Source: Desulfosporosinus acidiphilus SJ4
Lineage (GTDB): Bacteria; Bacillota; Desulfitobacteriia; Desulfitobacteriales; Desulfitobacteriaceae
Direction: 5' to 3'
Length of the DNA stretch: 64,000 nt
NCBI RefSeq assembly: GCF_000255115.2
Contig: NC_018068.1
Span: 4,125,977 to 4,189,976, forward strand
Shown here: positions 1-64,000 of the stretch, in pieces
Position numbering within the stretch: the stretch's first letter is position 1
Layout: every line of letters starts with the position of its first letter
Translations under genes and position numbers: made by a program
Notes under the pieces: model-generated
Told to the model about the DNA's origin: nothing
Databases searched by the model: none
Seen by the model: the letters and a program-made list of their open reading frames with translations, nothing else

Positions 1-216
1 GTTTTTGTACTTTTTGCTTTACAATAACCCTTATCTATTGCTGCTTCTCAATGGAAGAATAAATCATACTCTTTTACATAATCAAAAAGCATGTTAGAAT
101 AAATAATAAAGTCTTATTTTAAATTAATATTTTATAAAGTTTGAACCTTTCACTGAGTCTCTTATACGCTATCTCAGTTTAAAGTAAACGTTTGATTATG
201 TAAGGAAGGTGAAATT

Positions 217-816
217 ATGACGAGAGGTTTTCATAAACTACATATCTTCGCATTGATTTCTCTGTTGCTCAGCGTGACCTTGTTGGCGGGATGTAACTCA
301 GTTAAAACTCAACAAACCCAGCCTTCGAATACTTCCGGAAATAATACTTCATCAGTATCTTCGACTCCTTCCAATAATGATACAGGAACTTCCACTCAAC
401 CATCGCAAAGCGTAAAACTAACCCTCTATTTCCCTAATAACGACGGAAGTGCTCTTGTTCCCGTTGAGCGAACAGTCCAAATTTCAAATCAAGAAGTTAT
501 TAACACGATGTTGAAAGAATTATCATCTCCGCCTTCCGGTTTAGAGAGCCCTCTACCCAAAGGGACGATCTTAAGAAGTGCTGATGTCAAAAACGGTATT
601 GCTACTCTAAACTTTTCCAAGGAGTTTAAGCAAAACTTCAGCGGCGGGTCTGATGCTGAAATGATGACAATATACGGCATTGTAGATACCTTAACGAGCT
701 TGTCGAACGTCCAAAGTGTACAATTCCTATTAGAAGGGCAGAAACAAGATGTTATTCTCGGAGGCTTGGATACCAGCGGTCCATTGACGAGAAACAATAG
801 TTTAATTAAAAAATAA
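217..816 (+). CDS. GerMN-domain lipoprotein
   Basis: Predicted exported lipoprotein of 199 aa. Residues 1-26 form a lipoprotein signal peptide ending in the lipobox LLAGC, with Cys26 as the lipidated residue. A Ser/Thr/Asn/Gln-rich linker (about 27-65) follows. The C-terminal ~130 residues look like a GerMN domain (LTLYFPNNDGSALVPVERTV, then a region with LNFSKEF), the module of the spore-germination protein GerM and of LpqB-like proteins. GerMN proteins act at the cell envelope, often in sporulation or germination; the role here is inferred. ATG is preceded by AAGGAAGGTG. The gene stands alone, followed by a terminator, and the next gene converges on it. Confidence 0.8.
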   Translation: MTRGFHKLHIFALISLLLSVTLLAGCNSVKTQQTQPSNTSGNNTSSVSSTPSNNDTGTSTQPSQSVKLTLYFPNNDGSALVPVERTVQISNQEVINTMLKELSSPPSGLESPLPKGTILRSADVKNGIATLNFSKEFKQNFSGGSDAEMMTIYGIVDTLTSLSNVQSVQFLLEGQKQDVILGGLDTSGPLTRNNSLIKK

Positions 817-848
817 AATAAGAAAACGCGACGTAATTATGATGGTTG

Positions 849-890
849 AACTAAGGTTTAGACTTTTGCCCAAACCTTAGTTTACTTCTC
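849..890 (+). terminator. Intrinsic terminator after GerMN gene
   Basis: Inverted repeat AACTAAGGTTT (849-859) / AAACCTTAGTT (872-882) followed by a T/C-rich tract. It lies 33 bases after the GerMN stop codon. Confidence 0.75.
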
Positions 891-1005
891 TTTCCTAAAT
901 CTTATACTTTTCCAACGAAATAATTCTAACTTTCGCGCATCAAATATATCGATTTGTTTATTTAATATAAACTGCATCTGAATCATTTATCTTCCCCTGA
1001 ACTTA

Positions 1006-1058
1006 AAAGGTTAGAGTAACCCGACTTGTGTTACTCTAACCTTTCGTTTTTGTTTTTT
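1006..1058. terminator. Strong bidirectional terminator between convergent genes
   Basis: A perfect 15-bp stem (AAAGGTTAGAGTAAC, 1006-1020, against 1030-1044) with a 9-base loop is followed on the plus strand by CGTTTTTGTTTTTT. It lies between the GerMN gene and the convergent dGTPase gene and can serve both strands. The remaining bases of 817-1132 are AT-rich and show no other feature. Confidence 0.8.
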
Positions 1059-1132
1059 GATTTAATTCTTTTGTTCTATATTTCTCCCTCATGACTGAGC
1101 TGGGCTCTCCCATATCTTCTAATTTCAACGTG

Positions 1133-2173
1133 CTAGCGCGGAATAAATAAGCTCGTAAAAAGGTCAATAGCATAGTTGTCTGTTAGCCCGGAAATATAGT
1201 CGACTACAGCCTGAGTTTGATCTCCCTTTGCCCAGTCCAAAAAACTGCGGGGAAGCTTTTCAATATTGTTGCTGTAATAATTGTACAAAGCCTGGACAAT
1301 GTATTGTCCTTTTCGACGTTCCTCACGCAAGGCGGCACTATTATACACACTCGTAAACATAAATTGCCTGAATTCATTCATCGCTTCCCCAACTTCCAGG
1401 GACTGCTGAATTTGCTTTTTCCCTTGTGAAGCTGTAATCATATCAACCACCATTGTCGTGATCATCTCACTGGGTTTTTGACCTAATTTTCGCTTTACGA
1501 GTTCCGGCAATTCTCCAGGAACTAACAATCCTGCCCGCACAGCATCATCGTAATCGTGACAAAGATAGGCAATGCGATCCCCTGTTTTAACAACCTGGCC
1601 TTCCAGGGTAAAAGGAATGCCTACCCCAGTATGATGTAAGATTCCATCAAGCACCGGTTTCGTTAAATTTAATCCTTGCCCGTCGCGTGCTAGAACCTTC
1701 ATGATTCGAATGGATTGTTCATTGTGTTCAAAGTGCCCGATAATCTTCCGTAAGGCCTCTTCCCCAACATGACCAAAAGGGGTATGTCCAACGTCGTGTC
1801 CTAAAGCAATGGCTTCAATGAGATCCTCATTTAATTGTAAGCCCCGTGCAATGGTACGACAGATTTGTGAAACCTCAAGGCTATGGGTCATTCGAGTACG
1901 ATAATGATCCCCTGTGGGAGCGATATATACCTGAGTCTTATGCTTAAGACGCCGAAATGGTTTGCTGTGCAAAATCCGATCCCTATCCCGCTGAAATTTT
2001 GTTCGGATAGGGCACTCTTCCTCCTGACGTTCGCGGACAGCCCCTTTGCTCTTAGCAGCATAAATAGAAAGCCGCTCTTCCTCGGTTTCTGATCGTTCAC
2101 GAATATTTAAGCCAGTTTGAATACCAGCCGGACTCTTAGTCGAAGGCTCTATTTTTCCTTCATAGTTAGCCAT
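1133..2173 (-). CDS. dgt: Deoxyguanosinetriphosphate triphosphohydrolase-like HD protein
   Basis: HD-superfamily dNTP triphosphohydrolase (dNTP to deoxynucleoside plus triphosphate), cytosolic. The metal-binding HD core is visible: RMTHSLEVSQ, then ALGHDVGHTPFGHVGEEAL, and a downstream RIAYLCHDYDDAVR that supplies the last Asp. The N-terminal RDRDRILHSKPFRRLKHKTQV motif is typical of Dgt-like proteins. The reading frame extends to a GTG at 2203, but ATG at 2173 (346 aa, MANYEGKIE) has the ribosome site GAGGGAG about 10 bases upstream and is preferred. Orphan gene; its terminator is the hairpin at 1006-1058. True substrate preference cannot be read from sequence. Confidence 0.88.
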   Translation of the reverse strand: MANYEGKIEPSTKSPAGIQTGLNIRERSETEEERLSIYAAKSKGAVRERQEEECPIRTKFQRDRDRILHSKPFRRLKHKTQVYIAPTGDHYRTRMTHSLEVSQICRTIARGLQLNEDLIEAIALGHDVGHTPFGHVGEEALRKIIGHFEHNEQSIRIMKVLARDGQGLNLTKPVLDGILHHTGVGIPFTLEGQVVKTGDRIAYLCHDYDDAVRAGLLVPGELPELVKRKLGQKPSEMITTMVVDMITASQGKKQIQQSLEVGEAMNEFRQFMFTSVYNSAALREERRKGQYIVQALYNYYSNNIEKLPRSFLDWAKGDQTQAVVDYISGLTDNYAIDLFTSLFIPR

Positions 2174-2573
2174 ACTCTTACTCTCCCTCATGCTTATTTC
2201 CACTCATCATGGGACCGAACAAACTCCAGGGCTTTGCAACGCTTATTATATCGTTATTTTAACATACTCTTAAGACCTTTTTTGGCTGATGACACTTTCC
2301 CCGAACCGCGGCTTCGTCTGTACCCCACAAATTAAGCCTTTTCCAAATGTAAATAAGCCATCATTGTTTATGGGATCTTCTGATTCAATAACTTTTCATT
2401 ATTATATTAGTCCCCTATAATAGAATACAATCCTGAGAATAATAGATAAAACGTTAATACATTTTAAATTTCAGCCCTGGAAAACAGATTTTCCATTGAT
2501 CAATGGCTGCTCAGGGGCATGGAGGTTTGATAGTATAAAAACTGCTTAAAGGCAGCATTTAATCTACCTTTAT
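2174..2573. other. Intergenic region without recognised gene
   Basis: About 400 bases upstream of the dGTPase gene. It is AT-rich. The only structure seen is small hairpins, such as TGGAAAACAGATTTTCCA around 2478 and CTGCTTAAAGGCAG around 2542. No riboswitch or tRNA was recognised. Confidence 0.4.
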
Positions 2574-2619
2574 AAAAACAGGGTACAGTTTAAAATTAAT
2601 TAGACTGTACCCTGTTTTT
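2574..2619. terminator. Bidirectional terminator of CWB2 protein gene
   Basis: A 16-bp perfect stem, AAAAACAGGGTACAGT (2574-2589) against ACTGTACCCTGTTTTT (2604-2619), with A/T tails on both sides so it works on either strand. It lies about 60 bases past the CWB2 gene stop. Confidence 0.8.
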
Positions 2620-2676
2620 ATCCGTAATGAACACTTAAAGCCTTATAACACAAGCTTTGAGACGAACCTATCATTA

Positions 2677-4701
2677 TTAATTATCTTGAATCTCACCAAA
2701 CATTGGTACAATCGTTAAAGTTGCGGTTGTTTTAGTTCCACTATTTGAGTCTACACCGGTTATCGTAATTTCAGTAAGCGACGAAGAATTAATATTCGGG
2801 AGAAATGTCACTATTAGCAAACCGTTTTGTGCAGTAATTGTACCCACATCAGTCGTGAATTTTAGGCCACTCGTAAGAGATGGATAATTTGTGATTTCAT
2901 TGCCGTATTGATCATACACACTATAAGTTCCATAACCCGTCTTTCCATCCGTTGGATTCAAAGCAAGCTTAGTTGAAATTATCGTGATTTTAGTGACCTT
3001 TTGATCTGAGTATTGACTAGAGCTTGGAATTTGGGTTGTTGGATTATTAGTGGGGGATGTATAACTTGAAGACCCTGTACCGGAATTAGCGTCAAGACTT
3101 ACGACTCTGCCGGTGATTAAGTCTACGAGTGTAATAATTACAGGTTTATCTATATCTGCAGAAGAGTTGTAAGTTATCGTACCTAAACCTTTGCTCGGAT
3201 CTAAAGTAATTGATGAACTGATGGAGGTGACTGCTGATAACTGTGTTGCCGGAACGGCTGATGTAATATCTTTCCCTGTTTCATCGAGTACTTGGTACTT
3301 AAAGGTTGCTGTAGTTGTTCCAACTTTTGTGAAATTGCTAATTTTAAGAGTCCTATTATTGCCTATCATGGTATCTCCATTTTCAGTATCGGAGGTATTA
3401 GACGGTGAAAAATTAAGACTCACAAGTCTGCCCGTGGTTAAGTCTACAAGTGTAATAATTACCGATTTATCTATATCTGCAGAAGAGTTGTAAGTTATCG
3501 TACCTAAACCTTTGCTCGGATCTAAGGTAACTGAAGAACTTACAGAGACAACTGCTGATAACTGTGTAGCCGGAACAGTTGACGTAATGTCCTTCCCATT
3601 TTCATCAAGCACTTGGTACTTAAAGGTTGCTGTAGTTGTCCCAACTTTTGTGAGATTGCTCAATTTAAGAGTCCTATTATTTCCGATTGAAATATCACCA
3701 GTGGCGGCATCAGACGGTTTCAGATTGTCAATTACCGAATCAGGAATAATCCCCGTTCCGCCAAACACATAGATATGACTTGCAGCGGAAAATCTTTGCT
3801 GATAATAACTTCTCGTTTTTGCCGGGGAATCATTATTAATAAGGATTATAGGTTCTGACAATTTGGCGCTGTAGGCAGCGCCTGTCAAGGCATCAGCAAA
3901 GCCTTCACCCGTGGCTAAACAGATACTGTTTGAATTAAAATCATTATTAAATAGTTGATTTACAGCAATATTTCTTGCATATTTATCAGCCCCTGAGATC
4001 CGTTCTGCATTCGGTAACTGTTGGAATACTTGATCACTAATAATATCCGAATCCCCGACAACATAGGATTTACTCACATCGAGAGTTGAAAGATAACTTT
4101 TAACAACGTCAGGTACAGAATCATGAGGTACAAGAATAATGGGTATTTGCTTCATAGCAGCAACGGATGCAACGGATAAGGCATCGGGATAGTCCTCTCC
4201 AGTTACAACAAACAAGCTTGAAGGAGTTGTAGTGACTTCTTGGGCAACTTGAATTGCGGTACCGTAGCGGTCATTCCCGTAAATTCGCGTGGTCTCAAGT
4301 CCCATCGTCTTAAGTTCAGACTCAACCGCTTGAGATACGACTGCAGTTCCACCAACAATTAATACATTTTTCACTTGTAAATCCACTAACGTTTGTTTTG
4401 TCGAAGCCGGCAAACTGCCAGCAGTTGTTAACAAGATCGGGGCATTATATTTTTCAGCTAAAGGGGCAGCTGACAGGGCATCAGGATAGTCTCCGCCAAA
4501 AGCCAAAACAGCATAATCAGATTGTGACCAACCTGCCTCAGCAATTTGAGATGCCGTTTCGTAACGATCAAAACCTGCCAATCGAGCAACTGTAGGCGCT
4601 GAATTTGCTAAGGTAGCTGCTGGAAAAACTAAACTCATAAGACTAATTAGGAGTAGGGTTAAAGTTAAACTTAACCTTGGATTTCTTTTTCTTAGAGACA
4701 T
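2677..4701 (-). CDS. Secreted cell-wall-binding repeat 2 (CWB2) protein
   Basis: A 674-aa exported surface protein. A signal peptide (about residues 1-33, hydrophobic core LTLTLLLISLMSLVF) is followed by three CWB2 repeats (about 35-330; recurring RLAGFDRYETA, RIYGNDRYGTA and RISGADKYARN with YPDALSAAPLA-type motifs). In clostridia CWB2 triplets anchor proteins non-covalently to wall polymer. The C-terminal half has two near-identical ~107-residue blocks (each starting IGNNRTLK and containing TFKYQVLDE and LDPSKGLGTITYNSSADIDK), then a Ser/Thr-rich linker and a terminal beta-rich Ig-like domain (FTTDVGTITAQNGLLIVTF). No catalytic domain is seen; an adhesin or S-layer-associated role is inferred. 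The ribosome site (GAAGTGA, ~12 bases before ATG) is modest. Confidence 0.85.
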   Translation of the reverse strand: MSLRKRNPRLSLTLTLLLISLMSLVFPAATLANSAPTVARLAGFDRYETASQIAEAGWSQSDYAVLAFGGDYPDALSAAPLAEKYNAPILLTTAGSLPASTKQTLVDLQVKNVLIVGGTAVVSQAVESELKTMGLETTRIYGNDRYGTAIQVAQEVTTTPSSLFVVTGEDYPDALSVASVAAMKQIPIILVPHDSVPDVVKSYLSTLDVSKSYVVGDSDIISDQVFQQLPNAERISGADKYARNIAVNQLFNNDFNSNSICLATGEGFADALTGAAYSAKLSEPIILINNDSPAKTRSYYQQRFSAASHIYVFGGTGIIPDSVIDNLKPSDAATGDISIGNNRTLKLSNLTKVGTTTATFKYQVLDENGKDITSTVPATQLSAVVSVSSSVTLDPSKGLGTITYNSSADIDKSVIITLVDLTTGRLVSLNFSPSNTSDTENGDTMIGNNRTLKISNFTKVGTTTATFKYQVLDETGKDITSAVPATQLSAVTSISSSITLDPSKGLGTITYNSSADIDKPVIITLVDLITGRVVSLDANSGTGSSSYTSPTNNPTTQIPSSSQYSDQKVTKITIISTKLALNPTDGKTGYGTYSVYDQYGNEITNYPSLTSGLKFTTDVGTITAQNGLLIVTFLPNINSSSLTEITITGVDSNSGTKTTATLTIVPMFGEIQDN
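3060..3690 (-). repeat. Tandem 321-bp duplication inside CWB2 gene
   Basis: Two in-frame copies of a block with exact 321-base (107-codon) spacing. For example, GTCTACGAGTGTAATAATTA at 3121 matches GTCTACAAGTGTAATAATTA at 3442. A long tract around 3149-3205 is almost identical to 3470-3526. The high nucleotide identity indicates a recent duplication. Confidence 0.9.
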
Positions 4702-5218
4702 AACGAGATTATCACTTCTTTCGTATTTATTAAATGAATTATATCATTTTGCTTTGTATATCTTTGTCACAATATGTAACATTTTGTCCTTAATAAAAAC
4801 TTAATATTTTACTAAATATTAAGCTTTAAACAAGAGGTTTAATCCATAAAATTTCTATCAACTTTTTGTTAATAATTAATTAAAAAGTGTATTTTCCTCA
4901 GAATTTACTTAAGGACGATCCAACCTGATTTCATTTTATTATAAATCTTCGAGACCTTGATATATAAAACTTTTAGGATTTCTATATGATCGACAAAAGC
5001 TCGCTGCCTCCAGTATGCATCCATTCCTTTTGTATCTGAGGGAGTCAACTCGTGAAAACAATTTTTTTTAACTACCTTTCAGAAATCGACATAGCGTTCC
5101 TCTCCCATGTAGACCATTATATTGATTTGACCTTCCTGCATATTATAGAGTGTTTAAAAGGTCAATAGGTTACATTTATTTTACATTTACTTCGCCAATT
5201 AATATTTTTCATTTGTAA
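4702..5218. other. AT-rich intergenic region, no gene seen
   Basis: About 515 bases between the CWB2 gene start and the pdxS terminator. Base composition is very AT-rich with scattered stops in all frames. It presumably holds the CWB2 promoter, but no convincing -35/-10 pair, riboswitch or small gene was identified. Confidence 0.4.
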
Positions 5219-5265
5219 TAAAAAAAAGAGTACTGTCTACAAAATCATTAAAAGGCAGTACTCTT
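5219..5265 (-). terminator. Terminator of pdxS (repeat-family hairpin)
   Basis: On the minus strand, AAGAGTACTGCC pairs with GACAGTACTCTT (plus 5226-5237 with 5254-5265) and is followed by a run of T. The hairpin and loop are about 80% identical to the ppdK terminator at 20460-20503, with compensatory stem changes. Confidence 0.85.
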
Positions 5266-5334
5266 ACTTTATTCGTAAAGAAACGCTCAATGTATTGAAC
5301 GCAGAAACTTTGAGAGCTGTCACTATACCCGCAC

Positions 5335-6219
5335 TTACCAACCTCTCTCTGCCATACGTTCGTTTTGAGCAAGAGCAGAAATTTCAAGCCCCGGCATGGC
5401 TTCTCCAAGGTCTTTCGAAACTGCGGCCAATACATCTTTGTCTCGGAAATGAGTGGTCGCGGCAACGATTGCTCTAGCACGTGCCCCGGGGTTGTCAGAC
5501 TTGAATATCCCTGAACCAACAAACACCCCGTCACATCCCAATTGCATCATAAGCGCTGCATCAGCTGGAGTAGCGATCCCCCCCGCTGCGAAGTTTACAA
5601 CCGGAAGCTTTCCTAATTCGGCTACTTTAACTACTAACTCATAAGGGGCCCCAAAATTTTTAGCTGCAGTCATAAGTTCTTCTTTAGGCAAATTTTGGAG
5701 ACGCCGAATCTCTCCCATCACCATTCGCATATGCCGTACTGCTTCAACCACATTCCCCGTCCCAGGTTCTCCTTTGGTTCGGATCATAGCAGCTCCTTCC
5801 CCTATACGCCGCAGAGCTTCGCCTAAATTCCGCGCCCCACAAACAAAGGGTACAGTAAAATTATGTTTATTGATATGGAACTCTTCATCAGCCGGTGTCA
5901 ACACTTCACTTTCGTCGATGTAGTCAGCCCCTAAAGACTCTAAGATCTGAGCCTCCACAAAATGACCAATCCGCGCTTTAGCCATGACAGGGATAGTTAC
6001 AACCTCCATGATGCGTTGGATCACCGTTGGATCAGCCATTCTGGCCACCCCGCCGGCAGCACGAATATCTGCCGGAACCCGTTCAAGAGCCATCACTGCA
6101 CACGCTCCGGCCTCTTCGGCGATTTTTGCTTGTTCGGGAGTCGTAACATCCATAATGACTCCACCCTTAAGCATCTCTGCCAAACCCTTTTTAAGATCCC
6201 ATGTGCCTCTTTCCGTCAT
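5335..6219 (-). CDS. pdxS: Pyridoxal 5'-phosphate synthase, PdxS subunit
   Basis: Synthase subunit (294 aa, normal length) of the deoxyxylulose-independent PLP pathway. It condenses ribose 5-phosphate, glyceraldehyde 3-phosphate and ammonia into PLP. The (beta/alpha)8 barrel is complete. The Schiff-base lysine lies in VMAKARIGH and the second catalytic lysine in [13 protein letters not shown]; the phosphate-binding [13 protein letters not shown] and GVFVGSGIF are present. ATG is preceded by GGGGAGGAAGAG. The glutaminase partner pdxT, normally adjacent, is not in this window. Its neighbour upstream is the PLP enzyme tryptophanase, separated by a terminator, so the two are probably separately transcribed but functionally linked. 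Confidence 0.96.
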
Positions 6220-6265
6220 TTCTCTTCCTCCCCAATTAAGGTTTTGTGTTCACTGGTTAAGGCTG

Positions 6266-6298
6266 AAAAAATGGGCGCAATGACCGTTCACCGCGCCC
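6266..6298 (-). terminator. Terminator between tnaA and pdxS
   Basis: Minus-strand GGGCGC / GCGCCC stem (plus 6273-6278 with 6293-6298), with further partial pairing inside, followed by ATTTTTTC. It lies 30 bases after the tryptophanase stop codon. Confidence 0.8.
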
Positions 6299-6327
6299 GA
6301 AAACTATATTAGAAACGTATAGACTAT

Positions 6328-7713
6328 TTATCCTTCAATAGGTTTTAAATTGCAAAGGAAGTGGCGAAGAACCTTAGGTTCATAAGTGAATTCTAAACCT
6401 TTGATTTGATCACGCCGTTCCCAAATTGCTGTCAAAGCATCAACAACAACATCCATATGACGATCGGTGTAAACTCGACGAGGAATGGTTAAGCGCATGA
6501 AATCAACGTCAGCCTTTTTCTGTTCTCCTGTCAGGGGATCACGGCCGAGCAGCAGTGAACCGACTTCAACGGGCCGAACACCTGCTTCAATGTAAAGTTC
6601 ATTACAGAGAGCTTGGGCCGGGAACTGTTCCGCCGGAATATGGGGAAGAAATTTACCGGCATCTACAAATACAGCATGTCCGCCAACAGGCCATTGAATC
6701 GGAATACCACGTTTACGAAGTTCTTCTCCCAAGTACTCAACTTGTCCGATACGGCTTTCCAGATATTCAACATCCAGACCTTCCTGCAGGCCGACTGCGA
6801 GAGCCTCCATATCGCGTCCGGAGAGTCCTCCATAAGTTACGAAACCTTCCATAGGTACGCAGGTGGCAGAAGCAGCTTTATACATTTCTTCGTCATTTTT
6901 GATACCAATCATACCACCCATATTGACAATGGCATCCTTTTTGGCACTCATTGTAAAGTAGTCGCCCATGGCATACATTTCCCGAACGATTTCCTTAATG
7001 CTCTTATCGGCATAGCCTTTTTCACGCTTTTTGATAAAGTAAGCGTTTTCAGCAAAACGGGCAGAGTCAAAGTTAAGTTTCAGTCCATATTTGTCGGCGA
7101 TTTTTTTGACGCCCTTTACGTTCTCCATGGACACCGGCTGACCGCCGGCAGAGTTACACGTGACCGTTATAATAATAAAGGCAATATTTTCAGGTCCTTT
7201 TTCGCTAATAAAATGTTCCAGCTTTTCAAGATCGAAATTACCTTTAAAGGGATGCTCTTTCTGCGTATCAAAAGCGTCCTCAATAACTAAGTTAACTGGA
7301 ATCATACCGTTTAATTCGATATGAGCCATCGTCGTGTCGAAATGCATATTCCCTAGAACATATTGACCTTTATGACCCATAAGATGAGGAAAGAGAACTT
7401 GCTCCGCACCGCGGCCTTGATGGGTCGGAATTACAAAATCGTAGTCAAAGATATCTTTTACTGCTTCCTTAACTTTATAGAATGACTTGCTTCCAGCATA
7501 GGCTTCATCTCCAAGCATAAGCGCCGACCACTGTTTGTCACTCATCGCACCTGTACCGGAGTCTGTAAGAAGATCAATATAAACGTCTTCAGATTTGAGC
7601 AGAAATGGGTTGTAACCCGCTTCCTTCAATTTTTGAATACGCTCTTCACGGGAAATCATCCGAATAGGTTCGACCATTTTAATGCGAAAAGGTTCAGCCT
7701 TTCTCATAATCAT
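6328..7713 (-). CDS. tnaA: Tryptophanase (tryptophan indole-lyase)
   Basis: PLP-dependent beta-eliminating lyase (461 aa) splitting tryptophan to indole, pyruvate and ammonia. Conserved family blocks are present: [48 protein letters not shown], and the PLP lysine in [13 protein letters not shown]. The tyrosine phenol-lyase paralogue is the main alternative. [15 protein letters not shown] near the C terminus resembles the tryptophanase version (VEIGSFLLGRDPKTG in E. coli) rather than the Arg-containing MERG of tyrosine phenol-lyase. Two in-frame ATGs (7713 and 7707) follow AAAGGAGG; the second has better spacing. A consensus sigma-54 promoter lies about 50 bases upstream. No TnaC-like leader peptide was recognised. 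Confidence 0.9.
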
Positions 7714-7760
7714 AAATCCTCCTTTAAATTGCTAATTTTCGATAATCGGTAAATCAATAT

Positions 7761-7777
7761 TGCAAAATACGTGCCAA
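7761..7777 (-). promoter_or_regulatory. Sigma-54 promoter of tnaA
   Basis: The minus strand reads TTGGCACGTATTTTGCA, matching the -24/-12 consensus TGGCAC-N5-TTGCA, with GG and GC exactly 10 bases apart. It sits in the permease-tnaA gap, so tnaA can be transcribed independently of the permease. The NtrC-type activator encoded upstream is the obvious candidate regulator. Confidence 0.88.
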
Positions 7778-7801
7778 TTTTAGGTCAAGCAAGCTGCCCA
7801 G

Positions 7802-9181
7802 TTATTTTGCCTTTTGAGCAGGGGATATTTTTGACTCCGATGACTTCTTAAATTTAAATCCTATCCATAAAACCAAAATCCAGACCGGAAGAATATAAAC
7901 AGCCATTTTCATGTCGTTAATCGTACTCATAAGAGCTACCACAATAGCTAGAAAGATGAACGCTGCGTAGTTGGAAATGGGATGCAGAGGTGTTTTAAAT
8001 TCCAGATTGTCTGCGGCTTGTCCCTTTGCTTTACGGAATTTTAAGTTTGTAAAGATGATCATAGTCCAGTTAATAATCCCTGCAATGATGGCTATCGACA
8101 TCAAATACATGAAAATCTTGCCGGGAATCAAATAGTTCAAAATAACTGCAACTAAGGTTAACGCAGACGAGATCAAGACTCCCCTTACAGGTATGCCATT
8201 ACTGTTTAGTTTAGCAAAGGACTTGGGAGCGTTTCCTTGCTGGGCTAGGCTGTACAGCATACGGCCATTGCTGTAGATACCACTGTTGTACACTGAGAGA
8301 GCCGCTGTTAAAACTACGACATTAAGAATCGAGGCGGCTGCAGGGATACCCATCTTAGAAAATATTTGCACGAAGGGACTTCCGTCCATACCTACTTGAT
8401 TCCAGGGATACAGAATCATCATAACCGTTAAAGCCCCAACATAGAAAATTAGAATCCGCCACATAACCTGGTTAATCGCCTTAGGAATCGTCTTCTTAGG
8501 ATTATCTGCCTCACCGGCCGTAATTCCGATAAGCTCGATACCTCCAAAACTAAACATAACCGGCACCAGAGAGAGAATTACCCCCCACCAGCCTGTGGCA
8601 ATATACCCTCCATGTATCCAAAGGTTACTGAACCCTGTAGCTTGTCCATTGATCTTCGTAAAAATAAGCAAGAGTCCAAAAATAATCATCCCAAGAATGG
8701 CAACAACTTTAATGATGGCAAACCAAAATTCGAACTCGCCGTACATTTTTACGTTTACAAGATTAGCTGCTGTGATAATAATTAAAAAGAATAGCGCCGA
8801 AGCCCAATGCGGGATGCTCGGAAACCAATAATTAATATAAATTCCTACGGCAGTCAATTCAGCCATACTTACGATCACATAATTAAACCAATAATTCCAT
8901 CCGGAAAGAAATCCAGGAAATTCCCCCCAATATTTGTAAGCAAAATGACTAAATGAACCAGACACCGGTTCGTCTACGGACATTTCCCCTAACATCCTCA
9001 TGATTAAGAAAATAACGAAACCTCCAATCATGTAAGACAGGGTAATCGCAGGACCGGCCAATTTAATAGTTTCTGCCGAACCATAAAATAACCCGGTGCC
9101 AATTGCTCCCCCAAGAGCAATCATTTGGATATGCCGGTTCTTAAGTCCCCGCTGCATATCATGGTCTTGATTTGTGCTCAT
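7802..9181 (-). CDS. APC-family aromatic/neutral amino-acid permease
   Basis: A 459-aa integral membrane transporter with about 12 hydrophobic segments. The amino-acid permease signature lies near the N terminus (QMIALGGAIGTGLFYGS), followed by AGPAITLSYMIGGF and SVDEPVSGSFSHFAYKYWG. These features resemble the AroP/LysP/GabP branch of the APC superfamily: proton-coupled uptake of amino acids across the cytoplasmic membrane. Placement next to tryptophanase suggests tryptophan or another aromatic amino acid as substrate (inferred). ATG is preceded by GTGAAAGGAGC. A sigma-54 promoter lies about 45 bases upstream. Confidence 0.88.
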   Translation of the reverse strand: MSTNQDHDMQRGLKNRHIQMIALGGAIGTGLFYGSAETIKLAGPAITLSYMIGGFVIFLIMRMLGEMSVDEPVSGSFSHFAYKYWGEFPGFLSGWNYWFNYVIVSMAELTAVGIYINYWFPSIPHWASALFFLIIITAANLVNVKMYGEFEFWFAIIKVVAILGMIIFGLLLIFTKINGQATGFSNLWIHGGYIATGWWGVILSLVPVMFSFGGIELIGITAGEADNPKKTIPKAINQVMWRILIFYVGALTVMMILYPWNQVGMDGSPFVQIFSKMGIPAAASILNVVVLTAALSVYNSGIYSNGRMLYSLAQQGNAPKSFAKLNSNGIPVRGVLISSALTLVAVILNYLIPGKIFMYLMSIAIIAGIINWTMIIFTNLKFRKAKGQAADNLEFKTPLHPISNYAAFIFLAIVVALMSTINDMKMAVYILPVWILVLWIGFKFKKSSESKISPAQKAK

Positions 9182-9224
9182 ACAGTTGCTCCTTTCACGT
9201 ATTTAGAATACCTAGGTCTAAATA

Positions 9225-9242
9225 GTGCAATTCATATGCCAA
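9225..9242 (-). promoter_or_regulatory. Sigma-54 promoter of permease
   Basis: The minus strand reads TTGGCATATGAATTGCAC: GG and GC are exactly 10 bases apart, with one deviation (T for C) from the -24 box consensus. Together with the tnaA promoter it defines two sigma-54 transcripts under one likely activator. Confidence 0.82.
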
Positions 9243-9305
9243 GTCCAAAAAATAAGAAAATTACGCCTTTGATGTCGAATTATACTGCCGGGCTAAAATA
9301 ATGAT

Positions 9306-9333
9306 AAAAAAAAGTGACAAGTTTTCTTATCAC
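9306..9333 (-). terminator. Terminator of the TyrR-like regulator gene
   Basis: Minus-strand GTGATAAG-AAAA-CTTGTCAC hairpin (plus 9314-9333) followed by eight T. It separates the regulator transcript from the sigma-54 promoter of the permease. Confidence 0.85.
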
Positions 9334-9348
9334 TGATAAATAACCTTA

Positions 9349-10974
9349 TCACTCTTGTTTTATTTTAAGCCCATATTCCTTGACCTTATTAAGGATAGTT
9401 GTATTCGAAACCCCCAGAACCTGCCCCGCCTTACGCGAGGACTGATGACTTTCGAGAACCTTTTCCAGGACTTGCTTTTCAACCTCATTAACAATTTCTT
9501 TGAGGGGCGGCCATTGCTTCGGCAGAGGAATTTTGATTATGAACTGTTCCTGTTCTGTCGTAAGAGTTGAGGGTGGTGGCGTGAGATCCGTCCATTGGTA
9601 GAAAGACTCTGGTTTTATTTCAGTTGTGTCCGTGATGTTAATAATTCGTTCAAGCATATTTTCAAGCTGCCGAACATTTCCCGGCCAGGCTTGCTCAACG
9701 AGTAAATCCATGCTTTCTCTCGTCAAATAAACCTGGCTCTTGCCTAGCTTGCCAGAAATCTTCCGGATTAAGGACTGGGCAATAAGAGGGATATCCTCTG
9801 AACGGTCTCGAAGCGGCGGAATTCTCAGAGGAATGACATTTAACCGGTAATACAAATCCTCCCTGAACAGGGAATCTTGAATCATGACTTCTAAATTGCG
9901 ATGGGTGGCCGCTATGATTCGAACATCAACAGAAATTTCTTTGCTCCCACCGACCCGTCGTATCGTCCCCTCTTGCAGAACCCGCAGCAAGCGAACCTGA
10001 ACCGGTAAGGAAACTTCTCCGATCTCATCAAGAAATAATGTTCCGCCATTTGCCTGCTCGAAAAGACCCTTTTTCCCGCCTTTGACTGCTCCGGTAAATG
10101 CCCCTTCTTCATAGCCAAAGAGTTCACTTTCCAGCAGCGTATCGGGAAGGGCAGCACAGTTAATCGGGATGAAAGGAGCCTTTGAGCGGGGACTCTCAAA
10201 ATGAATTGCTTTGGCAAACATCTCCTTACCTGTCCCACTTTCTCCGCGTAATAGAATGGTTGAATTCCCTTTAGCAACCATTTTGGATGTATCGATAAGC
10301 TGCTGCATCAATGGGCTTTGGCAGATAATCTGCTCAAACGTGGTGACTTTCGTTTGGCGATCGATCTTCGATATGATCTCCTCAACTTGTCGAAAATCCT
10401 TAATGGTAATAACTTCTCCGATAATATGGCCCTTATCGTTAATCACCGGCACTCCACTGGTTAGAAAATGAATGACCCTTTTTCCCTTCTGAATTTTCCG
10501 TTCCTTTAGACTATAGGGTTTACCCGTTTTGAGAGTTTCAAAAATTGAGGGATCCGCCTCAAAAAGAACTTCAGCTTTCATCCCGACAGTATCCTCAATT
10601 CGTTGATGAAAGATCTCACTTGCTACTTGATTGATATGGGTAATTATTCCCTCCTTATTGACAGCAATAATACCTTCATTGACTGAGTTAAGGATTGTTC
10701 TTAGCTCATGTTCCCGATGTTCATACGGCATATAATCCCTGAGTTTAACTGATTTAACCCCTGGGACAGTTTCCAAATCACAAATTAAGGATTGAGTATC
10801 CTGCTCACTGGTAAAGCAGAACTTAATCACCATCCCTTGTTGGGGGACAACCTCCATACCTATTTTGTCAATGTGATGGTCTTCAAACCGTTTGAATATT
10901 TCAAAACCTAAACCAGGACGATCCTCAAAGTTAATTTCTACAACAGATTCTTGAGTTTTCATATCAGCTTTCAT
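9349..10974 (-). CDS. TyrR-like sigma-54-dependent activator (ACT-PAS-AAA-HTH)
   Basis: Enhancer-binding transcription activator. The order of parts is an N-terminal ACT domain (about 10-85, VVEINFEDRPGLGFEIF, the amino-acid-sensing fold of TyrR), a PAS domain (about 95-200), a sigma-54 AAA+ domain with Walker A GESGTGKE, the sigma-54 contact motif GAFTGA and Walker B GGTLFLDEIGE, then a C-terminal TyrR-type HTH (SRKAGQVLGVSNTTILNKV). It probably senses aromatic amino acids and opens the two -24/-12 promoters downstream. The frame runs to a TTG at 11007, but GGGGGAGG abuts that codon. ATG at 10974 (541 aa), with GGGAG ten bases upstream, is preferred. Monocistronic. Confidence 0.9.
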   Translation of the reverse strand: MKADMKTQESVVEINFEDRPGLGFEIFKRFEDHHIDKIGMEVVPQQGMVIKFCFTSEQDTQSLICDLETVPGVKSVKLRDYMPYEHREHELRTILNSVNEGIIAVNKEGIITHINQVASEIFHQRIEDTVGMKAEVLFEADPSIFETLKTGKPYSLKERKIQKGKRVIHFLTSGVPVINDKGHIIGEVITIKDFRQVEEIISKIDRQTKVTTFEQIICQSPLMQQLIDTSKMVAKGNSTILLRGESGTGKEMFAKAIHFESPRSKAPFIPINCAALPDTLLESELFGYEEGAFTGAVKGGKKGLFEQANGGTLFLDEIGEVSLPVQVRLLRVLQEGTIRRVGGSKEISVDVRIIAATHRNLEVMIQDSLFREDLYYRLNVIPLRIPPLRDRSEDIPLIAQSLIRKISGKLGKSQVYLTRESMDLLVEQAWPGNVRQLENMLERIINITDTTEIKPESFYQWTDLTPPPSTLTTEQEQFIIKIPLPKQWPPLKEIVNEVEKQVLEKVLESHQSSRKAGQVLGVSNTTILNKVKEYGLKIKQE

Positions 10975-11183
10975 ATCGGAGTAACTCCCTATACATGTAA
11001 TAGCCAACCTCCCCCAATTAACTATAAGATTGATAATTATGATTTTAGCACGAACGAATGGAGAGATTTTGGTTAGGTTAGGTTCCGTTTTATTATCTCC
11101 TTAAACTAAGATTCGCTATAAAGAGCCAAAAACCTTGTGATCTCCTGATTTTCAGCCCGCCTGAATTTGCCGGCTTCTATCGA

Positions 11184-12329
11184 TCAATTCTCCTCTTGAC
11201 CATTTGCTAAGGGTACTGTAAACCAAAAAGAATGTTCGTCTTCCCTAGAAATTAAACCCACCGCTCCTCGGTGCTGATCAATAATTTCCTTAACAATAGC
11301 TAACCCCAGGCCCACTCCTCCAGTCTTTCGATTACGAGAGGAATCCAACCGGTAAAAACGCTCAAACACTTGATCCGCTTTATCTTCAGGAATGGGTTGC
11401 CCCCAATTAGTCACCACGACTTTATAAAAAGAATTCTCAATTTCCCCCTCGATCTTTACCCAGCCGCCCCGATCATATTTCAGAACATTTTTTAGTAAAT
11501 TAGTGATCACCTGTTTGAGGCCCTCTTTATTTCCTAAAATATTAGCAGCTTGGATATTGGATTCTACGTTTAAGTGCCTTTGATGGAACTCAAGTTCAAA
11601 AATTTTTAACGTCGATACCAGAATATTCTCTACTGGGATAGTCTGCAGCTCGTTCCACCCCAGTCTTTTCGATTCCCAAATATTTAATTGATGAAGTTCC
11701 TCCACCAAACCGGTTAAATGCAGCGCTTCCTCATGCAAGGAACGGTAAAGTTCCGGGTTTCCCTGAATCACGCCGGTGTTTAAAGCCTCCAGATATCCTG
11801 TAAGATTCGTAAGAGGAGTCCTTAGTTCATGAGCTATATCGCTCACCACTTTTTTTCGGAGTTTTTCCGTCTGCTGTAGTTTAGTGGATAAATAATTAAA
11901 ATCCGAAATAAGACGACCAACTTCATCTTTAGATGAAATTGGTCGGCAAGGCAAAAACTCCCCTCTGGCCATCTTTTGAGCAGAAGTTCCTAAGTACTGC
12001 AACGGCAAGGTTAACTTCCTAACTAAGAAATAGTAGAGGATACCGGCCACGATGACCGCCAGAACACTAGCCCGTATGAGATAAAATTGCAGAGGTCGGT
12101 CAAACAAATTGCTCGGTACTCCGCCAATCACTTGATATTGTTTATTAAGCAAACAAGCAAAATCCTTTACCGACACGCCTGCCAGCCAAATGACAATAGC
12201 AATCACGAGTAGGTTAATTAGCATTAACTTAACCAGAAGACTTCTCTGCCAAAAGAACCATTTCTTAGAAGGCAACAAAGCGATACCCCATTCCCCTAAC
12301 TGTTTCAATGATTTCACTGTTACCGTCAT
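11184..12329 (-). CDS. Membrane histidine kinase, OmpR-system partner
   Basis: Sensor kinase (381 aa as drawn). It has two membrane spans (about 30-52 and 88-108) flanking a very short external loop, a HAMP linker (about 110-160), a HisKA domain with phospho-acceptor His in SDIAHELRTPLTNLTGYLEAL, and an HATPase_c domain with N box NLLKNVLKYD and G2 box GGVGLGLAIVKEI. The gene overlaps the upstream response-regulator gene by 65 bases if the ATG at 12329 is used. That ATG has a poor ribosome site, so a TTG start near 12276 is possible. Signal unknown. Co-transcription with resA/ccdA genes suggests sensing of redox or envelope thiol state (inferred). Confidence 0.88.
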   Translation of the reverse strand: MTVTVKSLKQLGEWGIALLPSKKWFFWQRSLLVKLMLINLLVIAIVIWLAGVSVKDFACLLNKQYQVIGGVPSNLFDRPLQFYLIRASVLAVIVAGILYYFLVRKLTLPLQYLGTSAQKMARGEFLPCRPISSKDEVGRLISDFNYLSTKLQQTEKLRKKVVSDIAHELRTPLTNLTGYLEALNTGVIQGNPELYRSLHEEALHLTGLVEELHQLNIWESKRLGWNELQTIPVENILVSTLKIFELEFHQRHLNVESNIQAANILGNKEGLKQVITNLLKNVLKYDRGGWVKIEGEIENSFYKVVVTNWGQPIPEDKADQVFERFYRLDSSRNRKTGGVGLGLAIVKEIIDQHRGAVGLISREDEHSFWFTVPLANGQEEN

Positions 12330-12954
12330 ATCTGAGTTTTTCCCGTAGTTTACCTATATGAACGTCGACGGTTCTTTCTGTAACTATTTTTTCCTGATGA
12401 GGATAAAGTTCTTCCATAATTTGTTCCCTAGTCAAAATCTGGTTGGCATGACTCATGAGAAAGTAGAGCAAGCGAAATTCATGGTGAGTCAAAATAATGG
12501 ACTCTCCTTTGTAATGGATTTCTCCCTTTAACGGTTTCAGAGTAAGACCCCTGTAGGTTATTTTCCTGCAGCGCTGAGCGGTGCGCCGCAAGACGACCTC
12601 AACTCTTGTCACCAATTCCTGTGGGCTGAAAGGCTTAGTAACATAATCATCCGCACCCATTTTCAACCCCTGGATACGTTCAGCCTCTTCGACTTTGGCT
12701 GTCAACATGATAATGGGTACTGTGCTTTTCAAGTCTGATCGGATCATTGTACATACTTCTTCTCCGCTTAACTTGGGTAACATAAGATCGAGAATCACCA
12801 AACAGGGGTCAAATTGTTTAAACTTGTCCAAAGCATCTTCTCCGTCTTCTGCTTCCAAGGCTTCATAACCTTCTTTTTCCAAGTACAATTTGACCAATTG
12901 GCGGATTTTAGCATCGTCTTCGACAATGAGAACTGATTTCCCCTTGGACTCCAT
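12265..12954 (-). CDS. OmpR/PhoB-family response regulator
   Basis: Two-domain DNA-binding regulator (229 aa). The receiver domain has acidic pocket VEDD, phospho-acceptor Asp in LVILDLMLP and conserved Lys in YVTKPFSP. The winged-helix effector domain ends ETVRGMGYRFVAF, typical of the family. The frame extends to 12972, but ATG at 12954 is preceded by GGTGGAGG with seven-base spacing and is chosen. It lies between the thioredoxin-like gene and the kinase gene on the same strand and probably controls this operon and envelope genes. Confidence 0.93.
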   Translation of the reverse strand: MESKGKSVLIVEDDAKIRQLVKLYLEKEGYEALEAEDGEDALDKFKQFDPCLVILDLMLPKLSGEEVCTMIRSDLKSTVPIIMLTAKVEEAERIQGLKMGADDYVTKPFSPQELVTRVEVVLRRTAQRCRKITYRGLTLKPLKGEIHYKGESIILTHHEFRLLYFLMSHANQILTREQIMEELYPHQEKIVTERTVDVHIGKLREKLRYDGNSEIIETVRGMGYRFVAF

Positions 12955-13029
12955 GTATACGCCTCCACCCATTCAGCAATATCTTGCGCCATGATATCTT
13001 GCTCCGTTATCTCATAAAAAACGACTGCC

Positions 13030-13644
13030 TTATTTTATCCTACCCAACATTTCTTGCATTGAATCATAGGTCATAGGTCCGACAACTTTCTCCTGAATGA
13101 CCCCCCGTGAATCCAGGATGAAACTGGCAGGAATGGATGATATATCGTATAAATGGGCTGCATCTCCATCTTTATCCAGAAGTACCGGAAATGTAATACT
13201 ATTCGCCTTGATAAAGGATGTCACCGTTGCCTGACTTTTTTCTGCCGTGGTCAAATTGACACCCAAAATCTCAATCCCTGTGTTTTTATTTTGTGTATAA
13301 TATTTCTCTATTTCCGGTATCTCTAAGCGGCAGGGCGGGCACCAACTTGCCCAGAAGTTAACTACGACCTTTTTTCCTCTGAAACTAGAGAGCTTTATGG
13401 CCTTTCCGTCTGCATTCTCCAGTTCAAAGTCCGGCGCCAGATTTCCCTTTTCTAGTCCGACTTTTAACGGCTGCCCTTGATCTATTTTTGTTGTCACACC
13501 GGTTGAATCGGATTTTTCATTTGTGTTCTGCACACTCGCTGAATTAGATCTTGCATCCGGACTCTTACTCTTATTACCTTGCACGTCATAAACTCCCCAA
13601 ATTACCAGTCCAATCAAAACGGCAACCGCTAAATATTTCTTCAC
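13030..13644 (-). CDS. resA: ResA/TlpA-type membrane-anchored thiol-disulfide oxidoreductase
   Basis: Extracytoplasmic thioredoxin-fold protein (204 aa, GTG start after AGAAAGGAAG). One N-terminal signal anchor (AVAVLIGLVIWGVYDV) is followed by a low-complexity linker and an AhpC/TSA-type domain from APDFELENADGKAIKL. The redox site is WASWCPPCRLEIPEIEKYY, and SSIPASFILDSRG carries the cis-Pro loop. In the ResA family it reduces apocytochrome c haem-binding cysteines or other envelope disulfides, using electrons from CcdA. That fits the ccdA gene immediately upstream in the operon (20-base gap). The gene symbol is by family resemblance. Confidence 0.88.
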   Translation of the reverse strand: MKKYLAVAVLIGLVIWGVYDVQGNKSKSPDARSNSASVQNTNEKSDSTGVTTKIDQGQPLKVGLEKGNLAPDFELENADGKAIKLSSFRGKKVVVNFWASWCPPCRLEIPEIEKYYTQNKNTGIEILGVNLTTAEKSQATVTSFIKANSITFPVLLDKDGDAAHLYDISSIPASFILDSRGVIQEKVVGPMTYDSMQEMLGRIK

Positions 13645-13663
13645 AGCTTAATCTTCCTTTCTA

Positions 13664-14377
13664 CTATGCAAAAAAGCTAAAACTAGCCAGCCAAGCGCTG
13701 ATCTTTTGCAACTGACCCGTAAATAACAATAGACCCATGCCTATTAGAATCCAGCCGTTAATAATAGAGAGCAGGCCCAAACTCCGATTAATTTTTTTCA
13801 CAAAGCGTAAAGAGTAAGTAATGATTACTGAAATTGCCAGAAAGGGAATACCCAGACCCAACGAATAAACAAAAAGCATCGTCATCCCACTATAAACAGT
13901 ATTGGCCGCTCCGGCCAACAGGAGAATCGAAGACAACGCTAAACCAACACAAGGTGTCCAACCAGCTCCAAAAGACATACCCAAAATAAAAGAACGCCAA
14001 ACACTTTTATCCTCTGTTTGTTTCGCTTCCCAACGTTTTTCCAGCATCAGAAAACGCAATTTTAGGATTCCCGCCATTTGTAACCCAAAGATAATGATCA
14101 AAAGTCCACTTACTTTTTGAATGATCTCCCGGTTATGAGTAAAAATCTGCCCCAAGGCACTGGCCGATGTCCCCATCATCACGAAAATTAAACTAAATCC
14201 CATAATAAAACTAAGAGAACGGACCAGCAACAATCGCTTGGATACCTCTATTTTGTCGTTCCCCAGCGTTGTACCGGTAAGATTCGCAACATAAGCCGGG
14301 ATAAGCGGAAATACACACGGTGATAAAAACGATAACATCCCTGCCGTAAAAGCAAATAGCACAGAAACATTCTCCAC
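13664..14377 (-). CDS. ccdA: CcdA-type membrane thiol-disulfide transporter
   Basis: A 237-aa polytopic protein (six predicted spans) of the DsbD/CcdA family, passing electrons from cytoplasmic thioredoxin to extracytoplasmic thiol proteins. The paired redox cysteines are visible in LSFLSPCVFPLIPAYVANL and SFGAGWTPCVGLALSSIL, each followed by the expected proline-rich turn. It lies directly upstream of the ResA-like gene, its probable electron acceptor. The start is preceded by a purine-rich tract containing GTGGAGA. Confidence 0.93.
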   Translation of the reverse strand: MENVSVLFAFTAGMLSFLSPCVFPLIPAYVANLTGTTLGNDKIEVSKRLLLVRSLSFIMGFSLIFVMMGTSASALGQIFTHNREIIQKVSGLLIIIFGLQMAGILKLRFLMLEKRWEAKQTEDKSVWRSFILGMSFGAGWTPCVGLALSSILLLAGAANTVYSGMTMLFVYSLGLGIPFLAISVIITYSLRFVKKINRSLGLLSIINGWILIGMGLLLFTGQLQKISAWLASFSFFA

Positions 14378-14440
14378 AAAACCTCTCCCCCATGTTTTTA
14401 TTAGTTAGCTTACTAATTTTTATTAGTTAGCTTACTTAAA
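14378..14440 (-). repeat. 21-bp direct duplication at the gene junction
   Basis: The block AGTAAGCTAACTAATAAAAA (minus strand) occurs twice in tandem across the stop of the Lgt-like gene. The first copy encodes its last residues (SKLTNKN). The second is non-coding and precedes the ccdA ribosome site. Confidence 0.85.
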
Positions 14441-15114
14441 TGAAGCCTTTTCTTCTCGGCAAACCAATCAAGGCAAAGACAAAGAACAGCCAAGATTAAA
14501 TAGAGTATTTGTTCCTGAGAAAATCCTAGCCAATCATTCCGTTTGAGCGGGTTTAAAAACTGAACAAACACTTGCCCCAGGCTAAACCATAAAAGAGCCT
14601 GAGTGAGTTGATAAGGCTCGCCAATCTTTTTGCTCTTCCGGAAAAATACCAGAAGAATGAGCAAGGAGATGATCATTTCACTCCCATCAACCCATACCCA
14701 TTGTTTATTTAAAACCCAATCCATCCAATCATAAACCACTATGGCAGCCAAAAAACCGGTGGCCAGCAAATCCCCGTAAGCCCAAATTGAAACATTTTCC
14801 TTCTGCGCCCGAAAATAAATAATGCTGCATACAACGGCCGCAGCTAACCAGATCCCATGCTCCCCACCTGAAAAATAGAGTAAAGCTAAGGGATTAGTAA
14901 TAACAGTCAACGGGTCGAAAAGAATCAAGCTAAATTTCCATACCGCAACTGCAATATATAAACTGTTTTCGATCGTTTCAATCATTCGTTGATCTGCATA
15001 TCCTGCTCTTTGCAAACGGTGCTTTATAACAAAATAGCCCACAAATGCTGAAAGAACTATGATGAGCCACTGAATTCTGAGCAAAATAGGACCCACTTGA
15101 AGAACCTCTTGCAT
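14413..15114 (-). CDS. Polytopic membrane protein, Lgt-like, in ccdA-resA operon
   Basis: A 233-aa protein with about six or seven hydrophobic segments (for example WLIIVLSAFVGYFVI, AVWKFSLILFDPLTVI and EMIISLLILLVFF). The layout and the segment YFSGGEHGIWLAAAVVCSI faintly recall prolipoprotein diacylglyceryl transferase (Lgt), but the catalytic Arg/His/Tyr motifs of true Lgt are not evident. It is best called an Lgt-like protein of unknown function. First gene of the operon; ATG follows CCAGGGAGGG. The conserved-looking link with ccdA and resA suggests a role in envelope thiol or cytochrome maturation (inferred). Confidence 0.6.
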   Translation of the reverse strand: MQEVLQVGPILLRIQWLIIVLSAFVGYFVIKHRLQRAGYADQRMIETIENSLYIAVAVWKFSLILFDPLTVITNPLALLYFSGGEHGIWLAAAVVCSIIYFRAQKENVSIWAYGDLLATGFLAAIVVYDWMDWVLNKQWVWVDGSEMIISLLILLVFFRKSKKIGEPYQLTQALLWFSLGQVFVQFLNPLKRNDWLGFSQEQILYLILAVLCLCLDWFAEKKRLHLSKLTNKN

Positions 15115-15413
15115 CTTTTACCCTCCCTGGTCATGAGCTTCTATTCCCCCTAGACTTATCCTCATTATTCTTCTTAATAACTATAACATCGAATTTTAAA
15201 GAAAATATAAAGAAGGAAAGACATTTAATCCAATGTACGATTTAATCTCTTTTTATCCCTTTTAAAGGCAAAAAGAACTCCTCTTGGTGGGAAACCTCGA
15301 CTTTAGCGTACCTGTTATGTTAAGATTCCTAGGTAAAACCGTGAGGTAACAATAAATCTACATTGAATACCCGGCAACCTTTAAGGATGCGTATCTTCTA
15401 ATAACACGGGGAC
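15115..15413. other. Divergent intergenic region
   Basis: About 300 bases between the divergent ccdA-resA operon and the CitA/CitB operon. It must hold promoters for both. Apart from the plus-strand promoter at 15414-15443, no operator or structured leader was recognised. Confidence 0.4.
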
Positions 15414-15443
15414 CTTGACAATCTGCTCCGCTTTATTTATTCT
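15414..15443 (+). promoter_or_regulatory. Candidate sigma-A promoter for citA/citB-type operon
   Basis: TTGACA (15414-15419) and TATTCT (15438-15443) with 18-base spacing, 39 bases before the chosen kinase start. The -35 is perfect; the -10 has one mismatch. Confidence 0.6.
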
Positions 15444-15481
15444 TGGCAGGTACTTCAAATAAAAATATTGGAGGGAAGAAC

Positions 15482-17089
15482 GTGCGGACGAGTAAACCTT
15501 TCTTTGGTTTACAGACCATCATGACTTTGCTTGTTTGCGGTGTAGTGGCTCTATCTTTAGTAGTAACCGACAGCCTCATTAGTCAAAAGGTTGCTGATAA
15601 TACCCAACAAAATCTCGCCGATAAAGCGATGACTATTGCACGCATTGTTGCCCACTCTTCTCTTGTAAATGAAGCTCTCAATGGACAAAGAGCTGAAACG
15701 GAAATTCAGCCCTTTGCTAATGACATACAAAAGATCACTGCTGTCGAGTTTGTTGTTGTCATGGATATGAAGGGGATCAGAAAATCTCATCCTGACGTCA
15801 CCAAAATCGGTCAACCCTTTGTGGGGGGAGACGAAGGGGCTGCTTTACAGGGTCACGAGTATATTTCTAATGCTAAAGGAACTCTGGGCATGTCCTTGCG
15901 GGCGTTTGCCCCTATAGTGACTCCCTCCGGTAAACAAGTAGGAGCAGTGGCCGTTGGAATCTCGCTCAGGAATGTGAACCAAGCTGTAGCTCAGAGTCGT
16001 GTGATTATTTATGTTGGGGTTGGCTTCGGATTACTGGTCGGAATTATCGGCGCCTTATTGCTAGCCCGCAAAATTAAAAAAATTATGTTTGGTTTAGAGC
16101 CGAAGGAAATAGCCAAAATGCTTGAGGAACGCAGTACTATGCTGCAATCTGTGAGGGAGGGTATTTTGGCGATCGACAAAGATTCCTGCATTACACTCGT
16201 GAATGCTGAGGCCTTACGCTTATTTAATCAGGCGGGCATTTCGGGGGATCCGGTTGGAAAAAAGGTAACGGACTGTATACCCTACACACGTATGGAAATC
16301 GTATTGAACACAGGTTGTGCGGAATTCGATCAGGAACTCAATCTGTTTGGCATAACGCTTGTAACCAACGTTATTCCGCTCTGTGTCAACGGCAAAAATG
16401 TCGGGGCCATTTCTACGTTCCGAGATAAAACCGAACTAAAGCAAATGGCCGAAGAATTAACCGGTGTGCGCCTCTATGCAGAGGCCTTGCGCGCCCAGGC
16501 CCATGAATTTATGAATAAATTGCATGTTATTCTCGGTATGGTCCATATGGAGTATTATGACCAGCTTTCCATGTACATCAGTCGGATCGCTCACCAGCAT
16601 CAAAGTGACGTTGGTTTTATCGCAAGACATATTAAAGATCCGGTATTGGCTGGCTTTATTTTGGGGAAAATGAGTTATGCTCGAGAGGTTGGGGCAAAAT
16701 TAGTACTCTTTGAAGAAAGCTTTTTACCAGAACCTGCAGACCCAGAAATGATTCACGAATTAGTTACCGTGTTTGGGAATTTGGTCGATAATGCTCTAGA
16801 AGCGGTCGTTGATTCCCCACTTAAACGGATTGACGTTAACTTTTCTTATGAAGACGGTGTTATAATCCTTGAAGTAAGCGATACTGGGCCCGGTATTAAC
16901 CATGAGCTTAAACGTCAAATCTTTAGCAAAGGCTATTCTACCAAGGGACCTAACAGGGGCTTAGGACTGTACTTAGTGAAACGTAGTCTGGAGAAGCTTA
17001 ATGGGAGTATCGAGATCGATTCAGAAGAAGGTCAAGGAACTCAGTTCAAGGTGTCTTTACCTTATAAGAGCAAGGATGAGATGGTATGA
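15482..17089 (+). CDS. CitA/DcuS-type sensor histidine kinase
   Basis: Membrane sensor kinase (535 aa from GTG 15482, preceded by GGAGGGAAGAAC; the frame extends to a TTG at 15443 that lacks a ribosome site). It has TM1 (about 10-30), a periplasmic PASC-type sensor domain (FVVVMDMKGIRKSHPDVTKIG, VGAVAVGISLRNV), TM2 (IIYVGVGFGLLVGIIGALLL), a cytoplasmic PAS (SVREGILAIDKDSCITLVN), a SpoOB-type H box (RAQAHEFMNKLHVILGMV) and HATPase (FGNLVDNALEAV, DTGPGI, GLGLYLVKR). This family senses C4-dicarboxylates or citrate outside the cell. The adjacent malic enzyme supports malate or a related acid as ligand (inferred). Confidence 0.92.
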   Translation: MRTSKPFFGLQTIMTLLVCGVVALSLVVTDSLISQKVADNTQQNLADKAMTIARIVAHSSLVNEALNGQRAETEIQPFANDIQKITAVEFVVVMDMKGIRKSHPDVTKIGQPFVGGDEGAALQGHEYISNAKGTLGMSLRAFAPIVTPSGKQVGAVAVGISLRNVNQAVAQSRVIIYVGVGFGLLVGIIGALLLARKIKKIMFGLEPKEIAKMLEERSTMLQSVREGILAIDKDSCITLVNAEALRLFNQAGISGDPVGKKVTDCIPYTRMEIVLNTGCAEFDQELNLFGITLVTNVIPLCVNGKNVGAISTFRDKTELKQMAEELTGVRLYAEALRAQAHEFMNKLHVILGMVHMEYYDQLSMYISRIAHQHQSDVGFIARHIKDPVLAGFILGKMSYAREVGAKLVLFEESFLPEPADPEMIHELVTVFGNLVDNALEAVVDSPLKRIDVNFSYEDGVIILEVSDTGPGINHELKRQIFSKGYSTKGPNRGLGLYLVKRSLEKLNGSIEIDSEEGQGTQFKVSLPYKSKDEMV

Positions 17090-17793
17090 TTAAGGTCTTA
17101 ATCGTAGAAGATGATCCTATGGTCGCTGAATTTAATCGGCGTTATCTTGAGCAAGTCGGGGGCTTTGAGTTAATCGCAGTCGCCCCTTCGGTTGCTGACG
17201 CCTTACAAATTTTAGATCGTCAAGAGATCAACTTGATCTTACTTGATATCTTCATGCCAAGTATGAACGGATTCGATTTATTGGCTCAAATTCGAAAGCT
17301 GGGTCAAGGGGTTGATGTTATTGTCGTATCCGCTGCTTGTGATAGTCAAAGTATCAAGAAGTCCTTGCGCTATGGAGCAGTCGATTATTTAATCAAACCC
17401 TTTGAATTCGAACGTTTCAATACGGCTTTAGCCGCTTACCGAGACTGGGTAACGATGACAAAGGGGCAAGAAAAGCTCAGTCAAGCAGAATTGGATAAAC
17501 GACTTCTTCACCCGAACCCGCTTCCTGTACTCAATGAACTACCCAAAGGACTTACCCGTAACACTCTGAAGACTGTCTGGGAAAACATCCAAGAAATGAA
17601 GGAACGCTCGTTTTCGACCGAAGAAATGGCCAACCGGGTTGGGGTTTCGCGGGTATCGATGCGCAAATACCTAGGTTTCCTTACGGAGATCGGAGTTATC
17701 GAGATGGAAGTTATATATGGTTCGGTCGGTCGACCGGTCTATCAACATCGCTGCATCAAGCCTGAAAACAATTTAATAAAGAGGTATTTTTAA
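17086..17793 (+). CDS. CitB/DcuR-type response regulator
   Basis: A 235-aa partner of the kinase, overlapping it by four bases (ATGA), so translation is coupled. The receiver domain has VEDDPMVAEFNRRYLEQ, phospho-Asp in LILLDIFMP and Lys in YLIKPFEF. The C-terminal HTH of the CitB family (FSTEEMANRVGVSRVSMRKYL) is followed by a short winged tail ending VGRPVYQHRC. It likely activates the malic enzyme/permease genes that follow the terminator; TAGTTA repeats at 17821-17869 are candidate binding sites. Confidence 0.93.
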   Translation: MIKVLIVEDDPMVAEFNRRYLEQVGGFELIAVAPSVADALQILDRQEINLILLDIFMPSMNGFDLLAQIRKLGQGVDVIVVSAACDSQSIKKSLRYGAVDYLIKPFEFERFNTALAAYRDWVTMTKGQEKLSQAELDKRLLHPNPLPVLNELPKGLTRNTLKTVWENIQEMKERSFSTEEMANRVGVSRVSMRKYLGFLTEIGVIEMEVIYGSVGRPVYQHRCIKPENNLIKRYF

Positions 17794-17823
17794 CCGGCTG
17801 GCAGGCCGGTTTTCGTTTTTTTT
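17792..17823 (+). terminator. Terminator of the two-component operon
   Basis: AACCGGC (17792-17798) / GCCGGTT (17805-17811) stem followed by TTCGTTTTTTTT. It overlaps the last base pairs of the regulator stop codon. Confidence 0.85.
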
Positions 17824-17869
17824 AGTTACTTTATTTAGTTTAGTTACAAAACGCTTAACATAGTTAATT
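17821..17869 (+). promoter_or_regulatory. Phased TAGTTA repeats, candidate CitB-type operator
   Basis: Three direct repeats, TTTAGTTAC (17821), TTTAGTTAC (17839) and TAGTTAATT (17861), spaced 18-20 bases, just upstream of the malic enzyme gene. Such phased direct repeats fit cooperative binding by the regulator encoded immediately upstream. No experimental support is implied. Confidence 0.5.
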
Positions 17870-17900
17870 AAACTGTTCAAATTATCTGAAAAAACTTATT

Positions 17901-19127
17901 ATGAAGAAGCAAAATACCTTTAGATACAAATTTATAAAAAAGGAGTGCAATAACACGAATTATTTCGAGAAAAGCTTAAAACTTCATGAAAAACATTCAG
18001 GCAAAATTGAAGTTATCTCAAAAGTAAACATTAAAACAAAAGAGGATCTAAGTCTTGCCTATACACCCGGCGTAGCGGAACCTTGCAGAAAAATTTATGA
18101 AAATGCTGAAAACGTATTTAAGTATACAGCAAAAGGGAATTTAGTAGCCGTAGTTACCGACGGAACTGCTGTCTTGGGCCTAGGAGATATCGGACCTAAG
18201 GCTAGTCTTCCAGTTATGGAAGGAAAAGCAATCTTGTTTAAAGAGTTTGCCAATGTAGACGCCTTCCCAATTTGCTTAGACACTACGAATGTGGATGAAA
18301 TCGTTAACGTTGTGAGATTAATTTCTCCAGGGTTCGGGGGAATCAACTTAGAGGATATTGGAGCTCCCAGATGCTTTGAGGTGGAAGAAAAGCTCAAAAA
18401 AATATTAGACATCCCTGTTTTCCACGATGACCAACATGGAACAGCTATTGTGGTTCTTGCAGGACTCATCAATGCTGCGAAAGTCGTTGGCAAGAAACTT
18501 GAAGATTTGAAGGTTGTTCTAAACGGTGCCGGTGCAGCAGGAACAGCAATCTCCAAGCTGTTGCTCTCTTCCGGAGTAAAAAATCTAATTGCCTGTGACC
18601 GGGTAGGAATTCTTTACAGGGGAATGGAAAAAATCGATGATGCCAAAACAGCCCTTGCCGAAATATCCAATCCAGAAAACCTAAAAGGAAGCTTGAGTGA
18701 TGCCTTCCGAGGTGCAGATGTCTTTATAGGAGTTTCCGCTCCAGGAATAGTAACCCCTGAGATGGTTGCCTCCATGAATAAAGATTCAATTCTCTTCGCT
18801 TTGGCAAACCCAACTCCCGAAATAATGCCGGAGGAAGCTAAAGCTGCTGGCGCAAGAGTGATTGGTACTGGTCGTTCTGATTACCCTAACCAAGTCAATA
18901 ATGTCCTTGCCTTTCCAGGTATCTTTCGAGGCGCCTTAGATGTAAGAGCAACCGAAATTAATGAGGAGATGAAGCTTGCCGCAGCTTATGCTATAGCCAG
19001 TTATATAAAGGAAGAAGATTTAAACGAAACTAATGTGATTCCAAGTGTCCTAGACAAAGGTATAGCAGTAAAAGTAGCGGCAGCAATTGCTAAAGCGGCG
19101 AGGCAATCCGGCGTAGCAAGACAATAA
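17901..19127 (+). CDS. Malic enzyme (malate dehydrogenase, decarboxylating)
   Basis: Oxidative decarboxylation of L-malate to pyruvate and CO2, NAD(P)-dependent, cytosolic. Small bacterial form (~390-408 aa). Conserved blocks: LSLAYTPGVAEPCRKI, the active-site Lys region GLGDIGPKASLPVMEGKA, FHDDQHGTAIVVLAG with the metal ligands, the Rossmann motif VVLNGAGAAGTAI, and FALANPTPEI. The only in-frame ATG is at 17901 and has no ribosome site. A strong AAAAAGGAG sits nine bases before an ACG codon at 17955, and translation from there (NYFEKSLKLHEKH) matches where related proteins begin, so ACG initiation is likely. It pairs with the permease gene 22 bases downstream as an acid uptake and oxidation unit. 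Confidence 0.92.
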   Translation: MKKQNTFRYKFIKKECNNTNYFEKSLKLHEKHSGKIEVISKVNIKTKEDLSLAYTPGVAEPCRKIYENAENVFKYTAKGNLVAVVTDGTAVLGLGDIGPKASLPVMEGKAILFKEFANVDAFPICLDTTNVDEIVNVVRLISPGFGGINLEDIGAPRCFEVEEKLKKILDIPVFHDDQHGTAIVVLAGLINAAKVVGKKLEDLKVVLNGAGAAGTAISKLLLSSGVKNLIACDRVGILYRGMEKIDDAKTALAEISNPENLKGSLSDAFRGADVFIGVSAPGIVTPEMVASMNKDSILFALANPTPEIMPEEAKAAGARVIGTGRSDYPNQVNNVLAFPGIFRGALDVRATEINEEMKLAAAYAIASYIKEEDLNETNVIPSVLDKGIAVKVAAAIAKAARQSGVARQ

Positions 19128-19149
19128 AATTAATTGGGGGGTTTTAACA

Positions 19150-20124
19150 ATGCAAGTTCCCATCTTAAAAACAATGAAAAAAGTTCCTGGCGGTCTTATG
19201 GTTCTGCCTCTAATCATAGGTGCACTTATCAACACCTTCTTCCCCCATGCTTTAACTATTGGTGGGTTTACTCAAGCGTTATTCAAAGATGGAGCTTCGG
19301 CCTTAATCGGTATGTTCTTGTTTTGTATGGGTTCTCAAATTTCTATTAAACAAGCAGGTACTCCCATCAAAAGAGGTACTATTTCAGTAATCATAAAATT
19401 TGTCATTGGGGCAGCTATAGCTATCACAGTGGGCAAACTATTTGGTGCCCAAGGTTTATTTGGAATCACTCCCATGGTTTGGATGTCTGCCTTTTCCAGT
19501 GTTAACACGGGACTTTATGTAGCACTGGCCGATCAATTTGGAACTAGTGATGATGTTGGAGCTGGAGCTATGATCGCTTTAACGGGTGGTGCTTTCTTTA
19601 CAATGATAGCCCTCGGTGCCAGTGGACTAGCTAGCATCCCAATTCTCTCAATGGTAGCCGTAATTGTACCCGTTATTGTTGGTTTTATTCTTGGAAACTT
19701 AGATGCTGACCTGAAAAAGTTCTTAGGCCAAGGACAACATGCTTTAATTCCTTTCTTTGCCTTTGCCTTAGGTGCTGGCATGAACTTTCAAAATATTATT
19801 AAAGCTGGAATACCAGGAATTATATTAGGCATATCCGTTGTAGTAATAACAGGTTTGGCAGGATATTTCATACACAGTTTATTGGGATACAAAGCCGGCG
19901 TTTCAGCTGCTATCGGCAATACAGCTGGAAATCAATTAGCAACTCCTCTAGCAATCGTTGCAGCAGATGCTACACTAAAGCCTTTCCTGGCAAGTGCTAC
20001 AGCACAAATTGCGACTGCAGTCATCGTCACAGCAATTTTATGCCCTCTGCTTGTTGGTTATTTAGATAAAAAACTTAAAGCTAACGAAAATCTAACAAAG
20101 CTTGAAACTGCCCCAGTAGTTTAA
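19150..20124 (+). CDS. KdgT-family organic-acid permease
   Basis: A 324-aa membrane transporter with about 10 hydrophobic segments, resembling 2-keto-3-deoxygluconate permease KdgT (N-terminal KVPGGLMVLPLIIGALINT, then MFLFCMGSQISIKQAG and AAIGNTAGNQLATPLA). KdgT proteins import KDG with protons. No KDG-catabolic gene (kdgK/kdgA) is nearby. The gene is instead coupled to malic enzyme and a CitA/CitB-type sensor, which argues for malate or another carboxylate as substrate here (inference). The ATG follows a GGGGGG ribosome site. Confidence 0.85.
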   Translation: MQVPILKTMKKVPGGLMVLPLIIGALINTFFPHALTIGGFTQALFKDGASALIGMFLFCMGSQISIKQAGTPIKRGTISVIIKFVIGAAIAITVGKLFGAQGLFGITPMVWMSAFSSVNTGLYVALADQFGTSDDVGAGAMIALTGGAFFTMIALGASGLASIPILSMVAVIVPVIVGFILGNLDADLKKFLGQGQHALIPFFAFALGAGMNFQNIIKAGIPGIILGISVVVITGLAGYFIHSLLGYKAGVSAAIGNTAGNQLATPLAIVAADATLKPFLASATAQIATAVIVTAILCPLLVGYLDKKLKANENLTKLETAPVV

Positions 20125-20454
20125 TTCATTATGGAACAGGTTTATGAGAAACTATAATCCCAGATCCATTCGCCTCCTCCCCATATCCCCGCGATAGCAA
20201 AAGGTAAGGCTCTGATACAATCTTCACCTTTCGTCGGGTAGGCCGGAGGAATTTCACTGCCAGCTCCGAGTAGAAGGGCCACCGTTCGCGGTGGCCCAAC
20301 CCCTTTGTTAAATGGGCTACCCGACTAAACTATATAAAGTAAAGAAAGATTGCTGGCCAAGCTACGCCCCATGATCGTCCCCTGCCATAATCTCGTTGTA
20401 ATATCTTGTGAGATTATAGGCTTTGATTATATTCTTTTTACTTCAAAATGGAAC
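20125..20454. other. Intergenic region with a structured insert
   Basis: Convergent gap between the permease and ppdK genes. No ORF of substance. It holds the palindromic element at 20233-20325; the rest shows no recognised feature. Confidence 0.4.
20233..20325 (-). repeat. Structured palindromic element, possible group II intron 3'-end relic
   Basis: The 9-bp arms GTCGGGTAG (20233-20241) and CTACCCGAC (20317-20325) enclose a perfect GGGCCACCG-TTCG-CGGTGGCCC hairpin (20276-20297). On the minus strand, GGCAGTGAAATTCCTCCGGC followed by TACCCGAC resembles the domain VI and 3' terminus seen in bacterial group II introns. No reverse-transcriptase ORF is present. Identity is tentative; a small mobile repeat is the alternative. 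Confidence 0.4.
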
Positions 20455-20503
20455 AGCTTAAAAATAGGGTACTGTCTTTTAAAATCACTAAAAGACAATA
20501 CCC
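20455..20503 (-). terminator. Terminator of ppdK (repeat-family hairpin)
   Basis: A 15-bp stem, 20467-20481 against 20489-20503, with one G-U wobble in minus-strand RNA, followed by TATTTTT. Homologous to the pdxS terminator at 5219-5265. Confidence 0.8.
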
Positions 20504-20573
20504 ATACTTTATTTTGCACGTATACTTTCTAATCCCAGATGTATAGGGCTTAGAAAGCTATGTCTATACCTAA

Positions 20574-23216
20574 TTACCCTTGGTTTACAGCCGCCTGAGC
20601 AGCCGCCAAGCGGGCAATCGGAACTCTGAACGGCGAACAGGAAACATAATTCAATCCAACAATATGACAGAACTCCACGGAGTTCGGTTCCCCGCCGTGC
20701 TCTCCACAAATGCCCAAGCTCAGTCCTGAATTCGAGCTGCGGCCGAGTTTCACTGCCATATCAATTAACTTGCCGACTCCGTCGCGGTCCAGTACCACGA
20801 AAGGATCTGTTTTGAGAAGATTCTTTTCCAGATAAATCGGCAAGAATTTACCCTGAGCATCATCACGGGATAAGCCCATGGTCATCTGGGTCAAATCATT
20901 GGTTCCAAAGGAGAAGAAGTCAGCCACTTTGCCGATCTCATCAGCCAGGAGGGCAGCCCTGGGTACCTCAATCATAGTCCCCACGTGGTACGGGATCTTG
21001 ACATTTTGTTCACTCATCACTGCCTGGGCTGTCTCATCAACGAGTTTGCGCATCATCACAAACTCTTCCTTGCCCATAGTAAGCGGAATCATAACCTCCG
21101 GATGAATATCACGGCCTTCCTTCACTAACCGGGCACTGGCTTGGAAAATAGCTCTTGCCTGCATCACTGTAATTTCAGGGAAAGAAACTCCCAGACGACA
21201 GCCGCGATGCCCTAACATCGGATTAAGTTCGGAAAGAGCGCGAACTTTGCGCAGTAAACTCTCTTTTTCACTTAAGGCTTTCGGATCGCTTTTAGACATA
21301 CGAAGCTTCGTAATCTCTACAATCAGCTCTTCAGAGTGCGGCAAAAACTCATGCAAAGGCGGGTCCAAGAGGCGAATCGTTACCGGGAAACCCTCCATTG
21401 CTTTTAAAATACCGTAAAAATCTTCTTCCTGCATAGGCAGCAATTTTTCCAAAGCGACTTCACGCTCTTGCAATGTTTGAGCTAGAATCATTTCCTGCAC
21501 TATGGGAATCCGCTCGGGATCCATAAACATATGCTCAGTACGAGTAAGGCCGATTCCTACCGCACCAAAATTACGGGCATTAGTTGCTTCGGCTGGAGTA
21601 TCAGCATTAGCCATAACTTTTAAGCGGGAAATTTCATCAGCCCAGCCTAAGAACTCTTTGAACCCTTCGCTTAACTCAGGATCAACCATCTTAACCTCGC
21701 CTTTTATAACCCGACCCGTTGCACCATCAATTGAGAAAAGAGATCCTTCCGGATATTCAACACCCTCGATAGCAACGAGCTTTTGTGTATAGTCAATTTT
21801 TAAAGCATCACATCCGCAGACTGCCGGTTTTCCCATGTGACGGGATACCACCGCTGCATGGCTGGTCATACCGCCGCGGCTGGTCAGAATTCCTTGAGCC
21901 GCTAAAATACCTCGAATATCATCTGGAGTTGTTTCCGTGCGGACAAGAATAACCTTTTCGCCCAGTTGTCCTTGACGTTCCGCCTCTTCAGCACTAAAGA
22001 CAATCTTACCGGAAGCTGCTCCGGGAGATGCCGGAAGACCCTTTGCCAAAACTTGAAGTTTTGCTTCCCCATCCATCCGGCGGTGCAGTAAATGGTCCAA
22101 TTGCTGAGGTTCGATGCGCATAATCGCTTCCTCTTTGGAAATCACACCCTCGTGATAGAGATCTACCGCCACCCGGATAGCCGCTGAAGCGGTTCTTTTA
22201 CCATTTCGGGTTTGCAGCATGTACAATTTACCCCGTTCAATGGTAAATTCGATATCCTGCATATCCCGATAATGAGCTTCCAAGCGTTGAGAATTTTCCA
22301 CAAACTGTTTGTAGATATCTGCATTTTCTTGAGCTAAAGTAGCAATCGGTTGGGGAGTCCGTATCCCCGCCACCACGTCTTCACCCTGGGCATTCATTAA
22401 ATATTCTCCGTAAAGCGCCTTTTCCCCCGTGGATGGATTGCGTGTAAAGGCAACCCCTGTCCCCGAATCCGAGCCCATATTGCCAAAAACCATGGACTGT
22501 ACGTTAACGGCCGTTCCGATATCGTGAGGAATATTATTGATGATGCGATAAACGTTGGCACGGTCATTATTCCAGCTTCGAAAAACTGCTAAAACCGCCA
22601 ATTGCAGCTGCTCTTTGGGATCCATGGGGAAAGGCTTTCCTGTACTGCGAAGTATCTGTTTTTTGTACTCACCGACCATCCATTTCAGGCTTTCCGGAGA
22701 AAGCTCCGAATCAAAACGAACGCCTTGCTTCTCCTTAGCAGTCTCTAAAATCTGTTCAAATAAGTAATGCTCTACCTCAAGAACCACATCACCAAACATT
22801 TGGATAAAGCGCCGATAACAATCCCAAGCAAAGCGCTCGTTTTGGGTGTTTGCAGCTAAGGCTTCCACCGTATCATCATTCAGACCAAGGTTAAGTACCG
22901 TATCCATCATGCCCGGCATAGAGAATTTGGCTCCAGACCTTACTGAAACAAGCAGAGGATTTGTTTTATCCCCAAACTGTTTTCCCGTTGCCGCTTCTAC
23001 ATCAGCCAACGCCGGCCAAACTTGATCCCAGGTTCCATCCGGAACATTCTCTCCAATAGCATAATACTCATTGCACGCTTCAGTAGTAATCGTGAACCCC
23101 GGAGGCACCGGCAGCCCAATTTGCGTCATCTCTGCTAGGTTTGCTCCTTTTCCACCCAGCAAGTCGCGCATAGATGCATTTCCTTCTCGAAATAAATAAA
23201 CATACTTCTTAGCCAT
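20574..23216 (-). CDS. ppdK: Pyruvate, phosphate dikinase
   Basis: An 880-aa enzyme interconverting pyruvate, ATP and Pi with PEP, AMP and PPi, cytosolic. It has an N-terminal ATP-grasp domain (DLLGGKGANLAEM, SGAKFSMPGMMDTVLN), a central swivelling phospho-His domain with GGMTSHAAVVSRHMGKPAVCGC, and a C-terminal PEP/pyruvate barrel (GIGLTRTEHMF, GLSLGICGEHGGEP). Full length. ATG follows AAGGGGGAG. It overlaps by eight bases with its regulator gene, so the two are translationally coupled, with CcpN-like control upstream. In a fermentative or sulfate-reducing anaerobe it serves gluconeogenesis from pyruvate or PPi-based glycolysis. Confidence 0.97.
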   Translation of the reverse strand: MAKKYVYLFREGNASMRDLLGGKGANLAEMTQIGLPVPPGFTITTEACNEYYAIGENVPDGTWDQVWPALADVEAATGKQFGDKTNPLLVSVRSGAKFSMPGMMDTVLNLGLNDDTVEALAANTQNERFAWDCYRRFIQMFGDVVLEVEHYLFEQILETAKEKQGVRFDSELSPESLKWMVGEYKKQILRSTGKPFPMDPKEQLQLAVLAVFRSWNNDRANVYRIINNIPHDIGTAVNVQSMVFGNMGSDSGTGVAFTRNPSTGEKALYGEYLMNAQGEDVVAGIRTPQPIATLAQENADIYKQFVENSQRLEAHYRDMQDIEFTIERGKLYMLQTRNGKRTASAAIRVAVDLYHEGVISKEEAIMRIEPQQLDHLLHRRMDGEAKLQVLAKGLPASPGAASGKIVFSAEEAERQGQLGEKVILVRTETTPDDIRGILAAQGILTSRGGMTSHAAVVSRHMGKPAVCGCDALKIDYTQKLVAIEGVEYPEGSLFSIDGATGRVIKGEVKMVDPELSEGFKEFLGWADEISRLKVMANADTPAEATNARNFGAVGIGLTRTEHMFMDPERIPIVQEMILAQTLQEREVALEKLLPMQEEDFYGILKAMEGFPVTIRLLDPPLHEFLPHSEELIVEITKLRMSKSDPKALSEKESLLRKVRALSELNPMLGHRGCRLGVSFPEITVMQARAIFQASARLVKEGRDIHPEVMIPLTMGKEEFVMMRKLVDETAQAVMSEQNVKIPYHVGTMIEVPRAALLADEIGKVADFFSFGTNDLTQMTMGLSRDDAQGKFLPIYLEKNLLKTDPFVVLDRDGVGKLIDMAVKLGRSSNSGLSLGICGEHGGEPNSVEFCHIVGLNYVSCSPFRVPIARLAAAQAAVNQG

Positions 23217-24036
23217 TTCGCTCCCCCTTAAATAATATTTCTAACACGATGCTTGCAGTCTCTTCAACTGCTTTGCCTGTTGCGTCAACGACCGGACAGC
23301 CTATGCGTTTCATAATCCCCCGCGCATACTCTAGCTCCTGCATAATCCGCTCTAAATTTGCGTAATCTGCCGATGCGCCCAACCCAAGAGTTTTTAAGCG
23401 TTCAGTGCGTATCTTATTCAAAAGTTCAGGCCGCAGAGTCAAACCGATTACTTTCCGCGGCGAGATCGCATAAAGTTCATCCGGAGGAATTACTTCCGGA
23501 ACCAACGGGATATTCGCTGCTTTAAGCCCCTTATGAGCTAAATACATACTCAGAGGAGTCTTGGAAGTTCGGGACACCCCTATTAAGACTACATCCGCAT
23601 AAAGAACTCCTCGAGAGTCTTTCCCGTCATCGTATTTGACGGCGAATTCGATCGCCTCAACTTTTCGGAAATACTGCTCATCCAAGCGATGAATAATGTT
23701 GGGAGTGTGAGTAGGCTCAAGACCGGTTTGATCTGATAGTGCTCCGATCAGCGGACCTAAAATATCCACCGTTTTCAGACCTCTCTCAGCAGCTCTTCTC
23801 TCTAAATAATCCCTAAGGCCTTTTAGCACCAAAGTATAAACTAATATAGCCTCTTCAGCCACAGCCTCTTCAAGAATTTCCTCCAGATGCGCTTCATCCC
23901 GTACATAAGGAACTCGACGTAAGCGAGTCTTGATCCCCACAAATTGTGCTGCAGCAGCCCGACCAACAAACTCTGCCGTCTCGCCAAGTGCATCTGAAAT
24001 GACATAAATTACAGGCATTGGGACCGATACGTCCAC
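23209..24036 (-). CDS. PPDK regulatory protein (bifunctional kinase/pyrophosphorylase)
   Basis: DUF299 (PRP) family, 275 aa. ADP-dependent Thr kinase and Pi-dependent phosphorylase that switch PPDK off and on at the Thr next to its catalytic His. Motifs: N-terminal MPVIYVISDALGETAE and P-loop GVSRTSKTPLSMYLA, then LRPELLNKIRTERL. GTG start with GGAGGTG seven bases upstream. Overlap with ppdK by eight bases shows they are one unit. PEP-synthase regulators (PpsR) are the paralogous alternative, but the partner here is clearly PPDK. Confidence 0.94.
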   Translation of the reverse strand: MDVSVPMPVIYVISDALGETAEFVGRAAAAQFVGIKTRLRRVPYVRDEAHLEEILEEAVAEEAILVYTLVLKGLRDYLERRAAERGLKTVDILGPLIGALSDQTGLEPTHTPNIIHRLDEQYFRKVEAIEFAVKYDDGKDSRGVLYADVVLIGVSRTSKTPLSMYLAHKGLKAANIPLVPEVIPPDELYAISPRKVIGLTLRPELLNKIRTERLKTLGLGASADYANLERIMQELEYARGIMKRIGCPVVDATGKAVEETASIVLEILFKGERNG

Positions 24037-24180
24037 CCGACTACACCTCCGAATTAATGATTAAACTATAGGCCCCCGCTTACTCCCTAAATTCTAAATA
24101 TGTATCTGACGTAACCTCAAACTCTTTCATGTTTTGACTTATTAACACCCGAACCAAACCGCTACCACATGTTATTGGAA

Positions 24181-24236
24181 TGTTATTAGTGTTATTAGGG
24201 TTATTAGGGTTATTAGGGTTATTAGGGTGTTATTAG
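24181..24236. repeat. 9-bp microsatellite TTATTAGGG
   Basis: A tandem array of TTATTAGGG (four exact units plus degenerate flanking TGTTATTAG units), lying between the ppdK-regulator gene and ccpN. It directly abuts an ACCGTCC stem-loop (24227-24253), whose arm GTGTTATTAG resembles the repeat unit. Confidence 0.9.
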
Positions 24237-24253
24237 AACCGTCCCTCTGACAC
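24227..24253. repeat. ACCGTCC stem-loop repeat, copy 1
   Basis: GTGTTATTAG-AACCGTCCC-TCTGACAC, a member of the dispersed family with GTGT...ACAC ends and an ACCGTCC core. Downstream of ccpN on the minus strand. Confidence 0.7.
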
Positions 24254-24315
24254 ACTCTCTTCAAACCAACCGTCTAGTCTTATCCCATTTTGCTCACAAA
24301 GATTTTGGTAAATTC

Positions 24316-24342
24316 GTGTTAATAGGACCGTCCCAGTTACAC
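24316..24342. repeat. ACCGTCC stem-loop repeat, copy 2, overlapping ccpN stop
   Basis: GTGTTAATAGG-ACCGTCCC-AGTTACAC. The minus-strand left arm GTGTAACT contains the ccpN stop codon TAA (24337-24339). Confidence 0.75.
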
Positions 24343-24978
24343 TCTTGTTTCTGCAATTTGCACAAAGATTTTTGTTACATTAGTCTTCGTGAATCGCCCT
24401 ACTACCTCATAACATTCTTCTCCGTTCTCATCAATAAAACTTTCAACAACCGGCAAGCTGTCCACTTGGTGCTGTACGAGTTTTTTAGCCGCACTATACA
24501 CCGGCTCATCCGGAGTTGTCATGAAGATATTAGGCATCCTCGTCATAATAACCCCAACAGGAACCTGCTGAAGGTCTCCCTTTCCGAGAGACGCTTTCAT
24601 AATATCTTTGCGTGAAATCATCCCTAAGAGCACCCGCTCCGGCCCAACAACCGCAAGACTGCCAACGTTTTGAGTAAACATCGTTACTGCTGCTTCATAG
24701 ATACTTGCACTTTCCAATATATTTACAGGCATTGACTTAAATGAGCAAACTCTTAACTGAAGCAGCCGTTCCATGATCGGAGATGGTCCTAGATCATCTC
24801 GGTACGAATACCCGACACGCGGTCTGGCCACTAAGACCCCGGACATTGTTAAAATTGTTAAATCCGGGCGGAGGGTGGCTCGCGTCAAATCCAGCTTTTC
24901 TGCAATTTTTTCACCGGTTATGGATCCTGACTCTTTAACGATCTCCACAATTCGCTGTTGACGTTCCGTCCATTCCAA
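24337..24978 (-). CDS. ccpN: CcpN-like transcriptional repressor (HTH-CBS-CBS)
   Basis: A 213-aa DNA-binding protein. N-terminal winged HTH (RQQRIVEIVKESGSITGEKIAEKLDLTRATLRPDLTILTMSG) with a conserved RPRVGYSY linker, then two CBS domains (about 75-135 and 145-210), which bind adenine nucleotides. In B. subtilis CcpN (YqzB) represses gluconeogenic genes and neighbours the PRP gene; here ppdK and its regulator lie directly downstream, so control of PEP synthesis is likely. TTG start with AGAGGTG seven bases upstream. Its stop codon is embedded in a repeat stem-loop. Confidence 0.9.
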   Translation of the reverse strand: MEWTERQQRIVEIVKESGSITGEKIAEKLDLTRATLRPDLTILTMSGVLVARPRVGYSYRDDLGPSPIMERLLQLRVCSFKSMPVNILESASIYEAAVTMFTQNVGSLAVVGPERVLLGMISRKDIMKASLGKGDLQQVPVGVIMTRMPNIFMTTPDEPVYSAAKKLVQHQVDSLPVVESFIDENGEECYEVVGRFTKTNVTKIFVQIAETRV

Positions 24979-25044
24979 CCCATTTCACCTCTTAATGATT
25001 CTTCCTTCTTTAATGTGACATACTAAATGAGGTTTACGCGTTCA

Positions 25045-25067
25045 ATTATACCACATTATATTGGTAT
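25045..25067 (-). promoter_or_regulatory. Candidate ccpN promoter with overlapping palindrome
   Basis: The minus-strand -10 TATAAT (25045-25050) overlaps an inverted repeat ATACCA-N8-TGGTAT (25048-25067), 70-90 bases upstream of ccpN. A convincing -35 is lacking. The palindrome over the -10 would suit autoregulation. Confidence 0.45.
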
Positions 25068-25296
25068 CGTACTAGATATTGAGTATTTTTTTAATATTTC
25101 TGTTCTAAGTTCAGATTGTTTTTAGAGATCTTTAAAAAGTCATTATTCTTACCATGATACTTACGTTTTTCTTAGCCTCCTTTCTTTTGCGTCAAAAACG
25201 AAACAACGTGAGACTAAAACCGTTTGGAAAAATTAAATCCTTCACAATTGGGTCCTAAAAGCAGTAAATTGTATCGTTTGAATCGCTGTATTTTTA
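25068..25296. other. AT-rich intergenic region
   Basis: About 230 bases between the ccpN promoter and the insertion sequence. No gene or structure was recognised. Confidence 0.4.
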
Positions 25297-26826
25297 CAGA
25301 AGTGAGTTAGTTTCATAATTCATACCCCTTGATATAAGCGGGCTTTTTACCCGTAAAAAAAGGAGTACCTCCCCAAAATCTCGAAAGTGTAAGTGACCAA
25401 ACAAACACCGAGAGGTTGAAAGGAGAACTCCCAATGTTTAGTATTCGCCAAGAACGTCTATTTTCCTTGGAAGAAATCTTAGAAATGTCACCGAAAGAAT
25501 CGTATCCGCTTCTATTGGAACCGCTGAATATTACTCCTTTGTTGAGAGTGGTTTCAAAAAGGGCATTTTTGGGAGCTCCAACCACGCTTAACTATTCAGC
25601 CATGATCTATTCTTTATTCATTCGAGTGATCGAACGAATTCCTACGATCAAAGATTTACGAAAACGATTAAAAAACAGCTTGGAATTCCGTTTCGACTGC
25701 GGCTTTACGATGGCTGATGCAGTTCCTAGCGAGTCCTCTTATACTCGAATGATTCAAAAAATCAAGGGTTCTTCTGCTTTGGAAAAAATTCAAAATGAAC
25801 TAGTCTCTCAGGCGTTTCAAGAAGGCTTCATCGATGGGGATGTTATAGCCATCGATGCTACTCATATTGAAGCGAGAGACCGTAAACCTGAGAAAAAGAA
25901 AGACGAAGAGATTCCGGTCAAGCAAACCTCCAAAAAACGCGGACGAAAACCCAAATCGGAACGGGAGAAATGGCTCAAAGAACAACAGGAACTGGAAGAG
26001 AATCGACCCCTCTTTGAGAAGAAAATTGAAGCTCAACTTCCTCTTGATTTCAAGACGATCGAACAGCAAATCCCGCAAGATCCTCACTGGGGAATTAAGA
26101 AAAACTCCGAGGGCAAAAACGTCTTTTGGTTCGGGTTCAAAGGTCATCTTCTCGTGGACTGTAAAAGCCAATACATTTTAAAGTCCTTACTTTCCTCGGG
26201 AAATGTCAATGATGGCAAAATGGCGATTCCTCTACTCAAGGCTCTTCATGAACTTCACCCCCAGCTGAAGCCTTCCTATTCGCTTTTGGATGCTGGTTAC
26301 GATTACAGCTCAATTTACCAACAAGCAAAAGCCATGGGGTCAAGGGCCCTGATTGATTACAATCCACGCAATGAACAACTACCTGAAGACAAGGACAAAT
26401 ACTTTTGCCCTAAGTGTCAAGAAGGTCATTCCTACCGATATGATAGCTATGATTCCCGATACGACACGTTGAAATATACTCAACCCAAGGAGTGCAAAGA
26501 GTGTCCTCTGAAAGAAAACAACCAGTGTCAAAAGGTATTCAAGGTTAAGGTTTCCTCAGACCCCAGAAAATACACCGTTCCAGCCAGAGGAAGTGGGCGC
26601 TACTTTGAACTCTATAAACAGAGAACAGCCGTAGAACGTGTTAATGCTTATCTCAAAGAGTACTTTCAGTTAAACAACATTCGACATCGAGGAAACGTAG
26701 CCAAAGTCGATTTCGAGTTTTCTATCCTGACCTATACCCTCTGCAAATTAGCCGTAGACCGATTGAACAAGTTCAAACGTATAGCTGCAGCATAAATCTT
26801 CAAAAAATGTTACTAACGAAATTCTG
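25297..26826 (+). mobile_element. Insertion sequence, IS1182-like
   Basis: A single intact transposase gene flanked by candidate imperfect terminal inverted repeats. The left end CAGAAGTGAGTTAGTTTCAT starts at 25297. The right end, read on the minus strand, is CAGAATTTCGTTAGTAACAT and ends at 26826 (14 of 20 positions match). No clear target-site duplication is seen, so the exact ends are provisional. It is inserted between ccpN and glyS without interrupting a gene. Confidence 0.7.
25434..26795 (+). CDS. DDE transposase, IS1182/IS5-like
   Basis: A 453-aa transposase, apparently intact. The N terminus has a DUF772-like region (TLNYSAMIYSLFIRVIERIP). The catalytic core carries DGDVIAIDATHIEARD (first Asp), a highly charged KR/E-rich insert (about 155-210), and SYSLLDAGYDYSSIYQQAK (second Asp). 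A Cys cluster (YFCPKCQEGH...CKECPLKENNQC) is typical of IS1182. RTAVERVNAYLKEYF follows with the catalytic Glu. ATG 25434 has GAAAGGAG eight bases upstream; an upstream in-frame TTG at 25416 is less likely. The only identified transposase in the window. Confidence 0.9.
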   Translation: MFSIRQERLFSLEEILEMSPKESYPLLLEPLNITPLLRVVSKRAFLGAPTTLNYSAMIYSLFIRVIERIPTIKDLRKRLKNSLEFRFDCGFTMADAVPSESSYTRMIQKIKGSSALEKIQNELVSQAFQEGFIDGDVIAIDATHIEARDRKPEKKKDEEIPVKQTSKKRGRKPKSEREKWLKEQQELEENRPLFEKKIEAQLPLDFKTIEQQIPQDPHWGIKKNSEGKNVFWFGFKGHLLVDCKSQYILKSLLSSGNVNDGKMAIPLLKALHELHPQLKPSYSLLDAGYDYSSIYQQAKAMGSRALIDYNPRNEQLPEDKDKYFCPKCQEGHSYRYDSYDSRYDTLKYTQPKECKECPLKENNQCQKVFKVKVSSDPRKYTVPARGSGRYFELYKQRTAVERVNAYLKEYFQLNNIRHRGNVAKVDFEFSILTYTLCKLAVDRLNKFKRIAAA

Positions 26827-26889
26827 AAGGTCTGAGCTTTAACAATTAAACATTATGAAATTGACTCAAGTAATTTCTTTTTTAATGTC

Positions 26890-26929
26890 TTGATAAAAAC
26901 TAAAAGGATGGAGAAAATCCCCATCCTTT
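26890..26929 (-). terminator. Terminator of glyQS operon
   Basis: AAAGGATGG (26903-26911) / CCATCCTTT (26921-26929), followed on the minus strand by TAGTTTTTATC; 32 bases after the glyS stop. Confidence 0.85.
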
Positions 26930-26960
26930 GGCTAATATTTTTTGTACATTCATTTTGCGT

Positions 26961-29036
26961 TTAAGATAAAATGCTCAGTTCACCCAAACAGCCCAACATT
27001 TTAACACACTCTCCCAACAAGGCCAGGCGATTATTTTTTAGATCCACGTCCTCAACCATAATCATCACCGCTTGGAAAAGCCCTTCAATCAAAGGAACAA
27101 GTTCTCCCGCTAATTGATATGCTTCCTCAAAAACTCCCTCCGCCAAGACTTGAGCAAAACGCTCTCTGCGAAGAGCAATCCCTTTTTCCAAAGCAAGTTC
27201 AGTCTCATCAACCAATAAATTAGCCTTTAACACTTGCTCCGGTTCCTTCTTGGTCAAATTGAAACATCGTGTATAGGCTTGGAGATAGGAGATAAACTCA
27301 GCTTCGTTGCGCTTTTCAGAAAGCACCCGGGCTTTTTCCCTGACACGGTTAAATAAATCTCCGCCTTGAGCTAAAACAGCATCCACTGTATCATAGCGCA
27401 TTCCTTCTTCTAAGAGCACAAACCTTAACCTTTGTTGGAAGAAGTCCTGCAGAAGCTGCAGGATATCCTCTAAGGGCAGCAAGGAAGTACCTTGTTCTGC
27501 AAAGGAACGATAAGCTTCCTTCAGTAGTTCAGTCAGTGACAGATTCCATCCTGAGTCTAGAAGTATAGCCACAATCCCCTGGGCCTGGCGTCTCAAAGCA
27601 TAAGGATCCTGCGAACCCGTGGGTTGAATTCCAATCCCAAAAGCTCCTACGACAGCATCCAGTTTATCGGCAATACTGACAACCCTTCCTGCTTCAGATA
27701 CTGGTATACCATCCCCGGCAAAACGAGGTTGATAATGTTCAAAGATCCCCTGACATACCGCTGGGTTCTCACCGCAGGCTTTAGCATAGTCCGAACCCAT
27801 AATTCCCTGCAGTTCAGGAAAATCACTGACCATTAACGTAACAAGGTCCGCTTTTGCTAAATAGGCTGTACGATCGATATCCTCCGCAAGGGATTTCGTA
27901 AATCCCAATGTCTCCGCAATAAAACGAGACAACTTACGCAGACGCTCAACACGCTGCTCGACAGTACCCAATTTTTCATGATAAACAACTTTCCCGAGCT
28001 TTGAAACCAGCTCACTTAACGGGACCTTTTGATCCTCACGATAATAAAAGGCAGCATCTTCTAGGCGAGCCTTCAGCACTTTTTCATTACCGGCTTTTAC
28101 GATATCCAAGGCAAAATCATCACCATTGCGGACTGTAATAAAATAAGGCAGCAGTTGTCCTGCTTTTGAACGTACTGGAAAATAGCGTTGGTGCTCTCGC
28201 ATTGGTGTGGTGATAACTGCCTCAGGCAAATGCATATATCGATCCGCCACTTCACCCAACAAAGCGGTAGGATATTCCACAATGTGAATTACTTCCTCAA
28301 GAAGTTCTTCATCATCCGGAACCTCCCCACCCACCTTTTCGGCAAGGGCTTTGATTTGAGTTTGAATCACTTCTTTTCGTTCAGCGGGATCGACCATAAC
28401 GTATGCCTTTCGTAAAACGTCGCGATAGTCTGTAGCATTCTCAATTGACACAGAAGCCTCCGCCAACGTGCGATGCCCTCGAGAACTTCTGCCGGACTCC
28501 AATCCGACGAATTCAAAACTCACAACTTCTGTTCCGTAAAGTGCGGCAATCCAACGGATTGGGCGTGCAAAACGGAACTCTAAGTCCCGCCAACGCATAG
28601 GCTTCGGGAAATGAAGTGATTGGATCAAATCCTGGGCCAATTGAGGCAGAAGTGTCAGGGTCTTTACTCCTATCTCAGATTTTCGGGCAAATACATAAGG
28701 CACGTTATTAACTTCTTGAACAAATAAATCTTCTACTGCTGCGCCTTGACCCTTTGCAAAACCTTGGGCAGCTTTGGTTGGAGCCCCATTGGCATCATAG
28801 GCGGCTTTTACGGCAGGACCCTTGACCTCAGTTAATAAATCTTCTTGTTTATCCTGAAGTTCCCTTACCAAAAGCGCGAGGCGGCGCGGCGTGGCGAAAA
28901 CCTTCAGTTCCCTATAGTTTAAACGGAGTTCTCCTAAACGCTTACTCGCTTGTTCCTCTAATTGTTTCATCGCCCCCGGCGAGAACTTGGCCGGGATTTC
29001 TTCCGTTCCTATTTCCAGTAAAAAGTCCTTAGCCAC
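26961..29036 (-). CDS. glyS: Glycyl-tRNA synthetase beta subunit
   Basis: A 691-aa beta chain of the tetrameric alpha2beta2 glycyl-tRNA synthetase. It starts AKDFLLEIGTEEIPAKFSPGA, the family signature, and carries KGPAVKAAYDANGAPTKAAQGFAKGQG and the HD-like central region (GIMGSDYAKACGE, QDPYALRRQAQGI). The C-terminal anticodon-binding DALR-like part is complete, and length is normal. It lies one base downstream of glyQ with shared transcription; the T-box upstream of glyQ controls both by uncharged tRNA-Gly. Confidence 0.97.
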   Translation of the reverse strand: MAKDFLLEIGTEEIPAKFSPGAMKQLEEQASKRLGELRLNYRELKVFATPRRLALLVRELQDKQEDLLTEVKGPAVKAAYDANGAPTKAAQGFAKGQGAAVEDLFVQEVNNVPYVFARKSEIGVKTLTLLPQLAQDLIQSLHFPKPMRWRDLEFRFARPIRWIAALYGTEVVSFEFVGLESGRSSRGHRTLAEASVSIENATDYRDVLRKAYVMVDPAERKEVIQTQIKALAEKVGGEVPDDEELLEEVIHIVEYPTALLGEVADRYMHLPEAVITTPMREHQRYFPVRSKAGQLLPYFITVRNGDDFALDIVKAGNEKVLKARLEDAAFYYREDQKVPLSELVSKLGKVVYHEKLGTVEQRVERLRKLSRFIAETLGFTKSLAEDIDRTAYLAKADLVTLMVSDFPELQGIMGSDYAKACGENPAVCQGIFEHYQPRFAGDGIPVSEAGRVVSIADKLDAVVGAFGIGIQPTGSQDPYALRRQAQGIVAILLDSGWNLSLTELLKEAYRSFAEQGTSLLPLEDILQLLQDFFQQRLRFVLLEEGMRYDTVDAVLAQGGDLFNRVREKARVLSEKRNEAEFISYLQAYTRCFNLTKKEPEQVLKANLLVDETELALEKGIALRRERFAQVLAEGVFEEAYQLAGELVPLIEGLFQAVMIMVEDVDLKNNRLALLGECVKMLGCLGELSILS

Positions 29037-29037
29037 C

Positions 29038-29928
29038 TTATTTCACCTCTCCCACGGAATTATTCTTCAGCAAAGGAAAACCTAATTTCTCACGTTGTTC
29101 CACATAGGCCTGAGCGCAGAGCCGGGCAAGCGCCCTTACCCTAGCGATATAACTTGTGCGCTCTGTAACGCTGATCGCCCCGCGGGCATCTAATAGATTA
29201 AAGGTATGTGAGCATTTTAAGACATAGTCGTAAGCTGGCAGCACTAAGCCCTTTTCTACAACTCGCTTCGCCTCATGCTCATACATATCAAACCAAGTCT
29301 GCAAGGCTTCGATATCTGCCACTTCAAAATTATAATGGGAGTAATCAATTTCATTCTGCAAATAAATATCCCCGTAGGTTACGTCTCCTACCCATTCAAT
29401 ATCATAGACACTGTCTTTATCCTGAATGTAAGTGGCCAGCCGTTCTAAGCCATAGGTGATTTCAGCACAGACAGGTTTACAGTCAATTCCCCCACACTGC
29501 TGAAAATAGGTAAATTGAGACACCTCCATGCCGTCAAGCCAAACCTCCCAGCCCAGACCCCAAGCACCCAAGGTCGGAGACTCCCAGTTATCTTCAACAA
29601 AACGGATATCATGTTCCTTAGGATTAACTCCGATGCGTTCCAAACTCTGCAGGTATAACTCTTGAACATTGTCCGGCGAAGGTTTGAGGATAACTTGGTA
29701 TTGAAAATAGTGCTGTAAACGATTCGGATTCTCACCATACCGTCCATCCGTTGGACGACGCGATGGTTCAACATACGCCACATTCCAGGGTTCAGGACCA
29801 AGGGCACGCAAAAACGTGGCCGGATTCATGGTCCCAGCCCCTTTTTCCACATCATAGGGTTGGGCAATAATGCATCCTTGCTCACCCCAGAACTGATTAA
29901 GTGTTAGAATTAAATCTTGAAATTTCAT
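29038..29928 (-). CDS. glyQ: Glycyl-tRNA synthetase alpha subunit
   Basis: Catalytic alpha chain (296 aa) that activates glycine. It starts [18 protein letters not shown] and has the class II motifs [43 protein letters not shown] and [21 protein letters not shown] at 29928 is preceded by CTAGGAGG. The frame stays open to 30006, but that extension runs back into the T-box terminator region and is not used. First gene of glyQS. Confidence 0.97.
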
Positions 29929-29977
29929 AGTCCAGCCTCCTAGGTTAAAATAGGGTTTGTCACTCTGGGAATGAATT

Positions 29978-30190
29978 TCGGCAAATAAAAAAGCACTCAC
30001 TCCCATAGCCTATCCGGCTACAGGGACGAGAGCTTGTTCCCGCGGTTCCACCCTGTTTGACCCCAAGGGTCCCCTTCATTTATAACGCTCAGAGCTGCCC
30101 CATTTACCAATCTCATTCGGCTTCCACCATGACCGAACTCTCTAAAGAGATTCCCGGCAAACTTCCTGCCCATCATCGCATTTTCAAGTT
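29978..30190 (-). promoter_or_regulatory. T-box riboswitch (glycine) upstream of glyQS
   Basis: The minus-strand leader contains the T-box core AGGGTGGAACCGCGGG (around 30039-30054), whose bulge pairs with the uncharged tRNA acceptor end. It is preceded by a long Stem I region (30080-30185) and followed by hairpins ending in GTGCTTTTTTATTT (29985-29998), the attenuator U-tract. The downstream genes identify the cognate tRNA as tRNA-Gly. The specifier codon was not placed with confidence. Confidence 0.92.
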
Positions 30191-30201
30191 AATTAATGAT
30201 A

Positions 30202-30230
30202 ATTATATGCTGTAAATATAATTGTGTCAA
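30202..30230 (-). promoter_or_regulatory. Consensus sigma-A promoter of glyQS
   Basis: The minus strand reads TTGACA (30230-30225), 17 bases, then TATAAT (30207-30202): both boxes and the spacing match consensus exactly. Transcription would start just ahead of the T-box leader. Confidence 0.92.
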
Positions 30231-30283
30231 ACCCATGTTGGTAATTTCTACCTGATAAATTTTATGTTCATGTTTTATGTTCT

Positions 30284-30781
30284 TCAGCCATGAAATTCAA
30301 ACGTTTCATCATTATAAGAAGACTTGTCGATCGAATCAACTTCTAAATGAAAATGATTTAACGCTGCTCCCACAGCTCCGGCAAGAGCCAACATTCGCAA
30401 ACCGGGTTTCCTCCAAACAGAATAAGCCAAAGCCACCCCCAAGGGCGCAGAAAGACTTAACACGGTGGTATCATTTCGCTTGAGGTTAATCTTCGTGCGA
30501 TTAAACTCTTGCATTTTGGCTTTGACGTTTTCCCAGATTTCCTGCCCTCGATCAGGAAACTCCTCGCATGGCTTTCTCCCATCCCGTTCCTTTTCTAAAA
30601 AATCCAAAGCCTTGACTACATCACCTTGAGCCGAATTCAAAGCAGCACGGGCTTCCTCGTATCCAATACCCATACGTTCCCGCAGAATATCCATCTTTTC
30701 AAGCTCCGACCACAACGCTTCACTCAAATTCTTTTCCTTCCTTTCCACGATAAGTTCAGATAAGTCGTCCAAAGTCATCAC
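30284..30781 (-). CDS. DUF4342-like protein with UBA/TS-N domain
   Basis: A 165-aa protein of unknown function. Residues ~30-65 (MDILRERMGIGYEEARAALNSAQGDVVKALDFLEKE) form a UBA/TS-N-like three-helix module, as in EF-Ts. The C-terminal half has a basic stretch (VKAKMQEFNRTKINLKRNDTTVLSLS) and a hydrophobic segment (LGVALAYSVWRKPGLRMLALAGAVGAAL), as in DUF4342 proteins, so membrane association is likely. It overlaps the recO 3' end by 26 bases and follows it in the operon. ATG has only a weak ribosome site; translational coupling to recO is plausible. Confidence 0.75.
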   Translation of the reverse strand: MMTLDDLSELIVERKEKNLSEALWSELEKMDILRERMGIGYEEARAALNSAQGDVVKALDFLEKERDGRKPCEEFPDRGQEIWENVKAKMQEFNRTKINLKRNDTTVLSLSAPLGVALAYSVWRKPGLRMLALAGAVGAALNHFHLEVDSIDKSSYNDETFEFHG

Positions 30782-31514
30782 TGATAGTATTTCCCATTCT
30801 CCATGATTTCAGCGGCCTCTCAAACTTATACTCCAGAAAATGCTGCAGAATCTCCAGAATCTCTTCCCTCATCCACGCCGACCAACGCAGCCGTTCAAGC
30901 TTAGCGAGATCGACCTGAATTAGCTGACGCATAAAAGCAAGACTCCCAGCCCGAAGAATACGTCCCGAATAACCCTTTCTGCAGCTTTCACAAAGCGTAC
31001 CGCCTGCTTCGAAACTAAAAAACAACTTCTCACTTTTTAACGTCTCACCGCACTCTACACAATCCCCCAAATGCGGACGATACCCTAATATCACCAACAA
31101 ACGCAGGGCATAGGCACTAAGCAAAAGAGATGTCTCATACTGTTCCAGAAGAAATAAACAACTCAGCGTCAGCGTAAAAAGTTCGGCATTAGGCTGTCCC
31201 AGAATCGTCGAAACATCCAATAGCTCTGCCATAGTTGTCGCAGTCAAAGAGCGATCAAGATCTGTCCAGAGATAGGAAAAGCTTTCCTTCGGGCTGCACT
31301 GGCTCACCGTATCTAGAGTCTTCCCCTTATGAATTAAAAAATCACCATATGTAAATAACTGCGCCCCAGCCCTCTGACGGCTCTTAGGCTTTCGTACCCC
31401 TTTCGCCACAGCCTGAAGCTTCCCCAATTCCCGGGAAAAAAGCGTGAGCACCCGATCCGATTCTCCATACTCTCGGCTACGAATCACCAACGCGTCCGCA
31501 TGATAAACGGCCAC
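30756..31514 (-). CDS. recO: DNA repair protein RecO
   Basis: A 252-aa recombination mediator that loads RecA with RecR and anneals SSB-coated strands. N-terminal OB fold (ALVIRSREYGESDRVLTLFSRELGKLQAVAKG), helical middle, and a zinc ribbon CVECGETLKS...CESCRKG typical of Firmicute RecO. Downstream of era/deoC in the conserved era-recO order, although a repeat block (31540-32074) now separates it from deoC. The stop overlaps the next gene. Confidence 0.95.
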   Translation of the reverse strand: MAVYHADALVIRSREYGESDRVLTLFSRELGKLQAVAKGVRKPKSRQRAGAQLFTYGDFLIHKGKTLDTVSQCSPKESFSYLWTDLDRSLTATTMAELLDVSTILGQPNAELFTLTLSCLFLLEQYETSLLLSAYALRLLVILGYRPHLGDCVECGETLKSEKLFFSFEAGGTLCESCRKGYSGRILRAGSLAFMRQLIQVDLAKLERLRWSAWMREEILEILQHFLEYKFERPLKSWRMGNTISDDFGRLI

Positions 31515-31556
31515 GCCCTCAACCCTTTCTATTCTTTCTTATCTATAACCCAACTA

Positions 31557-31583
31557 TACACGAGGGACGGTCCTTTTGACACA
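31557..31583. repeat. ACCGTCC stem-loop repeat, copy 3
   Basis: TACACGAGGGACGGTCC TTTTGACACA. Family member with ACCGTCC core on the minus strand and GTGT/ACAC ends, 45 bases upstream of recO. Confidence 0.65.
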
Positions 31584-31608
31584 CTTTTCGAAACAGGGGT
31601 CGAGACAG

Positions 31609-31639
31609 GTGAGACAGGGGGACGGTTCTCTTGTCTCAC
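31609..31639. repeat. ACCGTCC-family stem-loop, TGTCTCAC variant, copy 4
   Basis: Perfect arms GTGAGACA (31609-31616) and TGTCTCAC (31632-31639) around a GGGGGACGGTTCTCT core. It is a variant with a changed arm but a retained, complementary stem. Confidence 0.75.
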
Positions 31640-31699
31640 TCTCGTTTCAAAATTCAAGGATTAAGTGATTTGTATCTATCACCCCTAAGTCAAGAGACA

Positions 31700-31776
31700 C
31701 ATATGACAAGAGCACGCATTCTCTAAGTAAGCGGCCCAGCAAACTCCGTTCCGGTGACCGACCCCGTCGTCATACA
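31700..31776 (-). repeat. Large palindromic repeat, internally deleted copy
   Basis: Contains the outer arm (ATATGACAAGAGC), the AAGTAAGCGGCCCAGCAAACTCCGTTCC arm (31726-31753) and then jumps directly to GTCATAC, lacking the GC-rich nested hairpins. It is a deletion derivative of the full element next to it (31865-32067). Confidence 0.75.
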
Positions 31777-31793
31777 GAGATTTCCCCAATTCA

Positions 31794-31817
31794 GACGGTG
31801 CACATTAATGTGCCGTC
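31794..31817. repeat. Small GACGG/CCGTC palindrome, copy 1
   Basis: GACGGTGCACATT / AATGTGCCGTC, a near-perfect palindrome. The family recurs at 42350, 49906, 49976 and 50195. Confidence 0.8.
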
Positions 31818-31864
31818 TCCCCAACTTCTCCGTCATCTCCCCTGACCCTAAGCCCAGAGACGCA

Positions 31865-32067
31865 GTATGACAAGAGCGTGAAGTCTCTACGTAAGCAGTC
31901 AGCAAACTCCGTTCCAGCGACCCACCCCAGACACGGGGCGGCGCATAGGACGTGCGCCGCCGCCATAGCGCCATGGATGGCGCTTATGGTGGGAACCCCG
32001 CTCCCCAAAACCAGTCGCTGGAACGGCTAGTTTGCTCTGCGTCGTACGACTGAGCGCTCTGTCATAC
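31865..32067 (-). repeat. Large palindromic repeat A (3' of deoC)
   Basis: A 203-bp nested inverted repeat. Outer arms GTATGACAAGAGCG (31865) / CGCTCTGTCATAC (to 32067); second arms AGCAAACTCCGTTCCAGCGA (31901) / TCGCTGGAACGGCTAGTTTG (32016); inner hairpins GGCGGCGCA / TGCGCCGCC and AGCGCCAT / ATGGCGCT. It begins eight bases after the deoC stop codon. Confidence 0.9.
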
Positions 32068-32074
32068 AAGTCTC

Positions 32075-32719
32075 CTACTTAAGCACCGCACTCGTCCCCA
32101 ACCTCTCTGCACCTGCTTCTATCAATTGCAGAGCAAATTCCTTTGTTCTTATCCCCCCAGAAGCCTTCACCTTAACATTTTCCCCAACCCACGTTTTCAG
32201 ATTTCGCACATCCTCAATAGTGGCTCCGCCGCCGGCAAAACCCGTGGAAGTTTTAATATAATCTGCGCCCGAACGTTTGACAATCTCAGCCACCATTTTC
32301 TTTTCCTCTTCCGTAAGCAAGCAGGTCTCGATGATTACCTTAATCAAAAGGCCACATGAATGAGCCGCTTCAACTACCCGGAAAATATCCCGCTCAACAG
32401 CTTCCCACTTACCAGACTTGGCCCATCCAATATTAATAACCATATCAACTTCTTTGCCCCCATGAGCTTTAACCATAAAAACCTCAGAAACCTTAGTCTC
32501 CGTGAATGTTGCTCCCAACGGGAATCCTACAACTGCGGCCACGCCGATTCCCGTACCAAACAAAAGTTTAGCAGCAGTCTGAACAAACGAAGGATTTACA
32601 CATACCGTTGCAAATTTATGTTCTTGCGCTTCGTGACACAAAGCAACAATATCCTTTTCTGAAGCCTGCGGCTTCAAAAGCGTATGATCGGTCATTCCCG
32701 CTATATTAATTTCACTCAT
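32075..32719 (-). CDS. deoC: Deoxyribose-phosphate aldolase
   Basis: Class I aldolase splitting 2-deoxyribose 5-phosphate into acetaldehyde and glyceraldehyde 3-phosphate, the last step of deoxynucleoside salvage. About 214 aa. MTDHTLLKPQASEKDI at the N terminus; DMVINIGWAKSG; IKVIIETCLLTEEEK; Schiff-base Lys in VKVKASGGIRTKEFAL; and IEAGAERLGTSAV. ATG 32719 lies immediately after the era stop codon; the upstream in-frame codons belong to the end of era. Not a usual member of the era-recO cluster, but it suits the nearby cdd gene (pyrimidine salvage). A large palindromic repeat begins just after its stop. Confidence 0.95.
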   Translation of the reverse strand: MSEINIAGMTDHTLLKPQASEKDIVALCHEAQEHKFATVCVNPSFVQTAAKLLFGTGIGVAAVVGFPLGATFTETKVSEVFMVKAHGGKEVDMVINIGWAKSGKWEAVERDIFRVVEAAHSCGLLIKVIIETCLLTEEEKKMVAEIVKRSGADYIKTSTGFAGGGATIEDVRNLKTWVGENVKVKASGGIRTKEFALQLIEAGAERLGTSAVLK

Positions 32720-32720
32720 C

Positions 32721-33647
32721 TTATTCGTCTCGTTCCTTTCCATATCCATAATTGCGCAAACTATCGGCTCGATTCCTCCAATCCTTCTTCACCTTAACCC
32801 AAAGTTCCAAAAAGACCGGACTTCCTAACAAAGCCTCTATATCCTGACGCGCTAAACTTCCAATGGCTTTTAATTGTGTACCCTTTGCCCCGATAACAAT
32901 CCCTTTTTGAGATTCGCGTTCGACGATAATCAAAGCCCTAATTTTAACCAAAGACTTTTTTTCTTGGACCTCTTCAATCACGACCGCAATCGAATGAGGG
33001 ATCTCATCTCTCGTTAACTGTAAAACCTTTTCTCTAATCAATTCAGCCATAATGAACCGTTCCGGTTGATCTGTAACTTCATCTTCCGGATAATACATTG
33101 GGCCTTTAGGCATAAGATTAAAAATGACATTCAGTAATTCATCAGTATTCTCCCCGGTTTTAGCCGAAATAGGGACAATCGCTTTAAACTCAGCCAAAGC
33201 TGAAAACTGCTGAATTTTATGTACTAATTGCTCCTTACCCAACAAATCAACCTTATTTAATACCAATACAACAGGGGTCTTTGTATGTTTAAGCATCTCA
33301 ATAATATATTCTTCTCCGGAACCATAGTCCGATGAAAGGTCTACCATGTATATAATAGCATCCACCTCACGCATCGATTCCTTCGCTGCGCCGACCATAT
33401 ATTCCCCCAGCTTATGTTTAGGCTTATGTATCCCCGGGGTATCCAGAAAGACAATTTGCCCCCGTTTCTCCGTTAAAATACATTGAATACGATTGCGGGT
33501 AGTCTGAGGCTTATCGGACATAATCAGAACCTTTTGCCCTAAGAGATGATTAAGTAATGTAGACTTTCCCGCATTCGGCCTGCCAATTACTGAGACAAAA
33601 CCGGAACGAAAATCTTTTGTAGATGTTGAAACCAACGGTGAAGTCAC
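32721..33647 (-). CDS. era: GTPase Era
   Basis: Essential GTPase that binds 16S rRNA near the 3' end and assists 30S assembly. 304-308 aa. G1 GRPNAGKS, G2 TTR, G3 DTPGIHKPKHKLGE, G4 NKVD, G5 SAKTGENTDEL, then a KH domain with VERESQKGIVIGAKGTQLKAIG. The frame opens at GTG 33647; a TTG at 33635 has AGGGAAGTG at better spacing and may be the true start. Downstream of cdd, upstream of deoC/recO. Confidence 0.97.
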   Translation of the reverse strand: MTSPLVSTSTKDFRSGFVSVIGRPNAGKSTLLNHLLGQKVLIMSDKPQTTRNRIQCILTEKRGQIVFLDTPGIHKPKHKLGEYMVGAAKESMREVDAIIYMVDLSSDYGSGEEYIIEMLKHTKTPVVLVLNKVDLLGKEQLVHKIQQFSALAEFKAIVPISAKTGENTDELLNVIFNLMPKGPMYYPEDEVTDQPERFIMAELIREKVLQLTRDEIPHSIAVVIEEVQEKKSLVKIRALIIVERESQKGIVIGAKGTQLKAIGSLARQDIEALLGSPVFLELWVKVKKDWRNRADSLRNYGYGKERDE

Positions 33648-33932
33648 TTCCCTATACTTTTACTTTATTTCTTTCCTTAATTACGATAACCCTTTGCAAT
33701 GACATCTATTCAGTACGATCTTTATCAATCAACAAGTTCAGATCCGATTTAAGCAAAAAAACTCAGGAATTCTCTCCTACCCCAACGCCTCCCTTTTTGA
33801 GATATAAGTCAATGCATTTATTTAAAGACATCGGCAAACCAAAAGGTGCACTGTAATATGCCTTATCGCAAACCCTTGGTTAATGGAATCATTCTCTAGA
33901 GAACATCTTCCCGCTCTCCAAAGCCCGGGACT
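33648..33932. other. Intergenic region between cdd repeat and era
   Basis: About 285 bases with no recognised gene. The only structure seen is the short palindrome TTCTCTAGAGAA near 33892. Presumably it holds an era promoter, but none stands out. Confidence 0.4.
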
Positions 33933-34198
33933 GAACGTCCAAGCGCGAGGTCTTTACGGGAGCAGCCTAGCAAACTTCGTGAAAGCGACCCGACCTCAGA
34001 GACGGGGCGGCGCATAGGATGTGCGCCGCCGCCATAGCGCCAGGGATGGTGCTTATGGCACGATAGTCTCCAGTGGAGACTATCGCCGAAGGCGGGTTCT
34101 TCAAAAAATACTATCGCCGTAGGATGAACCCCTCTCCCCCAAGAAGGAGCTTAAACGCTAGTTTGCTCTGCGAACGTAGGACCGAGCGCTGTGCACTC
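33933..34198 (-). repeat. Large palindromic repeat B (overlaps cdd stop), with insertion
   Basis: Same architecture as repeat A: AGCAAACT arms around 33967 and 34157-34164, and the GGCGGCGCA / TGCGCCGCC core at 34006-34031. It carries an extra ~60 bases replacing the GGGAACCCC segment, including a perfect palindrome CGATAGTCTCC-AGT-GGAGACTATCG (34061-34085) and a second ACTATCGCCG copy at 34110. The cdd stop codon (34197-34199) overlaps its terminal arm. Confidence 0.85.
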
Positions 34199-34652
34199 AA
34201 GTCCCCCCACCTAAAAAATCCGGCCCAAACGACTCCGGCAGCAACTTCCTCAACGTCGTCCATCGAGTTTCCCTTCGGCCATTAACCAAAATCACTATAC
34301 AATCCTCAGCAAATTCCCGGATCACCTGCCGGCAGGCACCACAAGGAGAGGGAAACTCATCAGTCGGAACAGCAATAACAATAGCCTCTAGTTTACGCTC
34401 ACCTTTAGCTGCGGCCTGGAAAATTGCATTCCTCTCCGCGCATACTGTCAAACCGTAGCTGGCATTCTCAACATTACAGCCACTAAATATCAATCCCGAA
34501 GAAAACAGTGCCGCCGCACCCACCGGATAATGAGAATACGGAACATAGGCCTGCTGATAAGCAGCAGCAGCCTTGTTGATAAGTTCATCTCTCACTTCAG
34601 GCAGGATATTAGATTCAGTAATCTCTGACAACTGAGAATCAACCTGTTTCAC
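34197..34652 (-). CDS. cdd: Cytidine deaminase
   Basis: Zn-dependent deamination of (deoxy)cytidine to (deoxy)uridine; 151 aa, slightly longer than the ~130-136 aa norm because of an N-terminal extension. Signature CNVENASYGLTVCAERNA with catalytic Glu, and PCGACRQVIREF with the zinc cysteines. The last residues (FLGGGT) and the stop codon TGA lie at the edge of a large palindromic repeat. Conserved position between dgkA and era. A terminator precedes it, so it may have its own promoter. Confidence 0.94.
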   Translation of the reverse strand: MKQVDSQLSEITESNILPEVRDELINKAAAAYQQAYVPYSHYPVGAAALFSSGLIFSGCNVENASYGLTVCAERNAIFQAAAKGERKLEAIVIAVPTDEFPSPCGACRQVIREFAEDCIVILVNGRRETRWTTLRKLLPESFGPDFLGGGT

Positions 34653-34669
34653 ACTCCGACAACTCCTTT

Positions 34670-34713
34670 TAAAAAACAGTTCCTTACGACACTTAAGTGC
34701 AAAAAGAACTGTT
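34670..34713 (-). terminator. Terminator between dgkA and cdd
   Basis: Minus-strand ACAGTTC / GAACTGT stem (plus 34676-34682 with 34706-34712), followed by a T run overlapping the cdd ribosome-site region. Confidence 0.65.
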
Positions 34714-34768
34714 CTAGTAAAACTTTACAATTAGTACCAGAAAGTCTAAACCACTCTCCTCTGAAACC

Positions 34769-35152
34769 TCAAAAAAAATGGCTTGCCAATCGAAAAAACC
34801 GCGGAAAAAAAACTACCGCTCCAATAACAATGGCTTGAATAGCAGTCACTAACACTGCGCCTGCAGCTACGTCTTTAGCCATACCGGCTAGCGGATCAAA
34901 ATTTGGCTGAATCATATCTACCACAATTTCAAGCGCAGAATTCATAACTTCTGCGCTAATAACGCTGCCAATAGCAAAAATCAGCATCAGCCATTCAGAA
35001 CGAGAAACCTCGCTCCACCAAGCTAAACACAAGACGGATAATCCTGCTATTAGATGAAACTGCATGTGCCCCTGTGTTTTACATGTGTACCATATCCCAC
35101 GCCAAGCTTGCTTTAGGCTTCTCCAAAACCCCGGCCTTTGATATCTCCCCAT
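34769..35152 (-). CDS. dgkA: Undecaprenol/diacylglycerol kinase
   Basis: Small trimeric membrane kinase of the DgkA family (127 aa). Firmicute members phosphorylate undecaprenol for cell-wall lipid carrier recycling. Three spans; conserved EVMNSALEIVVDMI (catalytic Glu and Mg-binding residues) and AKDVAAGAVLVTAIQA. ATG 35152 (MGRYQRPGFWRS) follows GGAGGGAAGC; an ATG 15 bases upstream lacks a ribosome site. It follows ybeY with a short gap, as in other Firmicutes. Confidence 0.92.
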   Translation of the reverse strand: MGRYQRPGFWRSLKQAWRGIWYTCKTQGHMQFHLIAGLSVLCLAWWSEVSRSEWLMLIFAIGSVISAEVMNSALEIVVDMIQPNFDPLAGMAKDVAAGAVLVTAIQAIVIGAVVFFPRFFRLASHFF

Positions 35153-35191
35153 GCTTCCCTCCGTCATTTCGCCAGCGCTATTTTTAGAATT

Positions 35192-35662
35192 CTATCGTTC
35201 TAAACCTAAAGAAGCCATTACTTCTTCCTCTTTTGCGCGCATCGTTTCCTTCTCTTGGATATCTTCATGGTCATAGCCCAATAAATGCAAGATACCATGA
35301 ACTGCTAAATATACAATTTCCCGTTCAAAGGAATGACCATATTCTATCGCTTGCTCCCTTGCTCTCTCCACTGAAATAACAATATCTCCAAGCATATCGT
35401 CTTCAAATTCTGCGTCAGGTTCCTCCTCGGTTTCCTCTTGAAGGGCAAAGGAGAGCACATCTGTCGGGCGATCAACCCCTCGGTAGTCCCGATTCAATTC
35501 GTGAATGCGACTGTCATCAACCAGGATCAAACTGACCTCCGCATCTTCCGGCCCATCAGCTAAACGTATTCCTTCCTGAATCGCCCGGTCTAACAACCCA
35601 ACTAATTTATCGCGCAATTCAAGACTGACTGACTCTTCTTCCCAAGAAATATCTAAAATCAT
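35192..35662 (-). CDS. ybeY: Endoribonuclease YbeY
   Basis: A 156-aa metallo-RNase required for 16S rRNA 3' maturation and 70S quality control. Zinc motif [20 protein letters not shown] (three His), plus the typical [20 protein letters not shown] segment. In the usual operon position between the PgpH-type HD gene and dgkA. Confidence 0.96.
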
Positions 35663-35732
35663 AACTAATAGGCATCACTCTGATAATTCAAACACTGGAT
35701 GCCTTTACCTCCCTCCGTGTTAAAAGCTTCAA

Positions 35733-38021
35733 CTATGAATCTTGGACAGGATGCTTTGGTCCTTGAGTATCATCAGCGTCAGTTTTCTCCACACCTTCTT
35801 GTTGTTCTTGCTTAGATCCTTCCTCATTACCCTTTCCAGCCTTACCAACATCCGCCACAAGTTTCTTGGGAGCATGATCCCTCGCTGAAGGCAACTCCGG
35901 ATATTCCACCCGCGAATGGAAAATTCCGCTTAAAACCCTGACAAAAGCCATGGCGATTCGATCTAAATCCTGAAAGGTTAAATCACATTGATCGAGCTGC
36001 CCATCATTAAGCTTGTCCTTGATTATTTTCCTGACAAACCCCTCAACCCGCCCCGGTGTGGGATGTTTCATGGAACGCACAGCCGCTTCCACTGTATCAG
36101 CAAGGCTTACCAAAGCCGCTTCTTTCGTTTGCGGTCTTGGGCCCTCATAATGAAAGGCTTCCTCAGGCACATCGTCTTTTTCCTCAAGTGCTTTATAGTA
36201 AAAATAACTCACTAAGCCATCTCCATGATGCTGAGCAATTATATCTTGCATTTGCTGCGGAAGTTTATTCTCCTTCGCCAATTCCAATCCGTCTTTTACA
36301 TGGGAAATAATAATCAGCGCGCTTAATGTCGGAGCGATTTTATCATGGGGATTATCCTGAGTGAACTGATTCTCAATAAAAAAATAAGGACGTTTCAGTT
36401 TACCAATATCATGATACATAGCCGCAACCCTAACCAACGTGGCGTCAGCATGAACTGCTTCCGCTGCAGCTTCAGCCAAATTCCCAACCAATATACTATG
36501 ATGATAGGTCCCAGGCGCTTCCATTAATAAACGCTTCAACAAGGGGCGGTTCGGATTCGATAGTTCTAAAAGTCGAACAGATGACGTGATATGGAATCCG
36601 GACTCAAACCAATGTAACGCGCCGACTGTCAAGAAAGAAGACGCCACCCCATTGACTATAGCTAAGATCAAACCTACGATCCATGCGATCAAGCCGATTT
36701 CCGTTGTCAAGGCAATAGAACTTACCATTAAAACGTTGACCGCAGAAACGAACAGTCCAGCCCTCGCCAAATCAGAACGTTGGCTTAAATGAGACACGCT
36801 ATACACACCCACAACCCCGCCAAAAAGAGCTACGAGGCCACTTTGGAGTCCGTTCGCCGATGATAAAGTCGGATCAACTAAGACAGCTACAAAAATGGCT
36901 AAGACCACGGAAACAAGCAACGCTGCATCCACATCGACTAAAATTGCTACAGTCATTGTCGCCCAGGCCACGGGAATAAGCATTCCGGTCATCGAATTAA
37001 AATCATTTCCACCTAAATTAATGGAAATGACACCTCGACCGATGGCCAGGACTAAAATCATGGTTAGGCCGATCAGAACCATTCGATTCGTCAAAAGCAA
37101 AATGTCTCGCTTATATTGATATAAATACCCAAGTATAGCGCCGATCCCAAGGATAACCAATAAAGCTATCCCTGCTACCGCTTTCCAAGTATTTCGGCTA
37201 TTAATCAATCCATAGGCAACCAAAACTCGATAAATTTTTTCGTCCACAATCTCCCCGGGACCCACAATCTTTTGATTAGCCTTATACTGGGTAATATCCC
37301 GTTTAACCGTTGCACGAGCAGCGCTGCGTAATTTTTCAGTTGTTTGAGTGTCTACAACCAATGTTGGACGGGTTAGTTCCTGATCAACAAAGGCTTTGAA
37401 AAAGACTTTGGCATCATCATGCAAAGCCGATTGATCAATATCTGTTACGGTACGCTCCCGCAACGTGGCAACATCTGCATCAGTACGAGCCCCTGTCACA
37501 ACATTCCGAGCCCTCGTTAAAATAATATCTCCGCCAACTTGTTCCTCAGTATCCAAAGCATCGGAAGACGTTTTCAATAATGACAGCAGCGTTCCCTGCG
37601 GCAATGTTGCGAAGAACTGTGTTTGTCTTAACTTTGCAACACGGGCACTATCATCCCCTGGAGCCGAAGCAGCGGTGTGCAAAGTTGCAAAGTCATCACC
37701 TAAATCTCTGGTCAGATTATTGAAAAAATCCTCATCCGGTTTGTATACAGGCTGAACGGCTTTGGCTGCGGCATCTTGATCCTGTGCATACGTTTCAGTG
37801 TCTTCGACATCTTTGCTCCAGGGAGCAGTAATAAGCTGCGGGCTTGGTTCACCAACCTCCAGATGGAGCTTGGAAACAAATAAATTTGATGACAATATAA
37901 CAGTAAACAACAGAAAATACATCACCCCAATAATGGCCCGAAGCCAAAATGTGTGATGTTTAAACCAAGCCAAACGGTTGGATATCTCCGCCCAAGCCTT
38001 TTTGAATCGTTTAATCTTCAA
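35733..38021 (-). CDS. pgpH: 7TM-HD cyclic-di-AMP phosphodiesterase, PgpH/YqfF family
   Basis: A 762-aa membrane protein. N-terminal span (FWLRAIIGVMYFLLFTVIL), an extracellular 7TMR-HDED domain (about 60-270), seven membrane spans (about 275-475), and a cytoplasmic HD domain with PGTYHHSILVGNLAE, MYHDIGKLKRP and AQHHGDGLVSYFY, which hydrolyses c-di-AMP in the family. The tail is hydrophilic and charged (KGNEEGSKQEQQEGVEK). It is directly preceded by yqfD; the phoH gene that usually lies between them is missing. Confidence 0.93.
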   Translation of the reverse strand: MKIKRFKKAWAEISNRLAWFKHHTFWLRAIIGVMYFLLFTVILSSNLFVSKLHLEVGEPSPQLITAPWSKDVEDTETYAQDQDAAAKAVQPVYKPDEDFFNNLTRDLGDDFATLHTAASAPGDDSARVAKLRQTQFFATLPQGTLLSLLKTSSDALDTEEQVGGDIILTRARNVVTGARTDADVATLRERTVTDIDQSALHDDAKVFFKAFVDQELTRPTLVVDTQTTEKLRSAARATVKRDITQYKANQKIVGPGEIVDEKIYRVLVAYGLINSRNTWKAVAGIALLVILGIGAILGYLYQYKRDILLLTNRMVLIGLTMILVLAIGRGVISINLGGNDFNSMTGMLIPVAWATMTVAILVDVDAALLVSVVLAIFVAVLVDPTLSSANGLQSGLVALFGGVVGVYSVSHLSQRSDLARAGLFVSAVNVLMVSSIALTTEIGLIAWIVGLILAIVNGVASSFLTVGALHWFESGFHITSSVRLLELSNPNRPLLKRLLMEAPGTYHHSILVGNLAEAAAEAVHADATLVRVAAMYHDIGKLKRPYFFIENQFTQDNPHDKIAPTLSALIIISHVKDGLELAKENKLPQQMQDIIAQHHGDGLVSYFYYKALEEKDDVPEEAFHYEGPRPQTKEAALVSLADTVEAAVRSMKHPTPGRVEGFVRKIIKDKLNDGQLDQCDLTFQDLDRIAMAFVRVLSGIFHSRVEYPELPSARDHAPKKLVADVGKAGKGNEEGSKQEQQEGVEKTDADDTQGPKHPVQDS

Positions 38022-38088
38022 AAACCATCATCCTTACTTTGCTGCCCAACCAAATGCCTCAAGAACTGAAAAATCTATAGTGGCCGTC

Positions 38089-39309
38089 TTAAGGGTTTGC
38101 ATAAACTGCAAGATCCTCATAAGTTTCCACTTCCACTCTAACTCGTTCAACACCAGTATTACTGGGAAGAACCTTTACAGTTTCTTCAATAACCTGTGCC
38201 CCAGGCGAGACTTTCTTCAAGACTTCACTACGAGCCGTCTCTTCCGCTAATTGGCGTGCTTCTGAAACCGTACGTTGGAGATGAACTTTCTTTAGCTCCT
38301 TATAATTCACCTGTATAACTTCGACAGGAAAACGCCAATTCCTCCAGATCTGAAAAGAATGGCTAAGGACTTCTTTATCTGCCTGTTCAAATGGGGAATT
38401 CTGCATTGTTACCATTATGACGCGAGAACCAAATTTTATACCCCATCCTTTAGCAACTCTTCCACTTTCCTGGACTTTGTCTTCAATTAAAGGAATTTGT
38501 TGTTCAGCACTATACCAAACTCTTCCTCTTACAAAACCCTTGGCAGCAGCTGCAGGAGGATTAGGAGTTGTACTTTTGGCAGGATTAATTTTCGCACTTG
38601 AAGGATTTGGCGTACTAGGCAGTCCGAGCGCTGGTGCCTTTGCGATCAGGACCTGACCGACTCTTACCAGTTCCCCCTCATGAACCTGAGGAATCCCTTG
38701 AATCACCATAATCTCTTTGACAAGGCCGGCATGACTAGCAACCAAATTACCGGCCTCCTTTGGTATTGATGGACGAATTTTTTCCGAAATCTTTATTTTA
38801 ATTTCAGTCCCATTTCGTTCCATACCAACCCAAGCTGCGTCCGGCAATTCCTCCTGCAGATTTTTGGCAATCTGGTTTAAATCTAATCCTTTTGAATAGA
38901 TCCAAGTCTTCAAACCGAGTTTTTCTGCACGCTGCAGAATATCTGAAGTCTGGATGTTTTTGTTTCCGGTCACAGAAATTATAAGAACAAGCTGGGAGAG
39001 AATCGTTAATCCCACCGCAATAACGGCTGCTCCTGCTATTAATCCTTTTCTTCTCCACCAGCGCGCTGCTACAAAAGGCCAGCCATATTTAGCGATAATG
39101 TGAACCCGCGTATGGGTAAGACGAGCAGCCCTCTTTAAACGATAAAAGTCATTGAGTTTAAGCTGAGCCCTCATTCCCCTTTCGGATCTTTGCGTTTGAT
39201 AAAGAACCACACCTTCTTGCAAAATATAGTTGAGGAAACGAGGTAATTGTTCTCCCCGAGCAACAAAATAAACTCTTCCCTGCCAAAATGCTCGCAGCCG
39301 GTCAAACAT
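38089..39309 (-). CDS. yqfD: Sporulation protein YqfD
   Basis: A 406-aa single-span membrane protein of the YqfD/SpoIV-stage family, made in the mother cell during sporulation and conserved in spore formers. N-terminal ~85 residues cytosolic, one TM (GLIAGAAVIAVGLTILSQLVLIISV), then an extracytoplasmic beta-rich domain. A Pro/Ala/Thr-rich insertion (LPSTPNPSSAKINPAKSTTP, about 255-275) interrupts it. ATG 39309 has AAGGAG eight bases upstream; the longer frame to 39330 is not needed. It overlaps yqfC by eight bases. Confidence 0.93.
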   Translation of the reverse strand: MFDRLRAFWQGRVYFVARGEQLPRFLNYILQEGVVLYQTQRSERGMRAQLKLNDFYRLKRAARLTHTRVHIIAKYGWPFVAARWWRRKGLIAGAAVIAVGLTILSQLVLIISVTGNKNIQTSDILQRAEKLGLKTWIYSKGLDLNQIAKNLQEELPDAAWVGMERNGTEIKIKISEKIRPSIPKEAGNLVASHAGLVKEIMVIQGIPQVHEGELVRVGQVLIAKAPALGLPSTPNPSSAKINPAKSTTPNPPAAAAKGFVRGRVWYSAEQQIPLIEDKVQESGRVAKGWGIKFGSRVIMVTMQNSPFEQADKEVLSHSFQIWRNWRFPVEVIQVNYKELKKVHLQRTVSEARQLAEETARSEVLKKVSPGAQVIEETVKVLPSNTGVERVRVEVETYEDLAVYANP

Positions 39310-39589
39310 TTTTTCCTGCTCCTTCCTCAAACCTTAAAGCATCTAGTTCCCCTTCAATCCGCAATTCCGTAGCTAAAATAGTTTTAAGCACTAGGCCTTT
39401 ACCGCTAAGAAATAATTCTCCTTGAGCTGTCTCGATACGGATTTCCTCTTTAGAAAAATTAATAATACTCAAGTAATTCTCGACTAAAACTTCACTTCTT
39501 CCTGTTATCGTAATTTTAGGACCCTCTCCGGCCACATCCGGCGGAAAATCCAAAATATCTCCGACACTGGTTTGGATTTTTTTAAACAC
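39302..39589 (-). CDS. yqfC: Sporulation protein YqfC
   Basis: A 95-aa protein of the YabP/YqfC family (beta-rich; GPKITITGRSEVLVENYLSIINFSKEEIRIET). A sigma-E regulon member in Bacillus, acting in spore coat/cortex formation with YqfD. GTG start at 39589 preceded by GGGAGGAG at six bases; the frame extends to 39634 without a ribosome site. First gene after a terminator. Confidence 0.92.
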   Translation of the reverse strand: MFKKIQTSVGDILDFPPDVAGEGPKITITGRSEVLVENYLSIINFSKEEIRIETAQGELFLSGKGLVLKTILATELRIEGELDALRFEEGAGKNV

Positions 39590-39677
39590 AAAAAGCTCCT
39601 CCCTTCTGTAAAAATCTATGAAGGGAAGAGCCATAATAGTCCAAGCCCACGATGTAATTATTATTTTATGTCAATGC

Positions 39678-39713
39678 AAAAAGGCCCAGAAGCTTCCGCA
39701 ACTGAGCCTTTTC
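39678..39713 (-). terminator. Terminator after yqeY
   Basis: Minus-strand AAAAGGCTCAG / CTGGGCCTTTTT stem with one G-T pair, ending in a T run, 15 bases after the yqeY stop. Confidence 0.8.
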
Positions 39714-39727
39714 TCATCTTAAAAATA

Positions 39728-40180
39728 TTATGCCCCAAGCATTTCGCGTACAATAAGATTGACAAATTTGCCATCTGCCCGACCTTTCGTCTTGGGCGAC
39801 AAAGCGCCCATAACTTTACCGAGATCTTTTGGCCCCTGTGCTCCCACCGCGGTAATGGTCTCTTGTACGAGTTGGCGAATTTCCCCTTTGGAAAGCTGTT
39901 GAGGAAGGTATGCCTTCAGGATGGCAATTTCCTCTTCCAAAGCCTTTACCTTTTCAGGGCGATCCGCTTTGCCAAACACTTCTAGCGCATCTCGACGCAA
40001 TTTTAATTCTCGTGCCAATACTTCAATAACCTGATCATCATTGAAATCAATGTGCTTCTCAATCTCAGCATTCTTTATAGCAGCCCTGACCATTCGGATG
40101 ACGGAAAGTCTTACCTTCCCCTCCTCTTTGGCCTTCATGGCATCCTTCATATCCTCAACGAGGCGATCTTTCAGGGACAA
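39728..40180 (-). CDS. yqeY: GatB/YqeY domain protein
   Basis: A 150-aa cytosolic protein of the YqeY family, related to the C-terminal tRNA-binding domain of GatB. Helical bundle MSLKDRLVEDMKDAMKAKEE...RLSVIRMVRAAIKNAEIE and tail DLGKVMGALSPKTKGRADGK. Nearly always follows rpsU, as here (13-base gap). Probably linked to tRNA or translation; exact function unknown. Confidence 0.95.
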   Translation of the reverse strand: MSLKDRLVEDMKDAMKAKEEGKVRLSVIRMVRAAIKNAEIEKHIDFNDDQVIEVLARELKLRRDALEVFGKADRPEKVKALEEEIAILKAYLPQQLSKGEIRQLVQETITAVGAQGPKDLGKVMGALSPKTKGRADGKFVNLIVREMLGA

Positions 40181-40193
40181 TTCAAGACACTCC

Positions 40194-40370
40194 TTACTTG
40201 AACTTGCGTTTACGTGCAGCTTCTGACTTTTTCTTTCTTCTCACACTCGGTTTTTCATAAGCTTCATGTTTACGAGCTTCTGCACTAACCCCTGCCTTTT
40301 GACAAGAACGCTTGAACCTGCGGAGTGCGGCATCAAGGGATTCGTTTTTACCAACTCTGACTTCACTCAT
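40194..40370 (-). CDS. rpsU: 30S ribosomal protein S21
   Basis: A 58-aa basic protein, [20 protein letters not shown] and so on, ending [13 protein letters not shown]: the complete S21 sequence, which binds near the mRNA platform of the 30S subunit. ATG at 40370 is preceded by GGAGGGAGGGATAAG. Its length is normal for Firmicutes. Conserved rpsU-yqeY pair. Confidence 0.97.
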
Positions 40371-40488
40371 TGTCTTATCCCTCCCTCCACTGGATCATCA
40401 CAAATATACCTTATAATTATACTGGAATAACCTAATGGCGTCAAGTTCACTTATTGATCACAAAAATTGTATACCGATTGTGATTGTG

Positions 40489-40839
40489 CTATCCGATTTT
40501 GGCCTCGAGTGCCTGCCCGCCAAGCAGATGAAAATGTAGATGTCCCACTACTTGACCCCCATCTGCTCCGGTATTTGTCACCACTCTATAGCCTGTTTCC
40601 GCTACTCCAAACTCTTGAGCTAAACGTCGCATTACCCCGAAAAGGTGACCAATCAAGCCCTCAAAGTCAGGCGTAACATCATTAACATTTGTCAAATGAT
40701 GCTTGGGAATTACCAGCAAATGCACTGGAGCTAAGGGCTGAATATCCTTGAAGGCGACAACTTGATCATCTTCATAAATTATATCACTGGGTATTTTACG
40801 TTGTGCAATTTGGCAGAAAATACAATCGTCACTATACAA
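40489..40839 (-). CDS. Histidine triad (HIT) family nucleotide-binding protein
   Basis: A 116-aa Hint-like protein that hydrolyses AMP-lysine/AMP-amide type substrates. DCIFCQIAQRKIPSDIIYEDD at the N terminus (Cys pair), PLAPVHLLVIPKHH, and the triad GQVVGHLHFHLLGG. The frame reaches 40866, but TTG 40839 (LYSDDCIFCQ) lies eight bases after GGAGGG and gives the usual family length. Between mtaB and rpsU. Confidence 0.93.
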   Translation of the reverse strand: MYSDDCIFCQIAQRKIPSDIIYEDDQVVAFKDIQPLAPVHLLVIPKHHLTNVNDVTPDFEGLIGHLFGVMRRLAQEFGVAETGYRVVTNTGADGGQVVGHLHFHLLGGQALEAKIG

Positions 40840-40923
40840 TTTCTTTCCCTCCTTATCATAATCCAAAATATCCTATTGAATACTTCCCTTTTACCGACAT
40901 GTTTTGGAATGTTTGGTTAACAT

Positions 40924-42282
40924 TTACCTCTGAAGATAATCTTGTTTAAGAACAACTTGAACAAGTTGACGTGAAGTCCAAGTTATTTCTTTCTGTTTTG
41001 GTAAGTGAACTTCAATATAATGGGGAGTATGTCCAACCGCGCCGCCCTCGGAGTCAACACTTTCAATCAATACTTCTACCGGTTTCCCAATAAATCTTCG
41101 AATATAAGCTTCTTTGCTTTCTCGAGCGACAGCCATTAACTCTTTTACCCGTTGATCTTTAATTTTCTTGGGAACCTGATCCGGATAATCTGCGGCAGGC
41201 GTGCCCTGCCGTTTGGAATAGGGAAATACATGCACCCCGGCAAAGTTGCAATCTCTCACGAAATTCAACGTTGAAAGATGATCCGCTTCGGTTTCCCCCG
41301 GAAAACCCACAATGATATCTGTCGTAACAGCAAGTTCCGGTATCTTCTCTCTTAATCGAATTAATAAATCCCGATAATCCTGCAAAGTATATGGACGGTG
41401 CATACGTACCAATATCTCGTCACTGCCGCTTTGCAAAGGCATATGTACATGAGGACAAACAATATCCGAGGAAACAATACAATCAATTAACTCGGGCGTA
41501 TATTCCATCGGCTCAATCGAGCTCAAACGCAAGCGCCGCAGCCCTGGAATTTCAACCAACTCCCGGACTAAACGCGCCAAATTCCACCCATTGTTCAAAT
41601 CCTGGCCATAAAATCCAGTATGAATTCCAGTCAATACAATTTCCGGATACCCCTCTTCCACCAGCTTCCGAGCCTCGGCAAGAGCTTTCTCCGGCTGACG
41701 GCTTCTGAGCGGTCCCCGAGCATAAGGAATAATGCAATACGTACAAAACTGATTGCACCCTTCCTGAATCTTCAAAAATGCTCTCGTCCTACTCTCCTCA
41801 TTAAGCTGCGGAAGTTCTTCAAACTCACCGGCATCCTCAATCCCACGCACAGCATTCTGGGGCCTGCGCTCCCGCTTAACCCGTTCAATCCACTCAATAA
41901 TTTTCCCGCGATCCTGAGTTCCAAGAACCAAATCGACCCCTTCAATATCCAGCACTTCCCCAGGAGCCGTTTGCGCATAACATCCCGTGACCACCACAAT
42001 ACTGTCGGGATGAGCTTTAATCATCCTGCGAATCGCCTGGCGCGACTTACTGCCCCCCGTATTCGTCACCGTACAAGTATTCACAACCACGACATCAGCT
42101 TCCTCTGAAGAGCTCACCACATCATAATTCGCCTCTCTAAAAAGCTGAGCCAGCGCTTCACTTTCCGCTTGATTTACTTTGCAGCCAAGGGTCAGAAAAC
42201 AAACCGCCCCCAATCGTGATTCGTGGTTGGTAGCTCGTAGTTCGGCTGAGTCCATTTTAACTTGTCCAATTTTAACAGACAT
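40924..42282 (-). CDS. mtaB: tRNA (t6A37) methylthiotransferase MtaB
   Basis: Radical-SAM methylthiotransferase (452 aa) converting t6A37 to ms2t6A37 in ANN-decoding tRNAs. N-terminal UPF0004 domain with CFLTLGCKVNQAESEAL, radical-SAM cluster motif CNQFCTYCIIPYARG, then the TRAM domain. ATG 42282 is preceded by GGTGGAG. The first ~25 residues (including KMDSAELRATNHESRLG) are not typical and are encoded partly by a heptamer microsatellite (42216-42243). Just downstream of a repeat cluster that separates it from rsmE. Confidence 0.94.
   Translation of the reverse strand: MSVKIGQVKMDSAELRATNHESRLGAVCFLTLGCKVNQAESEALAQLFREANYDVVSSSEEADVVVVNTCTVTNTGGSKSRQAIRRMIKAHPDSIVVVTGCYAQTAPGEVLDIEGVDLVLGTQDRGKIIEWIERVKRERRPQNAVRGIEDAGEFEELPQLNEESRTRAFLKIQEGCNQFCTYCIIPYARGPLRSRQPEKALAEARKLVEEGYPEIVLTGIHTGFYGQDLNNGWNLARLVRELVEIPGLRRLRLSSIEPMEYTPELIDCIVSSDIVCPHVHMPLQSGSDEILVRMHRPYTLQDYRDLLIRLREKIPELAVTTDIIVGFPGETEADHLSTLNFVRDCNFAGVHVFPYSKRQGTPAADYPDQVPKKIKDQRVKELMAVARESKEAYIRRFIGKPVEVLIESVDSEGGAVGHTPHYIEVHLPKQKEITWTSRQLVQVVLKQDYLQR
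42216..42243. repeat. Heptamer microsatellite in mtaB 5' coding region
   Basis: Four tandem degenerate heptamers: GTGATTC, GTGGTTG, GTAGCTC, GTAGTTC. They lie in frame within the extra N-terminal segment of mtaB. Confidence 0.8.
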
Positions 42283-42310
42283 TAATACTCCACCCTTTTT
42301 GTTCACAAGC

Positions 42311-42338
42311 GTGTTAAGGGGACGGTCCTTTTGACACA
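42311..42338. repeat. ACCGTCC stem-loop repeat, copy 5
   Basis: GTGTTAAGG-GGACGGT-CCTTTTGACAC. It sits immediately upstream of the mtaB ribosome site. Confidence 0.75.
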
Positions 42339-42349
42339 CTCCCGCAACA

Positions 42350-42374
42350 GACGGCGCACATGAAATGTGCCGTC
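42350..42374. repeat. Small GACGG/CCGTC palindrome, copy 2
   Basis: GACGGCGCACAT-GAA-ATGTGCCGTC, identical in layout to the other copies; between the large palindrome and the ACCGTCC stem-loop. Confidence 0.85.
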
Positions 42375-42448
42375 TCCCAAGCTCTTAAAAGAATTGAACT
42401 TACATTCTCCAAAGAACGGCCACAACAATCCCCAAAGCCCAGGACGCA

Positions 42449-42654
42449 GCGTGACACAAGCGTGAGGTCTTTACGTAAGCAGCCCAGCAAACTTCCGTTC
42501 AGGCGACCGACCCCAGATACGGGGCGGCGCATAGGACGTGCGCCGCCACCATAGCGCCAAGGATGGCGCTTATGGTGGGAACCCCGCTCCCCAAAGCAGT
42601 CGACTGAACGGTTAGTTTGCTCTGCGAGCGTACGACCCGAGCGCTGGGTCACCC
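42449..42654 (-). repeat. Large palindromic repeat C (overlaps rsmE stop)
   Basis: About 206 bp. Outer arms GCGTGACAC (42449) / GGGTCACCC (to 42654); second arms AGCAAACTTCCGTTCAGGCG and the CTGAACGGTTAGTTTGCT counterpart; inner GGCGGCGCA / TGCGCCGCC and AGCGCCA / TGGCGCT hairpins. The rsmE stop codon (42649-42651) lies inside the outer arm. Confidence 0.9.
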
Positions 42655-43386
42655 TAAGTCCCCATAATGACCCAACACCAGCGTCAAGGCTGCTAAAGCC
42701 GCCGTTTCCGCTCTTAAAATCCGCGGACCCAACGAAACACTCTTGGCCCCCAGCTCCTCACAGGCTCTGGCAACCTCAGTTGCCTCAAACCCACCCTCGG
42801 GTCCAATCAAAATAGCTATCGGAAGTTCCGGATCAAACGTACTCAACACAGAAGCTAAACGCTGAGTCTTCTCTTCCTCATAGGGGATCAGCCATTGAGT
42901 CCCCTCAGGCAGTTCGTCCTTCAGATCTCCCCAATTGCAGACCGCCCCAATTCGAGGCTCTTTTACCCGGTGAGACTGCTTCGAAGCTTCTGAGGCAATT
43001 TTTTGCCAACGGGCAACTCGCTCCTGGGCCTTACTTCCCTCAAGCTGCATCACAGAACGTTTGGTGCGCAGGGGAATAAGCCCTTCCATACCAAGTTCTG
43101 TACCTTTCTGAATAACCCATTCCATTTTTTCACCTTTAGAAAGTCCTGCTACCACAAAAACAGACGTGTGCGCCTCAACATCGGGATGATCGCTGCTAAG
43201 AATTCGGCAAGTCACGCTTTTATCTTCGATTTTCAGAATCACACCCAAATATTCCATACCGCTGTTGTCATAGCCCAAAACTTTATCGCCGGGAGTAAGA
43301 CGAAGCACACGAACAAGATGATCCCGTTCCGTTCCTCGCAGCCAAAAAGCATTTTTACCTAGTTCTGTGATCTTAAACCGGTTCAT
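42649..43386 (-). CDS. rsmE: 16S rRNA (uracil1498-N3)-methyltransferase RsmE
   Basis: SPOUT-class methyltransferase (245 aa) modifying U1498 of 16S rRNA. N-terminal PUA-like domain ([18 protein letters not shown]), SPOUT knot with [15 protein letters not shown] and [22 protein letters not shown]. It overlaps the prmA 3' end by 14 bases, as is common (prmA-rsmE). The C-terminal codons and TGA stop coincide with the start of a large palindromic repeat. Confidence 0.96.
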
Positions 43387-44314
43387 GATTAGCCCACCTT
43401 GCGCGAAATAGAATCCAGCCAGAATCTTCGACTCGTTCTAAGATTTCCAAACCGGCCTTTTTCATACCTTCCTCCACATCGAGAGCCCGATGTTCGATAA
43501 TTCCGGAGGCCAGGAATTCCCCTTCAGGGCTTAAGATTCTTTTAAGATCTTCGAGCAGCATTATAATTACGTCAGCAATGATGTTGGCAATGACTATTTC
43601 GGCCTGACCACTAAGAACCGTGCCCAAATCACCCCGCAAGACACGAACCTTTTCACTCACTTGATTCAAATCAACGTTTTCCTGAGCAACCCGAACTGCC
43701 ACTGAATCCAGATCCACAGCCTCAACCTCTGCCCCTAACTTCGCAGCAGCAATGGCTAAAATTCCAGAGCCCGTCCCTAAGTCAAAGACTTTTTGCCCCG
43801 GTTTGACAATAGTCTCCAAGGCTCGCAAACAAAGAGTCGTTGTCGGATGAGTACCTGTCCCAAACGCCATGCCGGGATCAAGTTCGAGCACGATGTCTTC
43901 CGGTGAAGGATTCACCTGTTCCCAGCTCGGCTTAATTAAAAATCTCTTGCCAATTCTCACAGGTTTAAAATATGCTTTCCAAGCTGTCGCCCAATCCTCT
44001 TCCTTCAGAGAAATCCCTTTAACTTGAACCACCCATTCAGGAAACCGTTCCAATAACTCCCGAATTCCGAGGTCAAGTTTTTCCAACTTGCCGGGCAGCT
44101 CATTGTCCTCAGGGAAGTAGCCTTTGACCACAGCAGTTCCTGTATATTCCACTTCACCAAAATCATGAAAATCCCAAGTCCCTGATTCTATGTATCCCCG
44201 TAAAATTTCCGGATCATCAACACTAACTCCCGGACATCCCAACTGATAAAAAAGATCGGCAACAATTTCTTCCCCTTCTGCAGAAATTGTCACCGCTACT
44301 TCACGCCAATCCAT
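43373..44314 (-). CDS. prmA: Ribosomal protein L11 methyltransferase
   Basis: A 313-aa SAM-dependent methyltransferase trimethylating L11. N-terminal substrate domain ([25 protein letters not shown]), then the Rossmann domain with [40 protein letters not shown] and [12 protein letters not shown]. Between dnaJ and rsmE in the conserved order. Confidence 0.97.
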
Positions 44315-44340
44315 GGTTATGCTCCTTTAATCTCTATTAA

Positions 44341-45964
<1,624 letters not shown>

Positions 45965-47803
45965 CTATTTATCCTTATCAACCTCAGTAAACTCAGCATC
46001 TACAACGTCATCGTCTTTTTTAGAAGCTCCTTGTTCGCCAGGTTGAGCACCTGCATTTTGAGCATTCGCAGCTTGTTGCTGATACATCTTCTCAATATAC
46101 GGGTGAAGCACTTTAGTCAAAGCCTCAGTTTTAGCGTTGATCTCGTCGATGTTGTCCGAAGCAGCGGCGGTCTTAAGTTCTTCAAGGGCTTTCTTGATAC
46201 TATCAAGTTCTCCGGCGTCACCTTTGCCTTCAAAATCCTTCAAAGTTTTTTCAGTTTGATAAACCATCGAATCGGCTTGGTTTTTAGCATCGATCAAATC
46301 TTTACGCTTTTTATCTTCTTCTGCATGAAGTTCAGCGTCTTTCTTCATTTTCTCGATGTCATCTTTGGAGAGCCCTGTCGAAGAAGTGATTGTAACCTTT
46401 TGTTCATTCCCCGTTGCCGTATCTTTAGCAGAAACGTGGACAATACCGTTGGCATCAATATCAAATTTCACTTCAATTTGTGGAATGCCGCGGGGTGCCG
46501 GTGGAATCCCTGTGAGTTGGAAACGGCCCAGAGTTTTGTTATAACTGGCCATTTCACGTTCCCCTTGCAGTACGTGAATGTCAACGGAAGTTTGGTTATC
46601 AGCCGCCGTGGAGAAGACTTGGGATTTCGTTGTCGGAATGGTGGTATTACGGTCGATAATTCTTGTGAATACACCGCCAAGAGTTTCGATACCTAAGGAC
46701 AGCGGGGTAACATCCAAAAGGATCATGTCTTTAACTTCACCGCTGAGTACACCGCCTTGAATAGATGCACCCATAGCAACAACTTCATCCGGATTAACAC
46801 CTTTGTGAGGCTCTTTGCCGCTCAATTTGCGAATGGCCTCTTGCACAGAAGGTATACGGGTCGAGCCGCCGACTAAAATGATTTGATCGATATTGTTCCA
46901 AGAGAGTTTCGCATCTTCAAGAGCTTGGCGGGTAGGTCCAACAGTAGCTTCCACCAGATCAGCAATAATCTCTTCGAATTTAGCCCGGGTAATGTTCATA
47001 TCTAAGTGCTGCGGACCTTGCTCAGTCATTGTAATAAAGGGGAGATTGACATTGGATGTTGTTACACCGGAAAGCTCAATTTTAGCCTTTTCAGCAGCTT
47101 CTTTCAAACGCTGCAGGGCAACACGATCTTTCGATAAGTCTACGCCATTGCTTTTCTTGTATTCAGCGACCATATAATCAATTAAACGTTGGTCGAAGTC
47201 ATCGCCGCCTAAATGGTTATTACCGCTGGTTGCTTTTACTTCAACCATCCCTTGACTTAATTCCAGGATGGAAACGTCGAAAGTTCCGCCACCAAGGTCA
47301 TAGACCAAAACAGTTTGATCATGTTCTTTGTCCAAGCCATAAGCCAAAGCTGCAGCAGTCGGTTCATTGATAATCCGCAAAACTTCCAAACCGGCAATAG
47401 CTCCGGCATCTTTTGTCGCTTGGCGCTGAGCGTCCGTAAAGTACGCCGGGACTGTAATAACTGCTTTGCTTACAGTTTGCCCGAGATAAGCTTCGGCATC
47501 TGTCTTTAATTTTTGCAGAATCATGGCCGAAATTTCTTGGGGGCTGTAGGATTTATCATCAATTTTAACTTTATAGTCAGAACCCATATGACGTTTGATA
47601 GAAATCACTGTTTTGTCAGGATTAGAGACAGACTGACGCTTAGCAACCTGGCCTACCAGACGTTCTCCTGTTTTAGAAAAACCCACTACTGAGGGAGTTG
47701 TACGATTTCCTTCAGCGTTTGGAATAACAACAGCCTCTCCGCCTTCCATAACAGATACGCAAGAGTTTGTAGTTCCTAAGTCAATACCAATAACTTTACT
47801 CAT
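45965..47803 (-). CDS. dnaK: Chaperone DnaK (Hsp70)
   Basis: A 612-aa ATP-dependent chaperone. N-terminal ATPase ([48 protein letters not shown]), substrate-binding domain ([17 protein letters not shown]), helical lid and the acidic tail [13 protein letters not shown] characteristic of DnaK. Belongs to the hrcA-grpE-dnaK-dnaJ heat-shock operon under HrcA/CIRCE. Normal length. Confidence 0.98.
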
Positions 47804-47833
47804 AACAAAATTCCTCCTTCAATTCATAACTCG

Positions 47834-48436
47834 CTAATTCGAAACTTTAACCATCGAGGGGCGCAATACTTTTTCCTTTAAGAAATAACCTTTTTGCAAT
47901 TCTTCCACAACTGTATTTTCAGGATGCTCTTCAGATTCAACCCTCAAAACAGCCTCATGGAGATTCGGATCAAAAGGCTGACCAACACACTCCATAGGTT
48001 TCAACCCTATTTTACCCAAAGTTGTTTGCATCTGGCGAAGAATCATCTCAACGCCTTGTGAAAAAGCTGTTATATCAGGATTATTTTGAGTCGAACACAT
48101 AGCCCGTTCGAAATTATCCAACACCGGCAGCAACTCACCCACAAGTTGTTCAGAGGCATATTTAGTGATTTCAGTTTTTTCCTTTTGAGTTCTCCTTCTA
48201 TAGTTGTCGAACTCCGCCTGCAAGCGCATCAATCGATCGTAATAATCATCTGCCTTAGCCTTGGCCTGTGTAAGTTCAGCTTCCAAAGTCAAGATTTTCT
48301 CAGCAGGATCCATATCCTTCTTGTCTGAATTATCTTCACCTGGGATAGATTCCCCAGAGCTGCCTGCTTCATCGCCCATATACTCCTCGTTCACCTTAGA
48401 TGTTTGATTCTTAAGATTTTCTTCCTTTTTTTGCAT
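47834..48436 (-). CDS. grpE: Nucleotide exchange factor GrpE
   Basis: A 200-aa DnaK nucleotide-exchange factor. Acidic low-complexity N terminus, long coiled coil (ILTLEAELTQAKAKADDYYDRLMRLQAEFDNYRRRTQKEK) and beta-wing domain ending LKEKVLRPSMVKVS. ATG 48436 has AGGTGAT eight bases upstream; the TTG at 48445 is less likely. Second gene of the hrcA operon. Confidence 0.96.
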   Translation of the reverse strand: MQKKEENLKNQTSKVNEEYMGDEAGSSGESIPGEDNSDKKDMDPAEKILTLEAELTQAKAKADDYYDRLMRLQAEFDNYRRRTQKEKTEITKYASEQLVGELLPVLDNFERAMCSTQNNPDITAFSQGVEMILRQMQTTLGKIGLKPMECVGQPFDPNLHEAVLRVESEEHPENTVVEELQKGYFLKEKVLRPSMVKVSN

Positions 48437-48499
48437 TATCCACAATCACCTCACGTACTCTCGTTATATTTAGAATGAACCAAAGGTTCATACATCGCT

Positions 48500-49540
48500 T
48501 TAGAAACTGCGCGGTTTACCCCGCGCCAGCACATCTGTTAGACTTTTAGTCATAAAGTCCACAATCGCAATCACCTTGGCATAATCCATTCTCGTAGGTC
48601 CCAAGACTCCAACAGCCCCAATGGTCTTACCATTCACCTTGTAAGTCGCCGAAATTACGCTGCAATCCCGGAATTCCTTCAGAGTATTCTCTCCACCAAT
48701 AGTTACATTTAACCCTTCCTGCCGCGGAAGCAGGAGTTTCTTAAGAGGTTCATTTTCCTCAAACACCTTGAACAAACTTTTTACTTTATCTAAATCCCGA
48801 AATTCGGGCTGATTCAGCATGTTAAGGGTCCCGCCCAAATAAATGCGTTCATCTTCCTCGTTGTCATCTAAGATCGCATCGAGCATTTCCAAGGCATTAT
48901 CAATCAAACGCCGCTGGCGGGATAGTTCACTGTAGATCTCATGCAACATACTTCGTTTAACTTGGTTTAAAGAATACCCCTTCATTTTTTGGTTAAAAAC
49001 ATCGGCAACCTTTTGTAGATCCTCTGCAGTAATGTCTTCACCCACATTGACAATGTGATTTTCCACAACACCATTTTCTTTAACGATCACCATAATAACC
49101 TGACCCGGCCGATACGGCAGAAAATGCATCTTACCAAAGGCACTTTTCCCTTTTTGCGGACCAAGGACTATACTGGTCAGACTTGTCAGCTCCGAGAGTA
49201 ATTTGCTGGTATGGGTCACCACTTCTTGAATTTCGCAAATCTTTTTCGTGCTTTCCCGTTCGATAATTTCCTTATCCTCATTACTGAGGGTTTGAGCATC
49301 CATCAACCAATCAACAAAATATCGATAACCGGCATCCGAAGGAATACGTCCGGCAGACGTATAGGGTTGCTCAATCAAACCCAACTCCTCCAAATCCGAC
49401 ATCTCATTGCGAATTGTAGCCGGAGAAACTCCTAAATCAAACTTTCGAGCAATAGTTCGCGAACCAACTGGTTCAGCGGTAGCAATATAATCCTGAACAA
49501 TCGCTCGAAGAATCTTTCGTTTACGCTCATCCATTTCCAT
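48500..49540 (-). CDS. hrcA: Heat-inducible transcription repressor HrcA
   Basis: A 346-aa repressor of class I heat-shock genes. N-terminal winged HTH (RKRKILRAIVQDYIATAEPVGSRTIARKFDLGVSPATIRNEMSDLEELGLIEQP), followed by a GAF-like effector/dimerisation domain. It binds the CIRCE element located 50 bases upstream of its own start and is stabilised by GroE. First gene of hrcA-grpE-dnaK-dnaJ. Confidence 0.97.
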   Translation of the reverse strand: MEMDERKRKILRAIVQDYIATAEPVGSRTIARKFDLGVSPATIRNEMSDLEELGLIEQPYTSAGRIPSDAGYRYFVDWLMDAQTLSNEDKEIIERESTKKICEIQEVVTHTSKLLSELTSLTSIVLGPQKGKSAFGKMHFLPYRPGQVIMVIVKENGVVENHIVNVGEDITAEDLQKVADVFNQKMKGYSLNQVKRSMLHEIYSELSRQRRLIDNALEMLDAILDDNEEDERIYLGGTLNMLNQPEFRDLDKVKSLFKVFEENEPLKKLLLPRQEGLNVTIGGENTLKEFRDCSVISATYKVNGKTIGAVGVLGPTRMDYAKVIAIVDFMTKSLTDVLARGKPRSF

Positions 49541-49589
49541 CTAATGCTTCCCGCCTTTCCACTTTAGCCTTTCCTTCATTCTGTGGTTG

Positions 49590-49616
49590 TTAGCACTCTC
49601 CTCTAATGAGTGCTAA
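49590..49616. promoter_or_regulatory. CIRCE operator
   Basis: TTAGCACTC (49590-49598), nine bases, GAGTGCTAA (49608-49616): a perfect CIRCE inverted repeat, the HrcA binding site, just downstream of the promoter. Confidence 0.98.
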
Positions 49617-49630
49617 CATTTTATGTCTTC

Positions 49631-49659
49631 ACATTACCACGCTCTTAAATCTTTGTCAA
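49631..49659 (-). promoter_or_regulatory. Sigma-A promoter of the hrcA operon
   Basis: Minus-strand TTGACA (49659-49654), 17 bases, TAATGT (49636-49631). CIRCE overlaps the expected transcription start, so HrcA blocks initiation. Confidence 0.85.
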
Positions 49660-49869
49660 GAATCATTTCATATAATATGCCCTGTTAATTAGAAGAACTT
49701 TCTATGTAATTTAGAAACTAAAAATACCCCCTAAACTGAGACGCGAAAGAACCTATGTATCACTTAAAATCCCCTTCTAGCGGTCCTCACATCCATCATC
49801 TCTCACTGTCAGTCAAAGACACTGAAGTCCGTGATCTTTAGGTTCCATACTAAACTCCATAAACAGCCC
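49660..49869. other. Intergenic region upstream of hrcA promoter
   Basis: About 210 bases between the hrcA promoter and the repeat cluster. No gene or structure was recognised. Confidence 0.4.
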
Positions 49870-50010
49870 TCCATTGTGAGTCTCAGTGCCTCTCAACTCA
49901 CACCAGACGGCGCACATGAAATGTGCCATCTCCCAAGCCCTCCCTGTGAGTCTCACTGCCTCTCAACTCGCACTTGACGCCGCACATGAAATGTGCCGTC
50001 TCCCAAGCTC
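49870..50010. repeat. 70-bp tandem duplication carrying small palindromes
   Basis: Two direct copies at an offset of 70 bases (TGTGAGTCTCAGTGCC at 49875; TGTGAGTCTCACTGCC at 49945). Each ends in a GACGG/CCGTC palindrome (49906-49930 and 49976-50000) followed by TCCCAAGC. Confidence 0.9.
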
Positions 50011-50140
50011 TCTCTTACCTTTATCCTCCATCCACTGCTATTAACTCTAACTCTCAAAAACCTTCAAGAAAAGAAGGCAAAGATTTTCATAAAACCTTCA
50101 ATAATAGGGAACCATTCATCGTCAGCGCTCTGTGACCAAA
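50011..50140. other. Intergenic spacer in repeat cluster
   Basis: About 130 bases without recognised features between the tandem duplication and the ACCGTCC stem-loop. Confidence 0.4.
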
Positions 50141-50171
50141 GCGTGTCACAAGGACCGTCCCCTTGACGCAC
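50141..50171. repeat. ACCGTCC stem-loop repeat, copy 6
   Basis: GCGTGTCACAAGG-ACCGTCC-CCTTGACGCAC. The left and right arms pair well. Confidence 0.8.
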
Positions 50172-50194
50172 TCTCGCACCCCCGACCCAAGCTA

Positions 50195-50219
50195 GACGGT
50201 GCACATAAAATGTGCCGTC
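50195..50219. repeat. Small GACGG/CCGTC palindrome, copy 5
   Basis: GACGGTGCACAT-AAA-ATGTGCCGTC (copies 3 and 4 are inside the 49870-50010 duplication). Confidence 0.85.
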
Positions 50220-50297
50220 ACCCCAGTTCCCTATTGTCTTCTTAACCGGGCCCCCAATCTCTTCTTACACGTCCCCCGTCCCCCAAGCCCGGACGCA

Positions 50298-50504
50298 GTG
50301 TGAAACGAGCGCGAGGGCTTTACGGGAGCAGCCCAGCAAACTTCCGTTCCAGCGACCGACCCCAGACACGGGGCGGCGCATAGGACGTGCGCCGCCGCCA
50401 TAGCGCCATGGATGGCGCTTATGGTGGGAACCCCGCTCCCCATAGCCAGTCGCTGGAACGGTTAGTTTGCTCTGCGAACGTACGACCCGAGCACTTGTTC
50501 ACAC
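50298..50504 (-). repeat. Large palindromic repeat D (overlaps hemW stop)
   Basis: About 207 bp. Outer arms GTGTGAAACGAGCGCGAGG (50298) against CCGAGCACTTGTTCACAC (to 50504); second arms AGCAAACTTCCGTTCCAGCG (50335) / CGCTGGAACGGTTAGTTTGC; inner GGCGGCGCA / TGCGCCGCC and AGCGCCAT / ATGGCGCT. The hemW stop codon (50499-50501) is inside the outer arm. Confidence 0.9.
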
Positions 50505-51710
50505 AAAGTCTTTTAAAATCCCATTCGCTACAAACGAATACTTAGAATTCAAGCACAAACTATCACCATTTATTTCAAAAAAATCCCCATACTGATAGCG
50601 TTCCAATACATTCCCATAAATATCCCTAAGATCAACGCCAAAATCCTCACGAAACTGCGAGAAGCTGACTCCCTCTCGCAGCCGCAGCCCCAAAATCATA
50701 CGTTCAGCCATGCAATCCTTGAGAGATAACACTTCTTTACCATCGTCATCAAGGGGCTCCCGTCCCTCGAAAAGACTTGTATAATAAGCCCGCACATCTT
50801 CCACATTCTTTTGCCGGACTCGCTTAAGACATGAAACCCCGCCCGGACCCATACCTATATAATCCTTCCCTCGCCAATACCCTAAATTATGTCGGCACTC
50901 AAAGCCCGGAAGTGAAAAATTCGACGTCTCATACTGGATGTAGCCATCGTTTTCCAAACGTTTCACAACCCATTCCTGCATCTCCGCCTGGAGATCATCG
51001 TCGGGCAAGTCCCGGTCTTTCTCGGAAATTGTCTTTCTCAAAAATTCATCTTTGATTTCCGCGCCCCCTATTAAGCTTGAGTTCTCTGGGACTTCTCGAA
51101 AGCGATCATACAATGGAGTCCCTTCCTCTAACATTAACCCATAGAGTGAAAGATGTTCCGGCTTATAAGCTAAGGCTTCTTCAATGGAAGTCTTCCATGA
51201 GATCATATCTTGCCCGGGAAGTCCGAACATTAAATCCAAATTCAAGTTCGAAAACCCCGCCTCTCGCAAAAACCTCACTGCATCTCGAGCCTGTTGAGCG
51301 CTGTGAAAACGCCCGACATTTCTTAAAAGCCTATCATCAAAGGCTTGAACCCCCAGAGAAAAACGGTTAATTCCATATTTCCGTATGATAGTGATCTTCT
51401 CACGAGTAAGAGTTCCGGGATTTCCTTCCACTGTCTTTTCGGCTCTCTCTTCAAAAGCGAAGTTTTGAGTGATCAATATCATAAGCCGCTCAAGATTTTC
51501 AGCAGTTAACACCGTCGGCGTCCCCCCTCCGATAAAAAGAGAAGATACCCCTTGCGGAGCATCTTTTCGACGCCCGGCCACTTCAAGTGCCAGGCCTTCT
51601 AAATACAAGGCTATAAGGTCCCCCGGGACATCCTTCAGCGTATGAGAATAGAACGCACAATAATCACACTTCTGAATACAAAAGGGAACATGAACATATA
51701 GAGAAGGCAT
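50499..51710 (-). CDS. hemW: HemW-family radical SAM protein (heme chaperone)
   Basis: A 403-aa radical-SAM protein related to coproporphyrinogen III oxidase HemN; HemW members bind haem and deliver it. MPSLYVHVPFCIQKCDYCAFYSH carries the CxxxCxxC cluster, followed by SSLFIGGGTPTVL, RFSLGVQAFDDRLLRNVGR and NLDLMFGLPGQ. The C-terminal HemN domain (NLGYWRGKDYIGMGPGGVS) is present. The usual lepA-hemW-hrcA order is kept. Stop codon overlaps repeat D. Confidence 0.93.
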   Translation of the reverse strand: MPSLYVHVPFCIQKCDYCAFYSHTLKDVPGDLIALYLEGLALEVAGRRKDAPQGVSSLFIGGGTPTVLTAENLERLMILITQNFAFEERAEKTVEGNPGTLTREKITIIRKYGINRFSLGVQAFDDRLLRNVGRFHSAQQARDAVRFLREAGFSNLNLDLMFGLPGQDMISWKTSIEEALAYKPEHLSLYGLMLEEGTPLYDRFREVPENSSLIGGAEIKDEFLRKTISEKDRDLPDDDLQAEMQEWVVKRLENDGYIQYETSNFSLPGFECRHNLGYWRGKDYIGMGPGGVSCLKRVRQKNVEDVRAYYTSLFEGREPLDDDGKEVLSLKDCMAERMILGLRLREGVSFSQFREDFGVDLRDIYGNVLERYQYGDFFEINGDSLCLNSKYSFVANGILKDFV

Positions 51711-51870
51711 AACGAGGATATCTCTCCTTTATATTTCAATCCGGAACGCCTTTAATATCTGACCAGCTTACAACGGAAAGGCGCATCCTACCATATTGGG
51801 GGCATTTTGAATCAAAGCTAATTGTGCCCCAAAGTTCCGAGTTCCCAAAGATCTTAACGACCTTTGAAAG

Positions 51871-51941
51871 GGAGGCAGCTTCGCCCACAAGAGAGAACTC
51901 ATTGCATGGAGAGGCGGTAAAGCTCACAAAGCTCTTGTGGG
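51871..51941. repeat. Gene-end repeat family 2, copy 1 (3' of lepA)
   Basis: A ~60-bp block beginning GGAGGCAGCTTCGCCCACAA and including CATTGCATGGAGAGGCGGTAAAGC is nearly identical to 55691-55750. Here it is bounded by a 10-bp inverted repeat CCCACAAGAG (51884) / CTCTTGTGGG (to 51941). It lies about 20 bases after the lepA stop on the minus strand. Confidence 0.85.
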
Positions 51942-51961
51942 GAAAGAGGAGCCGTGACCAT

Positions 51962-53767
51962 TTAATCCTCAATCTTTAATACAGCCATAAAAGCGTCTTG
52001 GGGAATTTCAACATTTCCCACCTGTTTCATCCGTTTCTTCCCGGCTTTTTGTTTCTCCAGAAGTTTTCGTTTTCGGGAAATATCTCCGCCATAACATTTG
52101 GCTAGGACATCTTTTCTCATGGCCCGAACCGTTTCCCGGGCAATGACCCGATTTCCGATGACGGACTGAATCGGAATCTCAAACATCTGTCTTGGAATAA
52201 TCCCCTGCAGCTTCTCTACCAGTTTTCTGCCCCGGTTATAGGATTTGGACTTATGAACAATGAAGGAAAGGGCATCTACCATTTCACCATTAAGAAGAAT
52301 ATCAATTTTGACCAAATCCGATTCTTTATACCCGGATAGCTCATAATCCAGGGACGCATATCCTTTGGTCCTGGATTTCAATTCATCAAAATAGTCAAAG
52401 ACAATTTCACTGAGGGGAAGCTCGTAAACTAACTTCACCCGGTTCTTCGACACATAATCCATAGCCACATAGGTCCCGCGTTTTTCCTGATTTAATTCCA
52501 TAATGGCTCCCACATACTCGGACGGAACCAAAATCGTCGCCTTAACGACAGGCTCGGCAATACTGGCAATTTGATCAACAGCGGGAAGATTCGAAGGATT
52601 ATCGATATCCAATACTTCTCCAATAATAGTTGTTACTTTGTAGATAACACTCGGTGCTGTAGTTATAAGATTTAAATCATATTCTCTTTCCAGCCGTTCC
52701 TGAATGATCTCCATATGGAGCAATCCTAAAAATCCGCAGCGAAAGCCAAATCCTAAAGCAGCTGAGGTTTCCGGTTCAAAGACTAGACTGGCATCATTTA
52801 AATGAAGTTTTTCTAATGAATCCCGCAAGCGATTGTAATCGTTCGTCTCCACCGGGTAAAGACCGCAAAACACCATCGGAGTGGACTTTCGATAGCCCGG
52901 CAGGGGTTCGGCGGCAGGACGTTCGGCATCGGTAATCGTATCTCCAACTTGAGTGTCTTTAACATTTTTAATACTTGCCGCAATAAAGCCAACCTGGCCC
53001 GCTTTAAGTTCATCCACAATTTTCATCGCAGGCGTAAAAACACCCACTTCGGTCACTTCGAATTCCTTCCCGGTAGACATCATCTTCATGGTCGTGCCTT
53101 TGGATACCCGTCCCTCAACAATTCGCACATAAGAGATTGCTCCCTTATAGGCATCAAACTTCGAGTCAAAAATCAAGGCTTGCAAAGCAGCCTGATCATC
53201 CCCTTGGGGAGCAGGAACCATAGTCACAATTCTCTCCAGAATCTCCTCCACACCGGTTCCCACCTTAGCGGAAGCTAAGATGGCATCACTGGCATCGAGT
53301 CCGATTACATCTTCGATTTCTTGCTGAACCCGCTCAGGTTCTGCACTGGGAAGATCAATTTTATTAATTACCGGAATAATTTCCAGATTGTTTTCTAAGG
53401 CCAGATAAACATTCGCCAAAGTCTGCGCTTCAATCCCCTGAACCGCATCAACCACCAGCAAGGCTCCTTCACAGGCCGCCAAACTTCTGGACACCTCATA
53501 GGTAAAATCGACATGCCCGGGCGTATCGATAAGATTTAACTCGTAAACCTCACCATCTTTGGCTTTATAACTCAACCGTACGGCCTGAAGTTTTATCGTA
53601 ATTCCCCGTTCACGCTCCAAGTCCATGGAATCGAGAACTTGTTCTTCCATTTCCCGTTTACTAAGAGCCCCGGTATATTCAATCAGTCGATCCGCTAATG
53701 TCGATTTGCCATGATCAATATGCGCAATAATGGAAAAGTTACGAATACGTTGTGAAGCCTGTGCCAA
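51962..53767 (-). CDS. lepA: Elongation factor 4 (LepA)
   Basis: A ~601-aa ribosome-associated GTPase that back-translocates stalled ribosomes and assists 30S biogenesis. G1 [46 protein letters not shown], then EF-G-like domains and the LepA C-terminal domain ending [23 protein letters not shown]. The frame opens at ATG 53782, but AGGGGGAAGACC precedes TTG 53767 at ideal spacing, so TTG is preferred. First gene of the lepA-hemW-hrcA series; the spacer to hemW carries repeat family 2. Confidence 0.96.
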
Positions 53768-53782
53768 GGTCTTCCCCCTCAT

Positions 53783-54193
53783 TTCTATACTTTGACGTAA
53801 TATTTAATATTCCGAGAGATGCTATCCTAAACATAAAGTATATCAGATATTGAGGGAATTCCGCAAGAATCGCCTAATCAACCTCCTTGTCAGAAGCTGC
53901 AAGAAGCTGCAAGGGGGTGTCCCACCTATGCACCTGGAAATTATCGAATAAACCTAAGCTGTTAAAAGGAATAAATTGAACGAGCTTATGGGCAAATTAA
54001 GCCTAAGCTTACCGAAAGTAACAATTTTTACCGGAGTTAAGTTAATGATCTCTTTGCCCCGGAATTTAAAGACGCTATCGTTATCGACCCGTCCCCAGTC
54101 AGTGCAAATTTACGTTCAAATCCCGCAACATTTACCGGGATAATGAATTAATACGTCAACTATTTGCCGATTAAAACAAGGAGGGAAACTATT
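53783..54193. other. Divergent lepA/CMD intergenic region
   Basis: About 410 bases. It includes a short imperfect duplication (AGAAGCTGCA twice near 53894). An open stretch at 54041-54151 (VNDLFAPEFKDAIVIDP) could be a decayed fragment of an ABC substrate-binding protein gene. No intact gene, promoter or structured RNA was recognised. Confidence 0.35.
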
Positions 54194-54544
54194 TTGGAAG
54201 ATTATTTCGATAACCTGGACACAATTGAAAAAAACCTGAAGTATTTTACAACAACCCATGAAAATCTCTATCAGGCCTACGAAAACTATGGCAAATTGGT
54301 CCATGAATCAGGCCCCCTTGATCAAAAAACCTGTTGGTTAATTAAAGTAGCCTTATCAACGGAGTGCCAATACCCCTATGCTTTAAGAACACATATCCTA
54401 AAAGCGCTGACGAGCGGCTGTACGGAAGAGGAAATCGAGCATGCCATTATGTTGGTAGCCCCTACAGCCGGATTTCCTAAAACAATGTTTGGCATATTAG
54501 CCTTGAGAAATGTTTTAGATGAACTCGACAAAAATACACAGTGA
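54194..54544 (+). CDS. Carboxymuconolactone decarboxylase (AhpD-like) family protein
   Basis: A 117-aa all-helical CMD-family protein (LDQKTCWLIKVALSTECQYPYALRTHILKALTSGCTEEEIEHAIML). It has one Cys in TECQYPYALRTH, but the CxxC-xxxH redox triad of AhpD is not intact, so peroxidase-reductase activity is doubtful. TTG start at 54194 with AAGGAGGGAAACTATT upstream; a TTG at 54164 is in frame but has no ribosome site. Single plus-strand gene between lepA and the formate dehydrogenase fragment. Function unknown. Confidence 0.82.
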   Translation: MEDYFDNLDTIEKNLKYFTTTHENLYQAYENYGKLVHESGPLDQKTCWLIKVALSTECQYPYALRTHILKALTSGCTEEEIEHAIMLVAPTAGFPKTMFGILALRNVLDELDKNTQ

Positions 54545-54581
54545 AATCAGAGATTGAATAATTTAAAAGAACGGATTTCGA

Positions 54582-54700
54582 TTATTTCTTAAATACTAAA
54601 AGTCCGATACAGCCTACTGTTAACGTTACAAAGATAACAGTTAAGAAAAATAAAAATGACTCCAGTGTGTGCGGCAGTAATAAAGCCCCTAGGCCAGTGA
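54582..54700 (-). pseudogene. Frame-shifted membrane-segment tail after fdhA fragment
   Basis: In a different minus-strand frame, overlapping the end of the fdhA fragment, a coding-like stretch reads GLGALLLPHTLESFLFFLTV and continues through a clear membrane span to GLLVFKK and a TAA (54582-54584). No start codon follows the upstream in-frame stop. It looks like the 3' end of a lost membrane-protein gene joined to the truncated fdhA by deletion. Confidence 0.4.
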
Positions 54701-55618
54701 GTTTATTTTCTCCAGAATACCGCCAAGACCTAAAAACTCACCCCAGGTCACCTGAACAAATTCTCCGTTTTGCTTGACAAAGGGCCTGTCTGTACGGTCA
54801 GGATTGTACCTGAAATCGGAACCAATTCTGCCTTTTAGACATAGAGGACGACCTTTAGCGGCTGACTTTGCAGTAACGCCTATCATCGTTCCATCTTTTA
54901 ATTTAAGGTTGAATTTGCAGCCTGACTCGCAAAACGTGCAAGTCACTTCTTCCGACGTTAATTCCCACTCTCTGCCTTTACCAATCGTATTCCTATCCAT
55001 AAGAGCTCCTACCGGACAGACAGAAACGCACCTGTTGCAGTAGACACAATCGGAATCTTTTAAATCCGTATCCATAAACGTGGAGACCTTAGTCTTAAAT
55101 CCCCGATAAGCGAACCCGATCACATTGCGCTCAGATACGGCCTCACAGGTGGCGATACATTTTCCGCAGAGAATGCATTTGTTTAGGTCTCTTAAGATGT
55201 AGGGATTGGTATCATCGATGGGAAGATCGCGTTTTTCCCCCTGAAAGACTTTTCCTTTGACACCGTATTCATAGGCATACTCAGCTAACAAACAGCTCCC
55301 AAGCTTTTGACAAGTCATGCAATCCAGGGGGTGATTAGCCACCAGCAATTCCAGAATCATTTTGCGAGCATTTCTTACTTTTGAGGTTTGAGTTTCCACT
55401 TTCATCCCCTGGGTAACTTGAGTAGCACAAGCCGGGGGCAAATTGCGCATTCCTTCAATTTGAACAACACACAAACGACAAGATCCGGTAGGTGTGAATT
55501 CCGGATTATGACAAAGGGTAGGGATCGGAATATTATTCAGGCGACAGGCCTCAAGGACCGTTGTCCCTTTGGGAACGCAAACTTCTTTCCCATCAATCGT
55601 TAAGGTCAACCACTCCAT
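54689..55618 (-). CDS. Formate dehydrogenase alpha subunit, truncated (N-terminal Fe-S part)
   Basis: A 309-aa N-terminal fragment of an NAD(P)-type formate dehydrogenase/HoxU-like protein. [2Fe-2S] domain (TLCHNPEFTPTGSCRLCVVQIEG), His-Cys motif (HPLDCMTCQKLGSCLLAEYA), two [4Fe-4S] ferredoxin clusters (CILCGKCIATCE, CVYCNRCVSVCPVG) and the first [4Fe-4S] motif of the molybdopterin domain (CTFCESGCKFN...GRPLCLKGRIGSDF). It stops after VTWGEFLG, where ~600 residues of Mo-bis-MGD domain should continue, so it is probably a deletion remnant, although expression as a small electron-transfer protein is possible. Downstream of modD on the same strand. Confidence 0.85.
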   Translation of the reverse strand: MEWLTLTIDGKEVCVPKGTTVLEACRLNNIPIPTLCHNPEFTPTGSCRLCVVQIEGMRNLPPACATQVTQGMKVETQTSKVRNARKMILELLVANHPLDCMTCQKLGSCLLAEYAYEYGVKGKVFQGEKRDLPIDDTNPYILRDLNKCILCGKCIATCEAVSERNVIGFAYRGFKTKVSTFMDTDLKDSDCVYCNRCVSVCPVGALMDRNTIGKGREWELTSEEVTCTFCESGCKFNLKLKDGTMIGVTAKSAAKGRPLCLKGRIGSDFRYNPDRTDRPFVKQNGEFVQVTWGEFLGLGGILEKINSLA

Positions 55619-55690
55619 TGATATCTCGCTCCTTTCTCATTTTCAATAATCTACCCCGAAGAAACTGCCCCGAACACGATAAACCTCAAA

Positions 55691-55750
55691 GGAAGGCAGC
55701 TTCGCCCACAAGAGTGAACTCATTGCATGGAGAGGCGGTAAAGCACACAA
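55691..55750. repeat. Gene-end repeat family 2, copy 2 (3' of modD)
   Basis: A 60-bp block nearly identical to 51871-51929 (GGAAGGCAGCTTCGCCCACA onward, then CATTGCATGGAGAGGCGGTA). It ends two bases from the modD stop codon. Confidence 0.88.
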
Positions 55751-55751
55751 C

Positions 55752-56597
55752 TTAATATTGCTCCATCGTCACTCCAATATCAGAAGGTTTTCCGAAATAC
55801 ACCGAAGTGGTTACAAGGCCATCAATTCCCGTAAGAGCATACTCCTCAATATTTCCTTCATTAATGCCACCTGCTCCAAGAAGGGTGATATGAGGATTTA
55901 TCTCTCTGATTTGTTCAACAATATTTTTTAAAAGAGGGGCAGGTATTTTATCAAACTGCAATCCATCAACGCCGGCTTCAGCTAAAAGACGTGCATCGTC
56001 TATGGATTCCACCTCAACAATGAGTTTTTTCTCACAGGCATGCGCTTTAATATCTCCTACTCTTTGCGCTAGATCTTTGATATCGCCCAGAAAAACCATA
56101 TGCTGCTTAAACACTAATATTGTTTCCGATAACCCTAAGCGATGCGGAAAAGCCCCCCCGGCAAGGATCGCCTTTATTGACAGTTCTTTAGTCCCGGGAA
56201 ACGATTTGCGCGTAGCCAGCACAGCAACCTTAGGATTGGCAGCTTTAACCTTATCCACCATCCTTTTTGTTCTTGTGGCAATGCCTGAAGAGTATTCAAG
56301 AATATTCAGAGACAATTTCCAAGCCATGTGAAGGTTTGAAGCTATTCCTTCTGCTTCAATAAAAACGTCCCCCTTGTTTACCACAGATCCCGACGGCAGG
56401 AATCGCAGGGGGGTGATTCCCACTTTGGCAAAGATCCTTACTACTTCCTCAACCCCTGATAACACCGTAAACTCTCTGGCCTTAAAAGTGATCTTGCCCC
56501 TTGAGTCCCCAATACCAAGCGTGCGCGTTGTCAAATCGAGATACGGAACATCTTCTTTGAGCCAGCGATCAATCGTTTCATCACTGATATACAGCAT
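55752..56597 (-). CDS. modD: ModD protein (quinolinate phosphoribosyltransferase-like)
   Basis: A 281-aa homologue of nicotinate-nucleotide pyrophosphorylase (NadC) found in molybdate transport operons; the precise role of ModD is unresolved. YLDLTTRTLGIGD at the N terminus, LEYSSGIATRTKRMV, VLATRKSFPGTKELSIKAIL with HRLGLSETILVF, IVEVESIDDARLLAEAGVD, and ITLLGAGGINEGNIEEYALTG. The KxxPG and HR motifs replace those of NadC. ATG 56597 follows GGGGGTGAATACA. Downstream of modA1, so part of the modB1-C1-A1-D operon. Confidence 0.92.
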   Translation of the reverse strand: MLYISDETIDRWLKEDVPYLDLTTRTLGIGDSRGKITFKAREFTVLSGVEEVVRIFAKVGITPLRFLPSGSVVNKGDVFIEAEGIASNLHMAWKLSLNILEYSSGIATRTKRMVDKVKAANPKVAVLATRKSFPGTKELSIKAILAGGAFPHRLGLSETILVFKQHMVFLGDIKDLAQRVGDIKAHACEKKLIVEVESIDDARLLAEAGVDGLQFDKIPAPLLKNIVEQIREINPHITLLGAGGINEGNIEEYALTGIDGLVTTSVYFGKPSDIGVTMEQY

Positions 56598-56621
56598 TGT
56601 ATTCACCCCCGATATTCATAA

Positions 56622-57464
56622 TTATTTGACTTTAGCAAAACCATTGGAATTAAAAATTTTCATAGCCTCATCACTTTGTAAATAGGCTAAGAATTTAGCA
56701 GCATCATCGCTATTTTTAGAACTCGCTATTATGGCGGCTGGCAAGACAACAGGTGAATGAGAGTCAGCGGGCGCCGTGGCCGCAACTTTCACTTTATCCG
56801 AAGTGATGGCGATGGTATCCCAGACAAAACCCGCATCGGCATTTCCCGTCTCAACATAGGCCATAACCTGCATTAGATCCTTCCCTACCACCATCTTGGA
56901 TTGTAAAGCATCCCACAACCTAAGCGTTTGGAGGGTTTCCTGAGTGGTCTTAGCCGCCGGAACTGATTTGGCTTCACCAATACCAATTTTCTTGACATCC
57001 GGTCTTGCCAAATCTTCAAAACTCTTAATGGACGTATTGTCCTTTTTTACAATTAAAACGAGTTCATCCCCTAAAAGATTTACTCTGGAGTCCTTCTTAA
57101 TAAGCCCTTTTTGTTCCAAAGCATCCATCTGAGGCTTGCCCTGGGAGATATAAATATCCGTGGCGGCACCTTGCTCAATTTGATTTTGCAGAGAACCTGA
57201 CGGGCCGTAATTAAATGTTAATGTTACTCCCGGATTTTTGGCCTCATACAAGCCTTTAATTATTTCGAAGGAACCTTTCAGACTGGGAGCCGTAGAAATC
57301 ATAAGTTTAACCTGCTTGCTCTGGTTCGCACTGCCGCTTGTGGATGTCGAGGCTTCCTTGGCACTGCCTGAGCACCCGGAAATAAACAGTACGAAAATGA
57401 ATAAGCAACTCATCAGTCCCCAAATAACACGACTTCTTCTATTTTTTCTTATTCCAGAAAACAT
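56622..57464 (-). CDS. modA: Molybdate ABC transporter substrate-binding lipoprotein (set 1)
   Basis: A 280-aa lipoprotein with signal IWGLMSCLFIFVLFISGC (lipobox Cys). The family core has VKLMISTAPSLKGSFEIIKGL, LTFNYGPSGSLQNQIEQGAATDIYISQG, KSFEDLARPDVKKIGIG and YVETGNADAGFVW, which line the oxyanion pocket. It binds molybdate or tungstate outside the membrane for ModB1/ModC1. Paralogous to modA2 at 61118. A Ser replaces the usual second Ala (STAPSLK against SAAASLK), which may reflect altered oxyanion preference. Third in the modB1-modC1-modA1-modD series. Confidence 0.93.
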   Translation of the reverse strand: MFSGIRKNRRSRVIWGLMSCLFIFVLFISGCSGSAKEASTSTSGSANQSKQVKLMISTAPSLKGSFEIIKGLYEAKNPGVTLTFNYGPSGSLQNQIEQGAATDIYISQGKPQMDALEQKGLIKKDSRVNLLGDELVLIVKKDNTSIKSFEDLARPDVKKIGIGEAKSVPAAKTTQETLQTLRLWDALQSKMVVGKDLMQVMAYVETGNADAGFVWDTIAITSDKVKVAATAPADSHSPVVLPAAIIASSKNSDDAAKFLAYLQSDEAMKIFNSNGFAKVK

Positions 57465-57501
57465 TTCCTTTTCCTCCCTCTCCTCACTCTATCAGGAATA
57501 T

Positions 57502-58563
57502 TCAGACTATAATTAAGTCTTCCGGGTCAATCCACAGTTTCCATGGCTGAGGTTGAATCTTCATAAACCGCCACATTTGCGGGGTAATTTCCCACTCAAT
57601 CTGATGGCCTCTCTGCCCCGGATTTTCTTTTTCTATAAATAGATAAAGCGTTATTCTGGAAGGTGCTTCGTTTGCAAAATTAAGCCAACAGCGCAACACG
57701 TTATCCTTTGTTTCATCTGAAACAGCACCTATCAAGTGGGCACGAATACCTACATATTTAATGTCTTGCGAAAGTTTTATGTTAGTTTTTAAAGTAATAC
57801 CCCAGTCTAAGGCCTTCAGCTCAAAGGGTGATATGTAGATCGCCGGAGATATATTTTTGCAGCCGGTTAATTGAGCTGCCGCCAGTGAGGGCGGAGCCTT
57901 AAATACCTCCTTTGTCCCTCCTTTCCCTTCAATTATCCCTCGTGAGAGGATCACTAAGTTCCGGCATACCCGGTAAACTTCCTCCATGTTATGGCTAACG
58001 AATACAGCTGCTCCCGGAAACTTCCCTAAGGTCTCCGTTAATTGCCTGACCATATGGTTTCTGAGATAATCATCCAAGGCTGAAAAAGGTTCGTCTAAAA
58101 GCAAAGCTTCCGGCTTTGTGGCTAAGGCTCTGGCCAGAGCCACTCGCTGCTGCTGTCCCCCTGAGAGTTGGCTGGGGTATCTCTTTTCCAAACCTTCCAG
58201 CTTTATCATCGTTACCATTTCTTTGATAATCGCCTTTTGATCCTTGCGCCTTAGCTCTCCGATCCCGAAACCAATGTTTTCTTCTACGGTCAAATGAGGG
58301 AATAAGGCGTAATTTTGAAATACATACCCGATTCTTCTTCGACGACAAGGCAGATTAATGCCTTTTTGAGAATCAAACAAAATCCGGCCATTAAGGACAA
58401 TCTGTCCATAATCAGGGGTCTCAATGCCGGCAATACATCGTAAAGTCATGCTTTTCCCCGAGCCGGAAGCCCCCAAGAGGCCTAAAACATCCTCACTGGT
58501 TTCAAAATTAAGATTAAGTTCAAATCCGGATAATTTCTTGCGAATATCAACGCATAATTCCAT
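57502..58563 (-). CDS. modC: Molybdate ABC transporter ATPase with C-terminal extension (set 1)
   Basis: A 353-aa ATPase. Walker A GASGSGKS, Q-loop YVFQNYALFPHLTVEEN, signature LSGGQQQRVALARAL, Walker B LLLDEPFSALD and switch His SHNMEEV. The C-terminal ~130 residues resemble a TOBE/MOP regulatory domain (YVGIRAHLIGAV; NEAPSRITLYLFIE) that binds molybdate in ModC. ATG 58563 (MELCVDIRKKL) overlaps the modB1 end by 17 bases. The longer frame start at 58587 is unlikely. Confidence 0.92.
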   Translation of the reverse strand: MELCVDIRKKLSGFELNLNFETSEDVLGLLGASGSGKSMTLRCIAGIETPDYGQIVLNGRILFDSQKGINLPCRRRRIGYVFQNYALFPHLTVEENIGFGIGELRRKDQKAIIKEMVTMIKLEGLEKRYPSQLSGGQQQRVALARALATKPEALLLDEPFSALDDYLRNHMVRQLTETLGKFPGAAVFVSHNMEEVYRVCRNLVILSRGIIEGKGGTKEVFKAPPSLAAAQLTGCKNISPAIYISPFELKALDWGITLKTNIKLSQDIKYVGIRAHLIGAVSDETKDNVLRCWLNFANEAPSRITLYLFIEKENPGQRGHQIEWEITPQMWRFMKIQPQPWKLWIDPEDLIIV

Positions 58564-59266
58564 GGCTATTCCCTGCGCTTGCTGCAATCGTTTTACGCTG
58601 GTAATCAGACCAGTAATTCATTAAGGTCATGACCATCAGCGAAATAATAAAGATAAGAATTACCCATAACAAGGCCTTTTCCATATCTCCCCCTTCAGCA
58701 GCAAAAAAGATAGCGGCTGGAATCGTCAATGTTTCTCCTGGAATATTTCCGCCAATCATGAGTGTAGCACCAAAATCACCCAGAGCCCTGGCGAAAGCTA
58801 ATACCGTACCTGCTGCCACCCCTGGCCAGGCCAGGGGAATTGTTACCTTCCAAAATATCTTCCATTCAGAGACACCCAAAGTGCGGGCAGCATAAACAAT
58901 TGATGGATCAATTTGCTCAAAAGCGCTTCTCACCGTTCGATACATCAGCGGAAAGGCCACCACCGAAGCGGCAATAACTGTGGCAGGCCAAGAGAAGATC
59001 ACGGTGGTTCCGATGGCCAGCAACAATTTCCCCAAAGGCCCGTATTTGCCGAATACCAAAAGCAGCAAGAAGCCGACGACAGTTGGGGGTAAGATCAGCG
59101 GCAGCGTCAGAATTCCATCAATCAAACCCTTGAATTTGCCTCGGTAAGCTGAAACAAAACTTGCTGCAGCAATTCCCGAGAAAAATGTCACAACGGTTGC
59201 CAAGGTTGCAGCCCTTAGTGAAATTAATAATGGAGAAAAATCCAAACCTCTGAACAGAGTATTCAA
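58547..59266 (-). CDS. modB: Molybdate ABC transporter permease (set 1)
   Basis: A 239-aa inner-membrane permease with five or six spans and the EAA-like loop AARTLGVSEWKIFWKVTIPLAWPGVAAGTVLAFARALGDFGATLMIGG, typical of ModB. TTG start at 59266 has AAAGGAGGA just upstream. The frame extends to 59326, but that part has no ribosome site and lies in the leader. First gene after the Moco-like riboswitch. Confidence 0.93.
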   Translation of the reverse strand: MNTLFRGLDFSPLLISLRAATLATVVTFFSGIAAASFVSAYRGKFKGLIDGILTLPLILPPTVVGFLLLLVFGKYGPLGKLLLAIGTTVIFSWPATVIAASVVAFPLMYRTVRSAFEQIDPSIVYAARTLGVSEWKIFWKVTIPLAWPGVAAGTVLAFARALGDFGATLMIGGNIPGETLTIPAAIFFAAEGGDMEKALLWVILIFIISLMVMTLMNYWSDYQRKTIAASAGNSHGIMR

Positions 59267-59394
59267 AATATCCTCCTTTCTACATTCCGGCAAAAAATTA
59301 AGGGTACCAACTTCCCCGTTGATCACAGGAGCTCATTCTTATCTTCTCTTAAGTTCATTGGCTTTCACGGCCTCCTCTCACCATCCTTGGCCAG

Positions 59395-59590
59395 CAAAAA
59401 AACTAATGGCTCCCCGGAAAAGGGAGCCAGTAATAATAGACCGGTATTCATTCGGCTTAGACGCGCTGCTCCTTTTCAAAAACGTGAAGGCATACCCGTT
59501 TCCGGAGATACCCTGAGGATTAAAATCCTGTCCAGCGACCATGGAACGATCATACGCTCTTTAGGTCCTCCTGGCTCGGAGATTATCTAT
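59395..59590 (-). promoter_or_regulatory. Moco-like riboswitch leader with terminator
   Basis: Minus-strand leader of modB1. The aptamer-like part (59483-59583) starts CTCCGAGCCAGGAGG, has a receptor-like arm with ACCTAAAGAGCG / CGTTCCATGGT, an AGGATTTTAATCCT hairpin and a CCG-GAAA-CGG GNRA hairpin in GTATCTCCGGAAACGGGTAT. These resemble the Moco RNA motif, which senses molybdenum or tungsten cofactor. It is followed by a GGCTCCC / GGGAGCC terminator (59408-59428) and a T run (59395-59402), so transcription attenuation is likely. Motif identity was recalled, not computed. Confidence 0.7.
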
Positions 59591-59723
59591 TAAATTCACG
59601 GGAACTATACTGCGAAATTTCTATCCTCGCCGTACGTTTGTTTAACCAACTTAATCTAATGCATTATCTGAAAATATTGTCTTAAATGTCATTTTGAGTA
59701 ACATCTGAAAATTATCTCACTTG

Positions 59724-60413
59724 TTAAGCTCTATTCAGTTCCCCAATTATTTCTCGTTTGCTGCGCCCCTTGATTATTTCTTGTTTGCCCTGATCTATCT
59801 TAATAATTTGGTCTCCCAACATTTCAGCTTCCTGCCGATCATGGGTCACGAGAATAAAGGGGATTTTCCATTGGGCTTGAAGCCTAAGCAGCTCCTGTTG
59901 GAGTATGCTCCGGGTGTTTTGGTCAAGAGCTGAGAGAGGTTCGTCTAAGAGCAATAATTCCGGCTCCGTCATCAAGGCTCGAGCAAGGGCGACTCTTTGT
60001 TTTTCTCCTCCCGAAATCTGATCCGGATAGCGATTCCGGAGATGAGTAATCTTGAGCATTTCCAAGACATCGCCTGCAGTAAGAACTTTTTCGGAGACAC
60101 TTTCCTCTTTAGGCTTGCCATACAAGACATTTTTCTCCACAGTCATGTGAGGAAATAGTGCATAGTCCTGAAAGAGATAACCAATGCGCCGCTTGCGGAT
60201 GGGGACATTCGTACCAAGCTCAGATGAGAAAACAGTCTTATTCGAAATATTAATCTCTCCCCAAGACGGCGTCTGAAGACCTGCCACACATTGCAAAAAT
60301 GTCGTTTTGCCGGCACCGGAGTGTCCGACCAGTGCAAGAATACCATTACTGATAGAGACATCAGCCTCCAGCTCAAAGGAAGGCAGTTTCTTTTTAAAAT
60401 GAGCCTCAAGCAT
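59724..60413 (-). CDS. modC: Molybdate ABC transporter ATPase, short form (set 2)
   Basis: A 229-aa ATPase without TOBE domain. Walker A GHSGAGKTT, YLFQDYALFPHMTVEKN, signature ISGGEKQRVALARAL, Walker B LLLDEPLSALD, and switch THDRQEAEML. ATG 60413 (MLEAHFKKKLP) lies after GGAGGTGGGACAA and overlaps modB2 by eight bases. Last gene of modA2-modB2-modC2. Lack of the TOBE domain implies a different mode of transport feedback than in set 1. Confidence 0.93.
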   Translation of the reverse strand: MLEAHFKKKLPSFELEADVSISNGILALVGHSGAGKTTFLQCVAGLQTPSWGEINISNKTVFSSELGTNVPIRKRRIGYLFQDYALFPHMTVEKNVLYGKPKEESVSEKVLTAGDVLEMLKITHLRNRYPDQISGGEKQRVALARALMTEPELLLLDEPLSALDQNTRSILQQELLRLQAQWKIPFILVTHDRQEAEMLGDQIIKIDQGKQEIIKGRSKREIIGELNRA

Positions 60414-61098
60414 TTGTCCCACCTCCACGCGAACTCCGCCGCGATCCTTTCCCCCAGCGGTTCAACCCGTAAATCACCAGAAAACTAAAAGCAGTCATGA
60501 TGATAACCAAGATACTCGCCGTACGCATGTCTCCCGATTCATTGGCAAAGTAGATCGCAAGGGGCATGGTTTGAGTTATGCCGGGTATATTGCCGGCAAT
60601 CATCAAGGTTGCTCCGAATTCGCCCAGGGACCGGGCAAAAGCAAGAACCAAACCGGCAATAATGCCATTCCAGGCTAGAGGAAGAGTAATGGTGAAAAAC
60701 ACTCTCACTTCTCTTGCCCCTAAGGTACGAGCGGCTTTCTCCAGGTTGGGATCAACATTTTCCATAGCAACTCTTACAGATTGGTACATTAAAGGAAAGG
60801 AAACCACCACTGCCGCTATCACCGCTCCTTCAATGGTAAAAACAACTCTGGTATGGAAAAAATATTCAAGGAACACACCTAGGGGACCGTACTTCCCGAA
60901 AAGAACCAGCAGCATAAAACCGATAACAGAGGGCGGGAGTACTAAAGGTAAGGTAATAATTGACTCCACAACATCTTTACCCCAGAACTCCCGCCGAGCC
61001 ATGAGTCCTGCTATGGGAATTGAAAAACAGGTGACAATGATAACAGCTGCCAGAGCTACTTTCAGTGATAATATAATAGGGACAAAACTAAAATCCAT
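60406..61098 (-). CDS. modB: Molybdate ABC transporter permease (set 2)
   Basis: A 230-aa permease homologous to ModB1; conserved VVESIITLPLVLPPSVIGFMLL and AARTLGAREVRVFFTITLPLAWNGIIAGLVLAFARSLGEFGATLMIAG. ATG 61098 with AGGTGA close upstream; a GTG at 61107 is the alternative. Immediately after modA2. Confidence 0.94.
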   Translation of the reverse strand: MDFSFVPIILSLKVALAAVIIVTCFSIPIAGLMARREFWGKDVVESIITLPLVLPPSVIGFMLLVLFGKYGPLGVFLEYFFHTRVVFTIEGAVIAAVVVSFPLMYQSVRVAMENVDPNLEKAARTLGAREVRVFFTITLPLAWNGIIAGLVLAFARSLGEFGATLMIAGNIPGITQTMPLAIYFANESGDMRTASILVIIMTAFSFLVIYGLNRWGKGSRRSSRGGGTNA

Positions 61099-61117
61099 AG
61101 GACTCACCTAGATTCAA

Positions 61118-61924
61118 TTATTTTATAATCTTAAAGCCGTATTTAACAAAGACTTTTTGAGCGTCGGAACTTTGTAAATACTTAAGAAAATCCTCAGTGG
61201 CCTGTTGATTTTTCGTCGCGCCAATAATAGCTGCCGGGTAAACAATAGGAGAGTGAGTGTTATCGGGGACAACTGCAACAACTTTAACTTTTGTCGATTG
61301 TTGGGCATCCGACCGGTAAACAAAACCTGCATCCGCATTCCCTGTTTCAACGTAATTAAGTACCTGGGACACGTCTTTGGCTTGCACCAGTTTGGAATGG
61401 ATAGCATCCCATAGTTTGAGGTTCTTCAAAGAATCCTGAGCATATTTGCCTGCAGGTACTGATTCAGGAGTACCGATACTAACCTGAGCGACATCTGCTT
61501 TCGTCAAATCTTGTACAGAAGTAATCTTAGTGTTATCCTTTCCGGCTACAAGAACTAAATCATTACCCAGTAAGTTGATTCTGCTGTCTTTAAGCAATAA
61601 ATTCTTTTTCTCTAAAGCATCCATTTGACTCTTACCGGCAGAAATAAATAAGTCCACGGGAGCACCTTGCTCTATTTGCTGCTGAAGGGTACCGGAAGCT
61701 GCAAAATTAAAGGTCAGTTTCACATCGGGTTTAACGTTCGTATAATCACTCTGGAGTTCGGTCAAAGAATCTTTCAGACTTGCCGCGGCTGAAATCATGA
61801 GTTCTGTTGGTTTAGCTTGAGTTTGCGCTGTGTTCGAAGGCTGTTGGGCGGTATTTCCGGCACCGCATCCTGTCAAGGTGAATATTAGCAAAAGACCCGA
61901 TAATAATAAAACTATTTTTTTCAC
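61118..61924 (-). CDS. modA: Molybdate ABC transporter substrate-binding lipoprotein (set 2)
   Basis: A 268-aa lipoprotein with signal KIVLLLSGLLLIFTLTGC. Core motifs ELMISAAASLKDSLTELQ, LTFNFAASGTLQQQIEQGAPVDLFISAG and YVETGNADAGFVYRSDA closely match classical ModA. First gene of the second transporter operon; the 355-base upstream region presumably carries its promoter. Clearly paralogous to modA1 but with the canonical SAAASLK. Confidence 0.95.
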   Translation of the reverse strand: MKKIVLLLSGLLLIFTLTGCGAGNTAQQPSNTAQTQAKPTELMISAAASLKDSLTELQSDYTNVKPDVKLTFNFAASGTLQQQIEQGAPVDLFISAGKSQMDALEKKNLLLKDSRINLLGNDLVLVAGKDNTKITSVQDLTKADVAQVSIGTPESVPAGKYAQDSLKNLKLWDAIHSKLVQAKDVSQVLNYVETGNADAGFVYRSDAQQSTKVKVVAVVPDNTHSPIVYPAAIIGATKNQQATEDFLKYLQSSDAQKVFVKYGFKIIK

Positions 61925-62190
61925 TTTTACTCCCCCTTATGTATTAACTCAATTTTGTTCGTTTAAGTTAGTTTTTGTTGAGTCGCGTTCTAACGCCTTA
62001 TCGCAAAAACTATCTAAAACTAACAAAACCAAACTACAACGTCATTATACGCTATGCCCTAATTGAATTGCAATATAGGATTAGACTTTATACTTAATAC
62101 ATTCGCTTTAATATTTTTGATTTTTAAAGACTATTGAACTGTAGCGGTCAATTTCTGACTATTTCTATTAATTTAGCAACTCCATCCATT
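61925..62190. other. Promoter region of modA2 operon
   Basis: About 265 bases, AT-rich. The promoter of modA2 must be here. A Mo-box-like half site (CATTATACGC near 62042) is too weak to call. Confidence 0.4.
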
Positions 62191-62238
62191 CCCTAAACTA
62201 TTCCCTGAACTATTCTCTAAATTATTACCTAAACTCTT
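62191..62238. repeat. 12-bp tandem repeat
   Basis: Four degenerate units: CCCTAAACTATT, CCCTGAACTATT, CTCTAAATTATT, ACCTAAACTCTT. Just after the GNAT gene stop. Confidence 0.85.
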
Positions 62239-62280
62239 CTCAAAACTCTCTTTACCAAAGCTTAAAAAGCTCAATATTTT

Positions 62281-62757
62281 CTACTCGCTGATGCTCACGT
62301 ATTTTCGCAAGCAAATTAAGTCGGTTCTTTGCCAATTCACGTTATTATAGAAGCCTATGGCCGCAGTATTATTACGATCTGCCAGCAACTGAAGGCGGTT
62401 AACACCCCTGGTGATCGCCCATTCCTCTACGGCAGAGAGTAACTTTTTTCCCAATCCTTGCCCTCTCCAGATTTCCTCCACTATTAAATCTTCAATGATG
62501 GCTGCAATTCCGCCTTCGGCTGTGGAGACTAAAGTCTGAGCCGTACACATCCCAATGATTTGCTGCTGGGATTCAGCCACCATAACGCAGCGATCCCCGG
62601 TATTTTGGAGCATCATTTCTAAACCGCGCTGCTGTGTCAATTCATTGAAGGAAAAATCTGATTCGATGGAAAATAAAAGTTTAAGAAGCCTGATCAGACT
62701 CCTAATATCTGATGGCTTTGCCCTTCTGATCACATAGTGAGGGCTCTGAACCGCCAT
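62281..62757 (-). CDS. GNAT-family N-acetyltransferase
   Basis: A 158-aa acetyltransferase (acetyl-CoA to an unknown amine). VIRRAKPSDIRSLIRLLKLL at the N terminus, IIEDLIVEEIWRGQGLGKKLL as the acetyl-CoA binding motif A (RGQGLGKK), and RLQLLADRNNTAAIGFYNNVNW as motif B. No substrate can be inferred. ATG follows GGGAGTGATGAGACT. It lies between nifV and the modA2 operon on the same strand. Confidence 0.9.
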   Translation of the reverse strand: MAVQSPHYVIRRAKPSDIRSLIRLLKLLFSIESDFSFNELTQQRGLEMMLQNTGDRCVMVAESQQQIIGMCTAQTLVSTAEGGIAAIIEDLIVEEIWRGQGLGKKLLSAVEEWAITRGVNRLQLLADRNNTAAIGFYNNVNWQRTDLICLRKYVSISE

Positions 62758-62830
62758 AGTCTCATCACTCCCTGTTATACCCGTTTATACTCAGTTATAC
62801 CCATTTACACCTTTTACACTGGTTACACGT

Positions 62831-62871
62831 TAAAGGCCTTCTTTGAGCAGCTAGCACAAAGAAGGCCTTTA
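62831..62871. terminator. Bidirectional terminator after nifV
   Basis: A 15-bp perfect stem TAAAGGCCTTCTTTG (62831-62845) / CAAAGAAGGCCTTTA (62857-62871). It lies 18 bases after the nifV stop. Confidence 0.85.
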
Positions 62872-62888
62872 AATCGTTGGATATCCAT

Positions 62889-63992
62889 CTAACATGAGCT
62901 CACAACGATTTCCATAATGTCATCTTCTCTTAAGACCCTCTTTATTTCATTGGCACGTCTTAAAACTTTGGCCAAAAGATGATCAATTGTTTCCTGATCG
63001 AGTTCTATTCCTTTGTCCTTCAACAATCGCAGGATACTCTTTCGCCCCGAATACTTGCCAAAAGACGTTGAATGTTGTCTTCCCACATTTTCGGGCGGAA
63101 AGGATTGATAATTGGCAAAGTCTTTTTTCAGACCATCAATGTGAATCGATGAGGTGTGCGTAAAGACATCTTGCCCGATGATCGGTTTGGCTTTGGGAAT
63201 TGTCCTGCCCGCGGCTAAACTCACCAAGGAGCCGATAGTATTTAATCGTTTAAGGTCAACTCCCACCTCCTCATAAAGGGCGTATTTCAAAGCAACCGCT
63301 ACTTCTTCAAGAGGGGCATTTCCCGCCCGTTCTCCCAATCCGCCAACCGTTACACTTAAGGCCTTAAAGCCTGCTTGAACGGCAGCAAGAGAGTTCGCGG
63401 TAGCCATCCCCAAATCGTTATGAGCATGGAACTCTAAAGGTATACCCGACATTCTGACAAGATCCTGCAGGGTAAAAAACACTTTAAGAGGTTCCAAAAT
63501 CCCGAGGGTATCTGCGAAACGCACGCGATTAACCCCCAGCCTTTCCGCCTCAGCCAAGATTTCCGCCAGGAATATAAAATCCGCTCGGCTGGCATCTTCC
63601 AAACCCAGGACAATATAGTCTACCTCTTTTCGGGCATTGAGTATGCACCGGCCCATCTGTTCAAGCACCCAAGCCCGATCCTTTTTCAATTTATTCCTAA
63701 TCTGCTGCTCTGAAGCAGGAACAGAAATAGCAACTCCTTCAACTCCCGTACGATAACTTGCTTGGAGATCCGTGAGCACAGCACGATTCCAGGTTATGAG
63801 TCGAACGGGCAAATGCAGGGCCGCTAACTGGGTAATTGACTTGATTTCCGAATCCCCGACCGCCGGAACCCCCACTTCCAGTTCATCGATCCCAGCATCC
63901 GCTAAAGCCCTGGCAATCATCTCTTTCTCCCGAAACCCCAAGGCTACACCCGGTGCTTGCTCTCCATCCCTCAAGGTTGTATCGCATAACAT
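62889..63992 (-). CDS. nifV: Homocitrate synthase, NifV-type (5' end at window edge)
   Basis: DRE-TIM metallolyase condensing acetyl-CoA with 2-oxoglutarate to homocitrate, an organic ligand of the FeMo-cofactor. CDTTLRDGEQAPGVALG carries the metal-binding Asp and Arg; EFHAHNDLGMATANSLAAVQAG and the VTVGGLGERAGNAPLEEVA motif support NifV rather than isopropylmalate synthase. The C-terminal domain is short and there is no LeuA regulatory domain. The frame opens at ATG 63992, eight bases from the window end; the true start could lie outside. Its proximity to two molybdate transporters suggests nitrogenase in this organism. Confidence 0.88.
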   Translation of the reverse strand: MLCDTTLRDGEQAPGVALGFREKEMIARALADAGIDELEVGVPAVGDSEIKSITQLAALHLPVRLITWNRAVLTDLQASYRTGVEGVAISVPASEQQIRNKLKKDRAWVLEQMGRCILNARKEVDYIVLGLEDASRADFIFLAEILAEAERLGVNRVRFADTLGILEPLKVFFTLQDLVRMSGIPLEFHAHNDLGMATANSLAAVQAGFKALSVTVGGLGERAGNAPLEEVAVALKYALYEEVGVDLKRLNTIGSLVSLAAGRTIPKAKPIIGQDVFTHTSSIHIDGLKKDFANYQSFPPENVGRQHSTSFGKYSGRKSILRLLKDKGIELDQETIDHLLAKVLRRANEIKRVLREDDIMEIVVSSC

Positions 63993-64000
63993 AATCCTAT

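Follow-up and report, generated by a model that had tools for sequence, protein, structure and literature searches.

A TwoAYGGAY-like palindromic repeat of Desulfosporosinus located at the stop codons of genes

Palindromic repeats in the window and their linkage

The window, i.e., the whole stretch of 64,000 nucleotides analysed here, covers 4.126-4.190 Mb of the 4.93-Mb contig (C3) of Desulfosporosinus acidiphilus SJ4. Three genes encoded on its minus strand, deoC, rsmE, and hemW, carry at their 3' ends a large palindrome resembling the Rfam family TwoAYGGAY, followed, going away from the gene, by a small palindrome of the GACGGC type and by a repeat with the motif ACCGTCC. This arrangement had been described in an initial annotation, and direct reading of the sequences confirms the three parts in the order claimed at all three genes. 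A repeat search of the window revealed a fourth large copy (33922-34080 in register), which is absent from that annotation. It lies at a gene identified by Pfam as cytidine deaminase, and the small palindrome is degenerate there, as judged by eye. The features are listed below; strands given for the repeats are those of the repeat family.

31563-31584 and 31618-31639, plus strand: two ACCGTCC-type repeats near deoC (motif match)
31730-31765, plus strand: left-arm remnant of a second large element near deoC (match at C3:4157706-4157741)
31794-31817, plus strand: small GACGGC-type palindrome of the deoC unit (read directly and by pattern)
31859-32072, plus strand, gene on the minus strand: large palindrome at the 3' end of deoC (HMM limits)
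32075-32077, minus strand: stop codon TAG of deoC, at the element's end
33940-34204, plus strand: fourth large palindrome, with an apical insertion, at the cytidine deaminase gene (HMM limits)
34197-34199, minus strand: stop codon TGA of the cytidine deaminase ORF, inside the element
42318-42339, plus strand: ACCGTCC-type repeat near rsmE (motif match)
42350-42374, plus strand: small palindrome of the rsmE unit (from the sequence)
42442-42657, plus strand: large palindrome at the 3' end of rsmE (HMM limits)
42649-42651, minus strand: stop codon TGA of rsmE, inside the element
49906-49930 and 49976-50000, plus strand: two further small palindromes beyond the hemW unit, in a 70-nt direct repeat
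50141-50171, no strand assigned: palindromic ACCGTCC-type repeat near hemW (motif match)
50195-50219, plus strand: small palindrome of the hemW unit (from the sequence)
50291-50507, plus strand: large palindrome at the 3' end of hemW (HMM limits)
50499-50501, minus strand: stop codon TGA of hemW, inside the element

With a length of about 210-330 nt, the large palindrome is one long and imperfect hairpin; its internal loops are conserved, and two apical hairpins with ANGGAYG loops form its tip. Across the genus, 68 copies were collected from BLAST in SJ4 and from TwoAYGGAY matches in genus genomes, which makes them a sample and not a census. The elements were called with HMMs of both arms, and the 88 right-arm and 112 left-arm matches gave the 68 unique pairs that were kept. 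GGA is retained in loop 1 of all 68 copies and in loop 2 of 67. The right-arm motif is also present in records of Desulfosporosinus sp. FKB, D. acididurans M1, and Desulfosporosinus sp. PR. Extra hairpins are inserted in the apical (GGA) loops of three elements (L008, L009, and L010) and of the hemW copies of genomes G019 and G020; in some of the inserted hairpins, the GGA loops belong to the other strand. The pattern looks as though hairpins enter hairpin tips.

In the SJ4 genome, 12 large elements were found, 11 by BLAST and one by the family search. All are located between 3.80 and 4.86 Mb, a fifth of the chromosome, and 11 of them are on the plus strand. The SRP RNA gene lies at 15 kb of the contig, which we take, from the usual gene order, to place the origin near position 0; the large elements would then occupy a single replichore.

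The large and small palindromes form one unit. A loop-tolerant pattern of the small palindrome has 13 matches in the SJ4 genome, two of which are apical hairpins inside large elements. The remaining 11 all adjoin a large element, on the same side, with the same strand sense, and at 34-328 nt from start to start; a small palindrome is present at 7 of the 12 large elements found. The same holds in the genus, where it occurs within 300 nt on that side in 50 of the 65 copies with at least 200 nt of upstream sequence, and on the other side in one. Controls with this pattern gave no match in 1360 shuffled and 62 displaced stretches. At hemW of genome G027, left arm, spacer, and small palindrome together form the repeating unit of a tandem array, which has a 170-174-nt period. 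It is from this array and from the linkage in SJ4 and in the genus that the unity of the two palindromes is concluded. Duplicated parts are also carried by the leuS and cell-wall hydrolase loci.

The ACCGTCC repeat has a different distribution. At up to one mismatch, 54 matches are found in the SJ4 genome (two for a backward-pattern control), of which 42 lie away from large elements and on both strands. Because so many copies are elsewhere, ACCGTCC is not a fixed part of the unit; it is a separate repeat family, often settling beside it. In five of seven such places examined away from large elements, the motif forms an inverted pair and thereby a short palindrome. At the rsmE gene of genome G014, an ACCGTCC repeat interrupts the right arm of the large element. 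A short run of GTTATTAGG-like units adjoins ACCGTCC motifs at 24180-24225 of the window.

These distributions bear on the proposal of the initial annotation that all three motifs belong to one co-transposing element, kept in order and orientation while the spacers decay. In its favour, the order large, small, ACCGTCC (taking nearest copies) is found at all five loci where the small palindrome is intact and ACCGTCC matches (deoC, rsmE, hemW, leuS, and the hydrolase), and 12 of the 54 ACCGTCC matches are no more than 700 nt from a large element on this side, compared with an expected 0.09. The order is broken at a sixth locus, the CTP synthase gene (L010), where, as judged by eye, the small palindrome is degenerate and a copy of ACCGTCC separates it from the large element. 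Orientation is maintained by the large and small parts and not by ACCGTCC, which matches on the plus strand at deoC and rsmE and on the minus strand at hemW, leuS, the hydrolase, and CTP synthase. In the genus, the exact ACCGTCC motif is found within 300 nt of 16 of the 65 copies, compared with 50 for the small palindrome. The genome-wide mapping that the annotation had suggested thus finds every pattern-matching small palindrome with a large one and most ACCGTCC copies elsewhere: a larger element is borne out for two of the parts, while a three-part transposon is rejected for ACCGTCC by its genome-wide distribution. Co-transposition of all three is unsupported and, in our judgement, highly improbable; a two-part unit with a separate repeat takes its place.

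The junction with stop codons

Facing genes were assigned by a mechanical caller as ORFs of at least 70 aa with a stop at −60 to +150 nt of the right end of the element, the longest ORF being kept; a few short ones may not be genes, e.g., the L083 case, which runs through repeat DNA. On this basis, an ORF whose 3' end faces the element was assigned to 58 of the 68 sampled copies, and for 55 of the 58 the stop codon is found -11 to +17 nt from the right end. The facing ORFs represent 26 families, 24 of which have a copy with the stop in this interval. Among the non-coding bases of the window, 758 of 10,261 are that close 3' of a stop. The left end of the element is at a stop codon in 2 of 65 copies, and the outer edge of the small palindrome in two more, both with ORFs ending inside.

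The junction takes two forms. In 18 of the 58 copies, the ORF continues into the element, which provides its last codons and a TGA stop, and the proteins often end in ...GLV or ...GLA. Where the stop lies outside the element (+1 to the far limit), it is TAG in 29 of 40 copies. TAA terminates 2 of the 58 ORFs at elements; among the genes of the window it terminates 27 of 49, and among genus ORFs, a set that includes element-bearing genes, 94 of 236. Profiling of 29 junctions gave no strong common upstream motif beyond the stop and a G-rich join, and the base before TAG varies among them. A further copy of the tail is present beside the stop in 14 of the 68 copies, the L075 case being part of a longer remnant. 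Stop-codon anchoring in most sampled copies, sometimes with the element supplying the stop, is an unusual habit for a bacterial repeat.

Ten of the 68 copies have no facing ORF. Of these, L078 and L117 are near contig ends, L075 is beside another element, and L054 and L095 precede an ORF that is read in the direction of the family strand. The region of L009, an SJ4 copy of this group, matches the cspA leader model below the cut-off, and L064 ends beside sequence that, from its motif, we presume to resemble a T-box leader.

Other candidates for an element in this position were set aside. An intrinsic terminator of the gene is ruled out, as a T-run on the gene strand is found in 0 of 68 copies. 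An integron attC-like site was considered given the position after stop codons, and no core motif was seen by eye. Plain targeting of TAG is not favoured, since non-stop intergenic TAGs should then be struck too.

Alleles with and without the element exist among relatives at both hemW and rsmE. The hemW gene was matched in all 29 genus genomes; from 30 loci, L176-L179 were dropped as split or truncated genes, and the 26 analysed comprise 11 with a right arm at the stop, counting the partial right arms of G004 and G022 (20 and 22 bits), and 15 without. Most of the latter end in ...QEFV-stop. In G011 and G020, HemW ends in QEFVGLV and the stop comes from the element, while G028 keeps the tail (QEFVGLA) with no right-arm match. 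Partial copies in opposite orientation are found some 40 nt further on in G013. Among 13 loci listed, in three of which the common upstream sequence of the next gene was not found, the distance from the hemW stop to that sequence is 30 nt in the empty G017 versus 401-1020 nt in eight occupied genomes.

The rsmE gene was matched in 27 of the 29 genomes. From 29 loci, L148-L149 were dropped as fragments, and 18 of the 27 analysed have a right arm by HMM. The others are one interrupted copy (G014, by eye), five loci without a right arm, among them G023 with a tail remnant and no element, two loci truncated by contig ends, and a single broken gene. In the tree, which comprises 23 genomes and omits G022, G024, and G016, the state of hemW has changed at least six times, four of the changes being forced by strong branches, and that of rsmE five times (G012 has no rsmE, and G014 was set as occupied by eye). 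These changes may reflect either recurrent gain at a single place or recurrent precise loss.

The same gene ends recur between species, namely those of the smc-like, hemW, rsmE, leuS, SRP54, and CTP synthase families, so that selection for a function there is possible. The element could accordingly be a host-selected 3'-UTR hairpin, kept where it is useful for mRNA stability or the tuning of termination, with its stop adjacency arising from selection and not from targeting. Besides this recurrence and the occupancy of rsmE (18 of 27 loci), such a role would fit the mild G-T excess seen when the gene strand is folded for itself (see below) and the statement, in the part of PMC12306157 consulted, that E. 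coli REPs lower translation only when <16 nt from the stop. It sits less well with the 15 of 26 hemW loci that lack the element and their at least six changes on the tree, with the unrelated kinds of the 24 gene families, and with the replaced stop codons and tail remnants, which look like junction scars. A host-selected hairpin is regarded as quite unlikely.

Relation to TwoAYGGAY, arm pairing, and CsrA

The Rfam model RF01731 (TwoAYGGAY) matches the large palindrome with 32.7 bits at deoC; three of the four window copies reach 29.6-36.9 bits over the full length of the model (1-168) and on the same strand. At gathering thresholds, no TwoAYGGAY match is obtained in the window, and one of the five SJ4 matches exceeds the gathering score of 43 (C3:4380948, 48.3 bits). 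The likeness extends to the fold, with two adjacent hairpins, ANGGAY-type loops, and a long closing stem, and the double hairpin with AYGGAY-type loops that characterizes TwoAYGGAY is found in the sampled copies (GGA in 68/68 and 67/68). TwoAYGGAY differs in being known as a probable structured RNA, whereas a dispersed, stop-anchored palindrome with a companion palindrome is observed here, and the window copies score below its gathering score. A search of 60 genomes, that of SJ4 among them, found TwoAYGGAY in 39 at E <= 0.01 and in 25 above the cut-off; the stricter filters of this search lose weak matches (two in SJ4 versus five at the laxer threshold).

In a genome outside the family (G057, L212-L226), several TwoAYGGAY cores lie inside longer palindromes with GGGGCTGTTGCAAAAC ends, which we take to resemble transposon terminal repeats. 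Few of the 16 G057 matches listed are near a stop, as judged by eye.

When a strand acts as RNA, its stems are expected to drift through G-U pairs on that strand. In the 68 copies, 4152 of 4371 stem cells are Watson-Crick, 44 are G-T, 32 are A-C, and 143 are other combinations. Counted as distinct types, there are 22 G-T and 22 A-C wobbles, and 31 of 65 pairs show at least two Watson-Crick types. A wobble count on 16 copies had given 11 and 7. As a control, 25 SRP RNA sequences of the genus (29 loci minus L186, at a contig edge, and L200, L210, and L211) gave 350 G-U and 0 A-C pairs, or 31 and 0 distinct ones; this control is imperfect in that structures chosen by RNAalifold favour G-U over A-C, antisense SRP also giving 197 and 20. 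In the same run, the corresponding numbers for all 68 elements are 21 and 12 on the plus strand and 36 and 13 on the gene strand, and for the 64 less gapped copies 36 and 19 and 47 and 23, respectively. There is thus a mild G-T excess on either strand of the element in that run, far from that of SRP RNA. With stems that are nearly all Watson-Crick and no clear G-U excess such as a structured RNA shows on its transcribed strand, against a control biased by the choice of structures, the arms are read as being kept complementary at the DNA level. We infer that this could happen, e.g., by template switching between the arms. The conserved internal loops and GGA loops, in turn, argue that something recognises the folded form.

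A published candidate for binding to TwoAYGGAY is CsrA. In the portion of PMC2864571 (2010) consulted, TwoAYGGAY is listed as probably an RNA and probably not cis-regulatory, and in that of PMC4333381 (2014) it is predicted from its loop motifs to bind CsrA in Clostridia. The plus strand of the element could accordingly act as a structured RNA whose ANGGAYG loops would bind or sequester CsrA, and the copies would be dispersed CsrA-binding RNAs antisense to gene ends. The RF01731 match is on this strand, the GGA loops are kept, and csrA is present in the SJ4 genome. Real support comes from co-occurrence: csrA was found in 36 of 39 genomes with TwoAYGGAY matches versus 14 of 21 without (p 0.025), in 31 of 31 versus 11 of 17 at a completeness of at least 90% (p 0.001), and in 24 of 26 versus 1 of 3 within the genus (p 0.04), kinship being ignored in each comparison. 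Against such RNAs, the association outside the genus is not significant (12 of 13 versus 13 of 18, p 0.36, kinship ignored, in the genome search with strict filters), no clear G-U excess is found on the plus strand, and only 4 of 68 copies are followed by a T-run on it. Furthermore, the strand with the GGA loops is antisense to the neighbouring gene, and the stop-codon junction would be left unexplained. Judged from these sequence data, a CsrA-binding RNA is an unlikely identity for the element.

Comparison with known repeats and proposed origin

Dispersed palindromes at gene ends are best known from the REP and BIME sequences of E. coli and other bacteria, which likewise form palindrome mosaics 3' of genes and lie in part at most 15 nt from the stop. 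According to the part of PMC12306157 consulted, 446 of 4,072 E. coli REPs fall within this distance in one census, and 260 of 496 had been counted as acting in translation in an earlier study. The Desulfosporosinus element differs by its length (about 210-330 nt versus 20-40 nt for REPs), the missing GTAG foot, the lack of any linked RAYT found, and the placement of one end only at the stop (55/58). A GTAG-type REP is ruled out by this length and by the variable base before TAG. A RAYT-driven REP is ruled out as well, since the three genome matches to the Y1 transposase (PF01797) are not near the repeats: none is within 25 kb of a large element found. No ACCGTCC repeat was detected in the three Y1 loci. 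Searches of plasmids and phages gave no match.

MITEs such as the enterobacterial RU-1 are similar in being non-autonomous inverted-repeat elements. Inverted-repeat ends (the outer stem is Watson-Crick in 93% of cells) and presence/absence polymorphism, as expected of a MITE, were both found. As reported in the part of PMC2759123 consulted, RU-1 removed a stop codon and extended a protein in one case; here, by contrast, the stop junction is the rule, the orientation is fixed, no target-site duplication was recognised, and the search for Y1 transposases gave no linked one. With respect to the duplication, the extra tails of 14 of the 68 copies are on the stop side, and visual inspection of the hemW inserts listed showed none at their far end. 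The small palindromes recall the CGTC-tagged REPs, which are short and without a dedicated transposase; these were reported, in the part of PMC3733652 consulted, from Proteobacteria, Chlorobi, Bacteroidetes, Spirochaetes, and Thermotogae, and differ in these host phyla, the comparison being one of descriptions and not of consensus sequences. The repeat thus works like a REP/BIME or a MITE and is related in sequence and fold to TwoAYGGAY. The novelty is its placement at stop codons, the large palindrome itself being a relative of RF01731; in the parts of the open-licence literature consulted, no description of the large palindrome repeat or of its stop-codon habit was found.

Taken together, the large and small palindromes are probably, though with no great assurance, two parts of one non-autonomous, MITE- or REP-like DNA repeat of Desulfosporosinus that is anchored to stop codons. 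In the sampled copies, the large palindrome has one end at the stop codons of genes, with its orientation fixed, and the junction either creates a TAG or lets the ORF continue to the TGA of the element. In the proposed scheme, spread and loss of the element would occur at the DNA level, probably via hairpins in single-stranded DNA, and its position at stop codons would result either from strong selection or from some process that operates at the 3' ends of genes. On the transcript, the element would fold into an extended hairpin that begins at the stop codon or immediately behind it; such a structure may delay termination or shield the mRNA, as has been reported for E. coli REPs at most 15 nt from the stop. 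Some observations count against this DNA-repeat reading. The kept GGA loops and internal loops would not be needed by a neutrally decaying repeat, the recurrence of the same gene ends between species points to possible selection, and the co-occurrence of csrA with TwoAYGGAY, together with the GGA loops, lends the published idea of CsrA binding some weight.

A more far-reaching version is doubtful. The palindrome might be mobile and targeted one-way to the stop codons of unrelated genes, remaking stops and C-termini by an undescribed recombination route, with GGA loops that may serve as CsrA bait; TwoAYGGAY would then be at least in part a family of DNA elements. If so, the covariation of TwoAYGGAY would be a product of template switching between the arms of the palindrome instead of selection on RNA. 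The stop-codon junction in nearly all sampled copies with a facing gene would amount to natural 3'-end targeting across many protein genes, and a stop-anchored repeat would be a source of new C-termini. Wobble asymmetry, evaluated on structures fixed beforehand, is suggested as a simple check to separate DNA palindromes from structured RNAs in curated families. Likewise, the 2014 prediction of CsrA-binding RNAs in Clostridia becomes directly testable in a culturable genus.

Other features of the window are a molybdenum-cofactor riboswitch (RF01055) at 59452-59593 on the minus strand (59.5 bits), the sole Rfam match at gathering thresholds, a 63-nt direct repeat at 51867-51929 and 55688-55750 (95% identical), and two 300-nt direct repeats at 3094-3393 and 3415-3714 (85% identical) inside the ORF 2677-4701.
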